From the NCBI RefSeq assembly GCF_000025305.1, contig NC_013740.1, positions 744,001 to 808,000 on the forward strand: a stretch of DNA of 64,000 bases, read 5' to 3'. Under the pieces are notes generated by a model that ran no database searches, was not told the DNA's origin, and saw nothing but the letters and a program-made list of their open reading frames with translations. Made by a program: the position numbers and the translations under genes. Positions 1-64,000 of the stretch are shown here, one piece after another. The DNA is from Acidaminococcus fermentans DSM 20731. GTDB taxonomy: Bacteria; Bacillota; Negativicutes; Acidaminococcales; Acidaminococcaceae. Position 1 is the stretch's first letter, and every line of letters begins with the position of its first letter.

Positions 1-90
1 GAACCGGAACGGATCCTGGTGGTGGATGCCCTCCGGGAACCGGAAGTGGTTACGGAGGAGATCATCTGCAGCCTGGAAAGATTTGTGTGA
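1..90 (+). CDS. tmk: thymidylate kinase, C-terminal end (partial)
   Basis: The window opens inside a reading frame (frame 1) that ends with TGA at 88-90, giving 29 residues that include ILVVDALREPEVV and end SLERFV. A terminal pattern of the type 'I-x-V-D-A-x-x-x-P-E-x-V' is typical of thymidylate kinases, and tmk lying just upstream of holB is common in Firmicutes. Thymidylate kinase makes dTDP from dTMP. Only the tail is visible and the kinase core is outside the window, so the name rests on the tail pattern and the neighbour. Confidence 0.6.
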   Translation, partial: EPERILVVDALREPEVVTEEIICSLERFV

Positions 91-115
91 CCGGCAGGAG
101 AAGAAAGAGAACACC

Positions 116-1153
116 ATGTGGGAATCCATCATCGGACATGAAACCAACAAAATCTTTCTGAAAAACATGCTTACAGGGGAGCGACAGACGCCTTCCCTGC
201 TGTTCTGCGGGCCGGAAGGCATCGGCAAGAAAAAAATGGCCAGAGCCTTTGCCCGGAGTTTCCTGTGTCTGGAAGACCCTCTGGTTCCCTGTCACTGCCG
301 GAGCTGCCAGGCCATGGATAACGGCAGCCATCAGGATTTCATCCAGGTGGAGCCCGGAGGCAAAAGCCGGACCATCGGGGTGGATGCCATCCATCAGCTG
401 GCGGCCAGTGCCGCCTTGGGGCCGGTGCTGTCTCCCTTCAAAGTGTGTCTCATCGATGAGGCCCATACCATGCGGGAAGAGGCCCAGAACAGTCTGCTGA
501 AGCTGCTGGAGGAGCCGCCGGATTACTGGCTGTTCATCCTGGTGGCGGATGACCGGGAAAAGCTGCTGCCCACCATCCGGTCCCGGGTGATGGAACTGCG
601 GTTCGATCCGCTGTCCATGGAGGATACGGAACGGGTGCTGGAAACCATCCGGCTGCAGGAAAACGACCGGCCGGAAAGCCTGAAAGATGCGGAACTCTCC
701 CAGGCGGAGGCCCGGTGGCGTGAGCAGCTGCCCATTCTGGCCCGGCTGGCCGGCGGATCGGCAGGCAAGGCCCTGGAGTGGTTCCGGCTGGATGCCCTGA
801 CCCTCCGGGAAGAAATCCTGGACCTTGTGGAACAGGCCGGCCGGGAGGATATCCTGGTCTATGCGGACGGGCTGCCCTGGATGCTGAAAAACGACCGGCA
901 GGAGAGTCTGGTACTGATGGAACTGCTGCTGCTCCTGTTCCGGGACGGCCTGATCCTGGAAACCGGACTGTCCCAGCCTTTATACAATGAGGATCTGCGC
1001 CAGCGGCTGGCCATGTGCTTTGCCGGCTGGACGGAAGGGATGCTCCGGAAGGGCCTGGAGCTGGAAGAAAAATGCCGCCGGGCCATCGCTTCGTTCGTAA
1101 CCCGCCGGATGGCGGTGGAGGCGCTGGCCCTGGAAATCCATCAAATGCTGTAA
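116..1153 (+). CDS. holB: DNA polymerase III subunit delta' (clamp loader)
   Basis: A 345-residue AAA+ protein of the clamp-loader family, which helps load the beta clamp on DNA. A P-loop (CGPEGIGKKK) lies near residues 31-40, followed by a four-Cys zinc module (C-x7-C-x-C-x2-C). The Walker B region reads CLIDEAH, then SLLKLLEEPP, and the sensor region has TIRSRV where many relatives have SRC. ATG at 116 is chosen because AGGAG at 96-100 precedes it and the protein then begins MWESIIGHE like other delta' subunits. An upstream in-frame ATG at 26 lies inside the tmk tail. It is the second gene of a tmk-holB-ricT run. Confidence 0.9.
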   Translation: MWESIIGHETNKIFLKNMLTGERQTPSLLFCGPEGIGKKKMARAFARSFLCLEDPLVPCHCRSCQAMDNGSHQDFIQVEPGGKSRTIGVDAIHQLAASAALGPVLSPFKVCLIDEAHTMREEAQNSLLKLLEEPPDYWLFILVADDREKLLPTIRSRVMELRFDPLSMEDTERVLETIRLQENDRPESLKDAELSQAEARWREQLPILARLAGGSAGKALEWFRLDALTLREEILDLVEQAGREDILVYADGLPWMLKNDRQESLVLMELLLLLFRDGLILETGLSQPLYNEDLRQRLAMCFAGWTEGMLRKGLELEEKCRRAIASFVTRRMAVEALALEIHQML

Positions 1154-1168
1154 AAAGGAGATAAATCA

Positions 1169-2011
1169 TTGGTTACCATCGTAGGAATCCGGTTCAAACG
1201 GGCCGGTAAAATCTATTATTTTTCCCCGGGAAAGTACGACCTGGAAAAGGGCGACCATGCCATTGTGGAAACGGCCCGGGGCATTGAATACGGGGAAGTG
1301 GTGATTCCCCGGCAGGAAGTGGAGGAAAGCCAGATCGTTTCTCCGCTGAAAACGGTGATCCGCAAAGCCAACGAGGCCGATGCCCGGAAGGTGGAGGAAA
1401 ATCACCGGAAGGAAAAAGAAGCCTTTGTGATCTGCGAAAAGAAAATCGCCGCCCGGAAGCTGGATATGCACCTGGTCAATGTGGAATACACCTTTGACGT
1501 GGGCAAGATCATCTTTTACTTTACCGCCGACGGACGGATCGATTTCCGGGAACTGGTGAAAGACCTGGCTGCCGTATTCCGTACCCGGATCGAGCTGCGC
1601 CAGATCGGGGTACGGGATGAAGCCAAGATGCTGGGGGGCATCGGCTGCTGCGGCCGGCCTCTGTGCTGCTCCACCTTCCTGGGGGATTTCGAACCGGTGT
1701 CCATCAAAATGGCCAAGGAACAGAACCTGTCCCTGAATCCCACCAAGATTTCCGGGATCTGCGGCCGGCTGTTGTGCTGTCTGAAATATGAAAGCGACAT
1801 GTACTGCGGAAAATGCTGCAAAAAGCGGGAAAAGAAGAAAGAACAGAACCTGGTGCCCCGGCCGGGGATGAAAGTGGTGACCCCCAGCGGGGAGGGGATG
1901 GTCATGACCATCAGCCGCCGGGAACAGACGGTGACGGTGGAATTGTCCCCCGGGAACCGGGTGGTGGTCTCCTGGGATGAGATCGTGGAATCCGCCCGGA
2001 CGGAGAAATAA
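1169..2011 (+). CDS. ricT: PSP1-domain protein RicT (YaaT family)
   Basis: This 280-residue protein starts at TTG with AAAGGAG directly upstream (1154-1160). The PSP1 core is followed by Cys-rich motifs: GIGCCGRPLCC at about 158-168, GICGRLLCC near 198, and YCGKCC near 214. In Bacillus subtilis RicT belongs to the RicAFT complex, which binds iron-sulfur clusters and helps RNase Y in mRNA maturation. That role is family knowledge; the Cys pattern is what is seen here. The gene follows holB after 15 bp and its stop shares one base with the next start, so co-transcription is likely. Confidence 0.88.
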   Translation: MVTIVGIRFKRAGKIYYFSPGKYDLEKGDHAIVETARGIEYGEVVIPRQEVEESQIVSPLKTVIRKANEADARKVEENHRKEKEAFVICEKKIAARKLDMHLVNVEYTFDVGKIIFYFTADGRIDFRELVKDLAAVFRTRIELRQIGVRDEAKMLGGIGCCGRPLCCSTFLGDFEPVSIKMAKEQNLSLNPTKISGICGRLLCCLKYESDMYCGKCCKKREKKKEQNLVPRPGMKVVTPSGEGMVMTISRREQTVTVELSPGNRVVVSWDEIVESARTEK

Positions 2012-2745
2012 TGGAAACCACGGAACGGCTGGACTGCCTGCCGGACGGCAGGACGAAAATCTGGCAGGACAGCCGGGAATTCTGTTTCACCACGGATGCG
2101 GTGTTCCTGGCGGCGTTCCCTCATCTGGTGCGGAAGGCGAAGGTGCTGGAACTGGGCTGCGGCACCGGCGCCGTGAGCCTGCTGCTGGCCAACCGGGGGG
2201 CGGAAAAGGTGCTGGGGGTGGATGTGAATCCCCATGTGGTGGAATTGTTCCAGCGGAGCATCCGGGACAACCATCTGGAAGACCGGGTGGAAGGAAGGGT
2301 CTGTGACCTGCGGGATTTCCGGGACGGTCTGCCCTGCGATGCCCTGGACCTGGTGGCGGCCAATCCCCCTTACCGGATCGGAGGACGGCGCCGGCAGGTG
2401 GGGCAGGCGGCCTGTCATGAAGTGGGCACCACCCTGGAGGATTTCTTCTCCGCGGCAGCCTGGTCCCTGAAAACCCGGGGACGGTTCGCCCTGGTCCAGC
2501 TGCCGGAACGGTTCACCGATGCGGTGAAGCTGGGGATCCGGTATCAACTGGAACTGAAACGGCTCCAGTGGGTCCACGCCTATGTGGACCGGCCGGCCTG
2601 GATCTTCCTGGCAGAATTCGTCAAGGGAGGAAAACCGGGACTGGAAGTGCTGCCGCCTTTGTGCATGTACAATCCGGACGGTTCCTTCAGCCGGGAAACC
2701 CTGGCCTATTATGCGTTGAAAGGGGACGAAACCCATGGAAAATAA
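2011..2745 (+). CDS. tRNA1(Val) (adenine-N6)-methyltransferase-like protein
   Basis: A 244-residue class I SAM-dependent methyltransferase. Motif I ELGCGTGAV lies near residues 46-54 and the catalytic NPPY signature near 118-121, which marks N6-adenine (or N-) methyltransferases. Length and position match the YfiC/TrmN6-like proteins usually found between ricT and rsmI in Firmicutes, which methylate tRNA1(Val) in E. coli. ATG overlaps the ricT stop by one base, and the gene overlaps rsmI by 11 bp, so translation is probably coupled. The exact RNA substrate cannot be read from sequence. Confidence 0.82.
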   Translation: METTERLDCLPDGRTKIWQDSREFCFTTDAVFLAAFPHLVRKAKVLELGCGTGAVSLLLANRGAEKVLGVDVNPHVVELFQRSIRDNHLEDRVEGRVCDLRDFRDGLPCDALDLVAANPPYRIGGRRRQVGQAACHEVGTTLEDFFSAAAWSLKTRGRFALVQLPERFTDAVKLGIRYQLELKRLQWVHAYVDRPAWIFLAEFVKGGKPGLEVLPPLCMYNPDGSFSRETLAYYALKGDETHGK

Positions 2746-3565
2746 AAAAGGGACCCTGTACCTGTGCGCCACCCCCATCGGCAACCTGGAGGACATGACG
2801 CCCCGGGCGGTGCGGGTGCTCCGGGAAGCGGACCTGATCGCCGCGGAAGACACCCGGCATACCCGGCAGCTGCTGACCCATTTCGGAATCCACGGTCAGC
2901 TGATCAGCTATCATGAACACAACAAGGAAAAACAGGGGCCGGTGCTCCTGGCGGCCCTGGAAGAAGGGAAGGATATCGCCCTGGTCACCGATGCGGGATT
3001 TCCCGGGATTTCCGATCCGGGGGAAATGATCGCCCAACAGGCCATTGCCGCCGGACTGCCGGTGGTGCCGGTGCCCGGAGCCAATGCCTGTCTCACGGCC
3101 CTGGTGGCATCAGGGCTGCCCAGTACCCCGTTCTTTTTCGGGGCCTTCCTGCCCAAAAGCCGGAAAAACCGGAAAGAGAAACTGGAAGAATGGAAGAACA
3201 TCCCGGCTACCCTGGTGCTCTATGAAGCACCCCACCGGATCCTGGATGTGCTCCAGGATATGGAAGAAGTGTGGGGGGACCGGAAAATGACCCTGGGGCG
3301 GGAGCTGACCAAGCTCCATGAGGAATTTTTCCGGGGAACCATTTCCACCTGCCGGCAGCATCTGCTGGAAAATCCGCCCCGGGGAGAATTTGTCCTGGTG
3401 GTGGAGCAGGGGACGGTGGAAAAACAGGAACCCCAGGGGGATCCCCTGGATGCGGTAAAGGACCTGATGGCCCGGGGCACGGACAAAAAAGAGGCCCTGG
3501 CCCAGGTGGCCAAAGCCTACAAAGTGCCCAAACGGGAGCTCTACAACCGTCTGGTGCGGGAATGA
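2735..3565 (+). CDS. rsmI: 16S rRNA (cytidine1402-2'-O)-methyltransferase
   Basis: A 276-residue tetrapyrrole-methylase-fold protein. It begins with the RsmI signature LYLCATPIGNLEDMT (residues 7-21) and continues with AEDTRHT and the glycine-rich TDAGFPGISDPG loop. RsmI adds the 2'-O-methyl group at C1402 of 16S rRNA in the ribosomal P site. The C-terminal part KKEALAQVAKAYKVPKRELY is the helical tail usual for the family. It is the last gene of the run from tmk; a strong hairpin lies five bases after its stop. Confidence 0.93.
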   Translation: MENKKGTLYLCATPIGNLEDMTPRAVRVLREADLIAAEDTRHTRQLLTHFGIHGQLISYHEHNKEKQGPVLLAALEEGKDIALVTDAGFPGISDPGEMIAQQAIAAGLPVVPVPGANACLTALVASGLPSTPFFFGAFLPKSRKNRKEKLEEWKNIPATLVLYEAPHRILDVLQDMEEVWGDRKMTLGRELTKLHEEFFRGTISTCRQHLLENPPRGEFVLVVEQGTVEKQEPQGDPLDAVKDLMARGTDKKEALAQVAKAYKVPKRELYNRLVRE

Positions 3566-3569
3566 AAAA

Positions 3570-3600
3570 GGGGGTGCTGCACGGATTGTGCAGCATCCCC
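3570..3600. terminator. hairpin between convergent rsmI and lysR
   Basis: GGGGGTGCTGCAC (3570-3582) pairs with GTGCAGCATCCCC (3588-3600), a 13-bp stem with one G-U pair and a 5-nt loop. Read on the minus strand it is followed by a run of five T (3569-3565), so it is a good intrinsic terminator for the leftward lysR transcript. The plus-strand side lacks a T-tract. Confidence 0.7.
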
Positions 3601-3605
3601 GTCAA

Positions 3606-3796
3606 CGGTCAGCGGCCAAAGGAAGCCAGCAAAGCTGGCTTTGAACAAGGGCTATGTAAACCGTTCCTGTAGGGGCGGCAGGCCCGGCCGCCCGCCAAAT
3701 CAGCAGTTGACCATGTGCTATGCGGGGCAACCGGCCTGCGCCCCCTACAGTTTATCCTGTTTAAAATCAATTGGCAAAATTGATTTCCATCGGCTC
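3606..3796 (+). repeat. repeat family A, copy A1
   Basis: An imperfect palindrome of 80 bp (3669-3748) starts GTAGGGGCGGCAGGCC and ends GCCTGCGCCCCCTAC. It sits in a conserved flank: GGAAGCCAGCAAAGCTGGC upstream and AAAATCAATTGGCAAAATTG downstream. The same core with the same flanks recurs at 6019-6096, 35291-35370, 48858-48937 and, more diverged, 58558-58637. There is no coding capacity. It fills the 236-bp gap between rsmI and lysR. Confidence 0.85.
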
Positions 3797-3801
3797 CTTT
3801 C

Positions 3802-4689
3802 TTATCCCATCAGCTCCCGGCAGACCGCCCGGATTTCCGGGGCAAAGATGCTGTCCCGGGGCCAGATGAAATCAAAAGGATGCACCATGGAAAAATCTTT
3901 CAGAGGCAGCAGCCGGACCCATCCGGCTGCTGCCTCTTTTTCCACGGCGATCCGGTACAGGAAGGTGATCCCGCAGTCTTCCACCAGCAGCTGAATCAGG
4001 GCGTGCATATTGCCCACCTGGATCCGGTGGGCGAACTGGTCCAGGGTGATCCCCTGAAGGGCCAGGTTCCGTTCCAGGATATTCCGGGTGCCGGAGCCCG
4101 GTTCCCGGACCAGCAGCCGTTCTCCCAGAAGATCCCGGCACAGCCGGGGCTCCCGGGAAAACGGGTGCCGGGCGGCGCAGACCGGAACAAAGGGTTCCAG
4201 CCGGAACAGCAGATGATCATAGGAATCCGGGGGGTAGTATCCTTCCACCAGGGCGAAATCCAGTTTCCCCTGGTCCAGCTGCTGGAGCAGTTCCCGGGTG
4301 TTGCCGAAGATCAGGGTCAGTTCCACATCCGGATGGGCCTTCAGATACCGGGCAGCCGGACGGGCAATGCCGTATTCCCCAATGGTCATGGTCACGCCGA
4401 AGGTCAGCTGCCGGGTCCCCCTCTGGCAGGCTTCCATCTTCCGGGCCAGCAGGGCCTCATCGGTCTGGAGCAGCCGGGCATAAGCGGCCAGGGTCCTGCC
4501 GGCAGGGGTCAGTTCCAGCGTCCGGCCCCGGTGGCTGAAAAGGGGCAGGCCGTATTTCTTTTCCAGCCCATGGATATGATGGGAAACGGCAGGCTGGGTC
4601 AGGAACAGTTTCCGGGCCGCCTGGGTGAAGTTCATGGTTTCACAGACCGTAAGAAAAGTACGCAGCTGGGTATCCATTGGATCCTCCAT
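3802..4689 (-). CDS. LysR-family transcriptional regulator
   Basis: A 295-residue LysR-type regulator. The N-terminal winged helix-turn-helix (FTQAARKLFLTQPAVSHHI, about residues 21-40) is followed by a two-lobed periplasmic-binding-like effector domain. ATG at 4689 is used; a second ATG four codons in (4677) is equally possible. The gene diverges from the yeiH-type transporter gene at 4789 across a 99-bp region, and this LysR/YeiH arrangement is common, so it probably controls that gene in response to an unknown ligand. Confidence 0.88.
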   Translation of the reverse strand: MEDPMDTQLRTFLTVCETMNFTQAARKLFLTQPAVSHHIHGLEKKYGLPLFSHRGRTLELTPAGRTLAAYARLLQTDEALLARKMEACQRGTRQLTFGVTMTIGEYGIARPAARYLKAHPDVELTLIFGNTRELLQQLDQGKLDFALVEGYYPPDSYDHLLFRLEPFVPVCAARHPFSREPRLCRDLLGERLLVREPGSGTRNILERNLALQGITLDQFAHRIQVGNMHALIQLLVEDCGITFLYRIAVEKEAAAGWVRLLPLKDFSMVHPFDFIWPRDSIFAPEIRAVCRELMG

Positions 4690-4752
4690 AATGATATTTT
4701 ATGGAATTATTATAAACCATAATTTTCTCTTTTCAAAGATACCGTCTATAAT
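4688..4752. promoter_or_regulatory. divergent lysR/yeiH control region
   Basis: ATAAT (4688-4692) and ATTAT (4706-4710) form an interrupted inverted repeat of the size expected for a LysR-type site. A TATAAT at 4747-4752, 36 bp before the yeiH start, is a good -10 for the rightward gene; its -35 (TTTCTC, 4725-4730) is weak, which would suit an activator-dependent promoter. Regulation is inferred from layout. Confidence 0.5.
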
Positions 4753-4788
4753 ACAACAGGATGAATTACCTGAAGGAGGAATCGGAAC

Positions 4789-5808
4789 ATGGAAAAACGA
4801 GGAAAAGGAATCCTGTCATGTCTGGCCATTGCCCTGCCGGCCTGGCTGCTGGGACAGCAGTTCCCGGTGGTGGGAGGGGCTGTCATCGCCATTCTGCTGG
4901 GGATGGTCATTACCCTGGTATGGAAGGACAAGGGGGCGGCGGCGCCGGGAATCCAGTGGACCAGTAAGATCGTGCTCCAGGCAGCGGTGGTGTTCCTGGG
5001 GTTCGGACTGGATCTCCATATGGTGGCAGCTACCGGGAAACAGTCCCTGCCCATTATCCTGTCCACCATCACCACCTCTCTGGTGCTGTCCTATGTACTC
5101 CACCGGCTGATGGCCATTCCCACGAAGATTTCCACCCTGGTGGGGGTGGGCTCCTCCATCTGCGGAGGGTCCGCCATTGCAGCAGCGGCACCGGCCATCC
5201 GGGCGGACGATGAGGAAGTGGCCCAGGCCATTTCCGTCATCTTTTTCTTCAATGTGCTGGCAGCCGTCCTGTTCCCCCTTTTGGGGACGGCCCTGGGATT
5301 CAGCACCGTCAGCGGAGAAGGTTTCGGGATCTTTGCAGGTACAGCGGTGAATGATACCTCGTCCGTGACGGCGGCTGCTGCCACCTGGGACAGCATGTGG
5401 AACCTGGGGACCGCCACCCTGGACAAGGCGGTTACGGTCAAACTCACCCGGACTCTGGCCATTATCCCCATTACCCTGGGGCTGTCCCTCCATTACGGGA
5501 AGAAAGAGGCGGCGGCCGGGAAAAAGTTCCGTCTGGCCCAGGCTGTGCCTGTGTTTGTGCTGTATTTTGTCCTGGCGTCCCTGGCCACCACCCTGGCTCT
5601 CCAGATGGGCATTTCGGCCACCCTGTTTGCTCCCATGAAGACCCTGAGCAAGTTTCTTATCGTCATGGCCATGGCAGCCATCGGACTGAACAGCAACATT
5701 GTGAAACTGATCCGCACCGGCGGCAAACCCATCCTGCTGGGTGGCTGCTGCTGGATCGGCATCACCGTGGTGAGCCTGGTGCTCCAGAAGACGCTGGGGC
5801 TGTGGTGA
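4789..5808 (+). CDS. YeiH/UPF0324 family putative anion exporter
   Basis: A 339-residue protein with about ten hydrophobic segments. It shows the family motifs [16 protein letters not shown] (about residues 117-132) and [13 protein letters not shown] (about 184-196). Members are annotated as putative sulfate or sulfonate exporters, but the substrate is not settled for most. ATG 4789 follows GAAGGAGG with normal spacing. Its divergent LysR neighbour is the likely regulator. A GGGGGTGTGAAA/TTTCACACCCCC hairpin lies just after the stop. Confidence 0.85.
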
Positions 5809-5812
5809 GAGG

Positions 5813-5982
5813 GGGGGTGTGAAAAAATAGCTTTCACACCCCCTGTCAACGGCCAAAGGAAGGCGCTGTGAAAAAATCATCCACAGCGCCTTTATTTCGC
5901 TTGCGTCAGCTGGCTTCCATCGGCTAGTGACTAGAGACTAGTGACTAGTGACGGGGTGTGAAAAAGCATTTTTTCACACCCC
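5813..5982 (+). terminator. two TGTGAAA-type hairpins after yeiH
   Basis: GGGGGTGTGAAA (5813-5824) pairs with TTTCACACCCCC (5832-5843). A second hairpin pairs GGGGTGTGAAAAA (5953-5965) with TTTTTCACACCCC (5970-5982). Between them lie a further hairpin around GGCGCTGTGAAAA and a run of CTAGTGACTAGAGAC-like words. The same hairpin type recurs at 58512-58543 and, imperfectly, at 35454-35480. The stems are strong but only some have T-tracts. Confidence 0.6.
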
Positions 5983-5988
5983 CTTTGA

Positions 5989-6150
5989 ATAACGGCAACC
6001 GTTCTATAAATTGTTTCCGTGGGGCGGCAGGCCCGGCCGCCCGCCAAATCAGCAGTTGACCATGTGTTTTGCGGGGCAACCGGCCTGCGCCCCTACGGTT
6101 TATGCTGTTTCAAAATCAATTTGCAAAAATTGATTTCCATCGGCTGCTGA
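5989..6150 (+). repeat. repeat family A, copy A2
   Basis: The core at 6019-6096 runs from GTGGGGCGGCAGGCCC to CCTGCGCCCCTAC. It is preceded by AACGGCAACCGTTCTATAAATTG and followed by CAAAATCAATTTGCAAAAATTG, matching copies A1, A3 and A4. With the hairpins above, it fills the 435-bp gap between the yeiH-type gene and the MATE gene; no ORF of interest lies here. Confidence 0.85.
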
Positions 6151-6243
6151 CAAGTTGACCGTTGACAGCCCCTTTTGCTTGACTCTCCAACCGTTATAGG
6201 GTTTACTGTATAGGTGAATCTTGTTGCGGAGGAGAGTCTTTTT

Positions 6244-7584
6244 ATGCAAATCGATGCCACCCGGGGCAGTATAGGGGAGACCATGGGGAAATTTGCCCTG
6301 CCTTATCTTTTTTCGTATTTTCTGCAGACCCTGTATGGGATGGCGGATCTGTTCATCATCGGCCAGTTCGAAGGGGCGGCCAGCATTACCGCCGTATCCA
6401 TCGGCAGCCAGGTGATGCATATGGTGACGGTGATGCTGGTGGGCCTGGCCATGGGGACCACCGTGTCCATTGCCCAGGCAGTGGGCGGCGGCAAACGGGA
6501 ACAGACCGCCTGGATTACCGGGAACACGGTGACTTTTTTCCTGGGATCCAGTATGGTCCTGGCGGCGGGGCTCACCTTCCTGGTCCATCCGCTGGCTGCG
6601 CTGATGCATACCCCGGCGGAAGCCGTTCCCGGCACGGTGGAGTACCTGACCCTCTGTTTCCTGGGGATCCCCTTCATCACCGCCTACAACATCATCAGTG
6701 CCATTTTCCGGGGCCTGGGGAATTCCCGGAGTCCCATGGTGTTCATTGCCATTGCCTGCGCCGCCAATATTTTGCTGGACTGCCTCTTTATGGGGGTCTT
6801 CCATATGGGGCCGGCAGGGGCTGCCCTGGGGACCACCCTGTCCCAGGCCATCAGTGTGGCCATCTCACTTTTTATGATCCGCCGGTACCGGCTGGGGATC
6901 ACGCTGGCCAGGGAACAACTGAGACCCCGCTGGGAAGTGATCCGGAAGCTGCTGCGGATCGGGGTGCCCATCGCTCTCCAGGATGGATTCATCCAGGTGG
7001 CCTTCCTGGTGATCACCGTCATCGCCAATGAACGGGGAATTACCGACGCGGCGGCGGTGGGCATCGTGGAAAAGATCATCAGTTTCATCTTCCTTGTGCC
7101 CTCCTCTCTTTTGAGCACCGTATCCGCCCTGGGTGCCCAGAACATCGGGGCCCATCAGCCGGAGCGGGCCCGGGCCATCCTGGAAACGGCCCTGAAGACC
7201 GCCCTGGGGTTCGGGGTCCTGATGATCCTGCTGATGCAGCCGGCAGCACCGGCCTTTGTGGGGACCTTTACTTCGGATTCCGCCGTCATCAGCGCCGGAG
7301 CTCCGTACCTTCGGGGATATATCGTGGATGTGCTCTTTGCCGGAGTCCATTTCAGTTTCAGCGGTTATTTCTGCGCCTGGGGCCGGTCGGAATTTTCCTT
7401 TATCCACAATGTGATTTCCATTGTCCTGGCCCGGATCCCCCTGGTCTACGCAGCCAGCAAAGCGTTCCCGTATACCCTGCTGCCCATGGGCCTGGCCACC
7501 GCCTGCGGCTCCCTGGTTTCCGTACTCATCTGTATGGGGCTGTTTCGGAAGCTGAGACGGAAAAACGCCTGCACCATGCTATAA
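6244..7584 (+). CDS. MATE-family efflux transporter
   Basis: A 446-residue, roughly 12-TM protein of the MATE/DinF-NorM family (cation-coupled export of drugs or metabolites). It begins MQIDATRGSIGETMGKFALP and contains the two homologous halves usual for the family, each with a G-x-A-x-G-T loop (for example GPAGAALGTTLSQA). ATG 6244 is preferred because GGAGGAGAG at 6228-6236 sits 7 bp before it; an in-frame GTG at 6214 has no such site. It stands alone between a repeat element and the HD gene. Confidence 0.85.
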   Translation: MQIDATRGSIGETMGKFALPYLFSYFLQTLYGMADLFIIGQFEGAASITAVSIGSQVMHMVTVMLVGLAMGTTVSIAQAVGGGKREQTAWITGNTVTFFLGSSMVLAAGLTFLVHPLAALMHTPAEAVPGTVEYLTLCFLGIPFITAYNIISAIFRGLGNSRSPMVFIAIACAANILLDCLFMGVFHMGPAGAALGTTLSQAISVAISLFMIRRYRLGITLAREQLRPRWEVIRKLLRIGVPIALQDGFIQVAFLVITVIANERGITDAAAVGIVEKIISFIFLVPSSLLSTVSALGAQNIGAHQPERARAILETALKTALGFGVLMILLMQPAAPAFVGTFTSDSAVISAGAPYLRGYIVDVLFAGVHFSFSGYFCAWGRSEFSFIHNVISIVLARIPLVYAASKAFPYTLLPMGLATACGSLVSVLICMGLFRKLRRKNACTML

Positions 7585-7630
7585 TAGAATCCACAGCCAA
7601 TGAAAACAAAACAGGAGGCAATGAAATACA

Positions 7631-8224
7631 ATGCATGAGGATGCACGTTTTGCCAAACAGGTCCGGTTCATCCTGGAACTGGACAAGGAAAAGACCATTC
7701 TCCGCCAGACCCATCTCATCGGGTACCGGCGGCAGGAAAATGATGCGGAACACGCCTGGCACATGGCGGTGATGGCCTGTCTATTGAAGGAATATGCCAA
7801 CGAGCCCTTTGACCTGGCCAGGACCCTTTTGATGATCCTCCTCCATGATGTGGTGGAAATCGATGCGGGAGATACCTTTGCCTATGATCCGGAAGCGGTG
7901 AAGACCCAGCGGGAACGGGAGAAAAAGGCGGCGGAGCGGATCTTTGGCCTGCTGCCGGAGGACCAGGCCCGGGAGTTCCGGGGGCTGTTCGAAGAATTTG
8001 AACAGGGGGACACCCCGGAAGCCCGGTATGCCCATGCCATGGACAATTTCCAGCCCATCCTGCTGAACGATGCCAATGACGGAAAGGACTGGCGGCTCCA
8101 CCAGGTCCGCTGGCAGCAGGTGGAAAAGCGAAATGCCCGGACCCACGAAGGCAGTGAAAAGATCGGCCAGGCCGTCCAGGCCATCATTGAGCGGAATGTG
8201 GAGAAGGGGAACCTGAAGCCGTAA
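7631..8224 (+). CDS. HD-domain phosphohydrolase (YfbR/HDDC2-like)
   Basis: A 197-residue HD-superfamily protein. The metal ligands appear as H in NDAEHAWH, the HD pair in LLHDVVEIDAGDT, and a later D in HAMDNFQPIL. This pattern fits the YfbR/HDDC2 branch, whose studied members are metal-dependent 5'-deoxynucleotidases; the substrate of this one is inferred only by family. An AGGAGGCAATG box lies upstream. It follows the MATE gene by 46 bp and is separated from bcp by a fresh promoter-like TATAAT at 8244-8249. Confidence 0.8.
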   Translation: MHEDARFAKQVRFILELDKEKTILRQTHLIGYRRQENDAEHAWHMAVMACLLKEYANEPFDLARTLLMILLHDVVEIDAGDTFAYDPEAVKTQREREKKAAERIFGLLPEDQAREFRGLFEEFEQGDTPEARYAHAMDNFQPILLNDANDGKDWRLHQVRWQQVEKRNARTHEGSEKIGQAVQAIIERNVEKGNLKP

Positions 8225-8287
8225 CGGGGAGGGGATCCTGTGTTATAATAACGGCAGGATCAACATTTTTTTTCAAGGAGGCGTACC

Positions 8288-8743
8288 ATGCTGGAAATTG
8301 GAACGGCGGCACCGGATTTCACCCTGCCGGATCAAAATGGGGAAATGCATTCTTTGTCAGACTATCGGGGACGGAAAGTGGTCCTGTATTTTTATCCCCG
8401 GGACAATACGCCCGGCTGCACCAAACAGGCCTGTGCCTTTGGAGACCTGTATCCCCAGTTCCAGGAAAAGGGAGCTGTGGTGCTGGGCGTCAGCAAGGAT
8501 TCCGTGGCATCCCACAAAAAATTCGAAGAAAAATACGGGCTGCCCTTTCCCCTGCTTTCCGATCCGGAAAAAACAGTGCTCCAGGCCTATGATGTGTGGA
8601 AAGAAAAGAAACTGTACGGGAAAGTATCCATGGGTGTGGTCCGCAGTACCTATCTCATCGATGAACAGGGGATCATCGTCAAAGCCCTGGGGAAAGTGAA
8701 ACCGGCGGAAAATCCCGCCCAGATGCTGGAGGAACTGGGATGA
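8288..8743 (+). CDS. bcp: thioredoxin-dependent thiol peroxidase (Bcp/PrxQ)
   Basis: A 151-residue peroxiredoxin that reduces hydroperoxides using thioredoxin. The active-site segment [14 protein letters not shown] has both the peroxidatic Cys44 and the nearby Cys49 typical of the PrxQ/Bcp class. AAGGAGG lies 6 bp before the ATG, and a TATAAT is present at 8244-8249. The stop overlaps the yaaA start (ATGA), so the two peroxide-stress genes are likely one transcript. Confidence 0.94.
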
Positions 8744-9498
8744 GGCTGATCATTTCTCCCGCCAAGAAAATGCGGGTGGATCTGGAATCGGGGTGCGCCT
8801 GCACCCCGCCTTTTTTTCTTCCGGAAACCCGGCAGCTGCTGTCCTGGCTCCGGAGTCTCTCCTTTGGGCAGCTCCGGACCCTGTGGGCCTGCAGCCAGTC
8901 CCTGGCGGAAGAAAACTGGGAACGGCTCCGGCAGATGGATCTGGAAAAGGCGGCAACCCCGGCTCTGCTGGCCTATGAGGGAATCCAGTACCAGTACATG
9001 GCTCCTGCGGTTTTCGAAGACGGGCAGATGGACTGGGTGGGAGAGCGGGTACGGATCCTTTCCGGTTTCTACGGAGCCCTGAGACCCTTTGACCGGGTGG
9101 TGCCCTACCGGCTGGAAATGCAGGCCAAGGGTGCCCCGGAGGGATTCCGGAACCTGTATGATTTTTGGGGAGACCGGCTGTACCGGGCCTGCCGGGATGA
9201 GGACGGGATCCTGATCAATCTGGCATCCAAAGAATACAGCCGGGCGGTGGCCCCCTATCTCCAGCCGGGGGACCGGCTGGTGGAGGTGATCTTCGGAGAG
9301 CAGAACGGGGAACGGATCGTCCAGAAAGGGGTCTATGCCAAAATGGCCCGGGGAGAAATGGTCCGGTATCTGGCCGGAAAAGGAGCCCGCCGCCCGGAAG
9401 ACATGAAAGACTTCTGCTGGAGCGGATATGTCTGGGATCCTGAACGGTCCCGGCCCGACCAGTATGTATTCCTCCGGCAGCCATCCGCCAGGGGCTGA
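8740..9498 (+). CDS. yaaA: peroxide stress protein YaaA
   Basis: A 252-residue DUF328/UPF0246 protein that starts [14 protein letters not shown], the family signature, and contains [18 protein letters not shown]. coli YaaA limits free iron and DNA damage during peroxide stress. The start overlaps the bcp stop by 4 bp, which places two peroxide-defence genes in one operon and strengthens both assignments. Confidence 0.92.
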
Positions 9499-9528
9499 GG
9501 CACTGTTGAAAGAGAAGAGGGAGCGCGT

Positions 9529-10614
9529 ATGAAGAAACGATGGATTGCCATTTTCGGTCTTTGCCTGATGACTTTTACCGGCACGGCCTGTGCCCGTCCG
9601 GCCCAAAAGGAATCTGCGGAACTGGTGCAGAATCCGCCGGTCCGGGAGCCCTGCCGTCCTCAGAAAACAGAAGGGCCGGTGGGACTGGTGTGGGACTGGC
9701 AGGCTCCGGGAGAAAAAACATCCACCCTGGCCAAAGAAAAGAAACTGCCGGGAATCAATGTGCTGTCTCCCAGCTGGTTCGTGATCCGGGATACGGAAGG
9801 GAATATTGAAGTGAAAAACGCTTCGCCGGACTATGCGCCCCAGGCCCATGCCAGCGGATACAAAGTATGGGCGCTGATCACCAACGGTTTCGATCCGGAA
9901 CGGACCCATGGCCTTCTGGATAACCCGGCCGGACGGCGGAATGCGGTGGAGGGGATCCTGGCCCTGGCGAAACAGTACCAGCTGGACGGGATCAACCTGG
10001 ATTTCGAAAACATCCAGGCGGCGGACAGCGAACGGCTGACGGATTTTGTGGGAGAAATCGCCGGTCCCCTGCAGCAGGGAGGGTATACGGTTTCCATCGA
10101 TGTGACGGTGCCTTCAGACAACGGCAACTGGTCCCGGTGTTACGACCGGAAGGCCCTGGCGGAAAAGGTGGATTATGTGATGCTCATGGCCTACGATGAA
10201 CATTCCCGGCTGTCTCCCAAAGCCGGTTCCGTGGCCAGTCTGCCCTGGGTGGAGCAGGGTATCCGGAATACCCTGAAGGAAGTGCCGGCGGAAAAACTGG
10301 TGTTGGGGATGCCTCTGTACATGCGGGACTGGAAAGAAGAAAACGGCAAAGTCAGCGCCCGGACCCTGTCCATGGAAGGGGCCCGGAAGCTGATTGCGGA
10401 AAAGGGACTGGTGCCCGCCTGGCACAGTGAGGAAGCCCAGTATTATTTTGAATACCGGGAACAGGGGGTGCTCCACCGGGTGTGGCAGGAAGAGGCCCGG
10501 AGCCTGGCCCTGAAAAACGCCCTGATCAGCCGGTACAATCTGGCCGGCAGCGCCTACTGGCGGAAGGGTCTGGAAGAGCCGGAAGTGTGGGCGGCCATGG
10601 AAAAATGGCGGTGA
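9529..10614 (+). CDS. GH18-type glycosyl hydrolase-like lipoprotein
   Basis: 361 residues. A signal peptide with a possible lipobox (TGTAC, Cys at about 23) is followed by a TIM-barrel of the glycoside hydrolase 18 / YaaH type. The catalytic-strand motif is LDGINLDFEN (the DGxxxDxE pattern), followed by DYVMLMAYDE. Relatives in this group act on peptidoglycan or related GlcNAc polymers, or only bind them. The conserved D and E are present, so activity is plausible. ATG 9529 follows GAGGGAGCG. The lipidation call is tentative because the -3 residue is Gly. Confidence 0.78.
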   Translation: MKKRWIAIFGLCLMTFTGTACARPAQKESAELVQNPPVREPCRPQKTEGPVGLVWDWQAPGEKTSTLAKEKKLPGINVLSPSWFVIRDTEGNIEVKNASPDYAPQAHASGYKVWALITNGFDPERTHGLLDNPAGRRNAVEGILALAKQYQLDGINLDFENIQAADSERLTDFVGEIAGPLQQGGYTVSIDVTVPSDNGNWSRCYDRKALAEKVDYVMLMAYDEHSRLSPKAGSVASLPWVEQGIRNTLKEVPAEKLVLGMPLYMRDWKEENGKVSARTLSMEGARKLIAEKGLVPAWHSEEAQYYFEYREQGVLHRVWQEEARSLALKNALISRYNLAGSAYWRKGLEEPEVWAAMEKWR

Positions 10615-10628
10615 AGACTGTTTTCTTA

Positions 10629-10657
10629 TTGCATAAAGATAAACAAAGATGTATAAT
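10629..10657 (+). promoter_or_regulatory. promoter of first amino-acid binding protein
   Basis: TTGCAT (10629-10634), a 17-bp spacer and TATAAT (10652-10657), 55 bp before the start codon. The box pair and spacing nearly duplicate those before the second binding-protein gene (TTGTAT-17-TATAAT at 11555-11583). Confidence 0.75.
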
Positions 10658-10711
10658 TATCACATCTAAAACGGAATAGCCAGTATATGGGCCAAATGAG
10701 GAGGAATATTT

Positions 10712-11497
10712 ATGAAGAAAATGAAGATGTTTGCTGGAATCCTGGCCGGCTTGATGATGTGTGTGGCGGCGGCCGGCTGCGGCGGCGGTTCCGGCACCAG
10801 CGAAAAGAAACCGGCAGAAAAGAAAGAACTGGTGGTGGGGACCAATCCGTCCTTTGCTCCCTTTGAATTCACCGACAAGAAGGACGGCAAAGTCATGGGC
10901 TTCGATATCGATCTGATCAACGCCCTGGCCAGGAAAGCCGGCTACGAAAAAGTCACCATCAAGAGCATTGCCTTCGATGGGCTGATTCCCTCCCTGGAAT
11001 CCGGGAACATCGATGTGTCCATTACGGGCATGAGCATCACCGATGCCCGGAAACAGAAAGTGAATTTCACTGATCCTTATTATGAATCCGGTCTGATGGC
11101 CGTGGTGAAAAAGGACAATGAGGCCATCAAGGGCCTGGATGACCTGAAGGGCAAGACCATTGCCGTCCAACTGGGCACCACCGGGGCCAAATATGCGGAA
11201 ACCATCGAAGGGGCCAAGGTCAAGACTTTCGATTCCTCCGACCTGGCCTGCCTGGAACTGAAAAACGGCGGAGCCGATGCAGTGATCAGTGACCTGCCGG
11301 TGCTCCAGTACTTCCTGAAACAGGGCGGCAGCCAGTATGCCAAGAGCGTGGGAACGCCCAAGAAGGGTGATTTCTACGGCATTGCCACTGCCAAAAAGAA
11401 CAAGAACCTGTGCGACAAGCTGAACAAGGCCCTGGCAGAAATGAAGAAAGACGGAGAATACCAGAAGATCTACGACAAGTGGTTCAAGGTGGAATAA
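10712..11497 (+). CDS. polar amino-acid ABC transporter, substrate-binding lipoprotein 1
   Basis: A 261-residue family 3 solute-binding protein with a lipoprotein signal (MKKMKMFAGILAG... AAAGC, lipid Cys near 24). The mature part starts LVVGTNPSFAPFEF and has GFDIDLINALARKAG and the LKGKTIAVQLGTTGAKYA segment typical of polar amino-acid binders. Substrate (glutamine, glutamate, cystine or similar) cannot be fixed by eye. Its own promoter precedes it and an intrinsic terminator follows, so it can be made separately from the permease genes. Confidence 0.9.
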   Translation: MKKMKMFAGILAGLMMCVAAAGCGGGSGTSEKKPAEKKELVVGTNPSFAPFEFTDKKDGKVMGFDIDLINALARKAGYEKVTIKSIAFDGLIPSLESGNIDVSITGMSITDARKQKVNFTDPYYESGLMAVVKKDNEAIKGLDDLKGKTIAVQLGTTGAKYAETIEGAKVKTFDSSDLACLELKNGGADAVISDLPVLQYFLKQGGSQYAKSVGTPKKGDFYGIATAKKNKNLCDKLNKALAEMKKDGEYQKIYDKWFKVE

Positions 11498-11500
11498 AGA

Positions 11501-11545
11501 AAAGGGCAGGGAAGAAATGAGAAATTCATCCCTGCCCTTTTTATT
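11501..11545 (+). terminator. intrinsic terminator between the two binding-protein genes
   Basis: AAAGGGCAGGGA (11501-11512) pairs perfectly with TCCCTGCCCTTT (11529-11540), followed by TTTA. It lies four bases after the first gene's stop. Confidence 0.88.
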
Positions 11546-11554
11546 GAAAACTGG

Positions 11555-11583
11555 TTGTATAAACATACGTAACGCTGTATAAT
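11555..11583 (+). promoter_or_regulatory. promoter of second amino-acid binding protein
   Basis: TTGTAT (11555-11560), a 17-bp spacer and TATAAT (11578-11583), 30 bp before the start codon. It parallels the promoter at 10629-10657, as expected from duplication of the whole unit. Confidence 0.75.
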
Positions 11584-11612
11584 GATTACATTATCAAGAT
11601 GGAGGGAAGATT

Positions 11613-12392
11613 ATGAAGAAAATCTCTGCTGTAATGTGCGTACTGGCTGCTCTGATGCTGGCTGTGGCCGGCTGCGGAAGTGATACCAAACAGGCGGCCA
11701 AGGAACAGAAAGTGATCAAAGTAGGGACCGAACCCACCTTTGCTCCTTTCGAATTCCAGGAAAAAGGCTCCAAGGAATTCACCGGCTTCGATATGGATCT
11801 GGCCCGGGCCATCGGCAAGAAACTGGGCAAAAAAGTGGAAATCCAGAACATGGGCTTCGATGCTCTGATCCCGGCCCTGAATTCCGGCAACATTGATGTG
11901 GCCGCAGCCGGCATGAGCATCACCGATGAACGGAAAAAGGCCGTGACCTTCTCCGACCCCTATTATACTTCCGGTCTGGTGGTCGTGGTCACCAAAGACA
12001 ACGACGGAGTAAAGAGCATCAAAGACCTGGAAGGCAAGAAGATTGCCGTACAGATCGGTACCACCGGTGCTGACAAGGCTGGCAAGGTTCCCGGCGCCAA
12101 GGTGACTTCCTTCAATACCAATGCGGAAGTTTTCCTGGAACTGGAAAACAAGGGCGTTGATGCAGTGATCATCGACAAGCCCGTGGCCCAGTACTACCTG
12201 ATCAAGGAAGGCAAAGACAAGGACAAGATCGTAGGGGATACCATGGATGCGGAATCCTACGGCTTTGCCTTCAAGAAAGACAGCAAACTGGCTGCTGACT
12301 TCAACAAGGCTCTGGCTGAACTGAAAAAAGACGGTGAGTATGACAAAATTTACACCAAATGGTTCGGCAAAGATGCCAAAGCTGCCAAATAA
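11613..12392 (+). CDS. polar amino-acid ABC transporter, substrate-binding lipoprotein 2
   Basis: A 259-residue paralogue of the protein encoded just upstream. It has a lipobox at AVAGC (Cys about 20), then KVGTEPTFAPFEF, GFDMDLARAIGKKLG and LEGKKIAVQIGTTGADKAG. The shared frame and the parallel promoters show a tandem duplication followed by divergence. AUG is preceded by GGAGGGAAG. With no strong terminator before the permease gene at 12420, this copy is the one likely co-transcribed with the permease and ATPase. Confidence 0.9.
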   Translation: MKKISAVMCVLAALMLAVAGCGSDTKQAAKEQKVIKVGTEPTFAPFEFQEKGSKEFTGFDMDLARAIGKKLGKKVEIQNMGFDALIPALNSGNIDVAAAGMSITDERKKAVTFSDPYYTSGLVVVVTKDNDGVKSIKDLEGKKIAVQIGTTGADKAGKVPGAKVTSFNTNAEVFLELENKGVDAVIIDKPVAQYYLIKEGKDKDKIVGDTMDAESYGFAFKKDSKLAADFNKALAELKKDGEYDKIYTKWFGKDAKAAK

Positions 12393-12419
12393 GCAGCTTC
12401 TGCAAAAGGATGAGAATGC

Positions 12420-13076
12420 ATGAATTTTGAAATCATGAAGGAATCCCTGCCCCTGCTGCTTGCCGGGGCAGGCATTACTGTAGAAATCACCGCGGCCAGC
12501 GTGGGTTTGGGGCTGGCCATCGGCGTAGTGGTGTCCCTGATCCGTCTCTGCGGCATCAGGGCTCTGCGCGTTTTGGGCGATATTTATGTCACCTTCCTCC
12601 GGGGGACTCCTCTCCTGGTCCAGATCTTTCTGGTGTATTTTGCCTTGCCGGCCCTGATCCATCATCGGGTGGACGCCTATGTAGCCGCCATCTCCGCCTG
12701 CTCCATCAACTCCGGGGCCTATGTGGCGGAAATCTTCCGGGGCGGCATCGAATCCATCGACAAAGGGCAGATGGAAGCCGGCCGGAGCCTGGGTATGACC
12801 TGGTGGCAGACCATGCGGCACATTATCCTGCCCCAAGCTTTCAAACGGATCATTCCGCCTCTGGGCAATGAATTCATTGCCATGCTGAAGGACTCCTCCC
12901 TGGTGTCCGTCATCGGGTTCGAAGAACTGACCCGCCGGGGCCAGCTGATCATTGCCCGGACCTATGCCTCTTTTGAAATCTGGCTCAGCGTGGCCATCAT
13001 CTACCTGGTCATGACATTTGCCGTGGCCCGTTTGGTAGGCGTCCTGGAAAGGCGGTACAAGAAAGATGAACAGTGA
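12420..13076 (+). CDS. polar amino-acid ABC transporter permease
   Basis: A 218-residue inner-membrane subunit of the HisM/GlnP family with about five TM helices. It has the family opening ([15 protein letters not shown]) and the EAA loop ([22 protein letters not shown]) that contacts the ATPase. It lies 27 bp after the second binding-protein gene and overlaps the ATPase gene by 11 bp, a standard uptake operon. Confidence 0.93.
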
Positions 13077-13797
13077 AATGATTAAAGTGGAGGGCCTCCG
13101 GAAAAGCTATGGAGACAACGAGGTGCTCAAAGGCATCGACGTGACCATTGCCGAACAGGAAGTGGTGGTGGTCATCGGTCCCAGCGGCGGCGGGAAAAGT
13201 ACCTTTCTCCGGTGCCTGAACTATCTGGAGGTGCCCACATCCGGCACCATTACCTTTGACGGGATCCCTCTCAACGGGGAAGCCAACATCAACGAAGTCC
13301 GGAAAGAAGTGGGGATGGTGTTCCAGCGGTTCAACCTGTTTCCCCATATGACCGTCATGGACAACCTGATCCTGGCTCCCATGATCGTCCGTCATGAAAA
13401 GAAGGAAGAAGCGGTGGAAAAGGCCAAGCTGTACCTGGACAAGGTGGGCCTGCTGAACAAGGCGGATGCCTATCCCGGCAGCCTGTCCGGCGGTCAGCAG
13501 CAGCGGGTGGCCATTGCCCGTGCCCTGTGCATGAAACCCAAGGCCATGCTCTTTGACGAACCCACTTCCGCTCTGGATCCGGAAATGATCAACGAAGTGC
13601 TGGACGTTATGAAGAATCTGGCCCAGGAAGGGATGACCATGGTGGTAGTAACCCACGAAATGGGCTTTGCCCGGGAAGTGGGGGACCGGATCCTGTTCCT
13701 GGACGGCGGGAAGATCCTGGAACAGGGAGATCCTACGGAATTCTTCGCCCATCCCAAAAACGAACGGGCCCAGAATTTCCTGTCCAAGATTCTGTAA
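13066..13797 (+). CDS. polar amino-acid ABC transporter ATP-binding protein
   Basis: A 243-residue GlnQ/HisP-type ATPase. Walker A is GPSGGGKST, the signature is [15 protein letters not shown], Walker B is [12 protein letters not shown], and the switch His is in VVTHEMGFA. It powers the adjacent permease. The gene ends just before an intrinsic terminator at 13803-13835, closing the operon. Confidence 0.95.
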
Positions 13798-13802
13798 GGA
13801 AA

Positions 13803-13835
13803 AGAGGCTGCTGCGTATGGACGGCAGTCTTTTTT
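13803..13835 (+). terminator. terminator of the amino-acid uptake operon
   Basis: GGCTGCTG (13806-13813) pairs with CGGCAGTC (13822-13829), with two G-U pairs and extra A-T pairs at the base, followed by a T-run to 13835. Confidence 0.75.
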
Positions 13836-13944
13836 CAAAATTAGTTACAAATTTTTAAGATTCTTTGCAGGGATTTCTGCTGAGTTGTAGAATATGTATA
13901 ATAACAACGATGGGAAATGTCCCATTGGTGAGGAGGTAGTTACT

Positions 13945-14490
13945 ATGGCAGTAAAAGTTCGTGGTAAAAACATCGAGGTAACCCAGGCATTAAAAGACTA
14001 TGTGGAAAAACGTGTCCAGACCATCACCAAACAGTTCAAGACGGTAGGTGAGATCACCGCGGTCATGCGGGTGGAAAAAGGCAACCATACGGTTGAAATT
14101 ACGGTCCCGGCCAGCGGCATCGTGCTGAGAGCCCAGGAAACTTCTGATAATATGTATGCATCCATCGATCAGTGCGTGGAAAAGATCGAACGGCAGATCC
14201 ACAAATACAAGACCCGCCTGATGAAACGGAAATACAGCAATTTCAAGGATGCGGCACCGGCTCCGCTGCCGGAAGACAGTGAAGAAGTTCCGGAAGAAAC
14301 CGGAGAATTCACCGTAGCCCGTACCAAGAATTACGCCATGCGGCCCATGGGTGTCCAGGAAGCCATCATGCAGATGAACATGCTGAACCATGACTTCTTC
14401 GTATTCTTCAATGCGGAAACGGAAAAGATTGCCATTGTATACCGGAGAAAGAGCGGGGACTATGGCCTGATCAATCCGGAACTGGCCTGA
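13945..14490 (+). CDS. hpf: ribosome hibernation-promoting factor, long form
   Basis: A 181-residue HPF. The N-terminal S30AE domain starts MAVKVRGKNIEVTQALKDYV, and after a linker (about 110-125) a C-terminal dimerization domain holds FFVFFNAETEKIAIVYRRKSGDYGLI. Long HPF pairs 70S ribosomes into inactive 100S dimers in stationary phase. ATG 13945 follows AGGAGG (13931-13936); an in-frame ATG at 13894 overlaps the TATAAT box at 13897-13902 and is rejected. Confidence 0.95.
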   Translation: MAVKVRGKNIEVTQALKDYVEKRVQTITKQFKTVGEITAVMRVEKGNHTVEITVPASGIVLRAQETSDNMYASIDQCVEKIERQIHKYKTRLMKRKYSNFKDAAPAPLPEDSEEVPEETGEFTVARTKNYAMRPMGVQEAIMQMNMLNHDFFVFFNAETEKIAIVYRRKSGDYGLINPELA

Positions 14491-14537
14491 GGATTTTCCC
14501 CAAGACGGTCTTAACCGGAAATTCAAGAAATTTTTAC

Positions 14538-14570
14538 AAAGAGCCGGGGCATTTGCCCCGACTCTTTTTG
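14538..14570 (+). terminator. terminator after hpf
   Basis: AAGAGCCGGGGC pairs with GCCCCGACTCTT around an ATTT loop with one C-A mismatch, followed by TTTTTG. The T-tract runs into the -35 box of the next promoter. Confidence 0.8.
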
Positions 14571-14596
14571 ACTTTCATATACGCATTTGCTACAAT
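14568..14596 (+). promoter_or_regulatory. secA promoter
   Basis: TTGACT (14568-14573), a 17-bp spacer and TACAAT (14591-14596), with an extended TGC before the -10. It begins inside the hpf terminator T-tract and lies 66 bp before the secA start. Confidence 0.72.
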
Positions 14597-14661
14597 TAAA
14601 AAATGGATTCATAGTGCTAGTTTTGCGCCTGGAGCGCTTAGAGAACTGAGGAGTGATATAC

Positions 14662-17139
14662 TTGCTGGAAAACCTGATGAAACTGGTCTTTGGGGACCCC
14701 AATAAGAAAGAACTGAAGGTCTGCCAGGGCTATGTGGATAAGATCAACGCACTGGAACCGGAAATATCCGGGCTCAGTGATGCCCGTCTGTGCGCCAAGA
14801 CCCAGGAATTCCGGCTGCGGCTTACCAAGGGGGAAACCCTGGATGATCTGCTGCCGGAAGCCTTTGCGGTGGTGCGGGAAGCTTCCCGCCGGGTGCTGGG
14901 GCTGCGCCATTTCGATGTACAGCTGATCGGGGGATGCATCCTCCACCGGGGCAACATTGCGGAAATGCGTACCGGTGAAGGGAAGACCCTGGTGGCCACC
15001 CTGCCGGCCTACCTGAACGCCCTGGAAGGGAAAGGGGTCCATGTGGTCACCGTCAACGACTACCTGGCCCGCCGGGACAGCGAGGACATGGGTCGGGTCT
15101 ACCGGTTCCTGGGCATGAGCGTGGGACTGATCGTCCATGACATGGATTTTCCGGCCCGGAAGGCAGCTTATGCGGCAGACATCACCTACGGGACCAACAA
15201 TGAATTCGGGTTCGACTACCTCCGGGACAACATGGTAGTGTCTCTGGACCAGATGGTCCAGCGGCCCCTCCACTACGCCATCGTGGACGAAGTGGACTCC
15301 ATCCTGATCGATGAAGCCCGTACCCCTCTGATCATTTCCGGGCCCGGGGAAAAATCCACGGACCTGTACAACATCATGGCTGATGTGGTGAAGAACTTCA
15401 AGGAAAAAGAAGACTACACCGTGGATGAAAAACTCAAGACCGTGGCTCCCACGGAAGCGGGCATCGCCAAGGCGGAAAAACTCCTGGGCGTGAAGAACAT
15501 GTACGATCCGGAAAACGGCACGGACCTGTCCCATCAGCTGATGGAAGCCCTGAAGGCCAAGGCCCTGATGATCCGGGACCGGGACTATGTGGTGAAGGAC
15601 GGGGAAGTCATCATCGTGGACGAATTCACCGGCCGTCTCATGTATGGCCGCCGGTATTCCGAAGGGCTGCACCAGGCCATCGAAGCCAAGGAACATGTGA
15701 AGGTGGAACGGGAAAGCCAGACCCTGGCCACCATTACCTTCCAGAACTACTTCCGGATGTACGACAAACTCTCCGGCATGACCGGTACCGCCAAGACGGA
15801 AGAACAGGAATTCCAGAAAATCTACGGGCTCAGCGTTTACGTGGTGCCCACCAACAAACCCAATATCCGGATCGACTACCCGGATGTGATCTACAAGACC
15901 AAGAAGGCCAAGTACCGGGCCGTGGTGAAGGCCATCGAGGAACTCCATTCCGTGGGACGGCCGGTGCTGGTGGGGACCACCTCCATCGCCCAGAGCGAAG
16001 AGCTGTCCGCCATGCTGAAGAAAAAGGGCATCCAGCACAATGTGCTGAACGCCAAGTATCATGAAAAAGAAGCCGAGATCGTGGCCGATGCCGGTCAGAT
16101 GGGGGCGGTGACCATTGCCACCAACATGGCCGGCCGTGGTACGGACATTACCCTGGGAGAAGGGGTGGCCGAACTGGGCGGTCTCCACATCATCGGTACG
16201 GAACGGCACGAATCCCGCCGGATCGACAACCAGCTCCGGGGCCGCTGCGCCCGGCAGGGGGATCCGGGTTCCACCCGTTTCTACCTGTCCCTGGAAGATG
16301 ATCTGATGCGGCTGTTCGGGTCTGACAACATTTCCGGCATCATGGACAAGCTGGGAATGGACGAAGATGAACCCATCGAACACCGGCTGGTGACCCGGTC
16401 CATCGAAAATGCCCAGAAGAAAGTGGAAAGCCGGAACTTCGATATCCGGAAACACGTGCTGGAATATGACGATGTGATGAACGAACAACGGGAAGTGATC
16501 TACGACCAGCGCCGGAAGATCCTGGAAAAGGCAGACCTGAAGGAAACGGTCCTGGGCATGGCGGACCACATTGTGGACCGGACCATGGACATGTACGCTC
16601 CCAAGGAAGCCTACAGCGAAGACTGGGATATCCCGTCCCTGATCAAGTATGCGGAAGAATTCTATGCGCCCCAGGGCAGCCTGAAGGCGGATGAACTGGC
16701 CAATATGAGCCGGGAAGAACTGGAGGAACATCTCCACAGCCTGGCCCACAGCTATTATGATGAACGGGAAGCCGCCATCACCGCTCCCATTATGCGGGAA
16801 CTGGAAAACCTGGTGATGCTGAAAGTGGTGGATACCCACTGGATGGAACACCTGGACGCCATGGATGCGCTGCGGGAAGGGATCGGTCTCCGGGCCTACG
16901 GCCAGCGGGATCCTCTGGTGGAATACAAGTTCGAAGCCTACGATATGTTCGAAGGCATGAAGGAAGCCATTGTGGACGATGTGGTCCGGTACATGTACCG
17001 GGTGAACGTGGTGACCCAGCCCACGGTGGAAGACCACCTGTCCAACGCTTCCGTGAACAACCCCAATGTGGACGGCACTGCGGAAGGAGCCCAGGCTCCG
17101 GCGGAAGTCCACGGACCGGAAGGGGCTCCCCGGAAATAA
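14662..17139 (+). CDS. secA: preprotein translocase ATPase SecA
   Basis: 825 residues. The protein starts [18 protein letters not shown] from a TTG codon 8 bp after GAGGAG (14648-14653); an upstream GTG at 14653 overlaps that ribosome site. Walker A is MRTGEGKT (about 102), the DEAD-like box is [13 protein letters not shown] (about 209), and the second motor domain has [11 protein letters not shown] (about 485). SecA drives export through SecYEG. The C-terminus ends in an acidic/Pro-Ala tail and lacks the Cys-rich zinc domain (C-x-C-x8-C-H/C) found in E. coli and B. subtilis SecA. Confidence 0.97.
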
Positions 17140-17200
17140 GTGAGCTCCGGGGCAGCAGGTCCCGAAGCGGAAACGGCAGGAGCTGCAAAACGGATGAACC

Positions 17201-17232
17201 AAACGGAGCTGGGGAAACCCGGCTTCGTTTTT
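17201..17232 (+). terminator. terminator after secA
   Basis: AAACGGAGCTGGG (17201-17213) pairs with CCCGGCTTCGTTT (17218-17230) with two G-U pairs, followed by T residues. It lies 38 bp before the prfB start. Confidence 0.8.
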
Positions 17233-17269
17233 CCCATTTTACATTTCGAAAAGAAAGGGCTGGAAAATC

Positions 17270-18370
17270 TTGTTACTGGAAGAATTGAAACCGGCAATCA
17301 CCCAACTGAAGGATAAACTGGAAGAACTGAAAGGCGGCCTGAAAATCGCCCAGAAGGAAGAACGGATCGAAGACCTGGAGCACCAGATGGCGGCTCCCGG
17401 ATTCTGGGATGATCCGGACAAGGCCCAGACCGTGGCCCAGGAAGCCAACAACCTGAAAACGGAAGTGGAAACCTACCATGGTCTGGCTGCCAAGCTGGAC
17501 GATGTGGAGACCCTGTGGGAAATGGCCATGGAGGAAAAGGATGACAGCCTCCAGGGCGAAATCGAGGAAGAAGTGGAAAACGCCCGGAAAACCCTGGCGG
17601 ATCTGGAACTGGGCATGCTCCTCAGCGACCAGTACGATGCCAACAATGCCATCCTGACCCTCCATGCCGGCGCCGGCGGTACGGAAGCCCAGGACTGGAC
17701 CAACATGCTGCTGCGGATGTACACCCGGTACGCCGAACAGAAGGGTTTCACTGTGGAGCTGCTGGATGTGCTCCCCGGGGAAGAAGCCGGGATCAAGAGT
17801 GCCACCCTGACCGTCCAGGGCCACAATGCCTATGGCTACCTGAAAAGCGAGAAGGGGGTCCACCGGCTGGTACGGATCTCTCCCTTTGACGCCAACGCCC
17901 GGCGGCACACCTCCTTTGCCGCTGTGGATGTGATGCCGGAACTGGATGAAACGGTGGAAGTGAACCTGAACATGGATGATGTGCGGGTGGATTATTACCG
18001 GGCCAGCGGTGCCGGCGGACAGCACGTCAACAAAACGTCCTCCGCCGTCCGGATGACCCATATCCCTACCGGGATCGTGGTCCAGTGCCAGAACGAACGG
18101 AGCCAGCTCCAGAACAAGGAACGCTGCCTGGCCCTGCTCCGTGCCAAACTGTATGAATACGAAAAGGCCATCCAGGATAAAAAAATCAGTGAACTGGCCG
18201 GGGATTACCAGGCCATCGAATGGGGCAGTCAGATCCGCTCCTACGTGTTCCAGCCCTACACCATGGTGAAGGACCATCGGACCGGGGCCGAAACCGGGAA
18301 CATCCAGGCTGTGATGGACGGGGATCTGGACCCCTTTGTGGAAGCCTACCTGCGCAGCCTGAAGCACTGA
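17270..18370 (+). CDS. prfB: peptide chain release factor 2, in-frame form
   Basis: 366 residues. RF2 is identified by the SPF stop-recognition tripeptide (RISPFDANARR, about 203-205) and the catalytic GGQ (GAGGQHVN, about 248). It releases peptides at UGA and UAA. In many bacteria the reading frame is broken near codon 25 by an in-frame UGA and a programmed +1 shift; here that region reads LKGGLKIAQKEER continuously, so this control is absent. The start codon is TTG with a weak site (AAAGGGCTGG) upstream. Confidence 0.95.
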   Translation: MLLEELKPAITQLKDKLEELKGGLKIAQKEERIEDLEHQMAAPGFWDDPDKAQTVAQEANNLKTEVETYHGLAAKLDDVETLWEMAMEEKDDSLQGEIEEEVENARKTLADLELGMLLSDQYDANNAILTLHAGAGGTEAQDWTNMLLRMYTRYAEQKGFTVELLDVLPGEEAGIKSATLTVQGHNAYGYLKSEKGVHRLVRISPFDANARRHTSFAAVDVMPELDETVEVNLNMDDVRVDYYRASGAGGQHVNKTSSAVRMTHIPTGIVVQCQNERSQLQNKERCLALLRAKLYEYEKAIQDKKISELAGDYQAIEWGSQIRSYVFQPYTMVKDHRTGAETGNIQAVMDGDLDPFVEAYLRSLKH

Positions 18371-18389
18371 TTGCAAACGGAGTGACACC

Positions 18390-20489
18390 ATGAAAACCTA
18401 TCAGAAACTATTCCTGGCCCTGGTGGGCCTGGGCCTGGCCGCCTCTTTGTGCCTGAACTGGCAGCGGATCCAGGTGGAACGGGCCAACAAGACCATCGAA
18501 ACCGTCATGGAATACAACAGTCTGGTGCGGATGGCCCAGGAGGAAGGGGTTCCCAAGGAACAGGTGTTCCGGGAATTCCGGGAAAGAGGGGTCACCACCC
18601 TGACGGTGTTTGACACCAGCCTGGACAAACTGGCCCAGAAAGGGTCCGTCAACGTACTGACCGGGGCCCAGCTGCTGGAACTGGCCCGGGTGCAGCAGCT
18701 CCGGCCGGAATGGCAGGCCATTGTGGACAATCCGGGCTTTATGGTGGATGCCCTGTACATTTCCGCCGGGACCAGTGAACGGGCCCTGAAAGAAGCGGAA
18801 GAGGATATCCGGCTCCGGTTCGGGAAGGAACGGATCGTGGAACTGAGTGCGTCCCCTCTGATCCTCCGGTTCGACGGGGACACCATCATCAGCAAGAATC
18901 CCATTGCCGGGGATGAACGGGGTGTACGGGAAATGGACCTGGGGCCCTCTACGGACGAGCTCCAGGATGTGACGAAGAACGGCTTCATGGTGGCCATCCG
19001 TCCCACCAACTACTGTGAACGGTACACCGCTTCCGCTGCCAGCGAAGAAGAACAGATCAATGCCTTCTTCCGCCGGCTGGATGAAAGCGGAGCCAATGTG
19101 AGCCTGATCATCGGCAGCGGCAAGCAGATGCTGGGGAACAACAAGTATCTGCCTCTGGTGGCCCGGAACCTGCTCCAGCGGCACATTACCCTGGGCATGG
19201 TGGAAGGGGTCACCCAGCTCCAGTTCGTCAAACTGGAAGGGATGACGGAACTGGCCAGACTGGCCAATTACCAGGTGGCCCGGACCTATGTAATCGCCGA
19301 TGCGGAACAGCGGAAAATGCAGGTGTTCGATGCCTTCCGCCGCTGGTCCCTGGCGGACGAGGAACGGAACATCCGGGTGAACTACATCAAGACCTTCCTG
19401 ACACCCCGGGACAACAAGACCCTGCTCCAGACCAATCTGGACTATGTGGACCGGGTGACCCGGGATGTGGCCGGCAAGGGCTTTGCCAAGGGTCCGGCGG
19501 ATATCTACAAAGTGTACCAGCCCAGCCGGCTCTGGTATGTGCCCATGGCCTTCTCCCTGGCCGCTGCCTGGTGTCTGTATTTCCTGCTGCTGGGGGTGAT
19601 GCCTGAAAAGCACTATCCCAAAGCCGTGGGGATTTTCGGGGTGCTGGTGACAGGGGCTCTCTTTGCCGGTCCTCTGGGCCTTCTGGCCCGGCAGGGCGTG
19701 GCTTTCGGAGCGGCTGTGATCTTCCCGGTACTTTCCATGCACCGGATGATGTGTGTGTGGCGGAAGAAAGGATCCCAGGGAAGCCTGTTCACGCTGGCCC
19801 TGCGGACCTGTCTCCACCTTTTTGAAACCATCGTCCTGTCTCTCATCGGGGCAGCCATGGTGGGAGGCATCCTCAGCGATACCCGGTTCCTGCTGGAAAT
19901 GGATATTTACCGGGGGGTGAAGGCGACCTTCATGCTGCCGGTGCTGCTGACCCTGCTGCTGTTCCTGCGGACCCACGGTCTGTGGCAGCAGGGAGAAGAC
20001 TGGCGGAAACCCTTCCGCCGGGTCATCGGTTTCCTGGACCGGCCTCTCAATCTGAAAGCCCTGTTCATCCTGGGGGTTTTCGCTTTTGTGGCCTGGGTGT
20101 TCATCGGACGCAGCGGCCATACGGCCGGGGTTCCGGTGCCGGCCTTCGAACAGAAGCTGCGGTTCTTCCTGGAAGAGACCATGTGGGCCCGGCCCAGGGA
20201 AAAGGAATTCATGATCGGCCATCCGGCTTTCTTCCTGGCTGCCTGGGCTGCCTGGAAGAAACTGCCCACCTGGTTCTACGGGCTCTGCGTCACCGGGGCC
20301 GCCATCGGACAGGGCAGTGCCGTCCAGACTTTTGCCCATATGCGTTCTCCCATCCTGATGAGCTATGTACGGGCTCTGGACGGATATGCAGTGGGCCTGG
20401 TGCTGGGGCTGGTTGCCTTGGGCATTTTTGCCCTGGCCTACCCCCATGCGGCGGCGTTTTATGAAAAGAGGAGGAATCCCCGTGGGTAA
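18390..20489 (+). CDS. DUF5693-family membrane protein
   Basis: 699 residues with an N-terminal TM anchor (about 7-25). A long extracytoplasmic region (about 30-380) follows, then a C-terminal half with about eight hydrophobic segments. I recognise this as the DUF5693 type found next to csaB in Negativicutes and some Clostridia; no biochemical function is known to me. It starts 19 bp after prfB behind GGAGTGACACC and its last codons overlap the csaB start, so the two are translationally coupled. A role in cell-surface polymer assembly is inferred from that linkage alone. Confidence 0.72.
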   Translation: MKTYQKLFLALVGLGLAASLCLNWQRIQVERANKTIETVMEYNSLVRMAQEEGVPKEQVFREFRERGVTTLTVFDTSLDKLAQKGSVNVLTGAQLLELARVQQLRPEWQAIVDNPGFMVDALYISAGTSERALKEAEEDIRLRFGKERIVELSASPLILRFDGDTIISKNPIAGDERGVREMDLGPSTDELQDVTKNGFMVAIRPTNYCERYTASAASEEEQINAFFRRLDESGANVSLIIGSGKQMLGNNKYLPLVARNLLQRHITLGMVEGVTQLQFVKLEGMTELARLANYQVARTYVIADAEQRKMQVFDAFRRWSLADEERNIRVNYIKTFLTPRDNKTLLQTNLDYVDRVTRDVAGKGFAKGPADIYKVYQPSRLWYVPMAFSLAAAWCLYFLLLGVMPEKHYPKAVGIFGVLVTGALFAGPLGLLARQGVAFGAAVIFPVLSMHRMMCVWRKKGSQGSLFTLALRTCLHLFETIVLSLIGAAMVGGILSDTRFLLEMDIYRGVKATFMLPVLLTLLLFLRTHGLWQQGEDWRKPFRRVIGFLDRPLNLKALFILGVFAFVAWVFIGRSGHTAGVPVPAFEQKLRFFLEETMWARPREKEFMIGHPAFFLAAWAAWKKLPTWFYGLCVTGAAIGQGSAVQTFAHMRSPILMSYVRALDGYAVGLVLGLVALGIFALAYPHAAAFYEKRRNPRG

Positions 20490-21570
20490 AATCCTGATTT
20501 CCGGCTATTACGGTTTTTCCAATGCCGGGGACGAGGCCATGCTCACGGCCATTGTAACCAGTTTGAAACAGCAGGATCCCCAGGTGGAACTGACGGTGCT
20601 GTCCGGCCATCCGGAAATCACCGCCCGGCTCCATCCGGTGAAGGCGGTCCACCGGTTCGACGTGCCTGGTATCATCCGGGCCATGGCCGGAACGGACCTG
20701 CTGCTGTCCGGAGGCGGAAGTCTGCTCCAGAATGTGACCAGCCGGCTCAGTCTCTACTACTATCTTTCCATTATCGGGCTTGCGGCTCTTATGGGGAAGA
20801 AAATCATGCTCTTTGCCCAGGGCATCGGTCCCATCCGGGGCTGGTTCAGCCGCCGTCTCACCCGGCTGGTGTGTCGGCAGGCGGATCTGATCACGGTCCG
20901 GGACGATGGTTCCCTGGATGATCTGAAATCCATGGGCTTCGCTTCTGACTCCATCCACGTCACCAGCGACGCGGTCTTCTCCCTGCCGGAAGGCAGGAAA
21001 GAAGAAGGTGTCCGGCTGCTGGAAAAAATGGGGGTGGATCCTTCCCGACCGGTGGTGGGCTTTGCCCTCCGTCACTGGAAAGGGGAAAAACGGTTCATCC
21101 GGGAATTTGCCCGGACAGCGGACCGGCTGAAAGAACAGTTCCAGGCCCAGATCGTTTTTGTGCCCCTCCAGTTTCCCGCTGATGGGGAACTGTCCGCCCA
21201 GGTGGCGGAGACCATGGAAAACCGGCAGGATGTGTTCATCCTGGATCAGAAGTTTTCCACCCAGGAATACCAGGACCTGATCAGCAGCTTCCATCTGCTG
21301 ATCGGTATGCGTCTCCATGCTCTGGTGTTTGCGGCCATCAATGATGTGCCTTTCATGGCCATTTCCTATGATCCCAAAGTGGACCGGTTCGTGGATGGGA
21401 TGAAAGGGACGGTGGTCAATACCATTGGCCGGATCATGGCAGAAGAACTGACGGCCATGGCCGAAAAACTCTGGAATTCCGATGGGAAACAGGGCCGGGA
21501 ACAGATCCGTGCCCTCCGGGAAGAAGCCAGAGCCAATATAGGAAGGGCCCTGGCCCTTGCGGCCCGCTGA
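20482..21570 (+). CDS. csaB: polysaccharide pyruvyl transferase CsaB
   Basis: A 362-residue family member that starts VGKILISGYYGFSNAGDEAML, with the GTG start 7 bp after GAGGAGG (20468-20474). Internal motifs are LLLSGGGSLLQNVTSRLS and LIGMRLHALVFAA. CsaB adds pyruvyl ketals to a wall polymer, which lets SLH-domain proteins bind. In Negativicutes the SLH-bearing OmpM porins tether the outer membrane, so a role in envelope attachment is plausible but inferred. It overlaps DUF5693 by 8 bp. Confidence 0.87.
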   Translation: MGKILISGYYGFSNAGDEAMLTAIVTSLKQQDPQVELTVLSGHPEITARLHPVKAVHRFDVPGIIRAMAGTDLLLSGGGSLLQNVTSRLSLYYYLSIIGLAALMGKKIMLFAQGIGPIRGWFSRRLTRLVCRQADLITVRDDGSLDDLKSMGFASDSIHVTSDAVFSLPEGRKEEGVRLLEKMGVDPSRPVVGFALRHWKGEKRFIREFARTADRLKEQFQAQIVFVPLQFPADGELSAQVAETMENRQDVFILDQKFSTQEYQDLISSFHLLIGMRLHALVFAAINDVPFMAISYDPKVDRFVDGMKGTVVNTIGRIMAEELTAMAEKLWNSDGKQGREQIRALREEARANIGRALALAAR

Positions 21571-21592
21571 CAGCTGTTCACGGGCCTTTTTT
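21561..21592 (+). terminator. terminator overlapping the csaB stop
   Basis: GGCCCG (21561-21566) pairs with CGGGCC (21581-21586), followed by six T (21587-21592). The short stem overlaps the last csaB codons. It lies 41 bp before ftsE and could reduce read-through into the division genes. Confidence 0.65.
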
Positions 21593-21632
21593 GGGCCAGT
21601 TTTCTTCAAGACAACAAGACAGGAGGAAATCC

Positions 21633-22319
21633 ATGCTGGAAATGCGTCATGCAGGCAAGGTCTATCCTGGCGGGGCTGTGGCCCTGGAGGATATCAATGT
21701 ACATATCAGTCCGGGAGAATTCGTTTTCCTGGTGGGTCCCAGCGGGGCCGGAAAATCCACCTTCATCCGGCTGATTTCCCGGGAAATCGAACCCACTTCC
21801 GGTCAGATCCTGGTGGACGGAGTGGATGTGATGAAACTGAAACGGGGGGATATTCCCTATCTCCGGCGGCAGCTGGGCATTGTGTTCCAGGATTTCCGGC
21901 TGCTCAACGACCGGACCGCTTACGAAAACGTGGCCTTTGCCATGCAGGTGATCGAAGCCCCCAGCCACAAGATCCGCCAGCGGGTCAATGAAGTGCTGGA
22001 CCTGGTGGGTCTGAAGGGCCGGGGAAACAACTATCCCGGCGAAATGAGCGGGGGCGAACAGCAGCGGGTGGCCATTGCCCGGGCCATCGTCAATGATCCT
22101 CTTCTGGTGATCGCCGATGAACCCACCGGCAACCTGGACCCGGAGACCAGCAAGGAAATCATGGAAATCTTCAGTGAAATCAACAGCCGGGGGACTACCA
22201 TCATTATGGCCACCCATGACAAGACCATGGTGGACTATATGCAGAAACGGGTCATCGCCCTGGAAAACGGGCGGCTGGTCCGGGATGACCGCAAAGGAGT
22301 TTACGGGTATGAAGTTTAG
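21633..22319 (+). CDS. ftsE: cell-division ABC ATPase FtsE
   Basis: A 228-residue ATPase with Walker [10 protein letters not shown], signature [14 protein letters not shown], Walker [12 protein letters not shown] and the switch His in MATHDKTMV. With FtsX it relays divisome signals to periplasmic murein hydrolases. ATG 21633 is chosen because AGGAGG (21621-21626) sits 6 bp upstream; an in-frame ATG at 21591 lies in the terminator T-tract. The stop overlaps the ftsX start by 11 bp. Confidence 0.95.
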
Positions 22320-23196
22320 TACAAAATGGTATTACATCAAAGAGACCTTTACCTCTCTGAAGCGGAATTCCCTCATGAGCATCGCGTCCATCAGCACTGT
22401 GGCTCTGTCCATCCTGGTGCTGGGCATGTTCCTCACCATGGTATTGAATGTGAACAACCTGGCCAGCCATCTGGAAAACCAGGTCCAGGTCACCATCTAC
22501 ATGGAGGACAGTGCATCGGCAGAGCAGCTGAAGCAGATGGAAAAGGTACTCCGGAGCACCCCCGGGATCGTGAAAGTGACCCCCCGGACCAAGGAGCAGG
22601 CCCTGGCAGATTTCAAGAAGCGGCTGGGGGAACAGCAGAAGCTGCTGGCTGCCCTGGGGGAGGACAATCCCTTCCCGGCGTCTTTTGAAATCCAGGTGGA
22701 CAATCCGGAACGGATTCCCCAACTGGTTCCCCAGTTCCAGCAGATGCCCGGGGTGGAAACGGCCAAGTTCGGCCAGGAAGTGGTGGAACATCTGTTCCAG
22801 CTCACCCGGGTGCTGCGGATCGGCGGAGTGCTGCTGATCATCCTGCTGGCCATTGCCACCCTGTTCATCATTTCCAACACCATCCGGATTACGGTCTTTG
22901 CCCGGCGCCGGGAAGTGAACATCATGAAATACGTGGGAGCCACCGACTGGTTCATCCGCTGGCCGTTCCTGCTGGAAGGGATGATCATGGGATTTGTGGG
23001 AGCCCTGATCGCCTCCGTGGCCCTGTACAAAGGCTACAATGCCATCCAGGCCAAGATCTACGGGACCCTGGCTTTCTTCCCCATGCTGCCCAGCTGGCCC
23101 ACCATGGGCTGGCTCTGCGGGGGCCTTGTCTGTGTGGGGACCCTGATCGGGGCCCTGGGCAGCAGCATTTCCCTGCGGAAATTCCTGGATGTGTAG
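22309..23196 (+). CDS. ftsX: cell-division permease-like protein FtsX
   Basis: A 295-residue, four-TM protein. TM1 is near 25-47, a periplasmic loop (about 50-165) contains the region that contacts the hydrolase activator, and three further TM segments follow (about 168-290). ATG 22309 follows AAGGAG (22294-22299), inside the end of ftsE. In the same operon a coiled-coil M23 protein follows, its likely partner by analogy with FtsX-EnvC and FtsX-PcsB. Confidence 0.94.
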   Translation: MKFSTKWYYIKETFTSLKRNSLMSIASISTVALSILVLGMFLTMVLNVNNLASHLENQVQVTIYMEDSASAEQLKQMEKVLRSTPGIVKVTPRTKEQALADFKKRLGEQQKLLAALGEDNPFPASFEIQVDNPERIPQLVPQFQQMPGVETAKFGQEVVEHLFQLTRVLRIGGVLLIILLAIATLFIISNTIRITVFARRREVNIMKYVGATDWFIRWPFLLEGMIMGFVGALIASVALYKGYNAIQAKIYGTLAFFPMLPSWPTMGWLCGGLVCVGTLIGALGSSISLRKFLDV

Positions 23197-23208
23197 GAGG
23201 CGGTGGGG

Positions 23209-24342
23209 ATGAAGAAATGCGCAGCCCTGGTGGCCGCCCTCCTGTTGGGGACCCAGCTGTCCGCTTCCGTAAGCTGGGCGGAAACCATTGAGGAAAAACG
23301 GGCCCAGCTGGATGAAATCCAGCAGAAACTGGGAGAGAAGGATGCCCAGCTGGAAGACAAGAAAAAAGAGATCAGCAACGCCATGGAACGGCTGATCCTG
23401 ACCCAGGAGGAGCTGGCGGAAGCCAAGCGGAAGCTGGCGGCCATCGAATCCAGGCAGCAGGCCCTGTCCATTAAGATCCGTCAGAATGAAGCGGCCCTGG
23501 CGGCCAAACAGAAAGAATATGACAAGAGCCGGTCCGTGTACAAGAAGCGGCTTCGGGACATTTACGAAAACGGTCAGGTGAATTACCTGGACGTACTGCT
23601 GGGGGCGGCGGATTTCCGGGATTTTTCTTCCCGGATGTACCTGCTCCAGCGGGTGATCCGCCGGGATTTCGCCCTGATCGACCGGTTGGAAGAACAGAGG
23701 GAGGCCCTGCTGCAGCAGAAAGCGGAACTGGACGATATCCGGAAGCAGCTGGCAGCCGCCCATGCGGAAAGCCAGAAGGAAAAGGAAATCGTGGCCCAGA
23801 AAACCGTGGAACGGCAGAAGCTGTACGAACAGGCTCTGGCGGAAAAAGCCCAGCTGGATGCGGAGTATGAAGAACTCCAGCGGAACAGCCAGGAAATCAC
23901 CGCTATGATCCAGCGGATGGAACAGGAAGGGCGGATGATGCCCCAGGCCGGGGGCACCGGTCAGCTGGCCTGGCCGGTGAACGGGGAGATCACTTCTCCC
24001 TTTGGCTGGCGGGTCCATCCCATCTGGGGGACACAGATTTTCCATGCCGGTCTGGATATCGGCGCCGATTACGGGGATCCGGTCCACGCAGCCGACAGCG
24101 GCACCGTGGTGTTTGCCGGCTGGATGGGAGGCTACGGCAACGCGGTGATGATCGACCACGGGGGCGGTATGGTGACCCTGTACGGCCACAATTCCTCCAT
24201 TACCGTAGGAGAAGGGGAACAGGTGAGCAAGGGGCAGACCATTGCCCTGGCCGGCAGCACCGGCAATTCCACCGGACCCCACTGCCATTTCGAAGTCCGT
24301 ATCCACGGGGAAGTGGTGAGCCCCCTCCAGTATCTGCCGTAA
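23209..24342 (+). CDS. murein hydrolase activator / M23 endopeptidase
   Basis: 377 residues. A signal peptide (cleavage probably after VSWA, about 25) leads into a long coiled coil (about 25-235), then an M23/LytM domain (about 255-375). All catalytic-type residues are present: HAGLD, and PHCHFE for the HxH. The layout matches EnvC but, unlike E. coli EnvC, the metal site looks complete, so it may cut peptidoglycan itself. ATG 23209 is 8 bp after AGGAGG (23195-23200). It belongs to the ftsEX operon. Confidence 0.92.
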   Translation: MKKCAALVAALLLGTQLSASVSWAETIEEKRAQLDEIQQKLGEKDAQLEDKKKEISNAMERLILTQEELAEAKRKLAAIESRQQALSIKIRQNEAALAAKQKEYDKSRSVYKKRLRDIYENGQVNYLDVLLGAADFRDFSSRMYLLQRVIRRDFALIDRLEEQREALLQQKAELDDIRKQLAAAHAESQKEKEIVAQKTVERQKLYEQALAEKAQLDAEYEELQRNSQEITAMIQRMEQEGRMMPQAGGTGQLAWPVNGEITSPFGWRVHPIWGTQIFHAGLDIGADYGDPVHAADSGTVVFAGWMGGYGNAVMIDHGGGMVTLYGHNSSITVGEGEQVSKGQTIALAGSTGNSTGPHCHFEVRIHGEVVSPLQYLP

Positions 24343-24505
24343 GAGTGCAGAGTGAAGAGAGGTACGAACCGCAGAGGCGGCAGGAACGGCCGCAGCCATC
24401 GTCGAAGAATTTCTTCATCCAGTGGCAAACGCCCGGCGTTTGCCTTCCAGTGACCAGCGACCAGTGACAGGGATGCTGCCGGGCAGCGTCCCACAGAGGC
24501 AAACT
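24343..24505. repeat. intergenic region with CAGTGACCAG words
   Basis: 163 bp between the M23 and ctpA genes. It contains a GTGCAGAGTGAAGAG word also seen near 30240 and 34500, and the tandem CCAGTGACCAGCGACCAGTG at about 24445. CCAGTGACCAGTGAC-like words recur near 54765, and CTAGTGACTAGTGAC near 5940. No promoter or ORF is convincing. Confidence 0.5.
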
Positions 24506-25654
24506 ATGTTCAAAAAGAGATTTTCCATTCCCCAGATGCTGGGGGTATTCTTCCTGTCCCTGGGTGTTTTCAGCGGCGGGACATATTATCTGATGAAAAA
24601 CTGGATCGGAGACCCGGGAGCCCTTTTCCAGATCGTCCGGACCATGCACCTGATCCAGGAACATTATGTGGGGGAAACCAATCGGAAAGCCATCTATGAT
24701 GGCGCGCTCAAAGGCATGGTGGGGGTCCTGAACGACCCCTATTCCACCTACCTGGACAACCAGGATTTCCAGGCCCTCTCCACCATGACGGAAGGTCATT
24801 TTGGCGGCGTGGGCATGGTGATGGGACAGAAAAAGGACGGCCAGTTTGTGGTGGTGGCACCCATTGAGGACACTCCTGCCTACAAAGCCGGCATCAAAGC
24901 CGGAGATATCCTGCTGAAGATCGACGGGGAAGACCTGAACGGCCAGAACCTGAACCAGGTGGTGAAGAAGATCCGGGGCCGGGATGGTTCCCAGGTGACC
25001 CTGACCCTGAAACGGGGCAGTGAGGAACCCAGGGATATTGCCGTCACCCGCAGCGACATCAAGCTGAAAAGCGTGTACAGCCGCATGGAAGACGGGGGCA
25101 TCGGCTATATCCGGATCACCAATTTCAACGAAGACACGGCCAGGGACTTCGGAGCCAGTCTCCAGGACCTCCGGGACAAGGGCATGAAGGCCCTGGTGCT
25201 GGATCTCCGGGACAATCCCGGGGGGCTTCTGGAAAGCGGCGTAGGGGTGGCCCGGTACCTGGTGCCCAAAGGCCCCATCGTTTCCGTCACGGACAAGGAC
25301 GGGAACACCCAGACGGAATCTTCCAGCCTGGAAACGGTGGATTTCCCTCTGGCGGTGCTGGTGAACCATGGTACGGCCAGTGCGGCGGAAATCGTATCCG
25401 GAGCCATCCAGGATACCGGTTCCGGAAAACTCTTCGGGGTGAAGACCTATGGCAAGGGAGTGGTCCAGAACATCTTCCTCCTGAGCAACAAAACGGCCGT
25501 AAAGCTTACCGTAGCCCGGTATTACACTCCCAGCGGCCGGAGCATCGACAAGGTGGGCATCACCCCTGACCAGGCGGTGGAAGCCACTGACGAAGAAGGA
25601 TCCAACCAGCTGCAGGCGGCGGAAGAGTACCTCCGTCAGCAGCTCCAACAGTAA
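24506..25654 (+). CDS. ctpA: carboxy-terminal processing protease (S41, CtpA-like)
   Basis: 382 residues: an N-terminal membrane anchor (about 12-32), a PDZ domain (about 90-170, opening GHFGGVGMVMG), then the S41 serine protease core. The catalytic Ser is in GTASAAE (about 291) and the Lys exactly 25 residues later in TYGKG, the family's usual spacing. It acts on periplasmic or envelope proteins, often murein-hydrolase partners, which suits its place after the ftsEX-M23 genes. ATG 24506 is chosen from homologue-like start MFKKRFSIPQML; the ribosome site is weak (AGAGG). Confidence 0.92.
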   Translation: MFKKRFSIPQMLGVFFLSLGVFSGGTYYLMKNWIGDPGALFQIVRTMHLIQEHYVGETNRKAIYDGALKGMVGVLNDPYSTYLDNQDFQALSTMTEGHFGGVGMVMGQKKDGQFVVVAPIEDTPAYKAGIKAGDILLKIDGEDLNGQNLNQVVKKIRGRDGSQVTLTLKRGSEEPRDIAVTRSDIKLKSVYSRMEDGGIGYIRITNFNEDTARDFGASLQDLRDKGMKALVLDLRDNPGGLLESGVGVARYLVPKGPIVSVTDKDGNTQTESSSLETVDFPLAVLVNHGTASAAEIVSGAIQDTGSGKLFGVKTYGKGVVQNIFLLSNKTAVKLTVARYYTPSGRSIDKVGITPDQAVEATDEEGSNQLQAAEEYLRQQLQQ

Positions 25655-25672
25655 GGGCAAGGAGCGTGGATT

Positions 25673-27007
25673 ATGGAAATCATCAATAGCCTGACCAGTC
25701 AGATTGCAGTCTGGAAGAATTTTCTCACCGGTGCCGCAGGGAATCTGCCCCCTGTACCTCTCCTGAAAACAGGGGCTGAAGTCCTGCTGGGACTTCTGGT
25801 CCTGCTGCTGATCGCCTATCGGTTCCGCACCCACCAGGTGCGCCGGGAACGGAAGATCCGCTACCGGATTGCCCGGATGATCGCCCATCTGTGCGACACT
25901 TATGACAGTCTGGAAGATGTGGACTGGAAAAAACAGAAGGTGTACCGGTACCATTTTGTGAATGGTGACCTGGAAATCCAGGAACGGGATATCGAAGGGG
26001 TGGGGGACCTGATCGGCCCTCTCCATCCCAGTGATGCCCTGAAATATACGGAAGACTATCTGAAAGGGGCCATCGAAAAGGCCATGAAGACCTGCTGCCC
26101 GGTGGAATTCACCGCCCGGGAAAAAGGTGCGGACGGCACGTTCCACTGGAAATCCTTCCTGTTCCAGGGGGTAAAGAATGACAAAATCCACAGCCGCAGC
26201 TGCCTGCTGCTGAAACGGGATGTGGACGACAGCCGCAGTGCGGAAATGGAAAAAAGGGCCCAGCTGAGCCTGGACATGAACGCGGCCCGGGAAGCCGCCC
26301 AGGCCAAAAATGAATTCCTCAACCGGTTCAGCCAGGATACCCGGGAAGCCCTCCGGGACATTATGGGAAACCTGGGACTGACCCGGGACGAAATGGATCC
26401 GGACCGGCGCCGGGAATATCTGGACGAAAGCCAGCAGGAAACCCGGTACCTGATGTCCATGATCGAGGATGTAAAGGAACTGTCCGATATCGAAAACGGG
26501 AACCTGGAAATCCGCAGCGAAGAATTTAATGTGGATGAAACCCTGGAAAAACTCAACCAGCTGTTCCGGAAAGAAGCGGAAAAACGGGGGATTGCCTACA
26601 GCTGTACGGTGGAACCCCTGCTGTATCCCAACCTGATCGGGGATGAACAGCGGCTGGAACAGGTGCTGCTGAATCTGCTGACCCACGCCCTGCTGTTTAC
26701 GGACCGGGGACAGAAAGTCCTCTGTGCCGTCCGGGAGCAGCTGGTGAAGAACAAAAAGGTGTCCCTGGAGTTCACCGTGCTCTGTGCTGGCATGAAGGTG
26801 CCCCAGGAAATGGTGGAAAAAGCCTTCCTGCCCTTTGAACTGACCCGTCAGGTGGGCAGCGCTAAAGTCCACGGAGGCCTGGGCCTTGTGGTGACCCAGC
26901 GTCTGGTGACCCTGCTGGGAGGCCAGATCCGGGCGGACAATGCGGAAGGCAGGGGCGTACGGTACATCATCGAACTGCCCTTTGATTTTGCCAGCAGCGT
27001 GAAATAA
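25673..27007 (+). CDS. degenerate histidine-kinase-like protein
   Basis: 444 residues: an N-terminal TM helix (about 34-48), a PAS-like region (about 75-190), then DHp- and HATPase-like regions. The H-box, normally SHELRTPL, reads SQDTREAL (about 219-226), so the phospho-accepting His is Gln. The N-box, normally NLLxNAxKFT, reads NLLTHALLFT (about 331-340). The G1 Asp (DxGxG) is missing, while the G2-like GGLGLVVTQ is kept. ATP use and autophosphorylation are therefore unlikely; a sensor or scaffold role is an inference. No response regulator gene is adjacent. Confidence 0.8.
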   Translation: MEIINSLTSQIAVWKNFLTGAAGNLPPVPLLKTGAEVLLGLLVLLLIAYRFRTHQVRRERKIRYRIARMIAHLCDTYDSLEDVDWKKQKVYRYHFVNGDLEIQERDIEGVGDLIGPLHPSDALKYTEDYLKGAIEKAMKTCCPVEFTAREKGADGTFHWKSFLFQGVKNDKIHSRSCLLLKRDVDDSRSAEMEKRAQLSLDMNAAREAAQAKNEFLNRFSQDTREALRDIMGNLGLTRDEMDPDRRREYLDESQQETRYLMSMIEDVKELSDIENGNLEIRSEEFNVDETLEKLNQLFRKEAEKRGIAYSCTVEPLLYPNLIGDEQRLEQVLLNLLTHALLFTDRGQKVLCAVREQLVKNKKVSLEFTVLCAGMKVPQEMVEKAFLPFELTRQVGSAKVHGGLGLVVTQRLVTLLGGQIRADNAEGRGVRYIIELPFDFASSVK

Positions 27008-27027
27008 CGAAAGGAAGAAAAATCAGG

Positions 27028-27873
27028 ATGCTTCATATCGGATGTCATTTATCCTCCAGCAAAGGGCTTGCCGCCATGGGGAAGACGGCCCTTTCCATCG
27101 GAGCGGATACCTTTGCTTTCTTCACCCGGAATCCCCGGGGAAGCAAAGCCAGGGAAACGGATCCCAGAGACGTGGAAAAATTCCAGGCCCTGTGGGAAAC
27201 CAACCGGGCCATTCCACTGGTGGCCCATGCCCCCTATACCCTGAACCCGGCTTCCACCAAAGAGGATGTGCGGACCTTTGCCCGGGAGACCATCGCCGAT
27301 GATCTCCGGAAAATGGAAATGGTGCCGGGGAATTACTACAACATGCACCCGGGGAACCACCTGGGGCAGGGGTCGGAAACCGGCATCAGCCTGATTGCCC
27401 AGTGCCTGAACGCCGTGCTGGATCCGGCCCTGTCCACCACCCTGCTCCTGGAAACCATGGCGGGGAAAGGGACGGAAGTGGGCCGGACTTTTGGCGAGCT
27501 CCGGGCCATCATCGACCGGCTGGATCATCCGGAAAAAGTGGGGGTCTGCCTGGACACCTGCCATGTGTGGGATGGCGGCTATGACATCGGATCCGACCTG
27601 AACGGGGTGCTGGAGGAATTTGACCGGACCCTGGGCCTGGACCGGCTGAAGGCCATCCATCTCAACGACAGCAAAAATCCCCTGGGAGCCCACAAGGACC
27701 GGCATGAAAAGCTGGGCCAGGGCTGCATCGGGCTGGAAACCCTGAAAAACGTGGTGAACCATCCGGCGCTCCGAGACCTGCCCTTTATCCTGGAAACCCC
27801 CAATGACCTGACCGGGTACCAGGAAGAAATCGCCCTGATGCGCCAGGCCCGGGAAGAAGGGGAGAAAGCATGA
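27028..27873 (+). CDS. nfo: endonuclease IV (AP endonuclease)
   Basis: 281 residues of the Nfo TIM-barrel family that cuts DNA at abasic sites using three zinc ions. Metal ligands are visible in order: H in VAHAPY, H in NMHPGN, E in LLLETMAG, D and H in CLDTCHVWDGG, H in AIHLNDSKNPLGAHKDRHE, and E in FILETPND. ATG 27028 follows GGAAGAAAAATCAGG. It overlaps thiT by 4 bp. Confidence 0.95.
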   Translation: MLHIGCHLSSSKGLAAMGKTALSIGADTFAFFTRNPRGSKARETDPRDVEKFQALWETNRAIPLVAHAPYTLNPASTKEDVRTFARETIADDLRKMEMVPGNYYNMHPGNHLGQGSETGISLIAQCLNAVLDPALSTTLLLETMAGKGTEVGRTFGELRAIIDRLDHPEKVGVCLDTCHVWDGGYDIGSDLNGVLEEFDRTLGLDRLKAIHLNDSKNPLGAHKDRHEKLGQGCIGLETLKNVVNHPALRDLPFILETPNDLTGYQEEIALMRQAREEGEKA

Positions 27874-28472
27874 AACTCTTTGCCATGCTGGAAAAAAGTC
27901 CCATGACCCTGCTGGCCCTGGCCGGAGTGTTCCTGATCCTGGCTTTCCTGCTGCGGACCCGGAAAGTGAAGCTCACCACCCATCAGGCCACCTGCTGCGG
28001 ACTGCTCCTGGCCCTGACCCTGGTGCTGAGCCTTCTGCCCCTGTACCGGATGCCCTATGGAGGCACCATCACCCTGGGAGGTATGCTGCCCATCATGCTC
28101 ATTGCCTTCGCCTACGGGCCGGAAGTGGGGATCATGGCCGGGTTTGTGTACGGGCTCCTGAACCTGCTGCTGAATCCCTATATCCTCCAGCCGGTCCAGG
28201 TGCTGTTCGATTATCCGTTGCCCTTCATGGCCCTGGGGCTCTGCGGATTCTTTCCCCGTCATCCCTATCTGGGCATGGCGGTGGGCGTGGCCGTCCGGTA
28301 CCTGTTTCATTTCATTTCCGGGGTGGCATTTTTTGCCAGCTACGCACCGGCCGGCATGTCCCCGGCAGTGTATTCCCTGGTGGCCAACGGAACCTACCTG
28401 ATCCCGGATCTGGTGATCTGCCTGGTGCTGTACCGTCTGCTGCCCATGGAACGGTTCCGGCAGATGATGTAA
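27870..28472 (+). CDS. thiT: thiamine ECF transporter S component
   Basis: A 200-residue membrane protein with about six TM helices. It has the ThiT features YRMPYGGTITLGGMLPI, AYGPEVGIMAGFVYG and a late YSLVANGTYL segment. It binds thiamine and works with a shared energizing module (EcfA/A'/T) encoded elsewhere. The start overlaps the nfo stop (ATGA), so no room exists for a TPP riboswitch directly upstream; any thiamine control would have to act further up. Confidence 0.88.
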   Translation: MKLFAMLEKSPMTLLALAGVFLILAFLLRTRKVKLTTHQATCCGLLLALTLVLSLLPLYRMPYGGTITLGGMLPIMLIAFAYGPEVGIMAGFVYGLLNLLLNPYILQPVQVLFDYPLPFMALGLCGFFPRHPYLGMAVGVAVRYLFHFISGVAFFASYAPAGMSPAVYSLVANGTYLIPDLVICLVLYRLLPMERFRQMM

Positions 28473-28480
28473 AATAAGGC

Positions 28481-28508
28481 TTGCAAAAATATTTCTCTGT
28501 GGTATAAT
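28481..28508 (+). promoter_or_regulatory. infC operon promoter
   Basis: TTGCAA (28481-28486), a 16-bp spacer and TATAAT (28503-28508). It starts 9 bp after thiT and drives a leader of about 135 nt before infC. Confidence 0.82.
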
Positions 28509-28516
28509 ATTCGAGT

Positions 28517-28621
28517 AACCAAAGTAGAGGCCACCTGCTTCTCACCTTGCGGCAATGCTCGACAGGGTCAGTGATAGAGATTTGCGACGGGTGGACTTTG
28601 GTTCGCCCGTTTTATTTTTAT
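28517..28621 (+). promoter_or_regulatory. infC-rpmI-rplT leader with competing hairpins
   Basis: A terminator-like hairpin pairs CGGGTG (28588-28593) with CGCCCG (28604-28609) and is followed by a T-rich run (28610-28621). Its loop and 5' arm can instead pair far upstream: AACCAAAGT (28517-28525) with ACTTTGGTT (28595-28603), and CCACC (28531-28535) with GGTGG (28590-28594). The two folds exclude each other, the hallmark of an attenuator. Firmicutes carry L20- or IF3-linked leaders at this spot, but the regulator here is not shown. Confidence 0.72.
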
Positions 28622-28651
28622 CGTCTGTTTAACCTATTGGAGGTGAACGTC

Positions 28652-29170
28652 ATAGCAAAAGATGAACTGCGGATCAATGAAGCCATCCGCGCAAGAGAAG
28701 TTCGTGTCAACTCTGCGGACGGGGAACAGTTTGGTATCATGTCCCTGCACGATGCCCTGCACCTGGCCGAAGAAAAACACCTGGACCTGGTGGAAATCGC
28801 TCCCAAAGCCAAACCTCCGGTCTGCCGGATCATGGATTACGGCAAGTATCTCTATGAACAGCAGAAAAGAGAGAAAGAAGCGCGGAAGCGTCAGAGAACC
28901 ATCGATGTGAAGGAAGTCAAACTCCGGATCCGCATCGAAGACCACGATTTCGAAGTCAAGACCAAGAATGCCATCCGCTTCTTACAGGGCGGTGACAAGG
29001 TAAAAGTGACCATCATGTTCCGGGGACGGGAAATGACCCATCCGGAACTGGGCGAACAATTACTGAATAGAATGGCTGACCAACTGCAGGAGATTGCCAC
29101 TGTGGAAAGAAAGCCGAAACTGGAAGGACGCAACATGATCATGATCGTTGCTCCCAAAAGTTCCAAATAA
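28652..29170 (+). CDS. infC: translation initiation factor IF-3, AUA start
   Basis: 172 residues including the initiator, reading AKDELRINEAIRAREVRV after it, with the N domain, the lysine-rich linker (YLYEQQKREKEARKRQR) and the C domain. GGAGGTG at 28639-28645 points to ATA at 28652 six bases on; no ATG, GTG or TTG lies at a usable distance in frame. IF3 rejects such codons, which is the known basis of infC autoregulation in E. coli (AUU start). An in-frame ATG at 28547 lies inside the leader hairpins and is rejected. Confidence 0.92.
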   Translation: MAKDELRINEAIRAREVRVNSADGEQFGIMSLHDALHLAEEKHLDLVEIAPKAKPPVCRIMDYGKYLYEQQKREKEARKRQRTIDVKEVKLRIRIEDHDFEVKTKNAIRFLQGGDKVKVTIMFRGREMTHPELGEQLLNRMADQLQEIATVERKPKLEGRNMIMIVAPKSSK

Positions 29171-29188
29171 CAAGGAGGATGTCCAATC

Positions 29189-29386
29189 ATGCCGAAAATG
29201 AAAACCCGCAGATCCGCTGCTAAACGCTTCAAAGCCACCGCTTCCGGTGAATTCAAACGTGGCAAAGCTTTCCGGAGCCATATCCTGGAACACAAATCTC
29301 CTACCCGTAAGAGAAACCTGCGTAAAGCTGCTCTGGTCCACAAGACTGATCACGAACGCGTGGCCAAGATGCTGCCCTACGCATAA
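29189..29386 (+). CDS. rpmI: 50S ribosomal protein L35
   Basis: A 65-residue basic protein, [20 protein letters not shown] onward, matching bL35 in length and sequence. AAGGAGG lies 11 bp upstream. It is the middle gene of infC-rpmI-rplT. Confidence 0.97.
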
Positions 29387-29431
29387 TTCCACTGCAAGCG
29401 AGATTTTTGAGATTCCAAGGAGGAAACAACA

Positions 29432-29785
29432 ATGGCAAGAATTAAAGTCGGCGTAACTGCCCATAGACGTCATAAACACATTCTGAAGCTGGCCAAAGGC
29501 TACAGAGGTTCCAAGAGCAAGCTGTTCAAAAAAGCCAATGAAACCGTCATGAAGGCTCTGATGTATGCCCGTCGTGACAGAAGAGCCAAGAAACGTGAAT
29601 TCCGTCAGCTGTGGATCGCCCGGATCAACGCTGCTACCCGGGCCAACGGCCTGAGCTACAGCCGTTTCATCTGCGGCCTGACCAAAGCCGGCGTTGTGCT
29701 GGACCGGAAAGTCCTGGCCGACATGGCTGTGAACGATGCCGCTGCTTTCGCCAAACTGGTGGAAACTGCCAAGGCTGCTCTGTAA
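29432..29785 (+). CDS. rplT: 50S ribosomal protein L20
   Basis: A 117-residue bL20 ([20 protein letters not shown] onward), an early-assembly 23S rRNA binder and, in several bacteria, the repressor of this operon through an mRNA mimic of its rRNA site. CAAGGAGG is upstream. The operon ends with a terminator at 29793-29828. Confidence 0.97.
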
Positions 29786-29792
29786 GAGAGAC

Positions 29793-29828
29793 AAAAGCTG
29801 TCTGCGTATCTGCGCAGGCAGCTTTTTT
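29793..29828 (+). terminator. terminator of the infC-rpmI-rplT operon
   Basis: AAAGCTGTCTGCG pairs with CGCAGGCAGCTTT with one mismatch around a TATCTG loop, followed by a T-run. Confidence 0.88.
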
Positions 29829-29873
29829 TGTACGGAAGCAGGGAACCACTGGTGGTGGTGGAGGAATCTGGAA

Positions 29874-30249
29874 ATAAAAACGATTGAATACTATATGGCT
29901 CTTTCCCTATCGGCTGGAAATTCTCCCGGATCCGGATGAGGGAGGATACGTGGCCCGTTATCCGGATCTGCCCGGATGTATTACCGTTGGGTGTTCCATG
30001 GAAGAGGCTGCAAAAAATGCAGAAGATGCAGAAGATGCGAAAAAGGAATGGCTGACAGCTGCACTGGAAAGCGGAGTGGAGATTGCAGAACCAGCATCCC
30101 CAAACGGATATTCCGGGCAGTTCAAGCTGCGGATTCCCAAAAGTCTGCACCGCCGGCTGGCTGAACACTCCAAAGAAGAAGGGGGCAGCATGAATCAGTA
30201 TTGTGTATACCTGTTATCTAGAAATGATGCACTGGAGAGTGCAGAGTGA
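29874..30249 (+). pseudogene. hicB-type antitoxin, frameshifted
   Basis: Two frames together encode a HicB-like antitoxin. KTIEYYMAL is in one frame (29877-29903) and PYRLEILPDPDEGGYVARYP onward in the next (from 29905). Removing one T at 29904 joins them into the classic HicB opening. The expected start codon is ATA at 29874 (one change from ATG), behind GGAGG. The rest holds the DLPGCIT core and a C-terminal ribbon-helix-helix-like GQFKLRIPKSLHRRLAEHS. A shorter product could start at TTG 29884. No hicA toxin gene is adjacent. Sequencing error is the main alternative. Confidence 0.75.
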
Positions 30250-30262
30250 AGGGTACCCGCTC

Positions 30263-30291
30263 TTGCACCAAACTGTAAAGTATGTTATAAT
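30263..30291 (+). promoter_or_regulatory. rpsO promoter
   Basis: TTGCAC (30263-30268), a 17-bp spacer and TATAAT (30286-30291), 108 bp before the rpsO start. Confidence 0.75.
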
Positions 30292-30323
30292 GCCAACGTG
30301 CCAAAAGGGCATGATAATTTCAA

Positions 30324-30389
30324 CCTTGGCGCTGCTGCGCGACACTCCGACGCCAGCTGCAGCCACGGGCTTTTCTATGACCAAGGAGG
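30324..30389 (+). promoter_or_regulatory. rpsO leader structure masking the ribosome site
   Basis: CCTTGG (30324-30329) can pair with CCAAGG (30381-30386), which overlaps the ribosome site AAGGAGG (30383-30389). The enclosed GC-rich stretch has further complementary words (GGCG/CGCC, GCTGC/GCAGC). This is what an autoregulated S15 leader would look like; many bacteria have unrelated S15-binding leaders. Function is inferred. Confidence 0.5.
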
Positions 30390-30398
30390 AAAAGAACA

Positions 30399-30665
30399 AT
30401 GTTAACGCCTGCAAGAAAGAAAGAACTCATCGAAACCTACCGCATCAACGAACAGGACACCGGGTCCCCTGAAGTACAGATTGCCATCCTGACCGAACGG
30501 ATCAGCTATCTGACCGAACACCTGAAAGCCAACAAAAAGGACCATCATTCCCGTCGCGGCCTGCTGAAAATGGTTGGTCAGCGCCGTGGCCTGCTGAACT
30601 ACCTGATGAAGAAAAACATCGAACGGTACAGAAGCATCGTGGAAAGACTGGGCCTGCGGAAATAA
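30399..30665 (+). CDS. rpsO: 30S ribosomal protein S15
   Basis: An 88-residue uS15 with the family motifs [37 protein letters not shown] and the terminal [14 protein letters not shown]. It binds 16S rRNA early in 30S assembly. A single-gene unit with its own promoter and terminator. Confidence 0.98.
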
Positions 30666-30679
30666 TTCCCAAAGCCAGG

Positions 30680-30713
30680 AAGACTGTTCTCGCAAAGAGG
30701 GCAGTCTTTTTTT
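30680..30713 (+). terminator. rpsO terminator
   Basis: AAGACTGTTCTC pairs with GAGGGCAGTCTT (two G-U pairs) around GCAAA, followed by TTTTT. Confidence 0.85.
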
Positions 30714-30773
30714 GCAAAAAGGAACCCGCCGCCCAGGTTCCTTCCTGTGGCCATCTGACCATTGACCATTGAC

Positions 30774-30801
30774 GGGGATGGGAAAATCATTTCCCATCCC
30801 C
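30774..30801. repeat. perfect hairpin preceding the tRNA promoter
   Basis: GGGGATGGGAAA (30774-30785) pairs perfectly with TTTCCCATCCCC (30790-30801). It is preceded by CTGACCATTGACCATTGAC, one of the TGAC-rich word runs seen before hairpins elsewhere in the window. Confidence 0.65.
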
Positions 30802-30812
30802 AAATTTTCTCC

Positions 30813-30841
30813 TTGACATTTTCTTCACTATACAGTATACT
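30813..30841 (+). promoter_or_regulatory. tRNA cluster promoter
   Basis: Consensus TTGACA (30813-30818), a 17-bp spacer and TATACT (30836-30841), 38 bp before tRNA-Asp. It is the strongest-looking promoter in the window. Confidence 0.88.
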
Positions 30842-30879
30842 AATCAAGTCGGCAGCGCCTGAGGGTGCTGAAAGACAAC

Positions 30880-30956
30880 GGCCCAGTAGTTCAGTTGGTT
30901 AGAATGCCGCCCTGTCACGGCGGAGATCGTCGGTTCGAGTCCGTCCTGGGTCGCCA
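30880..30956 (+). tRNA. tRNA-Asp (GTC)
   Basis: A 77-nt cloverleaf with acceptor GGCCCAG/CTGGGTC, anticodon GTC in CCTGTCACGG, T-loop TTCGAGT and encoded CCA. First of five tRNAs in tandem. Confidence 0.97.
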
Positions 30957-30960
30957 ATTT

Positions 30961-31036
30961 GCCTCGGTAGCTCAGTTGGTAGAGCAAAGGACTGAAAATC
31001 CTTGTGTCCGCAGTTCGATTCTGCGCTGAGGCACCA
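30961..31036 (+). tRNA. tRNA-Phe (GAA)
   Basis: Acceptor GCCTCGG/CTGAGGC, anticodon GAA in ACTGAAAAT, T-loop TTCGATT and encoded CCA. Confidence 0.97.
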
Positions 31037-31044
31037 TTCTTTAT

Positions 31045-31119
31045 GCGGAAGTAGCTCAGTGGTAGAGCATCACCTTGCCAAGGTGGGGGTCGCGAGTTCG
31101 AATCTCGTTTTCCGCTCCA
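31045..31119 (+). tRNA. tRNA-Gly (GCC)
   Basis: Acceptor GCGGAAG/TTTCCGC with a terminal G-U, anticodon GCC in CTTGCCAAG, discriminator T and encoded CCA. Confidence 0.97.
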
Positions 31120-31128
31120 TTTTCATAT

Positions 31129-31202
31129 GGCGACGTAGCCAAGCGGTAAGGCAGAGGTCTGCAAAACCTTTATCCCCAGTTCGATTCTGGGCGTCGCCTC
31201 CA
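31129..31202 (+). tRNA. tRNA-Cys (GCA)
   Basis: Acceptor GGCGACG/CGTCGCC, anticodon GCA in TCTGCAAAA, discriminator T as expected for Cys, and encoded CCA. Confidence 0.97.
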
Positions 31203-31215
31203 ATTCAACTATTTC

Positions 31216-31304
31216 GCCGAGGTGGCGGAACTGGCAGACGCAAGGGACTTAAAATCCCTCGGAGAGTGATCTCCGTACCGGTTCGATTCCGGTCCCCGGC
31301 ACCA
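31216..31304 (+). tRNA. tRNA-Leu (TAA)
   Basis: An 89-nt class II tRNA with a long variable arm (CGGAGAGTGATCTCCG), anticodon TAA in ACTTAAAAT and encoded CCA. The acceptor GCCGAGG/CCCCGGC has an A-C mismatch at pair 5-68. Confidence 0.96.
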
Positions 31305-31313
31305 TTGAAATTC

Positions 31314-31348
31314 AAAGAGACTGCTGCGCAGGCAACAGTCTCTTTTTT
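31314..31348 (+). terminator. terminator of the tRNA cluster
   Basis: AAAGAGACTG (31314-31323) pairs perfectly with CAGTCTCTTT (31335-31344), followed by T residues to 31348. Confidence 0.9.
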
Positions 31349-31415
31349 TGTGCCGAATCCAAAGAAAGATATGGTACAATAAAAGATAACAAAAAAGAAA
31401 AAGGAGATCTGTCCC

Positions 31416-32684
31416 ATGGAAGAACGACGAATCATCCACGTGGAGGAAAAACTTCCCGTCCTGGAAACCATTCCTCTCAGCCTCCAGCACCTGTTTGCCA
31501 TGTTCGGCTCCACCGTGCTGGTGCCTTTTCTGCTGTATGTGGATCCGGCCACGGCCCTGTTCATGAACGGCATTGGCACCCTGCTGTACCTGACCATCTG
31601 CAAATGGAAGCTGCCTGCCTATCTGGGGTCCAGTTTCGCTTTCATTTCCCCTGTGCTGGCCGTATGCGCCACCCCGGGGATGACCTACGGAGACGCCCAG
31701 GGAGGCTTCATTGCTTTCGGGCTCTGTTTCATCCTGATCGGGCTCATGGTGAAGAAAATCGGCACCAACTGGATCGACGTGCTGTTTCCGCCGGCGGCCA
31801 TGGGGTCCATTGTGGCCATCATCGGCCTGGAACTGGCGCCGCTGGCCCTGAACATGAGCGGTTTCATGGATCCGGTCCAGGGCATGACCAACGGACAGGC
31901 CATGACCATTTCCATGTTCACCCTGATTGTTACCATCCTGGCCACGGTCCTGGGCCGGGGCTTCATCGCCATCATCCCCATCCTGATCGGGGTGGTGTCC
32001 GGGTACGTGCTCAGCTGGTTCATGGGGGTAGTGGACTTTTCCGCCGTGGAAACGGCTGCCTGGTTCTCCTTTCCCACCTTCTATCAGCCCCGGTTCAACC
32101 TGTCCGCCATCATGATGATCCTTCCGGCGCTCTTTGTGGTGCTGGCGGAACACCTGGGCCATCTGTTCGTCACCAGCGACATTGTGGGCCGTGACCTCAT
32201 CAAGGATCCCGGGCTCCACCGTTCCCTGATGGCTGACGGGCTGTCCAACGTGCTGTCCGGGCTCCTGGGATCCACGCCCAATACCACCTACGGGGAAAAC
32301 ATGGGGGTCATGGCCATTACCGGTGTCTACAGCACCTGGGTCATCGGCGGGGCGGCCATTTTCGCCATCCTGTTTTCCTTCATCGGGAAAATCGCTGCGG
32401 TGATCCATGGGATCCCTACTCCGGTAATGGGCGGCGTCTGCATCTTATTGTTCGGTTTTATTGCCGCTTCCGGTCTCCGGATGATGGTGGAACGGAAGGT
32501 GGACTTTACCCAGCCCAAAAACCTGATTCTCACGGCTGTGACCATGATCAGCGGTCTTTCCGGGGCAGCGGTCCACATCGGGCCCGTCCAGCTCAAAGGT
32601 ATGGGGCTGGCGACGGTAGTGGCCATCCTGGCCAGCCTGGCTTTCCTGATTTTCGAAAAATTGGGGCTGTCCAACGAAAAATAA
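31416..32684 (+). CDS. uraA: uracil/xanthine permease, NCS2 (UraA-like)
   Basis: A 422-residue NCS2 nucleobase transporter with about 14 hydrophobic segments. The family opening SLQHLFAMFGSTVLVPFL and the LPAYLGSSFAFISP region are followed by AEHLGHLFVTSDIVGRDL, whose Glu binds the nucleobase in UraA. Similarity favours uracil over xanthine. AAAGGAG lies upstream, with a weak TACAAT box at 31374-31379. It precedes guaA, but guaA has its own promoter. Confidence 0.87.
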   Translation: MEERRIIHVEEKLPVLETIPLSLQHLFAMFGSTVLVPFLLYVDPATALFMNGIGTLLYLTICKWKLPAYLGSSFAFISPVLAVCATPGMTYGDAQGGFIAFGLCFILIGLMVKKIGTNWIDVLFPPAAMGSIVAIIGLELAPLALNMSGFMDPVQGMTNGQAMTISMFTLIVTILATVLGRGFIAIIPILIGVVSGYVLSWFMGVVDFSAVETAAWFSFPTFYQPRFNLSAIMMILPALFVVLAEHLGHLFVTSDIVGRDLIKDPGLHRSLMADGLSNVLSGLLGSTPNTTYGENMGVMAITGVYSTWVIGGAAIFAILFSFIGKIAAVIHGIPTPVMGGVCILLFGFIAASGLRMMVERKVDFTQPKNLILTAVTMISGLSGAAVHIGPVQLKGMGLATVVAILASLAFLIFEKLGLSNEK

Positions 32685-32696
32685 TCGGAATTGGAA

Positions 32697-32726
32697 TTGA
32701 AAGAAACGGCAAATTATAGTATACTG
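32697..32726 (+). promoter_or_regulatory. guaA promoter
   Basis: TTGAAA (32697-32702), an 18-bp spacer and TATACT (32721-32726), 37 bp before the start. The short leader leaves no room for a purine riboswitch. Confidence 0.75.
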
Positions 32727-32762
32727 TTTTAAATATTACAAAGTACCAAAGGGAGGCAGAGT

Positions 32763-34307
32763 ATGGATAATTTACAGCATGAGGTTGTCCTGGTAGTTGA
32801 CTTCGGCGCACAGTACAGCCAGCTGATTGCCAGACGAGTTCGTGAATGCGGTGTGTACTGCGAAATCATTCCTTACAATTACACCCTGGACAAGATCAAA
32901 GCCAAGAATCCCAAGGCCATCATCCTGTCCGGCGGTCCCAACAGTGTTTATGCGGAAAATACCCCCAGCGTGGATGAAGGGATTTTCGAAATGGGCATCC
33001 CTGTCCTGGGCATCTGCTACGGCGACCAGTTCATGACCAAGGCTCTGGGCGGTGTGGTGGCCCATGCCGGCAGCGGGGAATACGGCAAGACCGCTGTAGT
33101 GCTGGACAATGAAACCCGTCTCTTCTCCGGTCTGGAAAAGAACAATGTGTGCTGGATGAGCCATCAGGACTATGCGGAAAAGGCCCCGGAAGGCTTTTCC
33201 GTCATTGCCACCACGGAAGAATGCCCCATTGCTGCCATGCAGAATGAGGAAAAGAAACTCTACGGCGTCCAGTTCCATCCGGAAGTGATGCACACTCCCT
33301 TTGGGAAGCAGATGTTCAGCAATTTCCTGTTCAATATCTGCAACCTGTCCGGGGATTGGACCATGTCCTCCTTTGCCCAGAACAAGATCCGGGAAATCCG
33401 GGAAAAAGTGGGGGACAAGAACGTGCTCTGCGCCATGAGCGGCGGGGTGGATTCCTCCGTGGCCGCCGTCCTGGTCCACAAGGCAGTGGGCAAGCAGCTC
33501 ACCTGTGTGTTCGTGGATCACGGTCTCCTGCGGAAAGATGAGGGGGACCAGGTGGAACAGGTCTTCAAACGGGATTTCGACATGAACCTGATCCGGGTCA
33601 ATGCCCAGGACCGTTTCCTCAGCAAACTGAAAGGGGTCAGCGACCCTGAAAAGAAACGGAAGATCATCGGGGAAGAATTCATCCGGGTCTTCGAAGAAGA
33701 ATCCAAAAAGATCGGTCACGTGGACTTCCTGGTCCAGGGGACCATTTATCCTGACGTGGTGGAATCCGGCGGTACCGGCACTTCTGCCACCATCAAAAGC
33801 CACCACAATGTGGGCGGCCTGCCCAAAGACATGAAACTGGGCCTCATCGAACCCCTGCGGGAACTGTTCAAGGATGAAGTCCGTGCCGTAGGCGAAGAAC
33901 TGGGCATCCCCTCCGAACTGGTATGGCGCCAGCCCTTCCCGGGCCCCGGTCTGGCCATCCGTGTCCTGGGTGAAGTGACCGAAGAAAAGCTCCACATCGT
34001 CCGGGAAGCCGATGCCATTTTCCGGGAAGAAATCGCCAAAGCCGGTCTGGACCGGTCCATCTGGCAGTATTTCGCCTGCCTCCCCAACATCCGCAGCGTC
34101 GGTGTCATGGGTGACTTCCGGACCTACAGCAACACCATCGCCCTCCGTGCCGTCAACAGCACCGATGGCATGACCTCCGACTGGTCCCACATTCCCTACC
34201 ACGTGCTGGACATCGTGTCCCGCCGGATCGTCAACGAAGTTCCCGGGGTGAACCGTGTAGTCTACGATATCACCAGCAAGCCGCCGGCGACAATTGAATG
34301 GGAGTAA
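32763..34307 (+). CDS. guaA: GMP synthase (glutamine-hydrolyzing)
   Basis: 514 residues with a glutamine amidotransferase half (nucleophile Cys in LGICYGDQ, His in QFHPEV) and an ATP-pyrophosphatase half (P-loop [12 protein letters not shown], then the C-terminal dimerization part ending [11 protein letters not shown]). It converts XMP to GMP. The amidotransferase loop reads GICYGDQ where most family members have GICYGMQ. A family B hairpin lies just after its stop. Confidence 0.97.
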
Positions 34308-34318
34308 TACCCATCGGA

Positions 34319-34458
34319 TAACCCAGGCGCACGATATACGCCCATCTGCTTTGTCAGCGGGAATTTTGGCTCGCGGCATGTACGCTTTAGTACTATGCCA
34401 CGACCCAAAATTCCCGCTTTCGCGCATCTGGCGGGGCGCCGGGCCTGCGCCCCCTGCG
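34319..34458 (+). repeat. repeat family B copy B1 fused to half of family A
   Basis: It starts TAACCCAGGCGCACGATA 12 bp after the guaA stop. The inner arms GCGGGAATTTTGG (34357-34369) and CCAAAATTCCCGC (34405-34417) pair perfectly. The expected outer right arm is missing: after CGCGCATCTGG (to 34431) the sequence becomes the right half of repeat A (GCGGGGCGCCGGGCCTGCGC). It is a junction of the two families. Confidence 0.82.
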
Positions 34459-34462
34459 GTAT

Positions 34463-34572
34463 TGCAATGGGTCATTGGGTTTTCATCGTCCGTGCTCTGC
34501 ACTCTTCACTCTGCACTTTGCTGCATAACCACACTGTGATGCAGGTATTCCCGGGAATTTGTTGACACATAC
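34463..34572 (+). repeat. direct repeat D, copy 1
   Basis: GCAATGGGTCATTGG, then GCACTTTGCTGCATAAC, ACTGTGATG and TTCCCGGGAATTTGTTGACA. The second copy is at 35486-35570. Both follow repeat A sequence. No ORF; the TTGACA has no matching -10. Confidence 0.75.
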
Positions 34573-34651
34573 CATCTTCTAAGGCTCAGGGACAACTGTC
34601 TGAAAATATGGTAAAATGAATAGCAAACGATCAAGAAAGGCGGTGGAGGAG

Positions 34652-34921
34652 ATGCGGTATCCTTATATGACTTTGGCCGATGAAACGGAAATCAGCCATT
34701 CCAGCATGGGAGATGATGGGACTGTCCGGGTATATATCGAAACACCTTGTGAAGGCGGGTTCCATCATGCAGAATGTATCCTGCCTGGATATCAATGGAA
34801 AGATATACAGGGCTATTCGGCGGAGAAAATACAGGAATTCGATGTTTTCCTGCATCATAATGCTCATATGATCCTGGAACTGGCGCAGACCGGAGGTTTC
34901 ACCCATGCCACAGCTGTTTAG
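34652..34921 (+). CDS. small protein paired with DUF4160 gene
   Basis: 89 residues from ATG 34652 (RYPYMTLADETEISHS onward), or 101 from ATG 34616. The later start is preferred because a likely promoter (GGGACA at 34589, TAAAAT at 34612-34617) would place the transcript start after 34616. I recognise the type only as the usual small partner gene upstream of DUF4160 proteins; a toxin-antitoxin-like role is a guess. It overlaps the next gene by 17 bp. Since that partner is broken, this gene may itself be on the way out. Confidence 0.6.
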   Translation: MRYPYMTLADETEISHSSMGDDGTVRVYIETPCEGGFHHAECILPGYQWKDIQGYSAEKIQEFDVFLHHNAHMILELAQTGGFTHATAV

Positions 34922-35182
34922 AATCGGACCCTACCTGATTTATTTCTGGTCCAATGAAAACAATCCGGTAGAACCGGTGCATGTCCATATCGCAGAAGGA
35001 AAGCCTTCCCCAAATGCCACGAAAGTGTGGATTACAGAAAGCGGGGGCTCTTCTCAGCAACAACCCATTCCAAGATTCCACAACGGACGCTGGTCATGCT
35101 TTTAAGGATTATCGAGGCCAACAGTGACTATATTTTGCAAGCTTGGAAAAAGCATTTTGAGGAACTGCATTTTTATTGCTGA
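34905..35182 (+). pseudogene. DUF4160-family gene, doubly frameshifted
   Basis: The first frame gives MPQLFRIGPYLIYFWSNENN ... KVWITESG, typical of DUF4160, then hits a false stop at 35105. The remaining family segments continue in two other frames: ALLSNN (35048-35063) and SKIPQRTLVMLLRIIEANSD ... HFEELHFYC to TGA at 35180-35182. Removing one G from the run at 35043-35047 and one C at 35064-35066 restores the whole protein. A second, shorter fragment of the same gene is at 41570-41655. Confidence 0.8.
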
Positions 35183-35221
35183 TGGCAAACAATATGATAA
35201 AATAACCATTTATCAAACACA

Positions 35222-35460
35222 GCAAAGGAGAGTGTTCTCATGATCTGGGGTATTCGATTTTTGCAAATTGATTTTGAATCAGCATAAACTGTAGGGGGCG
35301 CAGGCCCGGCGCCCCGCAAAACACATGGTCAACTGCTGATTTGGCGGGCGGCCGGGCCTGCCGCCCCTACAGGAACGATTTATATAACGGTTGCCGTTGC
35401 TCAAAGCCCGCTTTCCTGGCTTCCTTTGGCCGTTGACAGCTGACCGTTGACCAGGGGGTG
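35222..35460 (-). repeat. repeat family A copy A3 with left flank
   Basis: The core at 35291-35370 (80 bp) is reversed relative to A1. Flanks CAAATTGATTTTGAATCAG on the left and AACGATTTATATAACGGTTG on the right match A1, A2 and A4. The word AAAGGAGAGTGTTCTCATGAT at 35225 onward recurs at 41660. The gap 35183-35650 is filled by this element, a TTCACACCCCC hairpin (35454-35480) and direct repeat D. Confidence 0.82.
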
Positions 35461-35485
35461 AATTTTTTTCACACCCCCTACGGCA

Positions 35486-35570
35486 TCGCAATGGGTCATT
35501 GGTGCACTTTGCACTTTGCTGCATAACTATACTGTGATGAAGGTCTTCCCGGGAATTTGTTGACACATAC
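35486..35570 (+). repeat. direct repeat D, copy 2
   Basis: Matches 34463-34572 over GCAATGGGTCATTGG, GCACTTTGCTGCATAAC, ACTGTGATG and CCCGGGAATTTGTTGACACA, with a shorter middle. It lies 80 bp before the threonine aldolase gene. Confidence 0.75.
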
Positions 35571-35650
35571 GTGATTCCCCTGTTCTGTGCCAACCGCCCG
35601 GATTTATGATAGAATCAGGGAGAAAATACTTTTTTCAGGGAGGACGTATC

Positions 35651-36685
35651 ATGATCCGTTTCAACAACGACTATAACCACGGGGCCCATCCTGCCATCCT
35701 GGAAGCCCTGACCCGTACCAATGATACCCAGTTCAGCGGGTATGGCACTGATGAATGGTGTGACAAGGCAGAAAGACTGATCCTGGACCAGTGCCAATGT
35801 CCCCAGGGGAAGGTGTATTTTTTCCCGGGGGCTACCCAGGCCAATCTGGTGACCATCGCTGCTTTCTTAGGTTCCTGTGACAGTGTGATCTGCGCTTCCA
35901 CCGGCCACATCAACGGCCATGAATGTGCTTCCATCGAAAATACGGGCCATAAGATCCTGGCCCTGCCCCAGCAGGACGGCAAAATCACGGCGGGACAGAT
36001 TGAAAAAGAAGCCCGGGCCTATTATGAAGCCGGCGAGGCTGAATGGCTCACCCGGCCTTCCCTGGTCTACATTTCCTTTACCACCGAATATGGGACCCTC
36101 TATTCCAAAGCAGAACTCACGGCCATTTCCGAAGTATGCCGCAAGTATGGGATGGCTCTTTTTGTGGACGGAGCCCGGCTGGCTTACGGGCTGGCTTCCC
36201 CTGAAAACGACCTGACCCTGCCGGATCTGGCCCGGCTTGCCGATGCTTTTTACCTGGGGGGCACCAAATGCGGCGCTCTCTTCGGGGAAGCACTGGTTCT
36301 CACCCATCCGGAAACTGTCCGCCGGTTCAAGGCTTCTATGAAGCAGAACGGTGCCGTCCTGGCCAAAGGCTGGCTCCTGGGGCTCCAGTTCTGCACCCTG
36401 CTCCAGGATGGCCTCTATTTCAAAATGGCGGCCCGGGCCGATGCTTTTGCCCTGAAGATCCGGGATGCCTTCCGGAAAAAGGGAATCCCTGAATACGTGG
36501 TCAGCCCCACCAACCAGCAGTTCGTGCTCCTGACTCCGGAACAGGCTGCCCATCTGGAAAAGAAATACGCTTTTGAACGGGAGGGGACATTGGAAGACGG
36601 CCGTCTCCTGGTCCGCTTCTGCACCTCCTGGAGTACGAAGGAGGGGGAGGTGGAGGCGCTAGTCGCCGACATTGCTAACGCATAA
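35651..36685 (+). CDS. low-specificity L-threonine aldolase-like PLP enzyme
   Basis: 344 residues of the aromatic amino-acid beta-eliminating lyase/threonine aldolase family (fold-type I PLP). The start is MIRFNNDYNHGAHPAIL; the PLP-Asp region is LFVDGARLAYGL and the PLP-Lys is in YLGGTKCGALFGEA. It cleaves threonine or allo-threonine to glycine and acetaldehyde. ATG 35651 follows AGGGAGGACG; an in-frame ATG at 35606 is in the presumed promoter (TAGAAT box). Its TAA is also the first base of repeat B2. Confidence 0.88.
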   Translation: MIRFNNDYNHGAHPAILEALTRTNDTQFSGYGTDEWCDKAERLILDQCQCPQGKVYFFPGATQANLVTIAAFLGSCDSVICASTGHINGHECASIENTGHKILALPQQDGKITAGQIEKEARAYYEAGEAEWLTRPSLVYISFTTEYGTLYSKAELTAISEVCRKYGMALFVDGARLAYGLASPENDLTLPDLARLADAFYLGGTKCGALFGEALVLTHPETVRRFKASMKQNGAVLAKGWLLGLQFCTLLQDGLYFKMAARADAFALKIRDAFRKKGIPEYVVSPTNQQFVLLTPEQAAHLEKKYAFEREGTLEDGRLLVRFCTSWSTKEGEVEALVADIANA

Positions 36686-37080
36686 CCCAGGCGCACGATA
36701 TGGGCCCATCTGCTTTGTCAGCGGGGATTTTCGAAAGCGGCATGTACTATTATGTACTATGCCGCATTCGAAAATCCCCGCTTTCGCGCATCTGGACCCA
36801 TCTCGTGCGCCTGGCCGGAACCCGCAGGATATGCATCCACCTGCTTTGGAAGGAGGGATTTGGAAGCCGGGCATATACGGCCATGTACTATGTTACAGCC
36901 AAAATCTGCTGCTTTCGCGCATCTGGACCCATCTCGTGCGCCTGGCCGGAACCCGCAGGATATGCATCCATCTGCTTTGGAAGGAGGGATTTGGAAGCCG
37001 GGCATATACGGCCATGTACTATGTTACAGCCAACATCTGCTGCTTTCGCGTATCTGGCTACATCTCCCGCGTCTGGAGAG
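36683..37080 (+). repeat. repeat family B copy B2 and two tandem copies
   Basis: B2 (36683-36814) has outer arms CCAGGCGCACGA/TCGTGCGCCTGG and inner arms GCGGGGATTTTCGAA (36721-36735)/TTCGAAAATCCCCGC (36767-36781), both perfect, plus GCGGCAT/ATGCCGC. Two further copies follow in tandem with a 131-bp period (GGAAGGAGGG at 36848 and 36979). These have mismatched inner arms (GGAGGGATTTGG on the left, AAAATCTGCTGC on the right), so they are mosaics. Translations across the tandem are not real proteins. The 499-bp gap to arsR holds only this and the arsR control region. Confidence 0.88.
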
Positions 37081-37119
37081 AGTCGGAGCTATCTGCTTCA
37101 CGGGATCAAAATTTAATTC

Positions 37120-37165
37120 AGTATTTACTAAATCAAAGACCATCGATTATAATTAAGTAAATACT
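37120..37165 (+). promoter_or_regulatory. arsR-chrA promoter with twin operators
   Basis: Two short palindromes, AGTATTTACT (37120-37129) and AGTAAATACT (37156-37165), are each followed by AAATCAAAG. Between them TTTACT (37124-37129), an 18-bp spacer and TATAAT (37148-37153) form a promoter, so one operator covers the -35 and the other the start region, as expected for ArsR repression. Confidence 0.75.
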
Positions 37166-37184
37166 AAATCAAAGGGGTGGAACG

Positions 37185-37508
37185 ATGGAACTTGACCGTA
37201 TATTGAAAGCACTGGGAGAACCCATGCGGCTGAAGATCTATCAGGCACTTTTGGAAAGAAAGCACTGCGTCCGGTCTCTTTCCAAAAAGTTCGGGATCTC
37301 GGAATCGGCCATTTCCCAGCATCTGAAGATCATGAGGGAAGCAGGTTTGGTTTATGGAGAAAAGTACGGCTATCATATGCACTATCTGCCGGACCAGGGA
37401 GCCATCGACTTCCTGGCGGAGCAGGTGGAACAGATGCGGAGGGCTTCTCTGCAGGTGGATCGCGAGCAAAAAGCCTGCCAATGTGAATATCGGGGGAGAA
37501 AAGTATGA
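37185..37508 (+). CDS. ArsR-family transcriptional regulator of chrA genes
   Basis: A 107-residue winged-helix repressor (LSKKFGISESAISQHLKIMREAGLV). Metal-type Cys are sparse: one in RKHCVRSL, at the place of the ELCVC site of ArsR, and a CQC near the C-terminus (KACQCEYR). The ligand could be a metal, an oxyanion or a redox signal. ATG overlaps nothing upstream and has GGGGTGG before it; the stop overlaps the first chrA start (ATGA). Twin operators precede it, so autoregulation is likely. Confidence 0.87.
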   Translation: MELDRILKALGEPMRLKIYQALLERKHCVRSLSKKFGISESAISQHLKIMREAGLVYGEKYGYHMHYLPDQGAIDFLAEQVEQMRRASLQVDREQKACQCEYRGRKV

Positions 37509-38089
37509 AACGGGATCAGCTCAGGGATTTGTTTTTGACTTTTGCCCAAATCGGACTGTTTACCTTTGGGGGCGGGTATGCCATGATTTCCATGATCGAG
37601 CACAGCTGTGTGGAAGAAAAGCACTGGATCACACATGATGAACTGATGGATATCACCGTGATTGCAGAATCCACGCCCGGACCCATCGCCATCAACTGTG
37701 CCACCTTTACCGGATATAAGCAGGCCGGAATGGCGGGAGCTCTGGCGGCTACCTTTGGGATTGTCGTCCCTCCTTTTCTGGTCATTCTGGCGGTTTCACT
37801 GTTCCTGTATGATTTCTTTACGTGGAAACTGCTGGCTGCCGCATTCCAGGGAATCAAGATCGCTGTAGGGCTTTTGATCTTGGAGGCAGCCATGATGATG
37901 CTGAGAAAAGGCTCCAGGACCAGGCTGTCACGGGGCATCCTCCTGGGTTCCTGCTTGGCCATGCTCTGCAGCGATATTTTTCGCCTGCCGATTTCTTCCA
38001 TCCGGCTGATGCTCCTGGCAGCAGGGGTCAGTCTGGTATCTTCCAGGCTCCAGGCGCTATCCCATCAAGAAAGCGGTGGAAGAAAATGA
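37505..38089 (+). CDS. chromate transporter, short ChrA (first half)
   Basis: A 194-residue, one-domain ChrA (about five TM) with the family pattern FAQIGLFTFGGGYAMISMIE and ESTPGPIAINCATFTGYK. Short ChrA proteins work as pairs equal to one two-domain transporter. Members export chromate; for an anaerobe the natural substrate may differ. It overlaps arsR and the second half by 4 bp each. Confidence 0.88.
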   Translation: MKRDQLRDLFLTFAQIGLFTFGGGYAMISMIEHSCVEEKHWITHDELMDITVIAESTPGPIAINCATFTGYKQAGMAGALAATFGIVVPPFLVILAVSLFLYDFFTWKLLAAAFQGIKIAVGLLILEAAMMMLRKGSRTRLSRGILLGSCLAMLCSDIFRLPISSIRLMLLAAGVSLVSSRLQALSHQESGGRK

Positions 38090-38649
38090 TCTATCTGGAT
38101 TTATTTGCAGGATTTTTGAAAGTCGGATGTTTTGCCTTCGGAGGTGCTTACGGTGCGATTCCTCTGATCCGGGATGTGGTCATGTCCTACGGCTGGCTGA
38201 ATGACGACATGCTGACCTATATGATTGCCGTCAGTGAAAGTACACCGGGACCGATCATGGTCAATCTGGCGACTTATGTGGGGAGCAGCCAGGGGGGCTT
38301 CCTGGGAGCCCTCATCGCCACGTTCGCCGTTGTCCTGCCTTCGTTCCTGATCATCCTCCTGGTCACGGCGCTGCTCCATCACCTGCTGGACAACCGGTAT
38401 ATCCAGAGTCTTCTCCGAGGGATGAAACCCTGCGTAACGGGTATTGTGCTGGCGACCGGCCTCTATATGACTTTCCAGCATTGCCTCGGTCAAGAGAAGC
38501 AGCCCCAACAGGTGTTCCAGGCACTTTTCGTGATCTTTGGCCTGGTTTTGGGAAAAATGGGTTACCAACGGGTCACGAAAAAGAAACTTTCTCCCATTGG
38601 GCTGATCCTGGCTTCCGCTGTCTTGGGCATCATCGTCTATGGAGGGTAG
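38086..38649 (+). CDS. chromate transporter, short ChrA (second half)
   Basis: A 187-residue partner of the preceding gene, with AGFLKVGCFAFGGAYGAIPL and SESTPGPIMVNLATYVGSS. The two proteins are homologous but distinct, as is usual for split ChrA. ATG 38086 overlaps the upstream TGA. A hairpin GGCTGGAA (38667-38674)/TTCCAGCC (38688-38695) follows in the 48-bp gap to the convergent MATE gene. Confidence 0.88.
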   Translation: MIYLDLFAGFLKVGCFAFGGAYGAIPLIRDVVMSYGWLNDDMLTYMIAVSESTPGPIMVNLATYVGSSQGGFLGALIATFAVVLPSFLIILLVTALLHHLLDNRYIQSLLRGMKPCVTGIVLATGLYMTFQHCLGQEKQPQQVFQALFVIFGLVLGKMGYQRVTKKKLSPIGLILASAVLGIIVYGG

Positions 38650-38697
38650 AAAGGAGAACAAGACGCGGCTGGAACCAGGCAACTCCCTTCCAGCCAC

Positions 38698-40047
38698 TCA
38701 CACAGCCGACTGATCCATTGTCTTTCCCCTCCACTTTCCCCGCCTGTATTCCCAGCCGGAAAGGAGAAAATTGGCCAGCCAGCCCAGGGGGACGGCATAC
38801 CAGACAAAGGCGATGCCGAAACGGGGAGCCAGGGCCATGGCCAGGCTGACCCGGAGACCCAGGTTCACCAGGTTGGCGATGGTGAACATCTGCATATCGC
38901 CGGCACCCCGGAGCACTCCGTCCACGGACATCTTCAAACCGATGAAACAGAAGAAAAAGCCCATGAAGCGGAAGAAGTTTTCCGCCGTCTGGAAAGCGGC
39001 AGGAGATCCTTCGCTGCCCAGGAAAAAGAGGGAAAGGGAATGGCTCCCCAGTTCCAGAAGGAGACAGTTCAGCAGGGCGAAGGCAAATACCAGGCGGAAA
39101 GCGGCTTTCAGACCGGCAGGAATCCGCTCCGGACGGCATGCCCCCAGGTTCTGGGCCGTATAGGGACTCATGGCATTGCCAATGGCAGACATGGGGACCA
39201 CGCACAGCCCTTCCACCCGCATAGCGGCGGAAAAACCGGCCAGGGCTTCAGAACCGAACCCGTTGACCACCGATTGGACCAGCATCATGCCGATGGAGAC
39301 CGTGGACTGCTGAAGGATGGAAGGCAGGGCGATCCGGGCCATGGGCAGCAGTTCTTCGGAAGCGAAGAAACGGGGCTTTTCGGAAGGCATGCGCCGGAGG
39401 ACCCAGGCAAGGACCCCGCAGGACAGGAGAGCGGCGATCCCCTGGGCGATGAGAGTGGCCCAGGCTACGCCGGCAACTCCCAGCCCGTACCGGGTGACCA
39501 AAATCCAATCCAGCCCCACATTGAAGAGGGAGGAAAAAATCAGGAAAAACAGGGGAATCCGGGATTTTCCCAGGGCGTTGAACATGGCGGACAGTACGGA
39601 ATACATGAACAGGAAGGGCAGTCCCAGGAAATATACCCGGAGATACACATCCGCCAGGCCCAGCACATCCGGCGGGGTATCCAGAAGCTTCATGATGTCC
39701 AGGCTGAATTCCCACCCGATGCCTCCCAGCACCAGGCTCAGGAACAGGAAAGTCAGGAGGGCCGTATAGAGGGCCTCTTTCATCTTCTGGAACTGGCCGG
39801 CGCCAAAATACCGGCTGACCTTTACGGAGGCCCCGATGCCGCCTCCGATGGCAATCCAGATGAAGATATTAGTGAATGCGTAAGAGGCGCCCACCGCTGC
39901 CAGGGCCTGTTCCCCCACATACCGGCCCACAATGGCGGAGTCGGCCATGGTATAGGTCTGCTGGAAGAAGTTCCCGATGATCATGGGGAGAGCAAAATAG
40001 AGCAGGGCCTTCAGGGGATTCTCCGTGATCAGATAGTCGTTTTTCAT
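38698..40047 (-). CDS. MATE-family efflux transporter
   Basis: A 449-residue, 12-TM MATE protein (KNDYLITENPLKALLYFALP onward, then NFFQQTYTMADSAIVGRYVG). The start follows GGAGG on the minus strand, 4 bp after the amidohydrolase stop, so the two form a leftward operon. It is not closely alike at the N-terminus to the MATE at 6244. Pairing with an amidohydrolase suggests export of the cleaved or parent compound, which is inference. Confidence 0.88.
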   Translation of the reverse strand: MKNDYLITENPLKALLYFALPMIIGNFFQQTYTMADSAIVGRYVGEQALAAVGASYAFTNIFIWIAIGGGIGASVKVSRYFGAGQFQKMKEALYTALLTFLFLSLVLGGIGWEFSLDIMKLLDTPPDVLGLADVYLRVYFLGLPFLFMYSVLSAMFNALGKSRIPLFFLIFSSLFNVGLDWILVTRYGLGVAGVAWATLIAQGIAALLSCGVLAWVLRRMPSEKPRFFASEELLPMARIALPSILQQSTVSIGMMLVQSVVNGFGSEALAGFSAAMRVEGLCVVPMSAIGNAMSPYTAQNLGACRPERIPAGLKAAFRLVFAFALLNCLLLELGSHSLSLFFLGSEGSPAAFQTAENFFRFMGFFFCFIGLKMSVDGVLRGAGDMQMFTIANLVNLGLRVSLAMALAPRFGIAFVWYAVPLGWLANFLLSGWEYRRGKWRGKTMDQSAV

Positions 40048-40051
40048 GGCA

Positions 40052-41197
40052 TCAATCCTCCGCCAGTTTCAGAAACAGGGCAGCCGGGGTGGGGAGGATC
40101 CGGTCATTGAAATCATAGGCCGGATGATGGGGCGCCGGCCAGTTTTCTCCATTTCCCACATAAAACAAGGCACCGGGACAGACTTTCAGATACCAGCCGA
40201 AGTCTTCCGAAGGCCGCCAGGGTTTTTCCATGGGGACCAGGGTAAGGCCCAGGTCCCTGGCGGCCCGGCGCACCTTTTCCGCACATTCTTTGTGGTTCAC
40301 TGTGGCCGGGAACGGGTCTGCCTCAGTGACGGTCCGGCGCAGGCCATATTCCGCTGCCAATTGGTCTGCCTTCCGGCGCAGCCACTGTTCCAGCTCTGCC
40401 AGGTCCTTTTCCTCGTCTGCCCGCAGGGTAAAGGATATCTCTCCTTCACCGGGAGAAATGCCAAAATCCTTCCCGCCCACGTTCAGCCCCACCAGGGTGA
40501 GCAGCAGGGTCTTTAAGGGATCGGTGGTGACTTTTCTCACCAGGTCCTGGGCGAACAGAGTCAGCTTCGCCAGGGCCGGGGCGGGGTTATTTCCTTCTTC
40601 CGGAGTACCGGCGTGGGCCCGTTTGCCTGTGAACCGAAAGGTCAGACCTTTGGAAGCGCACTGGGTCAGGCCATCCCGGACCATGACCGCATTTTCCGGA
40701 TATCCGCTCAGGTTGTGGAAGGCATAGACTTCCCCCATGCCTACGGTTTGGATGAAATCCGCGCAGGGTTTGCCTCCTCTTCCCGTTTCTTCCGCCGACT
40801 GGAAAAGCAGATACACCGGCCGGCGGATTTCCGCATCTTTTTCCAGAAGCAGGGCCAGCGCCGCCAGAGCGGAGGAGTGTCCGTCGTGGCCGCATTTGTG
40901 GGCCACACAGGCTTTTGTAGAACCATAGGGCAGGTCCCGGGCCTCGGGCAGGGGCAGAGCATCCATGTCCGCCCGGAACCCGATGGCGGGTTTCCCGTTC
41001 CGCTTTTTCGGTTCATACAGGGCATAGAACCAGCTGCCCCGGTCCACCAGCTGCAAATGGGTATGATGGCTGATGAAATCCATCAGCCGTTTTTTTGTTT
41101 CCTGCTCCTCACCGGACAGTTCCGGATGGGCATGGAGGGTGTGGCGAAGCTCCAGTATGGCTTCCCAGTCGGACTGGGAGAAAAGAGTCGTATCCAT
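40052..41197 (-). CDS. M20-family amidohydrolase
   Basis: A 381-residue metallo-amidohydrolase of the M20D group (hippurate/N-acyl-amino-acid hydrolases). Metal ligands are visible: Cys-Gly-His in HKCGHDGHSSA, Glu-Glu in QSAEETGRGG, and a His in YAFHNLSG. The usual late His is in APHHPAYDFND. It likely frees an amino acid from an acyl or aryl amide. AAGGAG lies 12 nt before the minus-strand ATG. It is first gene of the two-gene leftward operon. Confidence 0.87.
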   Translation of the reverse strand: MDTTLFSQSDWEAILELRHTLHAHPELSGEEQETKKRLMDFISHHTHLQLVDRGSWFYALYEPKKRNGKPAIGFRADMDALPLPEARDLPYGSTKACVAHKCGHDGHSSALAALALLLEKDAEIRRPVYLLFQSAEETGRGGKPCADFIQTVGMGEVYAFHNLSGYPENAVMVRDGLTQCASKGLTFRFTGKRAHAGTPEEGNNPAPALAKLTLFAQDLVRKVTTDPLKTLLLTLVGLNVGGKDFGISPGEGEISFTLRADEEKDLAELEQWLRRKADQLAAEYGLRRTVTEADPFPATVNHKECAEKVRRAARDLGLTLVPMEKPWRPSEDFGWYLKVCPGALFYVGNGENWPAPHHPAYDFNDRILPTPAALFLKLAED

Positions 41198-41298
41198 AGG
41201 TCATATTGCTCCTTTTTATTTCGTTTCCCTCCTATCTTACTACAAATCGTCGAAAATATGGTAAACTGATAGGGATATTGGAAAAGGGCGGTGATTCC

Positions 41299-41505
41299 AT
41301 GCGGAAGGAACTTCCGTATTTTCGTGTAGAAGGGGCCTTTGGTGGCAGCCAGGACTGGTTCACCCAGGATTGCTGGATGAAACGGGGCGGCTGTGCGGCC
41401 ATTACGGCCACCGACTGCAGTCTGTACTTTTCGTTATACAAAGGAAGAAAGGCAGCCTGTCCCCAGGCGCAGCCGGAGCTCACCAAAAAAGAATATATAT
41501 CCCTT
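41299..41505 (+). pseudogene. truncated conserved gene cut by a repeat B element
   Basis: ATG 41299 opens RKELPYFRVEGAFGGSQDWF and continues through WMKRGGCAAITA to LTKKEYISL, about 69 residues. I recognise this as the N-terminal part of a longer conserved Firmicute protein of unknown function, from memory only. The frame then enters repeat B (TAACCCAGACGCGGG at 41505), and the residues after that are repeat-derived. An extended -10 (TGGTAAACT, about 41260) precedes it. Confidence 0.6.
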
Positions 41506-41570
41506 AACCCAGACGCGGGATATGCACCCATCTACTTTGTCAGAGAGAATTTTGGAACGCGGCATGTACT
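41505..41570 (+). repeat. repeat family B, left half only
   Basis: TAACCCAGACGCGGGATATG through CTACTTTGTCAG and GAATTTTGGAACGCGGCATG, then it stops at the apex (TGTACT). Sequence continues as a DUF4160 fragment at 41570. No right arm is found until an isolated remnant at 42710-42745. Confidence 0.8.
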
Positions 41571-41700
41571 ATCTGATTTATTTCTGGTCCAATGAAAACA
41601 ATCCGGTAGAACCGGTGCATGTCCATATCGTAGAAGAAAAGCCTTCCCCAAAAACACAACAAAGGGGAGTGTTCTTATGATGCGGGGTATTCGATTCTTA
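41570..41700 (+). pseudogene. DUF4160 remnant joined to second duplicated fragment
   Basis: 41570-41655 matches codons 9 to about 37 of the broken DUF4160 gene at 34905 (CTGATTTATTTCTGGTCCAA onward) with few changes. At about 41658 it jumps to a segment matching 35222-35262 (AAAGGGGAGTGTTCTTATGA). The roughly 180 bp separating these in the first locus are missing, so this is a deleted copy. 41700-41845 holds a short hairpin (GGGCAAGGAAAGCC region) and the next gene's leader. Confidence 0.78.
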
Positions 41701-41845
41701 CTTTCCTTGCTGCTGGGCAAGGAAAGCCCTGCAGCTGGTATAGCCATTCTGTATGATGGATCTTAGATAAAAAGCATTGGTCAAATCCTGTTTTTTTCGA
41801 TATAGTAAGCTGTGCAAAATACAACTCTGAAGGAGACGATGCGCA

Positions 41846-42640
41846 ATGGATAAACCATTTATTTTCTGTCATATGGAAATTTCACCGGATGGGAAAATCA
41901 TGGGTAAGTATCTGTGGCTGCCCTCCACCAGTGAGAATCCGGACAGCTTCAGCACCCTCGTGAATGGACCGGATGCCCAATACCACTATCAGGCCATGCT
42001 TAACGGACGTACGACTATCGACGATAATTTCACTTTTTATGCCAAACCGGAACTGGATGAAAATGCGCCTCAGGTCCCGGCCGGCGACTACCTGGCGGAA
42101 GGCGTTTCTCTGGGCCAGTTCCTGCTGGCGGTGGATGGACACGGCAAACTGGCCTGGCAGGAAAACTTCAATGAATACGACGGCGTCAAGAGCCATATCG
42201 TGGAAATCCTCACGGAAGCAGCTTCCAACAGCTACAAGGCGTTCCTGCGTAAAAAGGGCATCAGCTATCTGATTTGCGGTAAGGACAGCGTAGACCTGCC
42301 GCTGCTCTGCGCCAAGATCAAGAATGTCCTGCATGTGGATTCCGTGATGCTTGGGGGCGGTGCCGTCCTCAACTGGAGCATGGTGCAGGCCGGGCTGGTG
42401 GACGAACTGAGCCTGGTCATGGCACCCGCTGCGGATGGCAGCACGGAAACCCAGACCCTTTTTATGGCCAAACCAGGCATCACCACCGACCAACCGGTCC
42501 TGTTCAAACCGCTGGAAGTGAAAATCATGCCGGATGATGCCATCTGGATCCGTTATCAGGTGGGTAAAAAGGTGGACTTTGATTTCGAAAGCGATCCGGA
42601 ATTCAAAGAAACCATGGAGATGATCCGCTCTCATAGATAG
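41846..42640 (+). CDS. RibD C-terminal/dihydrofolate-reductase-fold protein
   Basis: 264 residues. It begins KPFIFCHMEISPDGKIMGKY, the opening of RibD-C domains, and later has FLRKKGISYLICGKDSVDL and the nucleotide-loop VDSVMLGGGAVLNWSMVQAGLVDEL. The fold is that of NADPH-dependent pyrimidine/pterin reductases. As a stand-alone protein without a deaminase domain, its substrate is unknown. ATG follows GAAGGAGACG. Confidence 0.83.
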   Translation: MDKPFIFCHMEISPDGKIMGKYLWLPSTSENPDSFSTLVNGPDAQYHYQAMLNGRTTIDDNFTFYAKPELDENAPQVPAGDYLAEGVSLGQFLLAVDGHGKLAWQENFNEYDGVKSHIVEILTEAASNSYKAFLRKKGISYLICGKDSVDLPLLCAKIKNVLHVDSVMLGGGAVLNWSMVQAGLVDELSLVMAPAADGSTETQTLFMAKPGITTDQPVLFKPLEVKIMPDDAIWIRYQVGKKVDFDFESDPEFKETMEMIRSHR

Positions 42641-42906
42641 AGACCAGTGCATGATTTGAGGATTTTACTTTTCAGTTGTTCCACCGACGGATGAATCCTC
42701 ACCATTTTTTTCGCGTATCTGGGCACATCTCCCGCGTCTGGAAGGAGTCGGGGGATAGGATGCCCGTTTTTTATTTTGTGTCCCCCTGAAAGGGGGAAAG
42801 GACCCGCTTGCGGGTAGAGGGTTTAACACCCAGACGTTAGGATCCATCACCTGTCCCTGATTTTATGCTACAATTCCCTTATCAGACATATATGGGGGGA
42901 ACCATA
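42641..42906. other. intergenic region with repeat remnant and small hairpins
   Basis: An isolated right arm of repeat B (TCGCGTATCTGG ... TCCCGCGTCTGG, 42710-42745) is followed by CCCCCTGAAAGGGGG and ACCCGCTTGCGGGT hairpins. Then TGCTACAAT (extended -10, TACAAT 42869-42874) serves the next gene. No ORF. Confidence 0.65.
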
Positions 42907-44541
42907 ATGGATACTGTTCAATCACCTGCTGTTGCACCGGGTGGCCGGCGGCTCTTACAAAATCAATACTATCTGTATCTCACGGAATTCTTTGCGGGGA
43001 TGGCGGTGATGGCTGTGGAAATTGGAGCCCAGCGCCTGATTTCCCCGTATTTTTCCTCGTCCCAGGTGGTCTGGACCATCATCATCGGTATGATCATGAT
43101 CGCCATGGCGGGAGGCAATGTGTATGGCGGCAAAACAGCGGACAAAGATCCCAACCCGGACAAACTGTACGGGCGGATCCTGTTTTCATCCATCTGGCTG
43201 GCCCTGATCCCCTTCCTGGGGAAGTACATCATTGTGGGCATTTCGGCGGTGGTGATTTTTTCCGTAAATGCCAACTACCTGATCATTGCGGCCATTGCCA
43301 CCTGTCTGCTGCTCTTTGTGTTCCCCCTGTTCCTGCTGGGAACGGTGACGCCCTCCCTGGCCAAATACACCATGGATTCCCTTTCCGACAACGGGAAAAT
43401 CGTGGGGACCCTGGGGGCCATGAACACTATCGGCAGCATCCTTGGGACATTCCTGCCCACCTTTGTGACCATCCCGGCCATAGGGACGAATCTCACGTTC
43501 CTGATTTTCTCCGGCATCCTGCTGGTGCTGTCCGCGGTGTACTTCCTCAGCAGCGGAAAGAGGCTGCGTAAAGTCGGGGCTGCTGCCATCCTCTTTGTGG
43601 CCGCCTGCCTGTTGGGGTACAAAACGGATTTCGCCTTCTGGAAATCCCGGGAGGGGCTTTTGTACGAGGGAGAGTCGGTGTACAATTACCTGCGGGTCCA
43701 GGACAGCCCGAAGCGGACGGTCCTTTCCACCAATGTGTTGTTCGGGGTCCAATCGGTGCTGGAAAAAAGTGATGGCCTGACAGGCATGTACTACGACTAT
43801 GCCCTGACGGCTCCGTTCCTGACCAAAAGTGGTACGCAAAAAGCCCAGGATGTGCTGATCCTGGGCATGGGGTCGGGTACATATGCCCGGCAGTTGCTGC
43901 GGTACCTGCCGGGCACGAAGGTGGCCGGGGTGGAAATCGACCGGAAAATCACGGACCTGGCCCACCAGTATTTTCAGCTGCCGGCACAGGTGCCGGTGAC
44001 GGAGTATGACGGCCGGGCCTACCTCAACGAGGACCCGCAGAAATATGATGTGATCATGGTGGATGCCTACCAGGACATCACCATCCCGTTCCAGATGTCC
44101 TCGGTGGAATTCTTTCAGAGCGTGCGGCAGCACCTGAAACCCGGCGGCGTCATGGTGGTGAACCTGAACATGCACGGCACGGAGCAGGGGGGCATCGCTG
44201 ACTGGCTGGCAGACACGGTGGCCGGCGTGTTCCCGGAGGTCATGACCATCGACGTACCGGGGAACACCAACCGGGAGTTGTTTGCCGGGGAACGGGGGCT
44301 AAAGGCCAGCCTGGCTCAGAACAGCCAAACCGTCCGGGATCCCCAGCTGAAGGACCTGCTGGCGACCATCGGGAATCGGGCCGTCCTGTATCATTCCGGC
44401 GGCCGGAAGTTCACCGATGACAAGGCGCCGGTGGAGCTGCTGGGGATGCAGGAGCTGGACGGGCTGATCAGGCAGGAGGCGGAAAGATATAAGGAAATTT
44501 ACCGGAAAGAGGGAATTGAGGGAGTACTCCAGGACCTGTAA
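42907..44541 (+). CDS. membrane-fused spermidine-synthase-like protein
   Basis: 544 residues. An N-terminal half of about seven TM helices (to about 215) opens with YYLYLTEFFAGMAVMAVEIG. The C-terminal half is a spermidine-synthase-type methyltransferase fold: DVLILGMGSGTYARQLLRYL, VAGVEIDRKI and YDVIMVDAYQD. Such fusions are widespread and annotated as MFS/spermidine synthases, but most lack proof of aminopropyl transfer. ATG 42907 is chosen because the in-frame ATG at 42865 lies in the -10 box; GGGGGGAACC is the ribosome site. Confidence 0.82.
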   Translation: MDTVQSPAVAPGGRRLLQNQYYLYLTEFFAGMAVMAVEIGAQRLISPYFSSSQVVWTIIIGMIMIAMAGGNVYGGKTADKDPNPDKLYGRILFSSIWLALIPFLGKYIIVGISAVVIFSVNANYLIIAAIATCLLLFVFPLFLLGTVTPSLAKYTMDSLSDNGKIVGTLGAMNTIGSILGTFLPTFVTIPAIGTNLTFLIFSGILLVLSAVYFLSSGKRLRKVGAAAILFVAACLLGYKTDFAFWKSREGLLYEGESVYNYLRVQDSPKRTVLSTNVLFGVQSVLEKSDGLTGMYYDYALTAPFLTKSGTQKAQDVLILGMGSGTYARQLLRYLPGTKVAGVEIDRKITDLAHQYFQLPAQVPVTEYDGRAYLNEDPQKYDVIMVDAYQDITIPFQMSSVEFFQSVRQHLKPGGVMVVNLNMHGTEQGGIADWLADTVAGVFPEVMTIDVPGNTNRELFAGERGLKASLAQNSQTVRDPQLKDLLATIGNRAVLYHSGGRKFTDDKAPVELLGMQELDGLIRQEAERYKEIYRKEGIEGVLQDL

Positions 44542-44542
44542 A

Positions 44543-44800
44543 ATAACCCAGACGCGGGATATGCACCCATCTACTTTGTCAGCAGCAGATTTTGACTGTG
44601 GCATGTACGTCCATGTACTATGCCCCAGCCAAAATCTGCTGCTTTCGCGTATCTGGGTACATCTCCCGCGCCTGGAAGAGAACTGGGCCCATCTACTTTG
44701 TCAGCGGGGAATTTGGTCCGCGGCATGTACGTCCATGTACTATGCCCCAGCCAAAATCTGCTGCTTTCGCACATCTGGACCCATCTCGTGCGCCTGGAAG
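44543..44800 (+). repeat. repeat family B, two copies after the spermidine-synthase-like gene
   Basis: The first copy (44543-44675) starts 2 bp after the stop, with inner arms GCAGCAGATTTTG (44582-44594)/CAAAATCTGCTGC (44630-44642) perfect and outer arms CCAGACGCGGGA/TCCCGCGCCTGG with one mismatch. The second (about 44686-44800) has left arm GCGGGGAATTTGG but right arm CAAAATCTGCTGC, a mosaic. The rest of the gap to 45013 has CGTCAGAC/GTCTGACG-like complementary words and a TGCTATGAT box (about 44970). Confidence 0.87.
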
Positions 44801-45013
44801 AAGCCGGAGGAGAAGAAAGACGTCAGACACGGCCGGAGGCCTGCAGATGTCAGAAGTCAGCTTGTTGGCGATGAGCAGATCGGTACTGCATCCAAAGCGA
44901 ACAAAGCTGAAGTCTGACGGCTGAGAGGCCTGAGAGGGCCAGTCTTGTTTTACGTAACTGGATTTTTTATGCTATGATAAATGAAACAGCTTTTCTACAA
45001 GGAGGCTTGCTGC

Positions 45014-47524
45014 ATGAGCGAAAAGCATTTCCCCTCCGTTCCTGGACACATCGAGGTCCGAGGCGCCAGGGTCCATAACCTGAAAAATATCGATGTAGAC
45101 ATCCCCCTTCACAAAATCGTGGGGATCGCAGGGGTATCCGGGTCCGGGAAATCCTCCTTGGCCTTGGGGGTCCTGTATGCGGAAGGATCAAGACGGTATC
45201 TGGAATACCTTTCCACCTACACCCGGCGCAGGATGACCCAGGCGGCCAAAGCGGCGGTGGATCAGGTGCTGTATATCCCAGCGGCTCTGGCTCTCCACCA
45301 ACGGCCCGGGGTCCCAGGGATCCGCAGTACCTTCGGCACTGGAACGGAATTGCTCAACAGTCTCCGGCTGATGTTTTCCCGGCTCTCCAGCCATTGCTGT
45401 CCCAACGGCCACTATCTGCCGCCTACCCTGAAAGTAGCGGCGGAACAGCCTATTTTCTGTCCGGAATGCGGGGCCCGGGTGGAACCTCCGGGAGCGGAAG
45501 ACCTGGCTTTCAACAGCCGGGGTGCCTGCCCCCGGTGCGGAGGCACGGGCATTGTACGGACTGTGGACGAATCCACTTTGGTTCCCGATGAGAGCAAGAC
45601 CATAGAACAGGGGGCTGTGGCTCCTTGGAGTTCCCTGATGTTCACTGTCATGATCAAGGTGTGCCAGGCCATGGGGGTACGGACGGATGTACCTTTCCGG
45701 GATTTGACCCCGGAAGAGAAGGCTATAGTGTTCCATGGCCCGGCGGAAAAGAAACACATCCTTGTCCAGTCCAACAAGGGCCATGATTTGGTGGAGCTGA
45801 ATTTCACCTATTTCAATGCGGTGCGCACGGTGGAAAATGCTCTGTCCAAGGTGAAGGACGAAAAGGGCATGAAACGAGTAGAAAAGTTCCTGAAACAGGA
45901 AGTGTGCCCGGACTGCAGTGGTACCCGGCTCAGCGAAGCGGCTCGGGCTCCCCGGCTCCAGGGCATTAGTCTGGCGGATGCCTGCCGGATGACTTTGGGG
46001 GACCTTGTGGTGTGGGTGGACGGGGTGCCGGCGTCCCTACCGGAAGAAATGCGTCCCATGGCCCAAAGCATCTGCGAATCCTTCCAGACTTCTGCCCGCC
46101 GTCTCCTGGATCTGGGCCTGGACTACCTGACCCTAGACCGGGCAGCCTCCACCCTTTCCACCGGGGAACGGCAGCGGATGCAGCTGGCACGGGCGGTGCG
46201 GAACCGGACCACCGGAGTGCTTTATGTATTGGATGAACCTTCCATCGGCCTTCATCCTGCCAATCTGGAGGGGCTCGCCGGGGTCATGGACGACCTGCTG
46301 GCGGACGGCAACTCTGTTGTCTTGGTGGACCACGATGTCCAGCTGCTGGCGCACAGCGACTGGCTGGTGGAGATGGGACCGGGAGCCGGGGCGGACGGGG
46401 GTCAGGTCATTGCCCAGGGAACGGTGGAGGCGGTAGCGGCCGATCCCCACTCCCGGATCGGACCTTTTCTCTCTGGGAAGGCCGAGATTGTCCGGACAAA
46501 AAAATCCCAGCCGCTTTTTGCCGAGGGACGGATCCATCTGGCCACCGGTCCCATCCATACGGTGCAGCCCCTGGCGGTGGATTTCCCCAAAGGCCGACTG
46601 ACGGCGGTCACAGGTGTTTCCGGCTCTGGCAAGACCACCCTGGTGCTGGAAAGCCTGGTTCCAGCCCTGAAAGCTGAGCTGGAAGGGAATCCCTTGCCGG
46701 ACCATGTGAAAACCGTGGAAGCCCAGGGCATCCGACAGGTGAAGCTCATCGATGCCACTCCCATCGGTATCAACATCCGCTCCACCGTGGCCACCTATGC
46801 GGGCATCCATGATGAACTGCGGAAGGTCTATGCCCGGACGGTGGAAGCCCAAGAACGGGGTTGGAAGGCCGGAGATTTTTCCTACAATACCGGACAGCTA
46901 CGCTGTCCCACCTGTGACGGCACCGGGGTCATCAGTCTAGATGTCCAGTTCCTGCCGGACGTGGATATCCCTTGCCCGGACTGCAAAGGATCACGGTATG
47001 CCAAGGCCGTGGCAGAAATCCGCCGGCAGCCGAAAAAGGGCGGCCAGCCCTGTTCCCTGACGGAACTGATGAACTGCAGCGTTTCGGAAGCCCTGGAGGC
47101 CTGCCGGGACCTGCCTCTGGTATCCAAACGGCTACAAGCTCTCCAGGACCTGGGATTGGGCTACCTGACCCTGGGAGAAGACACTCCCGGACTTTCCGGC
47201 GGAGAGGCCCAGCGTCTGAAGCTGGCCAGTGAATTGGGAAAAAGCCAGGGAGATTCTGTCTTTGTCTTTGATGAACCCACCATCGGTCTCCATCCCTTGG
47301 ACGTCCAGACCCTGCTCCAGGTTTTCCAGCGTCTCCTGGATAAGGGAGCTACGGTCATCGTCATCGAACACGACCTGGACCTGATCCGCAGTGCCGACTA
47401 CATCATCGACATGGGGCCGGGCGGCGGCTGCCGGGGCGGACGGATCGTGGCCAGCGGGACGCCTGAACAGGTGGAGAGGTGTAAGGAGAGCCGGACTGGA
47501 TACTATTTGGGGGATGACAAATAA
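45014..47524 (+). CDS. UvrA2-type ABC ATPase (excinuclease-like)
   Basis: 836 residues, well short of canonical UvrA (about 940). It has two ABC modules (Walker A GVSGSGKSS and GVSGSGKTT, signatures LSTGERQRMQLARA and LSGGEAQRLKLASE, Walker B YVLDEPSIGLHP and FVFDEPTIGLHP) and zinc motifs CPECG, CPRCG, CPDCS, CPTCD and CPDCK. The shorter length and divergent insertion region place it with UvrA2/DrrC-like proteins, which bind damaged DNA or give drug tolerance and need not recruit UvrB. ATG 45014 follows AAGGAGG. It is a stand-alone gene. Confidence 0.88.
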   Translation: MSEKHFPSVPGHIEVRGARVHNLKNIDVDIPLHKIVGIAGVSGSGKSSLALGVLYAEGSRRYLEYLSTYTRRRMTQAAKAAVDQVLYIPAALALHQRPGVPGIRSTFGTGTELLNSLRLMFSRLSSHCCPNGHYLPPTLKVAAEQPIFCPECGARVEPPGAEDLAFNSRGACPRCGGTGIVRTVDESTLVPDESKTIEQGAVAPWSSLMFTVMIKVCQAMGVRTDVPFRDLTPEEKAIVFHGPAEKKHILVQSNKGHDLVELNFTYFNAVRTVENALSKVKDEKGMKRVEKFLKQEVCPDCSGTRLSEAARAPRLQGISLADACRMTLGDLVVWVDGVPASLPEEMRPMAQSICESFQTSARRLLDLGLDYLTLDRAASTLSTGERQRMQLARAVRNRTTGVLYVLDEPSIGLHPANLEGLAGVMDDLLADGNSVVLVDHDVQLLAHSDWLVEMGPGAGADGGQVIAQGTVEAVAADPHSRIGPFLSGKAEIVRTKKSQPLFAEGRIHLATGPIHTVQPLAVDFPKGRLTAVTGVSGSGKTTLVLESLVPALKAELEGNPLPDHVKTVEAQGIRQVKLIDATPIGINIRSTVATYAGIHDELRKVYARTVEAQERGWKAGDFSYNTGQLRCPTCDGTGVISLDVQFLPDVDIPCPDCKGSRYAKAVAEIRRQPKKGGQPCSLTELMNCSVSEALEACRDLPLVSKRLQALQDLGLGYLTLGEDTPGLSGGEAQRLKLASELGKSQGDSVFVFDEPTIGLHPLDVQTLLQVFQRLLDKGATVIVIEHDLDLIRSADYIIDMGPGGGCRGGRIVASGTPEQVERCKESRTGYYLGDDK

Positions 47525-47633
47525 CCCGGATGCGGGGAAATTAGAAAGACGTCAGCTCGTTGTCATACCAACGGAAATATTCCCACTGCTCCGCTATACT
47601 TAAACCATCAAACAAATGCGGGAGGAATGCTCC

Positions 47634-48587
47634 ATGATTACTGTAAAAAATACGTTGGCGGAAGTGGTACGGGATTATCCCCAAACGATTCCCTTTTTCA
47701 ATGAACTGCACCTGGATTACTGCTGCGGCGGCGGGATCCCTCTGGAAGAAGCCGTGAAGGGCACCGACCTCGATGCCAATAAAATTGCGGCCGACCTGAA
47801 TGACTATATTGCGGAACACAATGCCAAACCGGGCAGCCAGAACGATTCTCTGGAACATTTCAAGAGCCTGTCCATCCCTGACATGCTCTCCGACCTGGAA
47901 GCCACCCACCATGTGGTGGAACGGAAACTGTGGGCCGAAATCGACACGGACCTGAACAAGATCCTCCTGGTCCATTATGCCCATCATGGTGTGATGCTGA
48001 CGAAACTGCATCATCTGTTCGGTCTGCTGCGCACCGACCTGGAAGAACACTTCGCCCGGGAAGAAAAACTGGTGTTCCCGCTGATGCGCACCTATCCCCG
48101 TCCCAACCTGGAAATCCTCACCCTGGTCCAGAACCTGGAAGCCGATCATTCCGCTGCCGGGGACATCATCAAGGAAATCGAAGCCCTCACCGATCATTTC
48201 ACCGTGCCGGCTGATGCCTGTGCCACCTTCAAACGGACCTATCAGCTGCTGGAAGAATTCGTCAATGATGTGTTCGTCCACATTTTCAAGGAAAATTCCA
48301 TCGTATTCCCGGAATACGCGGAAAAAGCCCCCAGCCAGGAATCCCTGGACCGTCAGGTGGAAGTGTCTCTGGAAAACGAAGCCGGCCGGAACAGCAATTC
48401 CTGTGGGTATTGTGAAAGCGCTGAAGGGGAAGAGGAAAAGAGCCCCGTTCTCTATGAATGCGGCAATTGCGGTGCCCTCTACTGCAATGACTGCGGCGAA
48501 ACCGGTTGCCCCAGCTGCGGCGCTTCTTTCAGTCACGCCCATCCCATCGAATATTCCGGAAGCAGCTGGAATCCGAATCAGGACTAA
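47634..48587 (+). CDS. ric: iron-sulfur cluster repair protein Ric with Cys-rich tail
   Basis: 317 residues; the family is usually about 220-240. An N-terminal ScdA domain (FNELHLDYCCGGG) is followed by a hemerythrin-like di-iron domain with the expected His and Glu (EATHHVVE, HYAHHGVML, LEEHFAREEKLVFP, LEADHSAAGD, VHIFKENSIVFPE). Ric (YtfE/ScdA) repairs Fe-S clusters after nitrosative or oxidative stress. An extra C-terminal part (about 250-317) has eight Cys in CGYC, CGNC, CNDC and CPSC pairs, suggesting a zinc ribbon or rubredoxin-like site. ATG 47634 follows GGAGG. Confidence 0.9.
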   Translation: MITVKNTLAEVVRDYPQTIPFFNELHLDYCCGGGIPLEEAVKGTDLDANKIAADLNDYIAEHNAKPGSQNDSLEHFKSLSIPDMLSDLEATHHVVERKLWAEIDTDLNKILLVHYAHHGVMLTKLHHLFGLLRTDLEEHFAREEKLVFPLMRTYPRPNLEILTLVQNLEADHSAAGDIIKEIEALTDHFTVPADACATFKRTYQLLEEFVNDVFVHIFKENSIVFPEYAEKAPSQESLDRQVEVSLENEAGRNSNSCGYCESAEGEEEKSPVLYECGNCGALYCNDCGETGCPSCGASFSHAHPIEYSGSSWNPNQD

Positions 48588-48612
48588 GGGCCAGGGCTGA
48601 AAAGGCTGACGC

Positions 48613-48808
48613 ATAACCCAGGCGCGGGATATGCACCCATCTACTTTGTCAGCAGCAGATTTTGACTGTGGCATGTACGTCCATGTACTATGCCCCAGCA
48701 ACAATCTGCTGCTTTCGCGTATCTGGGTACATCTCCCGCTCCTGGAAGGAGAGACGGGGCCCATTTTCCGCTTTCGTGCATCTGGACCCTTCTCGTGCGC
48801 CTGGAAGA
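48613..48808 (+). repeat. repeat family B copy plus partial right half
   Basis: 48613-48745 is a full copy with GCAGCAGATTTTG and AATCTGCTGC arms and outer CCAGGCGCGGGA/TCCCGCTCCTGG. A right-half fragment (CCGCTTTCGTGCATCTGG to GCGCCTGG, about 48763-48808) follows. It starts 25 bp after the ric stop. Confidence 0.85.
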
Positions 48809-48995
48809 AGTCGATAGAGATCAATTTTTGCCAATTGATTTTGCAACAGCATAAACCGTAGGGAGCGCAGGCCCGGCGCCCCGCAAAACACATGGGCAAC
48901 TGCTGATTTGGCGGGCGCCCGGGCCTGGCGCCCCTACGGGAACGATTTATATAACGGTTGCCGTTGTTCAAAGTCAGCTTTGCTGGCTTCCTTTT
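48809..48995 (-). repeat. repeat family A, copy A4
   Basis: The core is 48858-48937, reversed as in A3, with flanks CCAATTGATTTTGCAACAG and AACGATTTATATAACGGTTG. The remaining 48996-49119 carries TATACTATACTG (49069-49080), a probable -10 for the PAS gene. Confidence 0.85.
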
Positions 48996-49119
48996 CTTAC
49001 AGCTGTCCGCAGCGGCGTCTTATACTGGAAAATTTACAGCATCATATGGATTTTTATAAAAAAACGCCGTATACTATACTGTGAATTAACTGTAACAAAA
49101 CTTCCCTTGGGGTGATCGC

Positions 49120-49524
49120 ATGGATATGGAAATGACAAACTTGTTCCACAACATCGTTGAGGAAGCACCGTTTGGAATCTATGTACTGGATACGGAACGG
49201 AAAATTGTTTACTGGAGCCGGGGGGCGGAACGCATTACCGGCTACAGCCGGGAAGAAATGGCAGGCTGCCACTGTTTTGACGGGGGGCTGGACCATATCG
49301 ATCAGGAAGGCACCCACCTGTGCCATGATTTCTGTCCCATGATGGCCACCATTTTCGATGGCAGATCCCGGGAACAGCCAGTATTCCTGAAAAACAAAGC
49401 AGGCCGGCGGATTCCGGTCCTGGTCCATACGGAACCCCTTTTCAAAGGGGAAAAGACCCTGGGAGCCATTGAATATTTCCGGTTGCTTCCGGAAGCTGAA
49501 TATCCTGTACCCGAAGAACGGTGA
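49120..49524 (+). CDS. single-domain PAS sensor protein
   Basis: A 134-residue PAS domain: VEEAPFGIYVLDTERKIVYW, then WSRGAERITGYSREEMAG and a C-terminal beta region. Four Cys lie in a short loop (GCHCFDG and LCHDFC), a pattern seen in PAS domains attached to cyclic-di-GMP enzymes and possibly metal- or redox-sensing. The TGA overlaps the next gene's GTG, so it is probably a translationally coupled sensor for the EAL protein. Confidence 0.82.
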   Translation: MDMEMTNLFHNIVEEAPFGIYVLDTERKIVYWSRGAERITGYSREEMAGCHCFDGGLDHIDQEGTHLCHDFCPMMATIFDGRSREQPVFLKNKAGRRIPVLVHTEPLFKGEKTLGAIEYFRLLPEAEYPVPEER

Positions 49525-52028
49525 TCTCCATGACGGAAAAAGGTACCTTGTCCGTACTGCTCCGGGATCTGACGGAGCATCTCCCCGGCGGGCTCCTGAT
49601 CTATCGGGACAATCCCGGCGAAGAAATCCTCTATGCCAATACCCGGCTCTGCACCATGTTTGGCTGTTCCTCTCTGGAGGAGTTCCTGGAACTTTCGGGA
49701 GGATCCTTTGCCACCCTGGTCTATCCGGAGGACCGGAACCGGGTGGAACGGGAAATCCGGGAGCAGATATTGGAAAACAAGAGCAAAACAGATTTTGTCA
49801 ATTACCGGATCTGCAAAAATGACGGCTCCATCCGGCGTGTGGAGGAATTTGGCCACCGGGTGTATGTGGATGGGGTGGGCCCGGTTTTCTATGTCTATTT
49901 TCTGGATTATGACAACAAATACAGAGCCTACGACATCGATTCCCTGACCGGTCTGCCCGGCAAGAACCGGTTCATTCAGCATGCTGCCACGGTTCTGGCC
50001 CTGACGGCCCTGGATGCAAGGGCGCCGCAGATGGCCTTTGTCTATGCCAACATCCACAATTTCAACCGGTACAATCTCCGGAACGGCAGTGAAAAGGGCA
50101 ATCAGTTCCTGATCAAAATGGCCGGTGTGCTGCAGAAGAACTTTCCCAACCGGTTGATTTCCCGGTTCACCGATGACCATTTCATGGTGCTGACCACCCT
50201 GTCTTCCCTGGAAAAGAGACTGCCGGTGATCAGCCGGGAAATCCATGAACTGTATGACTCCAGCCATCTGGAAGTGAAGTTCGGCATCTATCCGGTGGAA
50301 GATGCCTATATGCCGGTGGAAAGCGCCTGCGGCATGGCCCAGCTGGCCTGCGACCGGATCCGGGATATCCCGGACCGGCACATCTCCTTCTACACCAAGG
50401 CCATGGGAGAAGCCCGCCGGCTGCGCAGCTATGTGATCGACCATTTCCAGAAAGCCATGGACAACCGGTGGATCCAGGTGTATTTCCAGCCGGTGATCCG
50501 CAGCATTTCCGGCACCATGGCCAGTGTGGAAGCACTGGCCCGCTGGGTGGACCCGAAAAAGGGCACAATTTCCCCCGGGATTTTCATTCCTTATCTGGAA
50601 GAAAGCCGGCAGATCCGGAAACTGGATCTGTACGTGCTGGAAGAAATCTGCCGGATGTACCAGGGCCAGAAGGAAATGGGAAAAACGGTGATTCCCACTT
50701 CCTTTAACCTGTCCCGGCTGGACTTTTTCCAGGGTTCCATTTTCGAGGATGTGGAAACCATCCGGGAGCGGTACCAGATGCCACGGAACATGCTGTATGT
50801 GGAAATCACGGAAAGCGCCTTCGTCACTGAAGGGGACGTGCTTCGGCAGGAAATCGACCGTTTCCGGGAAGCCGGCTATGAAGTGTGGATGGACGATTTC
50901 GGCAGCGGCTATTCGTCCCTGAATACCCTGAAAGATTACACCTTTGACGAGATCAAGATCGACATGGCCTTTTTGTCCCAGTTTACGGAAAAATCTCAGG
51001 ACATCATCCGGGCCATTGTCCGGATGGCCAAGGAAATCGGCATCCATACCCTGGTGGAAGGGGTGGAAACCCGGGAACAGGTAGAGTTTGCCCGGTCCAT
51101 TGGCTGTGAGCTGCTCCAGGGCTATTATTTCGGCAAGCCCATGGCTCTTCCGGAACTGAAACATGTCCGTCGGAAAAAGCAGTGGGAAGTGGAAACACCC
51201 CAGCTGCGCCAGTATTACGGGAGCCTGGGAGACATCGATTTCCTGACGGACAAGTCCATGGCCATTGTGGAATTCAGCCGGAAGCACTACCATTATCTCT
51301 TTGCCAATGAGGAATTCCGGGAAACGCTCCGGTCCGTAGGCCGGAACAGCCTGGAGGAAGCGGAAAGCATCATTACCGGCAGATCCGGTCCCATCGGCCG
51401 GAACCTGTGGAACTTCATGGAAGATATCCTGCACACCCGGACCGGGAAGACACTCACCTATACGGAAAACGGCCAGTACATGAAACTGGATGCCCGGCAC
51501 CTGGCTTCCAATGGGGAAAATCATCTGTTCCTCTGCCACCTGACTAACATTTCCATCAATACGGAGGAAGAGGATATCGGGAATCTGGATTGGGCCACCC
51601 GGAACATCCTGTACCTGTACCAGAACATCTCCCTGGTGGATGAGGAAAAGGATGAAGCGGTTCCTTTTCTGATGAATTCTCCGTACCGGCAGTACTTTTT
51701 TGAAAAACGGAAGGGACTCCAGGCGATGATCCAGGAATATGCCCGGCATCTGATCTATCCGGAGGACCGGGAACGGTTCCTGGAATTCAATGACCGGTCG
51801 ACCCTCCAGGACCGGATCCGGAAGAATCCGGCGGGGACTGTTTCCGGCTTTTTCCGGACCCTGGGCAATGATGGGAAATACCATTGGGATGTCCATTCCA
51901 TCTTTCCCGTGAGTCGGGAAGGAAAGAAGTATATGCTGTATACCACCCGTCATTCTCCCATGGAGGATGAGCTGGAGAAACAGGCCGCCTGGAGATATTA
52001 CCCGGGCGCCAAAAAGGAAGACTGTTGA
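49521..52028 (+). CDS. PAS/GGDEF/EAL cyclic-di-GMP phosphodiesterase
   Basis: 835 residues from GTG 49521 (832 from ATG 49530, also possible). Order: PAS (about 10-125), GGDEF (about 140-280), EAL (about 300-550), then two PAS-like segments. The GGDEF site reads FTDDH, so cyclase activity should be lost. The EAL site is intact: VEALARW (about 337), NLSR, EITES, MDDFGSGYSSL (about 457) and EGVET. It should therefore break down cyclic-di-GMP, perhaps with the GGDEF part binding GTP. Coupled to the PAS gene upstream. Confidence 0.88.
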   Translation: MISMTEKGTLSVLLRDLTEHLPGGLLIYRDNPGEEILYANTRLCTMFGCSSLEEFLELSGGSFATLVYPEDRNRVEREIREQILENKSKTDFVNYRICKNDGSIRRVEEFGHRVYVDGVGPVFYVYFLDYDNKYRAYDIDSLTGLPGKNRFIQHAATVLALTALDARAPQMAFVYANIHNFNRYNLRNGSEKGNQFLIKMAGVLQKNFPNRLISRFTDDHFMVLTTLSSLEKRLPVISREIHELYDSSHLEVKFGIYPVEDAYMPVESACGMAQLACDRIRDIPDRHISFYTKAMGEARRLRSYVIDHFQKAMDNRWIQVYFQPVIRSISGTMASVEALARWVDPKKGTISPGIFIPYLEESRQIRKLDLYVLEEICRMYQGQKEMGKTVIPTSFNLSRLDFFQGSIFEDVETIRERYQMPRNMLYVEITESAFVTEGDVLRQEIDRFREAGYEVWMDDFGSGYSSLNTLKDYTFDEIKIDMAFLSQFTEKSQDIIRAIVRMAKEIGIHTLVEGVETREQVEFARSIGCELLQGYYFGKPMALPELKHVRRKKQWEVETPQLRQYYGSLGDIDFLTDKSMAIVEFSRKHYHYLFANEEFRETLRSVGRNSLEEAESIITGRSGPIGRNLWNFMEDILHTRTGKTLTYTENGQYMKLDARHLASNGENHLFLCHLTNISINTEEEDIGNLDWATRNILYLYQNISLVDEEKDEAVPFLMNSPYRQYFFEKRKGLQAMIQEYARHLIYPEDRERFLEFNDRSTLQDRIRKNPAGTVSGFFRTLGNDGKYHWDVHSIFPVSREGKKYMLYTTRHSPMEDELEKQAAWRYYPGAKKEDC

Positions 52029-52058
52029 GGGGACTGCTCAGCCAGCGGTTCCCTTTTT
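52029..52058 (+). terminator. terminator after the EAL gene
   Basis: GGGGACTGCT (52029-52038) pairs with AGCGGTTCCC (52044-52053) with G-U pairs around CAGCC, followed by TTTTT. Confidence 0.82.
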
Positions 52059-52084
52059 CTTTCCGCAATGATGTAATATAAATA

Positions 52085-52113
52085 TTGATAATAAAAGAAG
52101 CCTTTGGTACAAT
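52085..52113 (+). promoter_or_regulatory. rrf2 promoter
   Basis: TTGATA (52085-52090), a 17-bp spacer and TACAAT (52108-52113), 33 bp before the gene. The AT-rich TATAAATATTGATAATA around the -35 could hold the regulator's own site. Confidence 0.7.
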
Positions 52114-52145
52114 GAGAGCAATAAGAGAAAGGAACGGGATTCGTT

Positions 52146-52580
52146 ATGCAGGTATCGACCAAATTCACCATTGCCATCCATATCCTGGCAGCGGCTTCTT
52201 ATTTTGGAAAAGACCACAAGGTGACCAGTGAATTTCTGGCGGGCAGCATCGGCTGCAATCCGGTGATTGTCCGGAATCTGATGATGGACCTGAAGAAAGC
52301 CGGTCTGATTTCCGTACGCCGGGGACCCGGAGGGGTGGAAGTGACCCGTCCTCTGGACCAGATTACTTTCCGGGATGTGTATGATGCGGTGGAAACCCGC
52401 AAAGACCGGCTGTTCAACTTTCACGAGAATCCCAATCCTCTGTGCCCGGTGGGGCGGAACATCCACCAGGCTCTGGATGGAAAGCTCCTGGATATCCAGA
52501 AGCAGTTCCAGGAGGATCTTCGGGGCCATACCCTGGCGGAAGTGGTGGGGGATCTCCAGAAAGCCATCGGCAGCCAATAA
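52146..52580 (+). CDS. Rrf2-family transcriptional regulator
   Basis: A 144-residue Rrf2 winged-helix protein: MQVSTKFTIAIHILAAASYF at the start, a recognition region (SEFLAGSIGCNPVIVRNLM), then the beta wing (ISVRRGPGGVEV). It has a single Cys in the effector region (PNPLCPVG), not the three needed for an IscR/NsrR-type Fe-S cluster, so it resembles the YwnA-like branch. Target genes are not evident nearby. AGGAACGGG precedes the ATG. Confidence 0.88.
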   Translation: MQVSTKFTIAIHILAAASYFGKDHKVTSEFLAGSIGCNPVIVRNLMMDLKKAGLISVRRGPGGVEVTRPLDQITFRDVYDAVETRKDRLFNFHENPNPLCPVGRNIHQALDGKLLDIQKQFQEDLRGHTLAEVVGDLQKAIGSQ

Positions 52581-52607
52581 TTCCAAAAGAAAATTTAAAA
52601 AATCCCT

Positions 52608-52635
52608 TGCATCTTTTAGGAAACCCTGCTATAAT
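52608..52635 (+). promoter_or_regulatory. tRNA-Arg promoter
   Basis: TTGCAT (52608-52613), a 16-bp spacer and TATAAT (52630-52635), 18 bp before the tRNA. Confidence 0.75.
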
Positions 52636-52653
52636 AACATTCGTTCGGTAAAC

Positions 52654-52728
52654 ACGCCCGTAGCTCAGTGGATAGAGCAACGGCCTCCGGAGCCGTGTGC
52701 GGTGGTTCGATTCCACTCGGGCGTACCA
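52654..52728 (+). tRNA. tRNA-Arg (CCG)
   Basis: A 75-nt cloverleaf with acceptor ACGCCCG/CGGGCGT, anticodon CCG in CCTCCGGAG, T-loop TTCGATT and encoded CCA. It reads CGG, the Arg codon that is conspicuously common in this window. Confidence 0.96.
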
Positions 52729-52738
52729 TTCAAAACTT

Positions 52739-52775
52739 ACCTCATAGTTCGCGTCAGCGGGGTATGAGGTTTTTT
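52739..52775 (+). terminator. tRNA-Arg terminator
   Basis: ACCTCATA (52739-52746) pairs with TATGAGGT (52763-52770), followed by TTTTT. Confidence 0.82.
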
Positions 52776-52820
52776 GTTGCCCGGGCTTTTTTTCAGAAAG
52801 CCGCAAAGAGAAAAAAGTGG

Positions 52821-52826
52821 TATAAT
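52821..52826 (+). promoter_or_regulatory. -10 box of the thioesterase operon
   Basis: TATAAT preceded by TGG (extended -10). It places transcription start near 52833 and so excludes the in-frame ATG at 52825 as a start codon. Confidence 0.6.
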
Positions 52827-52887
52827 GAACAAGTTGTCAATCCATGGAAAGGTTTCCTTCTCCATGAGAGAGAAAAGAGGTTATGCC

Positions 52888-53310
52888 GTGGTTAGTATCA
52901 CTGATCGTGTGCGTTTTTCAGAAACCGATTTGATGGCGGTGGTCCATCATACCAATTACCTGCGCTGGTTCGAAATGGGCCGGGTGGCGTATTTCCGACA
53001 GGCGGGCATCGACCTGAACCAGCTTCAGGAAGCTGGCTACATGGTCCCCATCGTGGAAGTCCAATGCAAGTACCGGCAGTCTGCCCGGTTCGACGATGTG
53101 TATGAAATCCAGACCACCCTCAAGGCCTGCAGCCGGGCCATGATCCAGTTCAGCTATCGGATCCTCCGGAAGGAAGACGGAGTTCTGCTGGCCGAAGGCA
53201 CATCCAAGAATGCCTTTGTGAACCTGGAGGGGAAGGTGGAACGGCTGACACCTGTTTATTATGAAAAACTGCAGCAGCTGGCTGCACAAGAAAGGGAGAT
53301 CCAACCATGA
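52888..53310 (+). CDS. acyl-CoA thioesterase, YbgC/4HBT family
   Basis: A 140-residue hot-dog fold thioesterase. GTG 52888 is chosen (SITDRVRFSETDLMAVVHHT after the start) because AGAGG (52876-52880) lies 7 bp before it and the length then matches the family. The motif D-x-M-x-x-V-H-H-x-N-Y holds the catalytic Asp. It hydrolyses acyl-CoA or acyl-ACP thioesters; chain preference is unknown. First gene of a three-gene run. Confidence 0.88.
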   Translation: MVSITDRVRFSETDLMAVVHHTNYLRWFEMGRVAYFRQAGIDLNQLQEAGYMVPIVEVQCKYRQSARFDDVYEIQTTLKACSRAMIQFSYRILRKEDGVLLAEGTSKNAFVNLEGKVERLTPVYYEKLQQLAAQEREIQP

Positions 53311-53846
53311 TCAATGTGATTTTGCTGATTCTGGGACTGTGCGTACTGGGCCTTCTGGTAATGATCGTCTACGCCGCTCTGAAACCCACCGATGATACCC
53401 GGGTGGTAATGGAGGAAAAGACGCCCCTGAAACTGGAAAGCCTGGACCACGACAAGGCGGTGCTGTCCTTTGAAGTGCCTCTGCGGAACAAAAGCGGCGA
53501 AAGCGCTGCCATCACCGACTGCTTCGTCCGGCCCTACCTGCCCCAGGAACAGTTCCCGGATGCCTGGTGCGAAGGCACTGTGGAAAAAAGCGACCGGCGC
53601 CGGGACGACCATTATTTTGAAGCCCTGGTGCTGAAGGAATGGTCTGAATGGAAGCTCATCGTTACCCTCACCCTCCACGCCCGGAACGGCCGGGACATGC
53701 GGGAAATCCTGAAACGGATGGTGGATATGGATGCAGCCGTTTTCGTCTGCGGCGTGGGCCGGAAAGCCCATTATGTACGGAAATTCTTCTTCACGGTATT
53801 TGCCGATGAACTGAAAAAAATGGCGGGGGGTGCCTACAATGGCTGA
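53307..53846 (+). CDS. membrane-anchored protein of unknown function
   Basis: 179 residues: one N-terminal TM helix (about 2-24), then a soluble domain (VVMEEKTPLKLESLDHDKAV onward). I do not recognise a family. The ATG overlaps the thioesterase stop by 4 bp and its end overlaps the next gene by 8 bp, so it is embedded in that operon. The type-I-like topology could be either N-in or N-out. Confidence 0.75.
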   Translation: MINVILLILGLCVLGLLVMIVYAALKPTDDTRVVMEEKTPLKLESLDHDKAVLSFEVPLRNKSGESAAITDCFVRPYLPQEQFPDAWCEGTVEKSDRRRDDHYFEALVLKEWSEWKLIVTLTLHARNGRDMREILKRMVDMDAAVFVCGVGRKAHYVRKFFFTVFADELKKMAGGAYNG

Positions 53847-54483
53847 GAAATATGAAATCATTCCAATTCCCACCCGGATTCTGACGGTCCATGACAATAT
53901 CGTGGACGCTGTCCGGGAGTTCGGCGGCGACAAGATCGGTCCCCGGGATGTGGTCTGTGTGGCTGAAAGTGTGGTGGCCATTACCCAGAACCGGGCCATC
54001 CGTCCGGAAACCCTGAAGATTTCCTTTGCGGCCAAGGTCCTGAGCCAGCTGTTCCCGGGTGTCGGGAGCATCGGCAACTGGTCCGCCATGCAGAGCCTGC
54101 TCAATGAATCCGGCACCTTGAAAGTGCTGTTCGCCGTGGTGGTGGGCTTCTTCGCCAAATGCCTGGGAAAGAACGGGGTGTTCTATCAGCTGGGCGGCGA
54201 ACAGGCCCGGCTCATCGATGACATCACCGGTACCATGCCCCCTTATGACAAACACATCGTCCTGGGCCCCAAGAATCCGGTGCGGGTGTCTGAAAGCATC
54301 AAGGAAGGACTGGGCTGCTTCGGGGCTGCCGTGGCCGACGTCAACGACCTGAAACGGTCCTGCTGCCTGGGCTGCACCAAAGGCGTGGATCCCCGGAAGG
54401 TGGAAAAGATCCTCATCGACAACCCCTTCGGGAACGACAGCCAGAAGACGCCGATTTGTGTGATCAAGAATTATATCGACTAA
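53839..54483 (+). CDS. CofE-like (F420-0:gamma-glutamyl ligase family) protein
   Basis: 214 residues of the F420 ligase-like family (PF01996-type): IIPIPTRILTVHDNIVDAVR, VVCVAESVVAITQNR and GVFYQLGGEQARLIDD. In archaea and actinobacteria CofE adds glutamate to coenzyme F420. No other F420 genes are here and the lineage is not known to make F420, so this is probably another ATP-grasp-unrelated ligase role; substrate unknown. ATG 53839 is preferred over the GTG at 53830 because GGCGGGGGG fits its spacing. Confidence 0.78.
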   Translation: MAEKYEIIPIPTRILTVHDNIVDAVREFGGDKIGPRDVVCVAESVVAITQNRAIRPETLKISFAAKVLSQLFPGVGSIGNWSAMQSLLNESGTLKVLFAVVVGFFAKCLGKNGVFYQLGGEQARLIDDITGTMPPYDKHIVLGPKNPVRVSESIKEGLGCFGAAVADVNDLKRSCCLGCTKGVDPRKVEKILIDNPFGNDSQKTPICVIKNYID

Positions 54484-54494
54484 GGGCTAACGCA

Positions 54495-54705
54495 TAACCC
54501 CTGAGCGCCATAGCAGGCCATCTGCTTTGTCAGGAGGGATTTGGAAGCCGGGTATATACCGCCGTGTATTATGCCCAACTTCCAAATCCCTCCTTTCACG
54601 CATCTGACCTACTCTGACGCTCAGGGAAGCAATCGGGGGTACTATGCCACGAACCAAATTCCGCGCTTTCGCGCATCCGGGCATATCTTGTGCGCCTGGA
54701 AGAAA
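54495..54705 (+). repeat. repeat family B, variant copy B9 plus partial
   Basis: Outer arms CCCTGAGCG (54499-54507)/CGCTCAGGG (54618-54626) and inner arms GGAGGGATTTGGAAG (54533-54547)/CTTCCAAATCCCTCC (54579-54593) are both perfect, but their sequences differ from other copies. A right-half fragment (CGCTTTCGCGCATCCGGGCA to GCGCCTGG) follows. It starts 11 bp after the cofE-like stop. Confidence 0.88.
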
Positions 54706-54880
54706 CTGGGAATTTGTAGAAATAAAATGTTCAAGGCCGGCGTATGCCGGCTTCCATCGGCCAGTGACCAGTGACAATCGGACCAGTGACAGGAAAAAGT
54801 TCCCGTCAGGGAACTTTTTCCTCTGGATTTCTCCCCCCATAACAGGTACAATAACAGTTATAGAAAAGGTAGGTGAAACG
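54706..54880. other. intergenic hairpins before rdgB
   Basis: GCCGGCGTATGCCGGC palindrome (about 54737), then CCAGTGACCAGTGAC words, then a perfect GGAAAAAGTTCCC/GGGAACTTTTTCC hairpin (about 54791-54820). TACAAT (54847-54852) is a probable -10 for rdgB. Confidence 0.65.
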
Positions 54881-55474
54881 ATGTTGGAAGTTGTAATCGC
54901 AACCCATAACCTGGGCAAAGTAGAGGAATTCAAGTCGCTGATGGATGAACTCGGCATCACCTTTACCTGCCTCAGTGATTATGCCCCGGTGCCCGAACCG
55001 GAAGAAACCGGCCGGACCTTTGCGGCCAATGCCCGGCTGAAAGCCCGGTACTATGCCAAGGTCCTTGGCAAGATCTGCCTGGCCGATGATTCCGGGCTGG
55101 AGGTCCTGAGCCTGAAAGGGGCACCCGGTGTCCGTTCCGCCCGCTATGCGGGGGAAGAGGCCACCGATGAAGAAAACAACGAACTGCTCCTGGCCAATAT
55201 GAAGATGCAGGTCCGGCGGAACTGCCGGTTTTTCTGCGCTCTGGCCATGGCCAATCCGGAAGGGAAGATCCTGGTGGAAAGTGCCGGGATCTGTGACGGG
55301 ATCCTGCTCCACGAACCCCACGGGACCAATGGCTTCGGCTATGACCCCCTGTTCTGGTCCACAGAACTCCACAAACCGCTGGGAGAGGCCACCATGGAAG
55401 AAAAGAATGGCATCAGCCATCGGGCCAAGGCCATTCGGAAGCTGGTAAATCAATGGAAAAAAATGAACCGATGA
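54881..55474 (+). CDS. rdgB: XTP/dITP diphosphatase (RdgB/HAM1)
   Basis: 197 residues. The family opening EVVIATHNLGKVEEF, the metal site LADDSGLEV, the SARYAGEEATDEENN loop and the terminal SHRAKAIRKL are all present. It removes deaminated purine triphosphates. ATG 54881 follows AGGTGAAACG; a much longer in-frame extension upstream is repeat-derived. It overlaps the next gene by 4 bp. Confidence 0.95.
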   Translation: MLEVVIATHNLGKVEEFKSLMDELGITFTCLSDYAPVPEPEETGRTFAANARLKARYYAKVLGKICLADDSGLEVLSLKGAPGVRSARYAGEEATDEENNELLLANMKMQVRRNCRFFCALAMANPEGKILVESAGICDGILLHEPHGTNGFGYDPLFWSTELHKPLGEATMEEKNGISHRAKAIRKLVNQWKKMNR

Positions 55475-55953
55475 GAATCGGCGTGGTCAGTGACACCCAT
55501 GGAGATTTCCAGGCCCTGGAACAGGTACTGGACCAGGCGGGGGAAGTGGATCTGTGGCTCCACGCCGGTGACTACAGCCAGGATGCCCCGTATATCGAAG
55601 AAATCACCGGCATTCCGGTGTATGCAGTATGCGGCAACTGTGACAGCTATGAAGACCGGGCTCCGGCGGAACTGGTGACAAAGCAGCTGGGGTTCACCCT
55701 GGCCATGACCCACGGCCACCGGTACGTCCGGTACAATGACTGGAGCCGTTTGCTGTACTGGGGAGAAGAGAAACAGGCGGATGTGGTGGTCTTCGGCCAC
55801 ATCCATGTACCGGTGAACCGGGAAGCAGACGGGATCCTGCTGATCAACCCCGGCAGTCCCAGCCGTCCCCGGAACGGAGTGCCCAGCTTTGGCATCCTGA
55901 CCCTGGAAGCAGGGAAAAAACCGGTATTCGAAGTGCAGGAATTGAAAGAATAG
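55471..55953 (+). CDS. YfcE/MJ0936-type metallophosphodiesterase
   Basis: 160 residues with the calcineurin-like metal motifs: GVVSDTHGD, HAGDYS, CGNCDS, MTHGHR and FGHIHVP. Relatives cleave phosphodiesters in vitro; the physiological substrate is unknown. The ATG overlaps the rdgB stop (ATGA); an in-frame ATG at 55453 is an alternative. The rdgB-yfcE pairing is common in Firmicutes. Confidence 0.9.
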   Translation: MRIGVVSDTHGDFQALEQVLDQAGEVDLWLHAGDYSQDAPYIEEITGIPVYAVCGNCDSYEDRAPAELVTKQLGFTLAMTHGHRYVRYNDWSRLLYWGEEKQADVVVFGHIHVPVNREADGILLINPGSPSRPRNGVPSFGILTLEAGKKPVFEVQELKE

Positions 55954-55968
55954 GAAAGGAGCCAACAA

Positions 55969-57219
55969 ATGGCAAATACGGAAGAACTGAACAAAGAGGC
56001 ACTGGAACTCCATGCCAAAAACCACGGCAAACTGGAGGTGCGCTGCAAGGTGCCCCTGGAAAATGGTCACGACCTGTCCCTGGCCTATACTCCAGGGGTT
56101 GCGGAACCCTGCCGGAAAATCAAAGAGAACCCGGATCTTTCCTTTGAATACACCTGCCGGGGCAATATGGTGGCCGTCATCAGTGACGGCACCCGGGTAC
56201 TGGGCCTGGGGGACATCGGTCCCGAAGCCGCCATGCCTGTTATGGAAGGGAAAGCTGTACTGTACAAGAAATTCGGGGATGTGGATTCCGTGCCCATCTG
56301 CATCGACACCAAGGATCCGGAAGAATTCGTGAACATCGTGGAAAAGCTCCAGCCTTCTTTCGGCGGCATCAATCTGGAAGACATTTCTTCCCCCAAATGC
56401 TATGCCATTGAAGCGGAACTGATCAAACGGTGCAAAATCCCCGTGTTCCATGACGACCAGCATGGTACGGCCATCATCGCCTGTGCGGCCATCATGGGGG
56501 CTCTCCGCTATGTGAAGAAAGACATCGGCAAGGTGAAGGTTGTGGTCAACGGCTGCGGTGCTGCCGGTTCCGCCATCGGCAAACTGCTGGTGCGTCTGGG
56601 CGTGAAGGATCTGACCATGATCGATGTCCATGGGGCTGTGTATGAAGGCCGTCCCGGGGATATGGACATGGCAACCGCCTACCTGGCCAGCGTCACCAAC
56701 AAAGATCATTACCAGGGGGATCTGAAAGGGGCCGTAAAAGGGGCTGATGTGCTCCTGGGGGTTTCCGCTCCCCGGCTGTTCACCAAAGAAATCATCCAGA
56801 GCATGAACAAGGATGCCGTGGTATTCGCCCTGGCCAACCCGGTGCCGGAAACCACCTATGAAGAAGCCAAGGCGGCCGGCGCTGCCGTAGCTGGTACCGG
56901 CCGCAGCGATGCGCCCAACCAGGTGAACAACGTATGCGTGTTCCCGGGGATCTTCCGTGGTGCCCTGGCTGTCCGGGCTTCCGCTATCACCGAAGAAATG
57001 AAGGTGGCGGCGGTAAAGGCCATTACCGGTCTGATCGCCGACGACGAACTGAAGGAAGACTATGTGGTTCCCGGCGCCTTTGACCGGCGGATCGTTCCGG
57101 CCATTGCCGCCGCCGTGGCCAAAACTGCCATGGAACAGGGCATTGCCCGGATCAGACGGGATCCCGAAGACATCCGGAAAGAAGCAGCAGAACGGGTGGA
57201 ACGGAATTGGAATGCCTGA
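55969..57219 (+). CDS. NAD(P)-dependent malic enzyme
   Basis: 416 residues of the short bacterial malic enzyme type: LAYTPGVAEPC near the start, HDDQHGTAII in the metal/substrate site, then the Rossmann VVVNGCGAAGSAIGKLL and ALANPVPE. It decarboxylates malate to pyruvate and feeds amino-acid fermentation. AAAGGAG lies upstream. It follows yfcE by 15 bp and may be co-transcribed. The GGGCGGATACCCGCCC hairpin after it (about 57249) is a candidate terminator. Confidence 0.94.
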   Translation: MANTEELNKEALELHAKNHGKLEVRCKVPLENGHDLSLAYTPGVAEPCRKIKENPDLSFEYTCRGNMVAVISDGTRVLGLGDIGPEAAMPVMEGKAVLYKKFGDVDSVPICIDTKDPEEFVNIVEKLQPSFGGINLEDISSPKCYAIEAELIKRCKIPVFHDDQHGTAIIACAAIMGALRYVKKDIGKVKVVVNGCGAAGSAIGKLLVRLGVKDLTMIDVHGAVYEGRPGDMDMATAYLASVTNKDHYQGDLKGAVKGADVLLGVSAPRLFTKEIIQSMNKDAVVFALANPVPETTYEEAKAAGAAVAGTGRSDAPNQVNNVCVFPGIFRGALAVRASAITEEMKVAAVKAITGLIADDELKEDYVVPGAFDRRIVPAIAAAVAKTAMEQGIARIRRDPEDIRKEAAERVERNWNA

Positions 57220-57338
57220 TTTTTCCCCAGAGCGGAAAAATCGGCTGACGGGCGGATACCCGCCCTGTGTCAACGGTCAGCGGTCAACGGCCGTTGACTG
57301 CTGAAAATCCAGTCAATGCAAAAAAGGGAGGAAAAACG

Positions 57339-58160
57339 ATGAAAAAACTGGCACTGGTACTGGCCGGGCTCCTGGCCCTGGCCGGGATCGCCGGAGGATG
57401 CGGCAGCTCCACCGGCAGCAAACCCGCAGGGGGAGACAAGAAAGTGGTCCTGAAGGTGGGGGCTTCTCCGGTTCCCCATGCGGAAATCCTGGAAAAAGTG
57501 AAACCCATCCTGGCCAAGGAAGGGGTTGACCTGCAGGTGGTGGAATTCACCGACTATGTGAAACCCAACCTGAGCCTCAGCGACAAGGAAATCGACGCCA
57601 ACTTTTTCCAGCATCTGCCCTATCTGGAAAAGTTCTGCAAAGACCGGAACCTGTCCCTGGTTTCCCTGGGCAAAGTCCACATTGAACCCATGGGCGTGTA
57701 TTCCAAGAAAGTCAAAGACATTAAATCCGTGCCCGACGGCGCCAAGATCGCCATTCCCAACGATCCCACCAACGGGGGCCGTGCCCTGGCCATCCTGGAA
57801 AAAGCCGGACTGCTGAAACTGAAGGAAGGGGTAGGGGTACTGGCCACCGCCAATGACATTGTGGACAACCCCAAGAACCTGAAAATCACCGAAGCGGAAG
57901 CCGCCATGCTGCCCCGGACCCTGGATGATGTGGATCTGGCCGTGATCAACTCCAACTTCGCCATGGAAGCCAAGCTGAATCCCACCAAAGATGCCCTGTT
58001 CATCGAAGCCAAGGATTCTCCTTATGCCAACATCGTGGCCATCCGGAAAGGGGACGAAAACCGTCCGGAAATCCAGAAGCTGATGAAGGCTCTGAACAGC
58101 CCGGAAGTGAAGAAATTCATCGAAGAAAAATACCAGGGCGCCATCATCCCGGCGTTCTGA
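57339..58160 (+). CDS. metQ: MetQ/NlpA-family methionine-binding lipoprotein
   Basis: 273 residues: a lipoprotein signal (MKKLALVLAGLLALAGIAGG then Cys at about 21) and the NlpA domain (VGASPVPHAEILEKVKPILA, FFQHLPYLEKF, AIPNDPTNGGRALAILEKAG). It should deliver D/L-methionine to a MetNI ABC transporter, but neither metN nor metI is adjacent. ATG 57339 follows AGGGAGG; the 72-bp in-frame extension is repeat-like (GTCAACGGTCAGCGGTCAAC). No SAM riboswitch or T-box is visible in the 119-bp gap. Confidence 0.9.
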   Translation: MKKLALVLAGLLALAGIAGGCGSSTGSKPAGGDKKVVLKVGASPVPHAEILEKVKPILAKEGVDLQVVEFTDYVKPNLSLSDKEIDANFFQHLPYLEKFCKDRNLSLVSLGKVHIEPMGVYSKKVKDIKSVPDGAKIAIPNDPTNGGRALAILEKAGLLKLKEGVGVLATANDIVDNPKNLKITEAEAAMLPRTLDDVDLAVINSNFAMEAKLNPTKDALFIEAKDSPYANIVAIRKGDENRPEIQKLMKALNSPEVKKFIEEKYQGAIIPAF

Positions 58161-58163
58161 TGA

Positions 58164-58202
58164 CAAAAGAGGTGTTGCACCGGCAACACCTCTTTTGCTA
58201 TA
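58164..58202 (+). terminator. metQ terminator overlapping a promoter
   Basis: CAAAAGAGGTGTTGC pairs with GCAACACCTCTTTTG (58164-58197). The same bases hold TTGCAC (58175-58180), a 16-bp spacer and TATACT (58197-58202), a promoter for the next small gene. Confidence 0.82.
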
Positions 58203-58234
58203 CTGAAAGAAAAACTTCGGAGGCCTTATCCATC

Positions 58235-58507
58235 ATGTCCAATACCATTGTTTATGAAGACGGCACTGCATTCCACCCCGGTTCCTACCTGGAAGACCTG
58301 CTGGATGACTGGCAGATGACCCCGGCCCAGTTCGCCCACAAACTGGGGAAACCCCTGGAAACCGTGGATCAGCTCCTGGCTGGAGAAATCCCGGTGGATC
58401 TGGAACTGGCCAGCAAACTGGAAGAAGCCACAGAAATCAGCGCCGCCGCCTGGCTGAATCTCCAGTTCATGTTCGACGAAAAGGTGGAGGCGCATAAGAA
58501 GGGGTAA
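58235..58507 (+). CDS. HigA-like XRE-family protein, solitary
   Basis: 90 residues. The pattern FHPGSYLEDLLDDWQMTPAQ, then LGKPLETVDQLLAGE and AAAWLNLQFMFDEK, matches HigA/VapI antidotes of HigBA modules. No higB toxin gene flanks it (metQ upstream, a terminator downstream), so it is either an orphan antitoxin or an ordinary regulator. ATG 58235 follows CGGAGG. It has its own promoter within the metQ terminator. Confidence 0.8.
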   Translation: MSNTIVYEDGTAFHPGSYLEDLLDDWQMTPAQFAHKLGKPLETVDQLLAGEIPVDLELASKLEEATEISAAAWLNLQFMFDEKVEAHKKG

Positions 58508-58511
58508 ACAG

Positions 58512-58543
58512 GGGGGTGTGAACTTTTTTCACACCCCCTTTTT
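58512..58543 (+). terminator. terminator after the HigA-like gene
   Basis: GGGGGTGTGAA (58512-58522) pairs with TTCACACCCCC (58528-58538), followed by TTTTT. This is the clearest terminator of the recurrent TGTGAA hairpin type. Confidence 0.87.
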
Positions 58544-58557
58544 AGTTGCGCAAACCC

Positions 58558-58637
58558 GTAGAGGCCTCACGCCGGGAGGCCCGCAAAATATACGTACAAC
58601 TGCTGCTTTGGCGGGCGGCCGGGCCTGCCGCCCCTAC
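58558..58637 (-). repeat. repeat family A, diverged copy A5
   Basis: The 80-bp core is in the same orientation as A3 and A4 but the left arm is changed (GTAGAGGCCTCACGCCGGGAGGCC) and the usual flanks are missing. The GTGGTATAATGG (TATAAT 58678-58683) that follows is a probable -10 for the 1644-residue gene. Confidence 0.78.
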
Positions 58638-58732
58638 GGATCCGCGCCTGACCCCTTAACCCCTTAACCGCCCCCGTGGTATAATGGAACTGTCACTAAC
58701 GGAATTTTTAGATTTATTATGGGAGATCCATT

Positions 58733-61700
58733 ATGAACAATACCATAAACACTGCCTCTTTGTGGGAAATCCTTCAGGAGGCCCTTCTGGATCCGGATTT
58801 CTGCCAGGTTCTGGGATTCACCCGGGAACAGATGGAAGGGCAGATCCGGTCCTGCCGGCTCCAGGAAGCCTGCCCGCTGCTGGAAAACGCCCTGGATGAC
58901 CAGGGACGGTTCAACGCCGGGGTGGTGCTGGAAATTTTCCGGGGGTTCCTGCCCTCCCTGGCTGATGAGCCACCCAGAGGATGGCTCATGGACTGCTACC
59001 AGACCCTGCTCCGGAAAATCTTTCCGGAAACCACGGAACCGGAACCGGCTGCCGATGCCATCTGCTATCAGGCCGGCCGTCGGCTGCTGCTCCAGATTCT
59101 CCGGGGGCTGTACCACTACGAAAAGCTCTACTGTCCCTTTGATCCCAGGTGGAATATCGAACTGCTGTCCGCCCGTGAAATCCGGCAGGAGCACTGCACC
59201 CGGGAATATCTGCGGTTCCGCACCCTGGTCCGGGACCTGTACCTCTACGAATTCATGCGCCTGGGGACGGAAGTGACCCCCTACAACACCCTGGGTCACA
59301 TCGGGGGAGTGGCCTATGTGGCCGTCTATATGGCCCGGCAGCTCCACCGCCGGGGGGTGCCCGTGGACGTGGCCCTGATCGCCGGAGCGGCGGCCCTTCA
59401 CGACATGGGCAAATACGGCTGTAAAAAGGACGAGGAAAAGCGGGTTCCCTACCTCCATTATTACTATACGGACGTGTTCTGCGAGCGGGAAGGAGTGCCC
59501 CAGATGGGGCACATCGCCGCCAACCATTCTGTATGGGATCTGGAACTGGAGAACCTGTCCGTGGAATCCCTGCTGCTGATCTATGCGGATTTCCGGGTGA
59601 AAAGCTATCGGGATGAAAAGGGAAGGGAAATCATCCATTTCTATACCCTCCGGGAAGCTTTCGATGTGATTCTCAGCAAACTGGATGATGTGGACGGGGC
59701 CAAACGCCAGCGGTACCAGAAAGTCTATGTGAAACTGGTGGATTTTGAAGCCTATATGGAAGAACTGGGGGTCACCACCGATCTGCCGGTGGATTTTGCC
59801 CTGGCTCCGGAACGGGAACGGATCCTGCCCCATAAGGAAAAGGTGCTGATGGAGGGCCAGGAAGTGGTCCGGCAGCTGAAATACGCCGCCATTGCCCACA
59901 ACATCCGGCTCATGAGCATCTTCCGCAGCGAACGGGATTTCGGGAATCTCATCGAAGCGGCCCGCAGCGAACCCAACTGGAAAAACCTCCGGGCCTACAT
60001 CAGTATCTTCGAAGAATATTCCACCTACATGACGGAACGGCAGAAAATGATGACCCTCCAGTTCCTGTATGAGCTGCTGAGCCATCAGGAAGAGGATATC
60101 CGGGTCCAGGCCGCCGAACTGATGGGGAAGATCGTGGCCAACTTCAACGACCGGTACACCAAGGAGCTGCCCAAGGGAGTGCTGCTGCCCCGGAAAAAAA
60201 TCACCAACCGGACCCTGTTCCGCCAGTACCTGGAACAGATCATCGATCCGGGACTCCGGTACACCCAGCAGCACAAGAACCGGATCGGATCCTGCCTGGG
60301 TCCCTTTGTCCGTTCCGTGCTGGCCACCCGGTATCACCGGGTGGGGACGGCCCTGGCCAACATTGCAGAAGAGGAACATCCCACCGCTCTCTACCTGGAA
60401 ATCCTCCAGCCCTGGTACGAGAAACCGGCGGAAACGGCGGAGCAGCAGATGATCCTGCTCCAGGCCCTGCTGGCCCTCCGTCCTGAAGACCTGACGGAAT
60501 CCTTCCGCCAGGCGGTGGAGAAAACCCTCCAGAACGGGTACCGGGATCCCAGCTCCATTGTGCGGATCGGAGCCCTGTACGGGTACCATCATCTGTTCGG
60601 CGGGCCCGGGGACGAAGATGCCTTTGTCCATCGGCTGCTCCGGACCATGGATCTGCCGGAAGATCCCCGGGCTTTCGCGGAAAAGGAAAGCAGCCTGTTC
60701 CTGGAAGACCTGAAAAGCGGCATCCACTGGCTGATCAAGATCGCCAACATCCACCTGATGTGCCATGCCCTGCTCCGGCAGCAGGACAAGGGCAATGTGA
60801 TGCATCTGGGCATGCACCTGTGCAATCTGGTGAAGGTCAGCGAATATCTGGCGGTGCGCCAGGCAGCCGGGGAGGCTCTGCTCCGGATCGCCGATTCCAT
60901 GACCTGGGCCCAGCGGAACGAAATGGCCGTGGAACTGTTCAACGGACTGGAAATCGGCGACCTCCAGATCACCAAATACGTGCCGGAATACCTGGGCAAG
61001 ATGATCCTGAAACTGCTGCCGGATGAACTGGATGAATTCCTGGGGTCTCTCCGGGAAGAAATCGACTCCACCAATTTCCAGCTGGCGGGAGCGGCGGTGA
61101 ATACCATGGGAGTAGTCCTGGAGAATTTCCAGGATTTCTCCAGCCGCTTTCCCCGGGAAGAAAAGAAGAATCAGCAGCGGCAGCTCCGGCTGCTTTACGC
61201 CATCCTCCGGGCCTATGCCCACTACAACAAGGAACTGAGCCGGGACGCTTTCCGGAGTCTGGCGGCCTATGTGTTTTCCAGTTCCCGGATGCCGGCGGAA
61301 CGGAAAAGTTTTCTGTTCCTCCACAGCTTCCGGAAAATCTGGGTGCTGCTCAACGAAAACACGGAAAACATGCTGGATTTCTACACCAATGCCGGGGTGC
61401 TTAACCACCTGTACCGGTACATGGGCCAGGAAGAGACCCTCCATGGACCCTTCGTCTTTCCCAGGCAGCAGAAAGTCTGCTTCTACCCCGGCACTTTCGA
61501 CCCCTTCAGCAGCGGTCACAAGGCCGTGGCCAAACGGATCCGGGATCTGGGTTTTGTGGTGTACCTGGCCCTGGACGAATTTTCCTGGTCCAAGCATACC
61601 CAGCCCCGGCTCATGCGCCGGAAAATCATGAACATGTCCGTGGCGGACATGGAAGATATCTATCCTTTTTCGGAGAACCTGTCCGTGAACATCGCCAACC

Positions 61701-63667
61701 CGGAAGACATCCGGAAGCTGAAGCAGGTCTTTGCCCACAAGGACCTGTACCTGGCGGTGGGGTCCGATGTGGTGGAAAACGCCTCCGCCTACCGGCTGGA
61801 ACCGTCTCCGGATTCCATCCATTCCCTGAATCACATCATCTTTGAACGGGAGACCCGGGAGAATGCCAACTGGTATACTGATGCCCCGGCAGCCGTCCAG
61901 AAGAAGAAACTGGCAGAACAGCAGATCCGGGGAAAAATCCTCCATCTGAAGCTGGATAAATTTTTCGAGGATGTGAGCTCCACCCGGATCCGGGAGAATA
62001 TCGACCAGAACCGGGACATTTCCGCCCTGATCGATCCGGTGGCCCAGAACTTCATCTATGCCAACAACCTGTATCTCCGGGAACCGGCCTACAAACATGT
62101 GCTGGAAGCCCGGGAAATCGGCATCGGGGAATTCCAGCCCCGGACCTGGGCCCAGCTGCCGGCCCTCCAGAATCTCCTGGGAAATCCCGGGGCCAATCCG
62201 GTGCTCCAGCAGTATCTCCAGTGGAAAGGAGAAAACGGGCAGCCCCGGGTCTATACCCAGTATGTGGATACCGGGGAGAGGGGGGACAGTCTGGCGGCAT
62301 TCGGCGCCGTCCATCAGGTGTCCACCCGGAGCCTCCTGATGGAATTCCGGGATCCCCGGGTGGCCGAGCATATCCGGGAAGAAGCTGCCGGCCGCATTGC
62401 CTCCCTGGGCTACTTCTGCGTCAGCGGGGACAGCTCCATTTCCCATCCGGGACAGATCCTGCTGACGGAAATGATGACGGAGCTGCTGAACCGGGATTTC
62501 ACCTACGTGGTTTACCATCCGGTGGACCCTTCCGGATACAATGAAAAGGCCATCGCCGCACTGGTCCGCCAGGGATTTGTGGATATCGCCCCGGAAGGGT
62601 CGGAACACCCGCTCTATGCGGCCCACATCAATTCTCCGGTGGTGCTGTTCCGGGATGTGGAAACCACCATCAAGAATCCCTTCAACAAAAACCTGCGGGT
62701 CCAGAAAGCCCTGGACAAAGCCCACAACAACCTGCTGGCCGTGCTCCGGCAGCTGTATCCGGGGAAACTGATCCTGTCCTTCAACACCAGCGCCATGCAT
62801 TACCGGATCATCCAGAAAGTGGCCCGGCTCAACGGGGTTTCCACCCTGGAAGATCCCAAGAAGCGCCGGGGACCCTTTATGTCCGTCCCCTTCGGCAAGG
62901 CCCTCAGCGATGTGCTGGTGCCCAATACGGTGACCAAGGCTCTCCACATCGAAAAGTACTTCAACCGGGCCGTCAAGGGCTTTACCCTGGCGGAAGCCCA
63001 TCATTACGCCACCGTGGACAACCAGGTAAAGACCATCCGGTCCTTCAACCGGCCGGTGATCCTCATCGATGACCTGCTGGAAAAGGGCCACCGGATGCGG
63101 ATGCTTACCCCCTACCTGAAAAAGAACAATGTGGATGTCCGGGAAGTGCTGGTGGGGGTCATGACCGGTTATGCCATGGATCTCATGGCCCAGCAGGGCT
63201 ACCGGTGCCAGTGCGCCTATTTCCTGCCCTCCCTGGAACTGTGGCTCAATGAAAGGGACTGTTATCCCTTTATTGGCGGGGACAGCATCGACAATGCCAA
63301 CAACTACAGCGGGTACGACCGGAATCCTTCCGTGAATCTGATCCTGCCCTATGTAAAACCCGAATTCATCTGCCAGGGGAATGCGGACGCAGCCTATCAG
63401 TATTCCCTCACCTGTCTCCAGAACGCCAAACTGATCATGGAGACCCTTCAGGACGAATACCAGGCCCTGTACGAAAAACGATTGACCCTGAAGCGGCTGG
63501 GAGAAGTGATTTCCGTACTCCGGATCCCGGATATGGACATCGGGGTGAAATTCGATCCCAACATGGATCCCACCCGGTTCATTGAAAACGATATCGAACG
63601 GCTGGTCCGGCTGCGCTGGGGAGAAGCGGGCAGCGGACTGTATGACCGGAACCGGGGCGGCGAATGA
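58733..63667 (+). CDS. 1644-residue HD / HEAT-like / nucleotidylyltransferase / PRTase fusion protein
   Basis: Modules in order: an N-terminal helical region (1-180); an HD phosphohydrolase (NTLGHIGG, His189; ALHDMGKYG, His223-Asp224); a long helical, HEAT-like stretch (about 400-900); a nucleotidylyltransferase with CFYPGTFDPFSSGHK (about 916-930) and VSSTRIREN (about 1081); a GNAT-like region (about 1180-1310); and a PRTase-like segment with PVILIDDLLEKGHRM (about 1442-1456). The HD plus nucleotidylyltransferase pairing recalls nadD-yqeK, hinting at NAD or nucleotide metabolism. Large proteins annotated as cytidyltransferases exist in Clostridia and Negativicutes, but I know of no demonstrated function. 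The next gene is 28 bp away. Confidence 0.85.
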   Translation: MNNTINTASLWEILQEALLDPDFCQVLGFTREQMEGQIRSCRLQEACPLLENALDDQGRFNAGVVLEIFRGFLPSLADEPPRGWLMDCYQTLLRKIFPETTEPEPAADAICYQAGRRLLLQILRGLYHYEKLYCPFDPRWNIELLSAREIRQEHCTREYLRFRTLVRDLYLYEFMRLGTEVTPYNTLGHIGGVAYVAVYMARQLHRRGVPVDVALIAGAAALHDMGKYGCKKDEEKRVPYLHYYYTDVFCEREGVPQMGHIAANHSVWDLELENLSVESLLLIYADFRVKSYRDEKGREIIHFYTLREAFDVILSKLDDVDGAKRQRYQKVYVKLVDFEAYMEELGVTTDLPVDFALAPERERILPHKEKVLMEGQEVVRQLKYAAIAHNIRLMSIFRSERDFGNLIEAARSEPNWKNLRAYISIFEEYSTYMTERQKMMTLQFLYELLSHQEEDIRVQAAELMGKIVANFNDRYTKELPKGVLLPRKKITNRTLFRQYLEQIIDPGLRYTQQHKNRIGSCLGPFVRSVLATRYHRVGTALANIAEEEHPTALYLEILQPWYEKPAETAEQQMILLQALLALRPEDLTESFRQAVEKTLQNGYRDPSSIVRIGALYGYHHLFGGPGDEDAFVHRLLRTMDLPEDPRAFAEKESSLFLEDLKSGIHWLIKIANIHLMCHALLRQQDKGNVMHLGMHLCNLVKVSEYLAVRQAAGEALLRIADSMTWAQRNEMAVELFNGLEIGDLQITKYVPEYLGKMILKLLPDELDEFLGSLREEIDSTNFQLAGAAVNTMGVVLENFQDFSSRFPREEKKNQQRQLRLLYAILRAYAHYNKELSRDAFRSLAAYVFSSSRMPAERKSFLFLHSFRKIWVLLNENTENMLDFYTNAGVLNHLYRYMGQEETLHGPFVFPRQQKVCFYPGTFDPFSSGHKAVAKRIRDLGFVVYLALDEFSWSKHTQPRLMRRKIMNMSVADMEDIYPFSENLSVNIANPEDIRKLKQVFAHKDLYLAVGSDVVENASAYRLEPSPDSIHSLNHIIFERETRENANWYTDAPAAVQKKKLAEQQIRGKILHLKLDKFFEDVSSTRIRENIDQNRDISALIDPVAQNFIYANNLYLREPAYKHVLEAREIGIGEFQPRTWAQLPALQNLLGNPGANPVLQQYLQWKGENGQPRVYTQYVDTGERGDSLAAFGAVHQVSTRSLLMEFRDPRVAEHIREEAAGRIASLGYFCVSGDSSISHPGQILLTEMMTELLNRDFTYVVYHPVDPSGYNEKAIAALVRQGFVDIAPEGSEHPLYAAHINSPVVLFRDVETTIKNPFNKNLRVQKALDKAHNNLLAVLRQLYPGKLILSFNTSAMHYRIIQKVARLNGVSTLEDPKKRRGPFMSVPFGKALSDVLVPNTVTKALHIEKYFNRAVKGFTLAEAHHYATVDNQVKTIRSFNRPVILIDDLLEKGHRMRMLTPYLKKNNVDVREVLVGVMTGYAMDLMAQQGYRCQCAYFLPSLELWLNERDCYPFIGGDSIDNANNYSGYDRNPSVNLILPYVKPEFICQGNADAAYQYSLTCLQNAKLIMETLQDEYQALYEKRLTLKRLGEVISVLRIPDMDIGVKFDPNMDPTRFIENDIERLVRLRWGEAGSGLYDRNRGGE

Positions 63668-63695
63668 GCCGTCCCCTGGAAAGGAGAACTGAATT

Positions 63696-64000
63696 ATGGA
63701 AAACAACTGGCATCACATCAGCGATCTGCCCAAAGAAGCGGGGGTGGATCAGCCCCTGTCCCTGGCCGGACGGCCGGCCCTGAAGGAAAAGAACCGGGTC
63801 CATATCCTGGCCCTGGGGGATGTGGGGCGGACCATGCTCATCGGGCTCCGGCTCCTGGGAGCGGATAAAATCGCTTCCATCGGCCTTTGTGACCTGAACG
63901 AAAAGAACCTCCAGCGGCTGGAAATCGAAATCAACCAGATCCGCTATCCCTTTGCAGAAGGAGAACAGGTGCTGCCGCCGGTGGATATGGTCACCGAAGA
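63696..64000 (+). CDS. Rossmann-fold dehydrogenase-like protein (partial, 5' end)
   Basis: About 101 codons are visible before the window ends. After a short leader (MENNWHHISDLPKEAG) comes HILALGDVGRTMLIGLRLLG and SIGLCDLNEKNLQRLEIE, the beta-alpha-beta start of a NAD(P)-binding domain of the lactate/malate dehydrogenase type. AAAGGAG precedes ATG 63696, 28 bp after the large fusion gene, so they are probably one operon. The catalytic half is outside the window. Confidence 0.75.
   Translation, partial: MENNWHHISDLPKEAGVDQPLSLAGRPALKEKNRVHILALGDVGRTMLIGLRLLGADKIASIGLCDLNEKNLQRLEIEINQIRYPFAEGEQVLPPVDMVTE

Follow-up and report, generated by a model that had tools for sequence, protein, structure and literature searches.

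Does a putative paralogue of an essential NAD enzyme, travelling with two redox-type partners, one dehydrogenase-like and one a flavoprotein of the Fe-S type, point to a second NAD-like cofactor or to an NAD editing route in fermenting anaerobes? The question is raised by a cassette of three genes at the end of the window, by which we mean the whole stretch of 64,000 nucleotides analysed (G000:C1:744001-808000 of a 2,329,769-base single-contig genome). The cassette is formed by a giant gene and the two genes following it, genes 2 and 3, a point absent from the earlier note on this DNA. It is a real, widespread and tightly conserved three-gene system.

The giant protein and its modules

The giant occupies positions 58733 to 63667 of the forward strand and codes for 1644 residues, with HD, HEAT solenoid, NadD-like, GNAT-like and PRTase-like modules. 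The extent previously given for this open reading frame is borne out: the frame is intact, begins with ATG after seven further open-frame codons, and has full-length orthologues. These are present in six of the nine genomes of the genus (own genome included) and in one of 28 other genomes searched in the same family. Among 398 genomes drawn from the phylum the giant was found in eight, again counting its own (E <= 1e-20). A scan of a genome collection with two peptide patterns, in which one locus may count twice, returned 297 stretches encoding relatives, at least 80 of them distinct loci. Relatives occur across Clostridia and Negativicutes. The best 80 of the 297 stretches, all distinct loci, were taken for the locus study. 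Conservation was read from an alignment of 82 rows, the window protein and 81 relatives of more than 1000 aa, with three loci that duplicate others excluded and rows gapped at a column left out of n. Its rows reach down to about 36% identity.

In a tree of 45 rows, with a midpoint root used for drawing only, Acidaminococcus and Megasphaera fall within a clade otherwise composed of Clostridia, and Eubacterium pyruvativorans is placed beside Acidaminococcus (SH-aLRT 94). This placement suggests a transfer of the giant between the two classes, Negativicutes and Clostridia.

Two AlphaFold2 models cover residues 1-905 (mean pLDDT 87.3, pTM 0.87) and 890-1644 (mean pLDDT 83.9, pTM 0.81), each made from an alignment of 41 family rows (41 of 55, those less than 80% identical to one another). 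Together with conserved residues and profile comparison, these predicted structures support the list of modules that the earlier note had drawn up. All motifs named there are found at their positions and are conserved in the 82-row alignment, and the HD, transferase and PRTase sites, supported as homologous, are kept in most orthologues.

The nucleotidylyltransferase module is of the NadD/NMNAT type and spans aa 913-1116 (61469-62080, + strand). Residues 913-1115 match NadD/NMNAT structures (best NadD 4rpi_C, Z 17.2, rmsd 3.0 A, 184 aligned), and NadD is the closest among the folds listed by the structure search. In terms of profiles, hhalign against 10 NadD rows gives 98.5% (E 3.4e-15), and Pfam CTP_transf_like matches aa 917-1089 with 33.2 bits, the cut-off being 21. 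A transferase site had been claimed from two motifs, PGTFDPFSSGHK (aa 919-930; 61487-61522, + strand) and SSTRIREN (aa 1082-1089; 61976-61999, + strand). Both are present and near-invariant, with G920, D923, P924, H929, S1083 and R1087 in 82/82 rows each and F922 and T1084 in 81/82 each; fold and profile agree with the claim, and a NadD-like site is plausible. The module resembles NadD/NMNAT adenylyltransferases in fold and in the GxFDPxxxxH and SSTxIR motifs. It differs from them in being part of a giant chain, in a DEFSWSK motif that is invariant in the 41 rows of its own family, and in scores far below the NCBIfam cut-offs (for the equivalog TIGR00482, 36.5 bits vs 112.45).

An ordinary NadD (214.7 bits, cut-off 150), followed by YqeK, is found elsewhere in the same genome. 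All 20 carrier genomes tested, namely this one and 19 genomes of the best-80 loci, keep a NadD above the cut-off, and YqeK is present in 14 of the 14 carriers tested for it. The role of housekeeping NadD was ruled out for the giant because of these 20 ordinary NadD proteins; its nucleotidylyltransferase module is, as judged by sequence, a paralogue of NadD.

As for the N-terminal half, the model of aa 1-905 is nearly all-helical, with only two short strands. A poorly conserved helical region (aa 1-139; 58733-59149, + strand) leads to the HD module (about aa 140-345; 59150-59767, + strand), matched by Pfam HD at aa 187-281 with 22.2 bits, the cut-off being 22. An HD-bearing NCBIfam model matches all 41 family members, far below its cut-off. 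The module has the six-residue pattern H...HD...H...H...D, which diagnoses a two-metal site in HD proteins according to an excerpt of PMC8177086. The residues are H189 (79/79 rows), H223 and D224 (81/81), and H242, H265 and D286, the last three invariant or nearly so in the 82-row alignment. His189 and His223-Asp224 had been claimed as phosphohydrolase residues; their near-invariance holds, a homologous HD module is supported, and the site is plausible. The same excerpt of PMC8177086 describes an arginine three residues ahead of the first histidine in HD phosphohydrolases. This arginine was not found in the giant, position 186 being T in 68 rows, A in 6, S in 2 and L in 1 (n=78).

The H and HD motifs of the module are in register with those of YqeK in the alignment. 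When compared to 12 YqeK rows by hhalign, it gives 3.9% (E 0.011), with an unrelated NadD profile at E 0.03, and to one YqeK row 10.9%, with no clear margin over unrelated control profiles. In the NCBIfam profile search TIGR00488 (YqeK) was not among the matches listed for the giant or for its family members. On both grounds the identification of the HD module as YqeK is unsupported. Searching PDB sequences with the alignment of the N-terminal part returned no HD match, and no HD protein is among the best 50 matches of each N-terminal structure search, an absence that says little as the solenoid fills both lists.

This solenoid is of the HEAT/ARM type and covers about aa 390-905 (59900-61447, + strand), as indicated by the model and by structure matches, with Pfam HEAT below its cut-off. 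PP2A-A and karyopherins are among the HEAT/ARM solenoids to which residues 393-904 align; the best match, 8y9r_A, has Z 16.0, on a scale where the tool cautions that, for repeat proteins, Z below about 13 may reflect only a common arrangement. Foldseek with the N-terminal model likewise matches HEAT/ARM solenoids.

The C-terminal model was searched with Foldseek, whose best 50 matches include GNAT acetyltransferases (3f5b, E 2.7e-5; 4ua3; 9evq), xanthine PRTases (6w1i_B, E 2.5e-5; 2fxv; 1y0b) and also a few long, poorly fitting chains. These matches come without residue ranges, and the placing of the two modules, with approximate borders, rests on strand order and profile comparison: GNAT-like at about aa 1126-1310 (62108-62662, + strand) and PRTase-like at about aa 1311-1545 (62663-63367, + strand). 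A helical region seen in the model closes the chain (aa 1546-1644; 63368-63664, + strand).

The acyl-CoA loop of GNAT proteins has the motif (Q/R)xxGx(G/A). With the loop placed by eye, this conserved motif was not found in the giant family: positions 1238-1240 are variable, with G1240 in 25/82 rows, and Q1241 is conserved in 80/82. Pfam GNAT has no match in the giant of the window. The GNAT-like module proposed before is thus upheld in its fold, matched by the structure search, but not in its acyl-CoA loop, and since the loop is not conserved the module is probably no acyltransferase.

The PRTase-like module appears nearest to xanthine PRTase. Its stretch gives 60.9% (E 8.2e-5) against 11 XPRT rows in hhalign; Pfam Pribosyltran matches 19 of the 41 family members at E <= 0.1, and no Pfam PRTase model matches the window's own giant. 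The PRPP-type loop VILIDDLLEKGHRM lies at aa 1442-1455 (63056-63097, + strand). In the form LIDDLLEKGH, claimed earlier, it is present with a conserved acidic pair (D1446 81/82, D1447 80/82; also G1452 81/82), but its E1450 is a minority state (E in 5/82 rows, H in 74/82), most relatives having DDLLHKG. In this protein the loop has no Thr or Ser. Nine XPRT loops of carrier genomes read DDFLAxG, with Thr in 0/9 and Ser before the Gly in 3/9, and the missing Thr/Ser of the giant is not decisive because these loops are without Thr too. With xanthine PRTase, a type I PRTase, the module has in common the fold and the DDxLxxG loop; unlike xanthine PRTase, it passes no family-model cut-off and is located near the end of a giant protein. 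A PRTase-like site with a loop of the XPRT type is plausible.

Two partner genes and their surroundings

Gene 2 follows the giant after 28 bases, starting at 63696 and running off the window at 64000 (whole gene G000:C1:807696-808682, + strand, 328 aa), and gene 3 lies a further 27 bases on, past the window (G000:C1:808710-809795, 361 aa). The next gene had been said to start like an NAD(P) dehydrogenase, and profile matches make it a remote relative of the LDH/MDH superfamily: against PDB profiles it matches 4q3n (E 1.1e-8) plus many LDH/MDH, and Pfam Ldh_1_N gives 23.1 bits, below the cut-off of 27. R128, R191 and H215 are found in 79/79 rows each, and by alignment we take them to be Arg109, Arg171 and His195 in LDH numbering. 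The catalytic Asp168 and Asn140 of LDH presumably correspond to M188 and D160. The catalytic Asp was not found in gene 2, M188 being aligned at its place in 79/79 rows. In short, gene 2 is like the superfamily in its Rossmann domain, substrate Arg pair and catalytic His, and unlike it in the score below the Pfam cut-off and in the residues at these two catalytic places, so its chemistry may differ from that of LDH.

Gene 3, of the NADPH-dependent FMN reductase family, matches Pfam FMN_red with 61.8 bits (cut-off 24), and a PDB sequence search gave no match at E <= 0.01. Four cysteines, C221, C224, C229 and C238, are present in 75/75 rows with the spacing C-x2-C-x4-C-x8-C, consistent with a flavoprotein of the Fe-S type with a putative cluster. 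In a draft of Megasphaera sp. NM10 (L028:13827-14908) gene 3 is read in a pair of overlapping ORFs and may carry a frameshift.

The same two redox-type genes accompany the giant wherever the contig continues in the best-80 loci, gene 2 in 79/80 and gene 3 in 74/80. The loci missing a partner are all at contig ends (both genes in L090; gene 3 in L047, L060, L076, L078 and L100). A phyletic profile with the downstream gene had been proposed in the earlier note: genes 2 and 3 are each found in 8 of the 398 phylum genomes (E <= 1e-25), identical to the eight with the giant, and none of the 398 has just one of the trio at the cut-offs used. A separate set of 12 genomes, sharing three with the 398-genome draw, has both partners in 9/9 carriers and in 0/3 non-carriers.

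Among the eight carriers, only one draft (G384) has the giant and its partners on different contigs. There the giant is within contig C1 (C1:143021-147739, L134) and genes 2 and 3 are on C29 (C29:698-2737, L135). The three genes thus seem to stay together in a genome even where they are not neighbours. C29 opens 364 bases ahead of gene 2, and another giant missing from the assembly may lie there. A congener (G007) lacks the stretch between window position 58882 and a point 46 bases beyond gene 3, with about 50 codons of the giant remaining. Both flanks match, with about 1.1 kb extra upstream, and so this genome has lost the cassette as one unit. No constant fourth gene was seen around the cassette in clusters read by eye, shadow ORFs included.

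Neighbours beyond the trio vary between clades. They were compared across 82 loci with seed proteins by blastp, no more than two seeds per kind being set against NCBIfam. D-serine ammonia-lyase is near the cassette in 8/82 loci, a glutamine synthetase III-like protein in 8/82 and a glutamate dehydrogenase-like one in 4/82 (the last two named by eye), malic enzyme in 4/82, and a PPDK/PEP-synthase regulator immediately upstream in 5/82. L-serine ammonia-lyase is near it in L033 and also in L136, which is outside the 82. These neighbours hint at pyruvate and amino-acid metabolism. A link to the 2-hydroxyacyl-CoA dehydratases (PF06050) of amino-acid fermenters was tried and rejected, since 5/8 carriers have them as against 202/398 genomes, with no association.

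Directly next to the giant in 6/82 loci lies a sigma-54 activator whose N-terminal domain is KDD-like. This AAA+ protein directly adjoins the cassette upstream (L085:5901-7988 and L035:5863-7962; blastp-similar in L034, L037, L091 and L102), and its N-terminal 170 residues or so match L-erythro-3,5-diaminohexanoate dehydrogenase (NF052381), an enzyme of lysine fermentation, below the cut-off. An enzyme domain has seemingly been reused here as a sensor. Upstream of the giant in the window itself is a small HTH_3-like protein (58160-58507, + strand), below the Pfam cut-off, which to us is reminiscent of HigA-type antitoxins.

As for RNA elements, no riboswitch was found in the 14 loci searched, the sole element being a T-box in L095, on the opposite strand and some 2 kb beyond gene 3. 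At E <= 1e-5, none of 50,697 phage records gave a match. The plasmid collection gave one match, NZ_CP154629.1 (L125), of 2.6 Mb and labelled as an Acetoanaerobium noterae plasmid, which looks chromosomal; an origin of the cassette from phage or plasmid was rejected on these results. On this record the giant is followed by two ORFs of the size of the partner genes. With PADLOC, there is no match for the giant or gene 3 at E <= 0.01, and only one of 28 residues for gene 2 (E 0.0058).

A tentative function and its alternatives

By computation the trio forms one unit, and the chain of the giant has a NadD-type module with intact ATP-site motifs, the six-residue two-metal pattern of HD, an XPRT-like PRTase and a HEAT solenoid. 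Our preferred reading, which we put forward tentatively, is that the three proteins form a system for the metabolism of a nucleotide or dinucleotide. The PRTase module would join PRPP to a base or ring acid, or bind a 5'-phosphoribosyl compound. The NadD-like module would then transfer AMP or another NMP to yield an NAD-like dinucleotide, and the HD module would hydrolyse wrong or excess nucleotide products, as reported for YqeK with NadD. The GNAT-like domain and the solenoid would bind substrate or partners and not acylate. The proteins of genes 2 and 3, LDH-like and an Fe-S-type flavoprotein, would then either carry out redox chemistry on the product or employ it as cofactor, close to the breakdown of pyruvate and amino acids. 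Least secure in this scheme are the identity of the substrate and the idea that the product is a new cofactor. The earlier proposal that one chain could make, remodel and break a nucleotide cofactor is compatible with the sequence, and by analogy with NadD-YqeK the giant may work as a make-and-edit enzyme. Two details oppose all modules being active, because the GNAT loop is degenerate and the HD arginine is missing. In its most specific form, in which the cassette would make and use a new NAD-like dinucleotide redox cofactor, with the PRTase building, the NadD-like module joining, the HD module editing and the partners serving as redox enzymes, the proposal seems to us quite unlikely.

Several observations would also suit a role in the quality control of NAD(P), with the giant acting on NaMN/NMN or damaged NAD and the redox proteins repairing or recycling by-products. 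A NadD-HD pair has a proofreading role published in PMC9426524 (excerpt), NadD is the nearest of the folds listed to the nucleotidylyltransferase module, and the tested carriers retain their ordinary NadD and YqeK. We regard this role as somewhat unlikely: profiles do not identify the HD module as YqeK, the spread over 8/398 genomes is patchy and odd for general NAD upkeep, and a PRTase of the type I fold would be required. The fold of nicotinate PRTase differs from this type.

The degenerate GNAT loop, the missing HD arginine and the PRPP loop without Thr/Ser, together with a long solenoid of protein-binding type and the sigma-54 activator adjoining 6/82 loci, could also be taken as signs of a regulator, in which the enzyme folds, mounted on a HEAT scaffold, would chiefly serve to sense ligands and would gate the redox partners by nucleotides, PRPP or acyl-CoA. 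The near-invariance of metal-binding and adenylyltransferase residues down to about 36% identity, beyond the usual need of ligand binding, speaks against it, and this too we consider unlikely. Much further down in probability is a conflict or defence system with nucleotide modification. The patchy presence, the joint loss, a tree suggesting transfer between Negativicutes and Clostridia and a multi-domain giant with HEAT and HD would be in line with such a system, as opposed to the PADLOC result (none for the giant or gene 3 at E <= 0.01, 28 residues for gene 2), the lack of a phage match, the mostly metabolic neighbours among those that can be named, and two redox-type partners, unusual for defence. 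We hold it to be very improbable.

In terms of known systems, the preferred reading of nucleotide or dinucleotide metabolism involves modules of known kinds. Citrate lyase ligase (CitC) likewise unites a GNAT fold with a nucleotidylyltransferase fold in a single chain, with the order reversed when compared to the giant, and is not known to have an HD, HEAT or PRTase module. The combination with two redox-type partners looks undescribed, no account of it or of the giant's architecture having been found in the open-licence PMC papers searched, by title or start of abstract. An HD (YqeK) domain fused to NadD is reported, in an excerpt of PMC9426524, to proofread in NAD synthesis, the two being fused in mycoplasma and encoded as a nadD-yqeK pair in Gram-positives. 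The giant shares with that system the pairing of a NadD-type module with a six-ligand HD module and, as proposed, the make-and-edit logic (PMC9426524, same excerpt). Unlike it, the giant has an HD module that profiles do not identify as YqeK, comes with the HEAT solenoid, the GNAT-like and PRTase-like modules and the two redox-type genes, and is found in tested carriers besides their ordinary NadD and YqeK. In two carriers (G468, L140; G469, L142) ordinary NadD and YqeK are matched within a single open frame of 422-423 aa, where the housekeeping pair seems to be fused.
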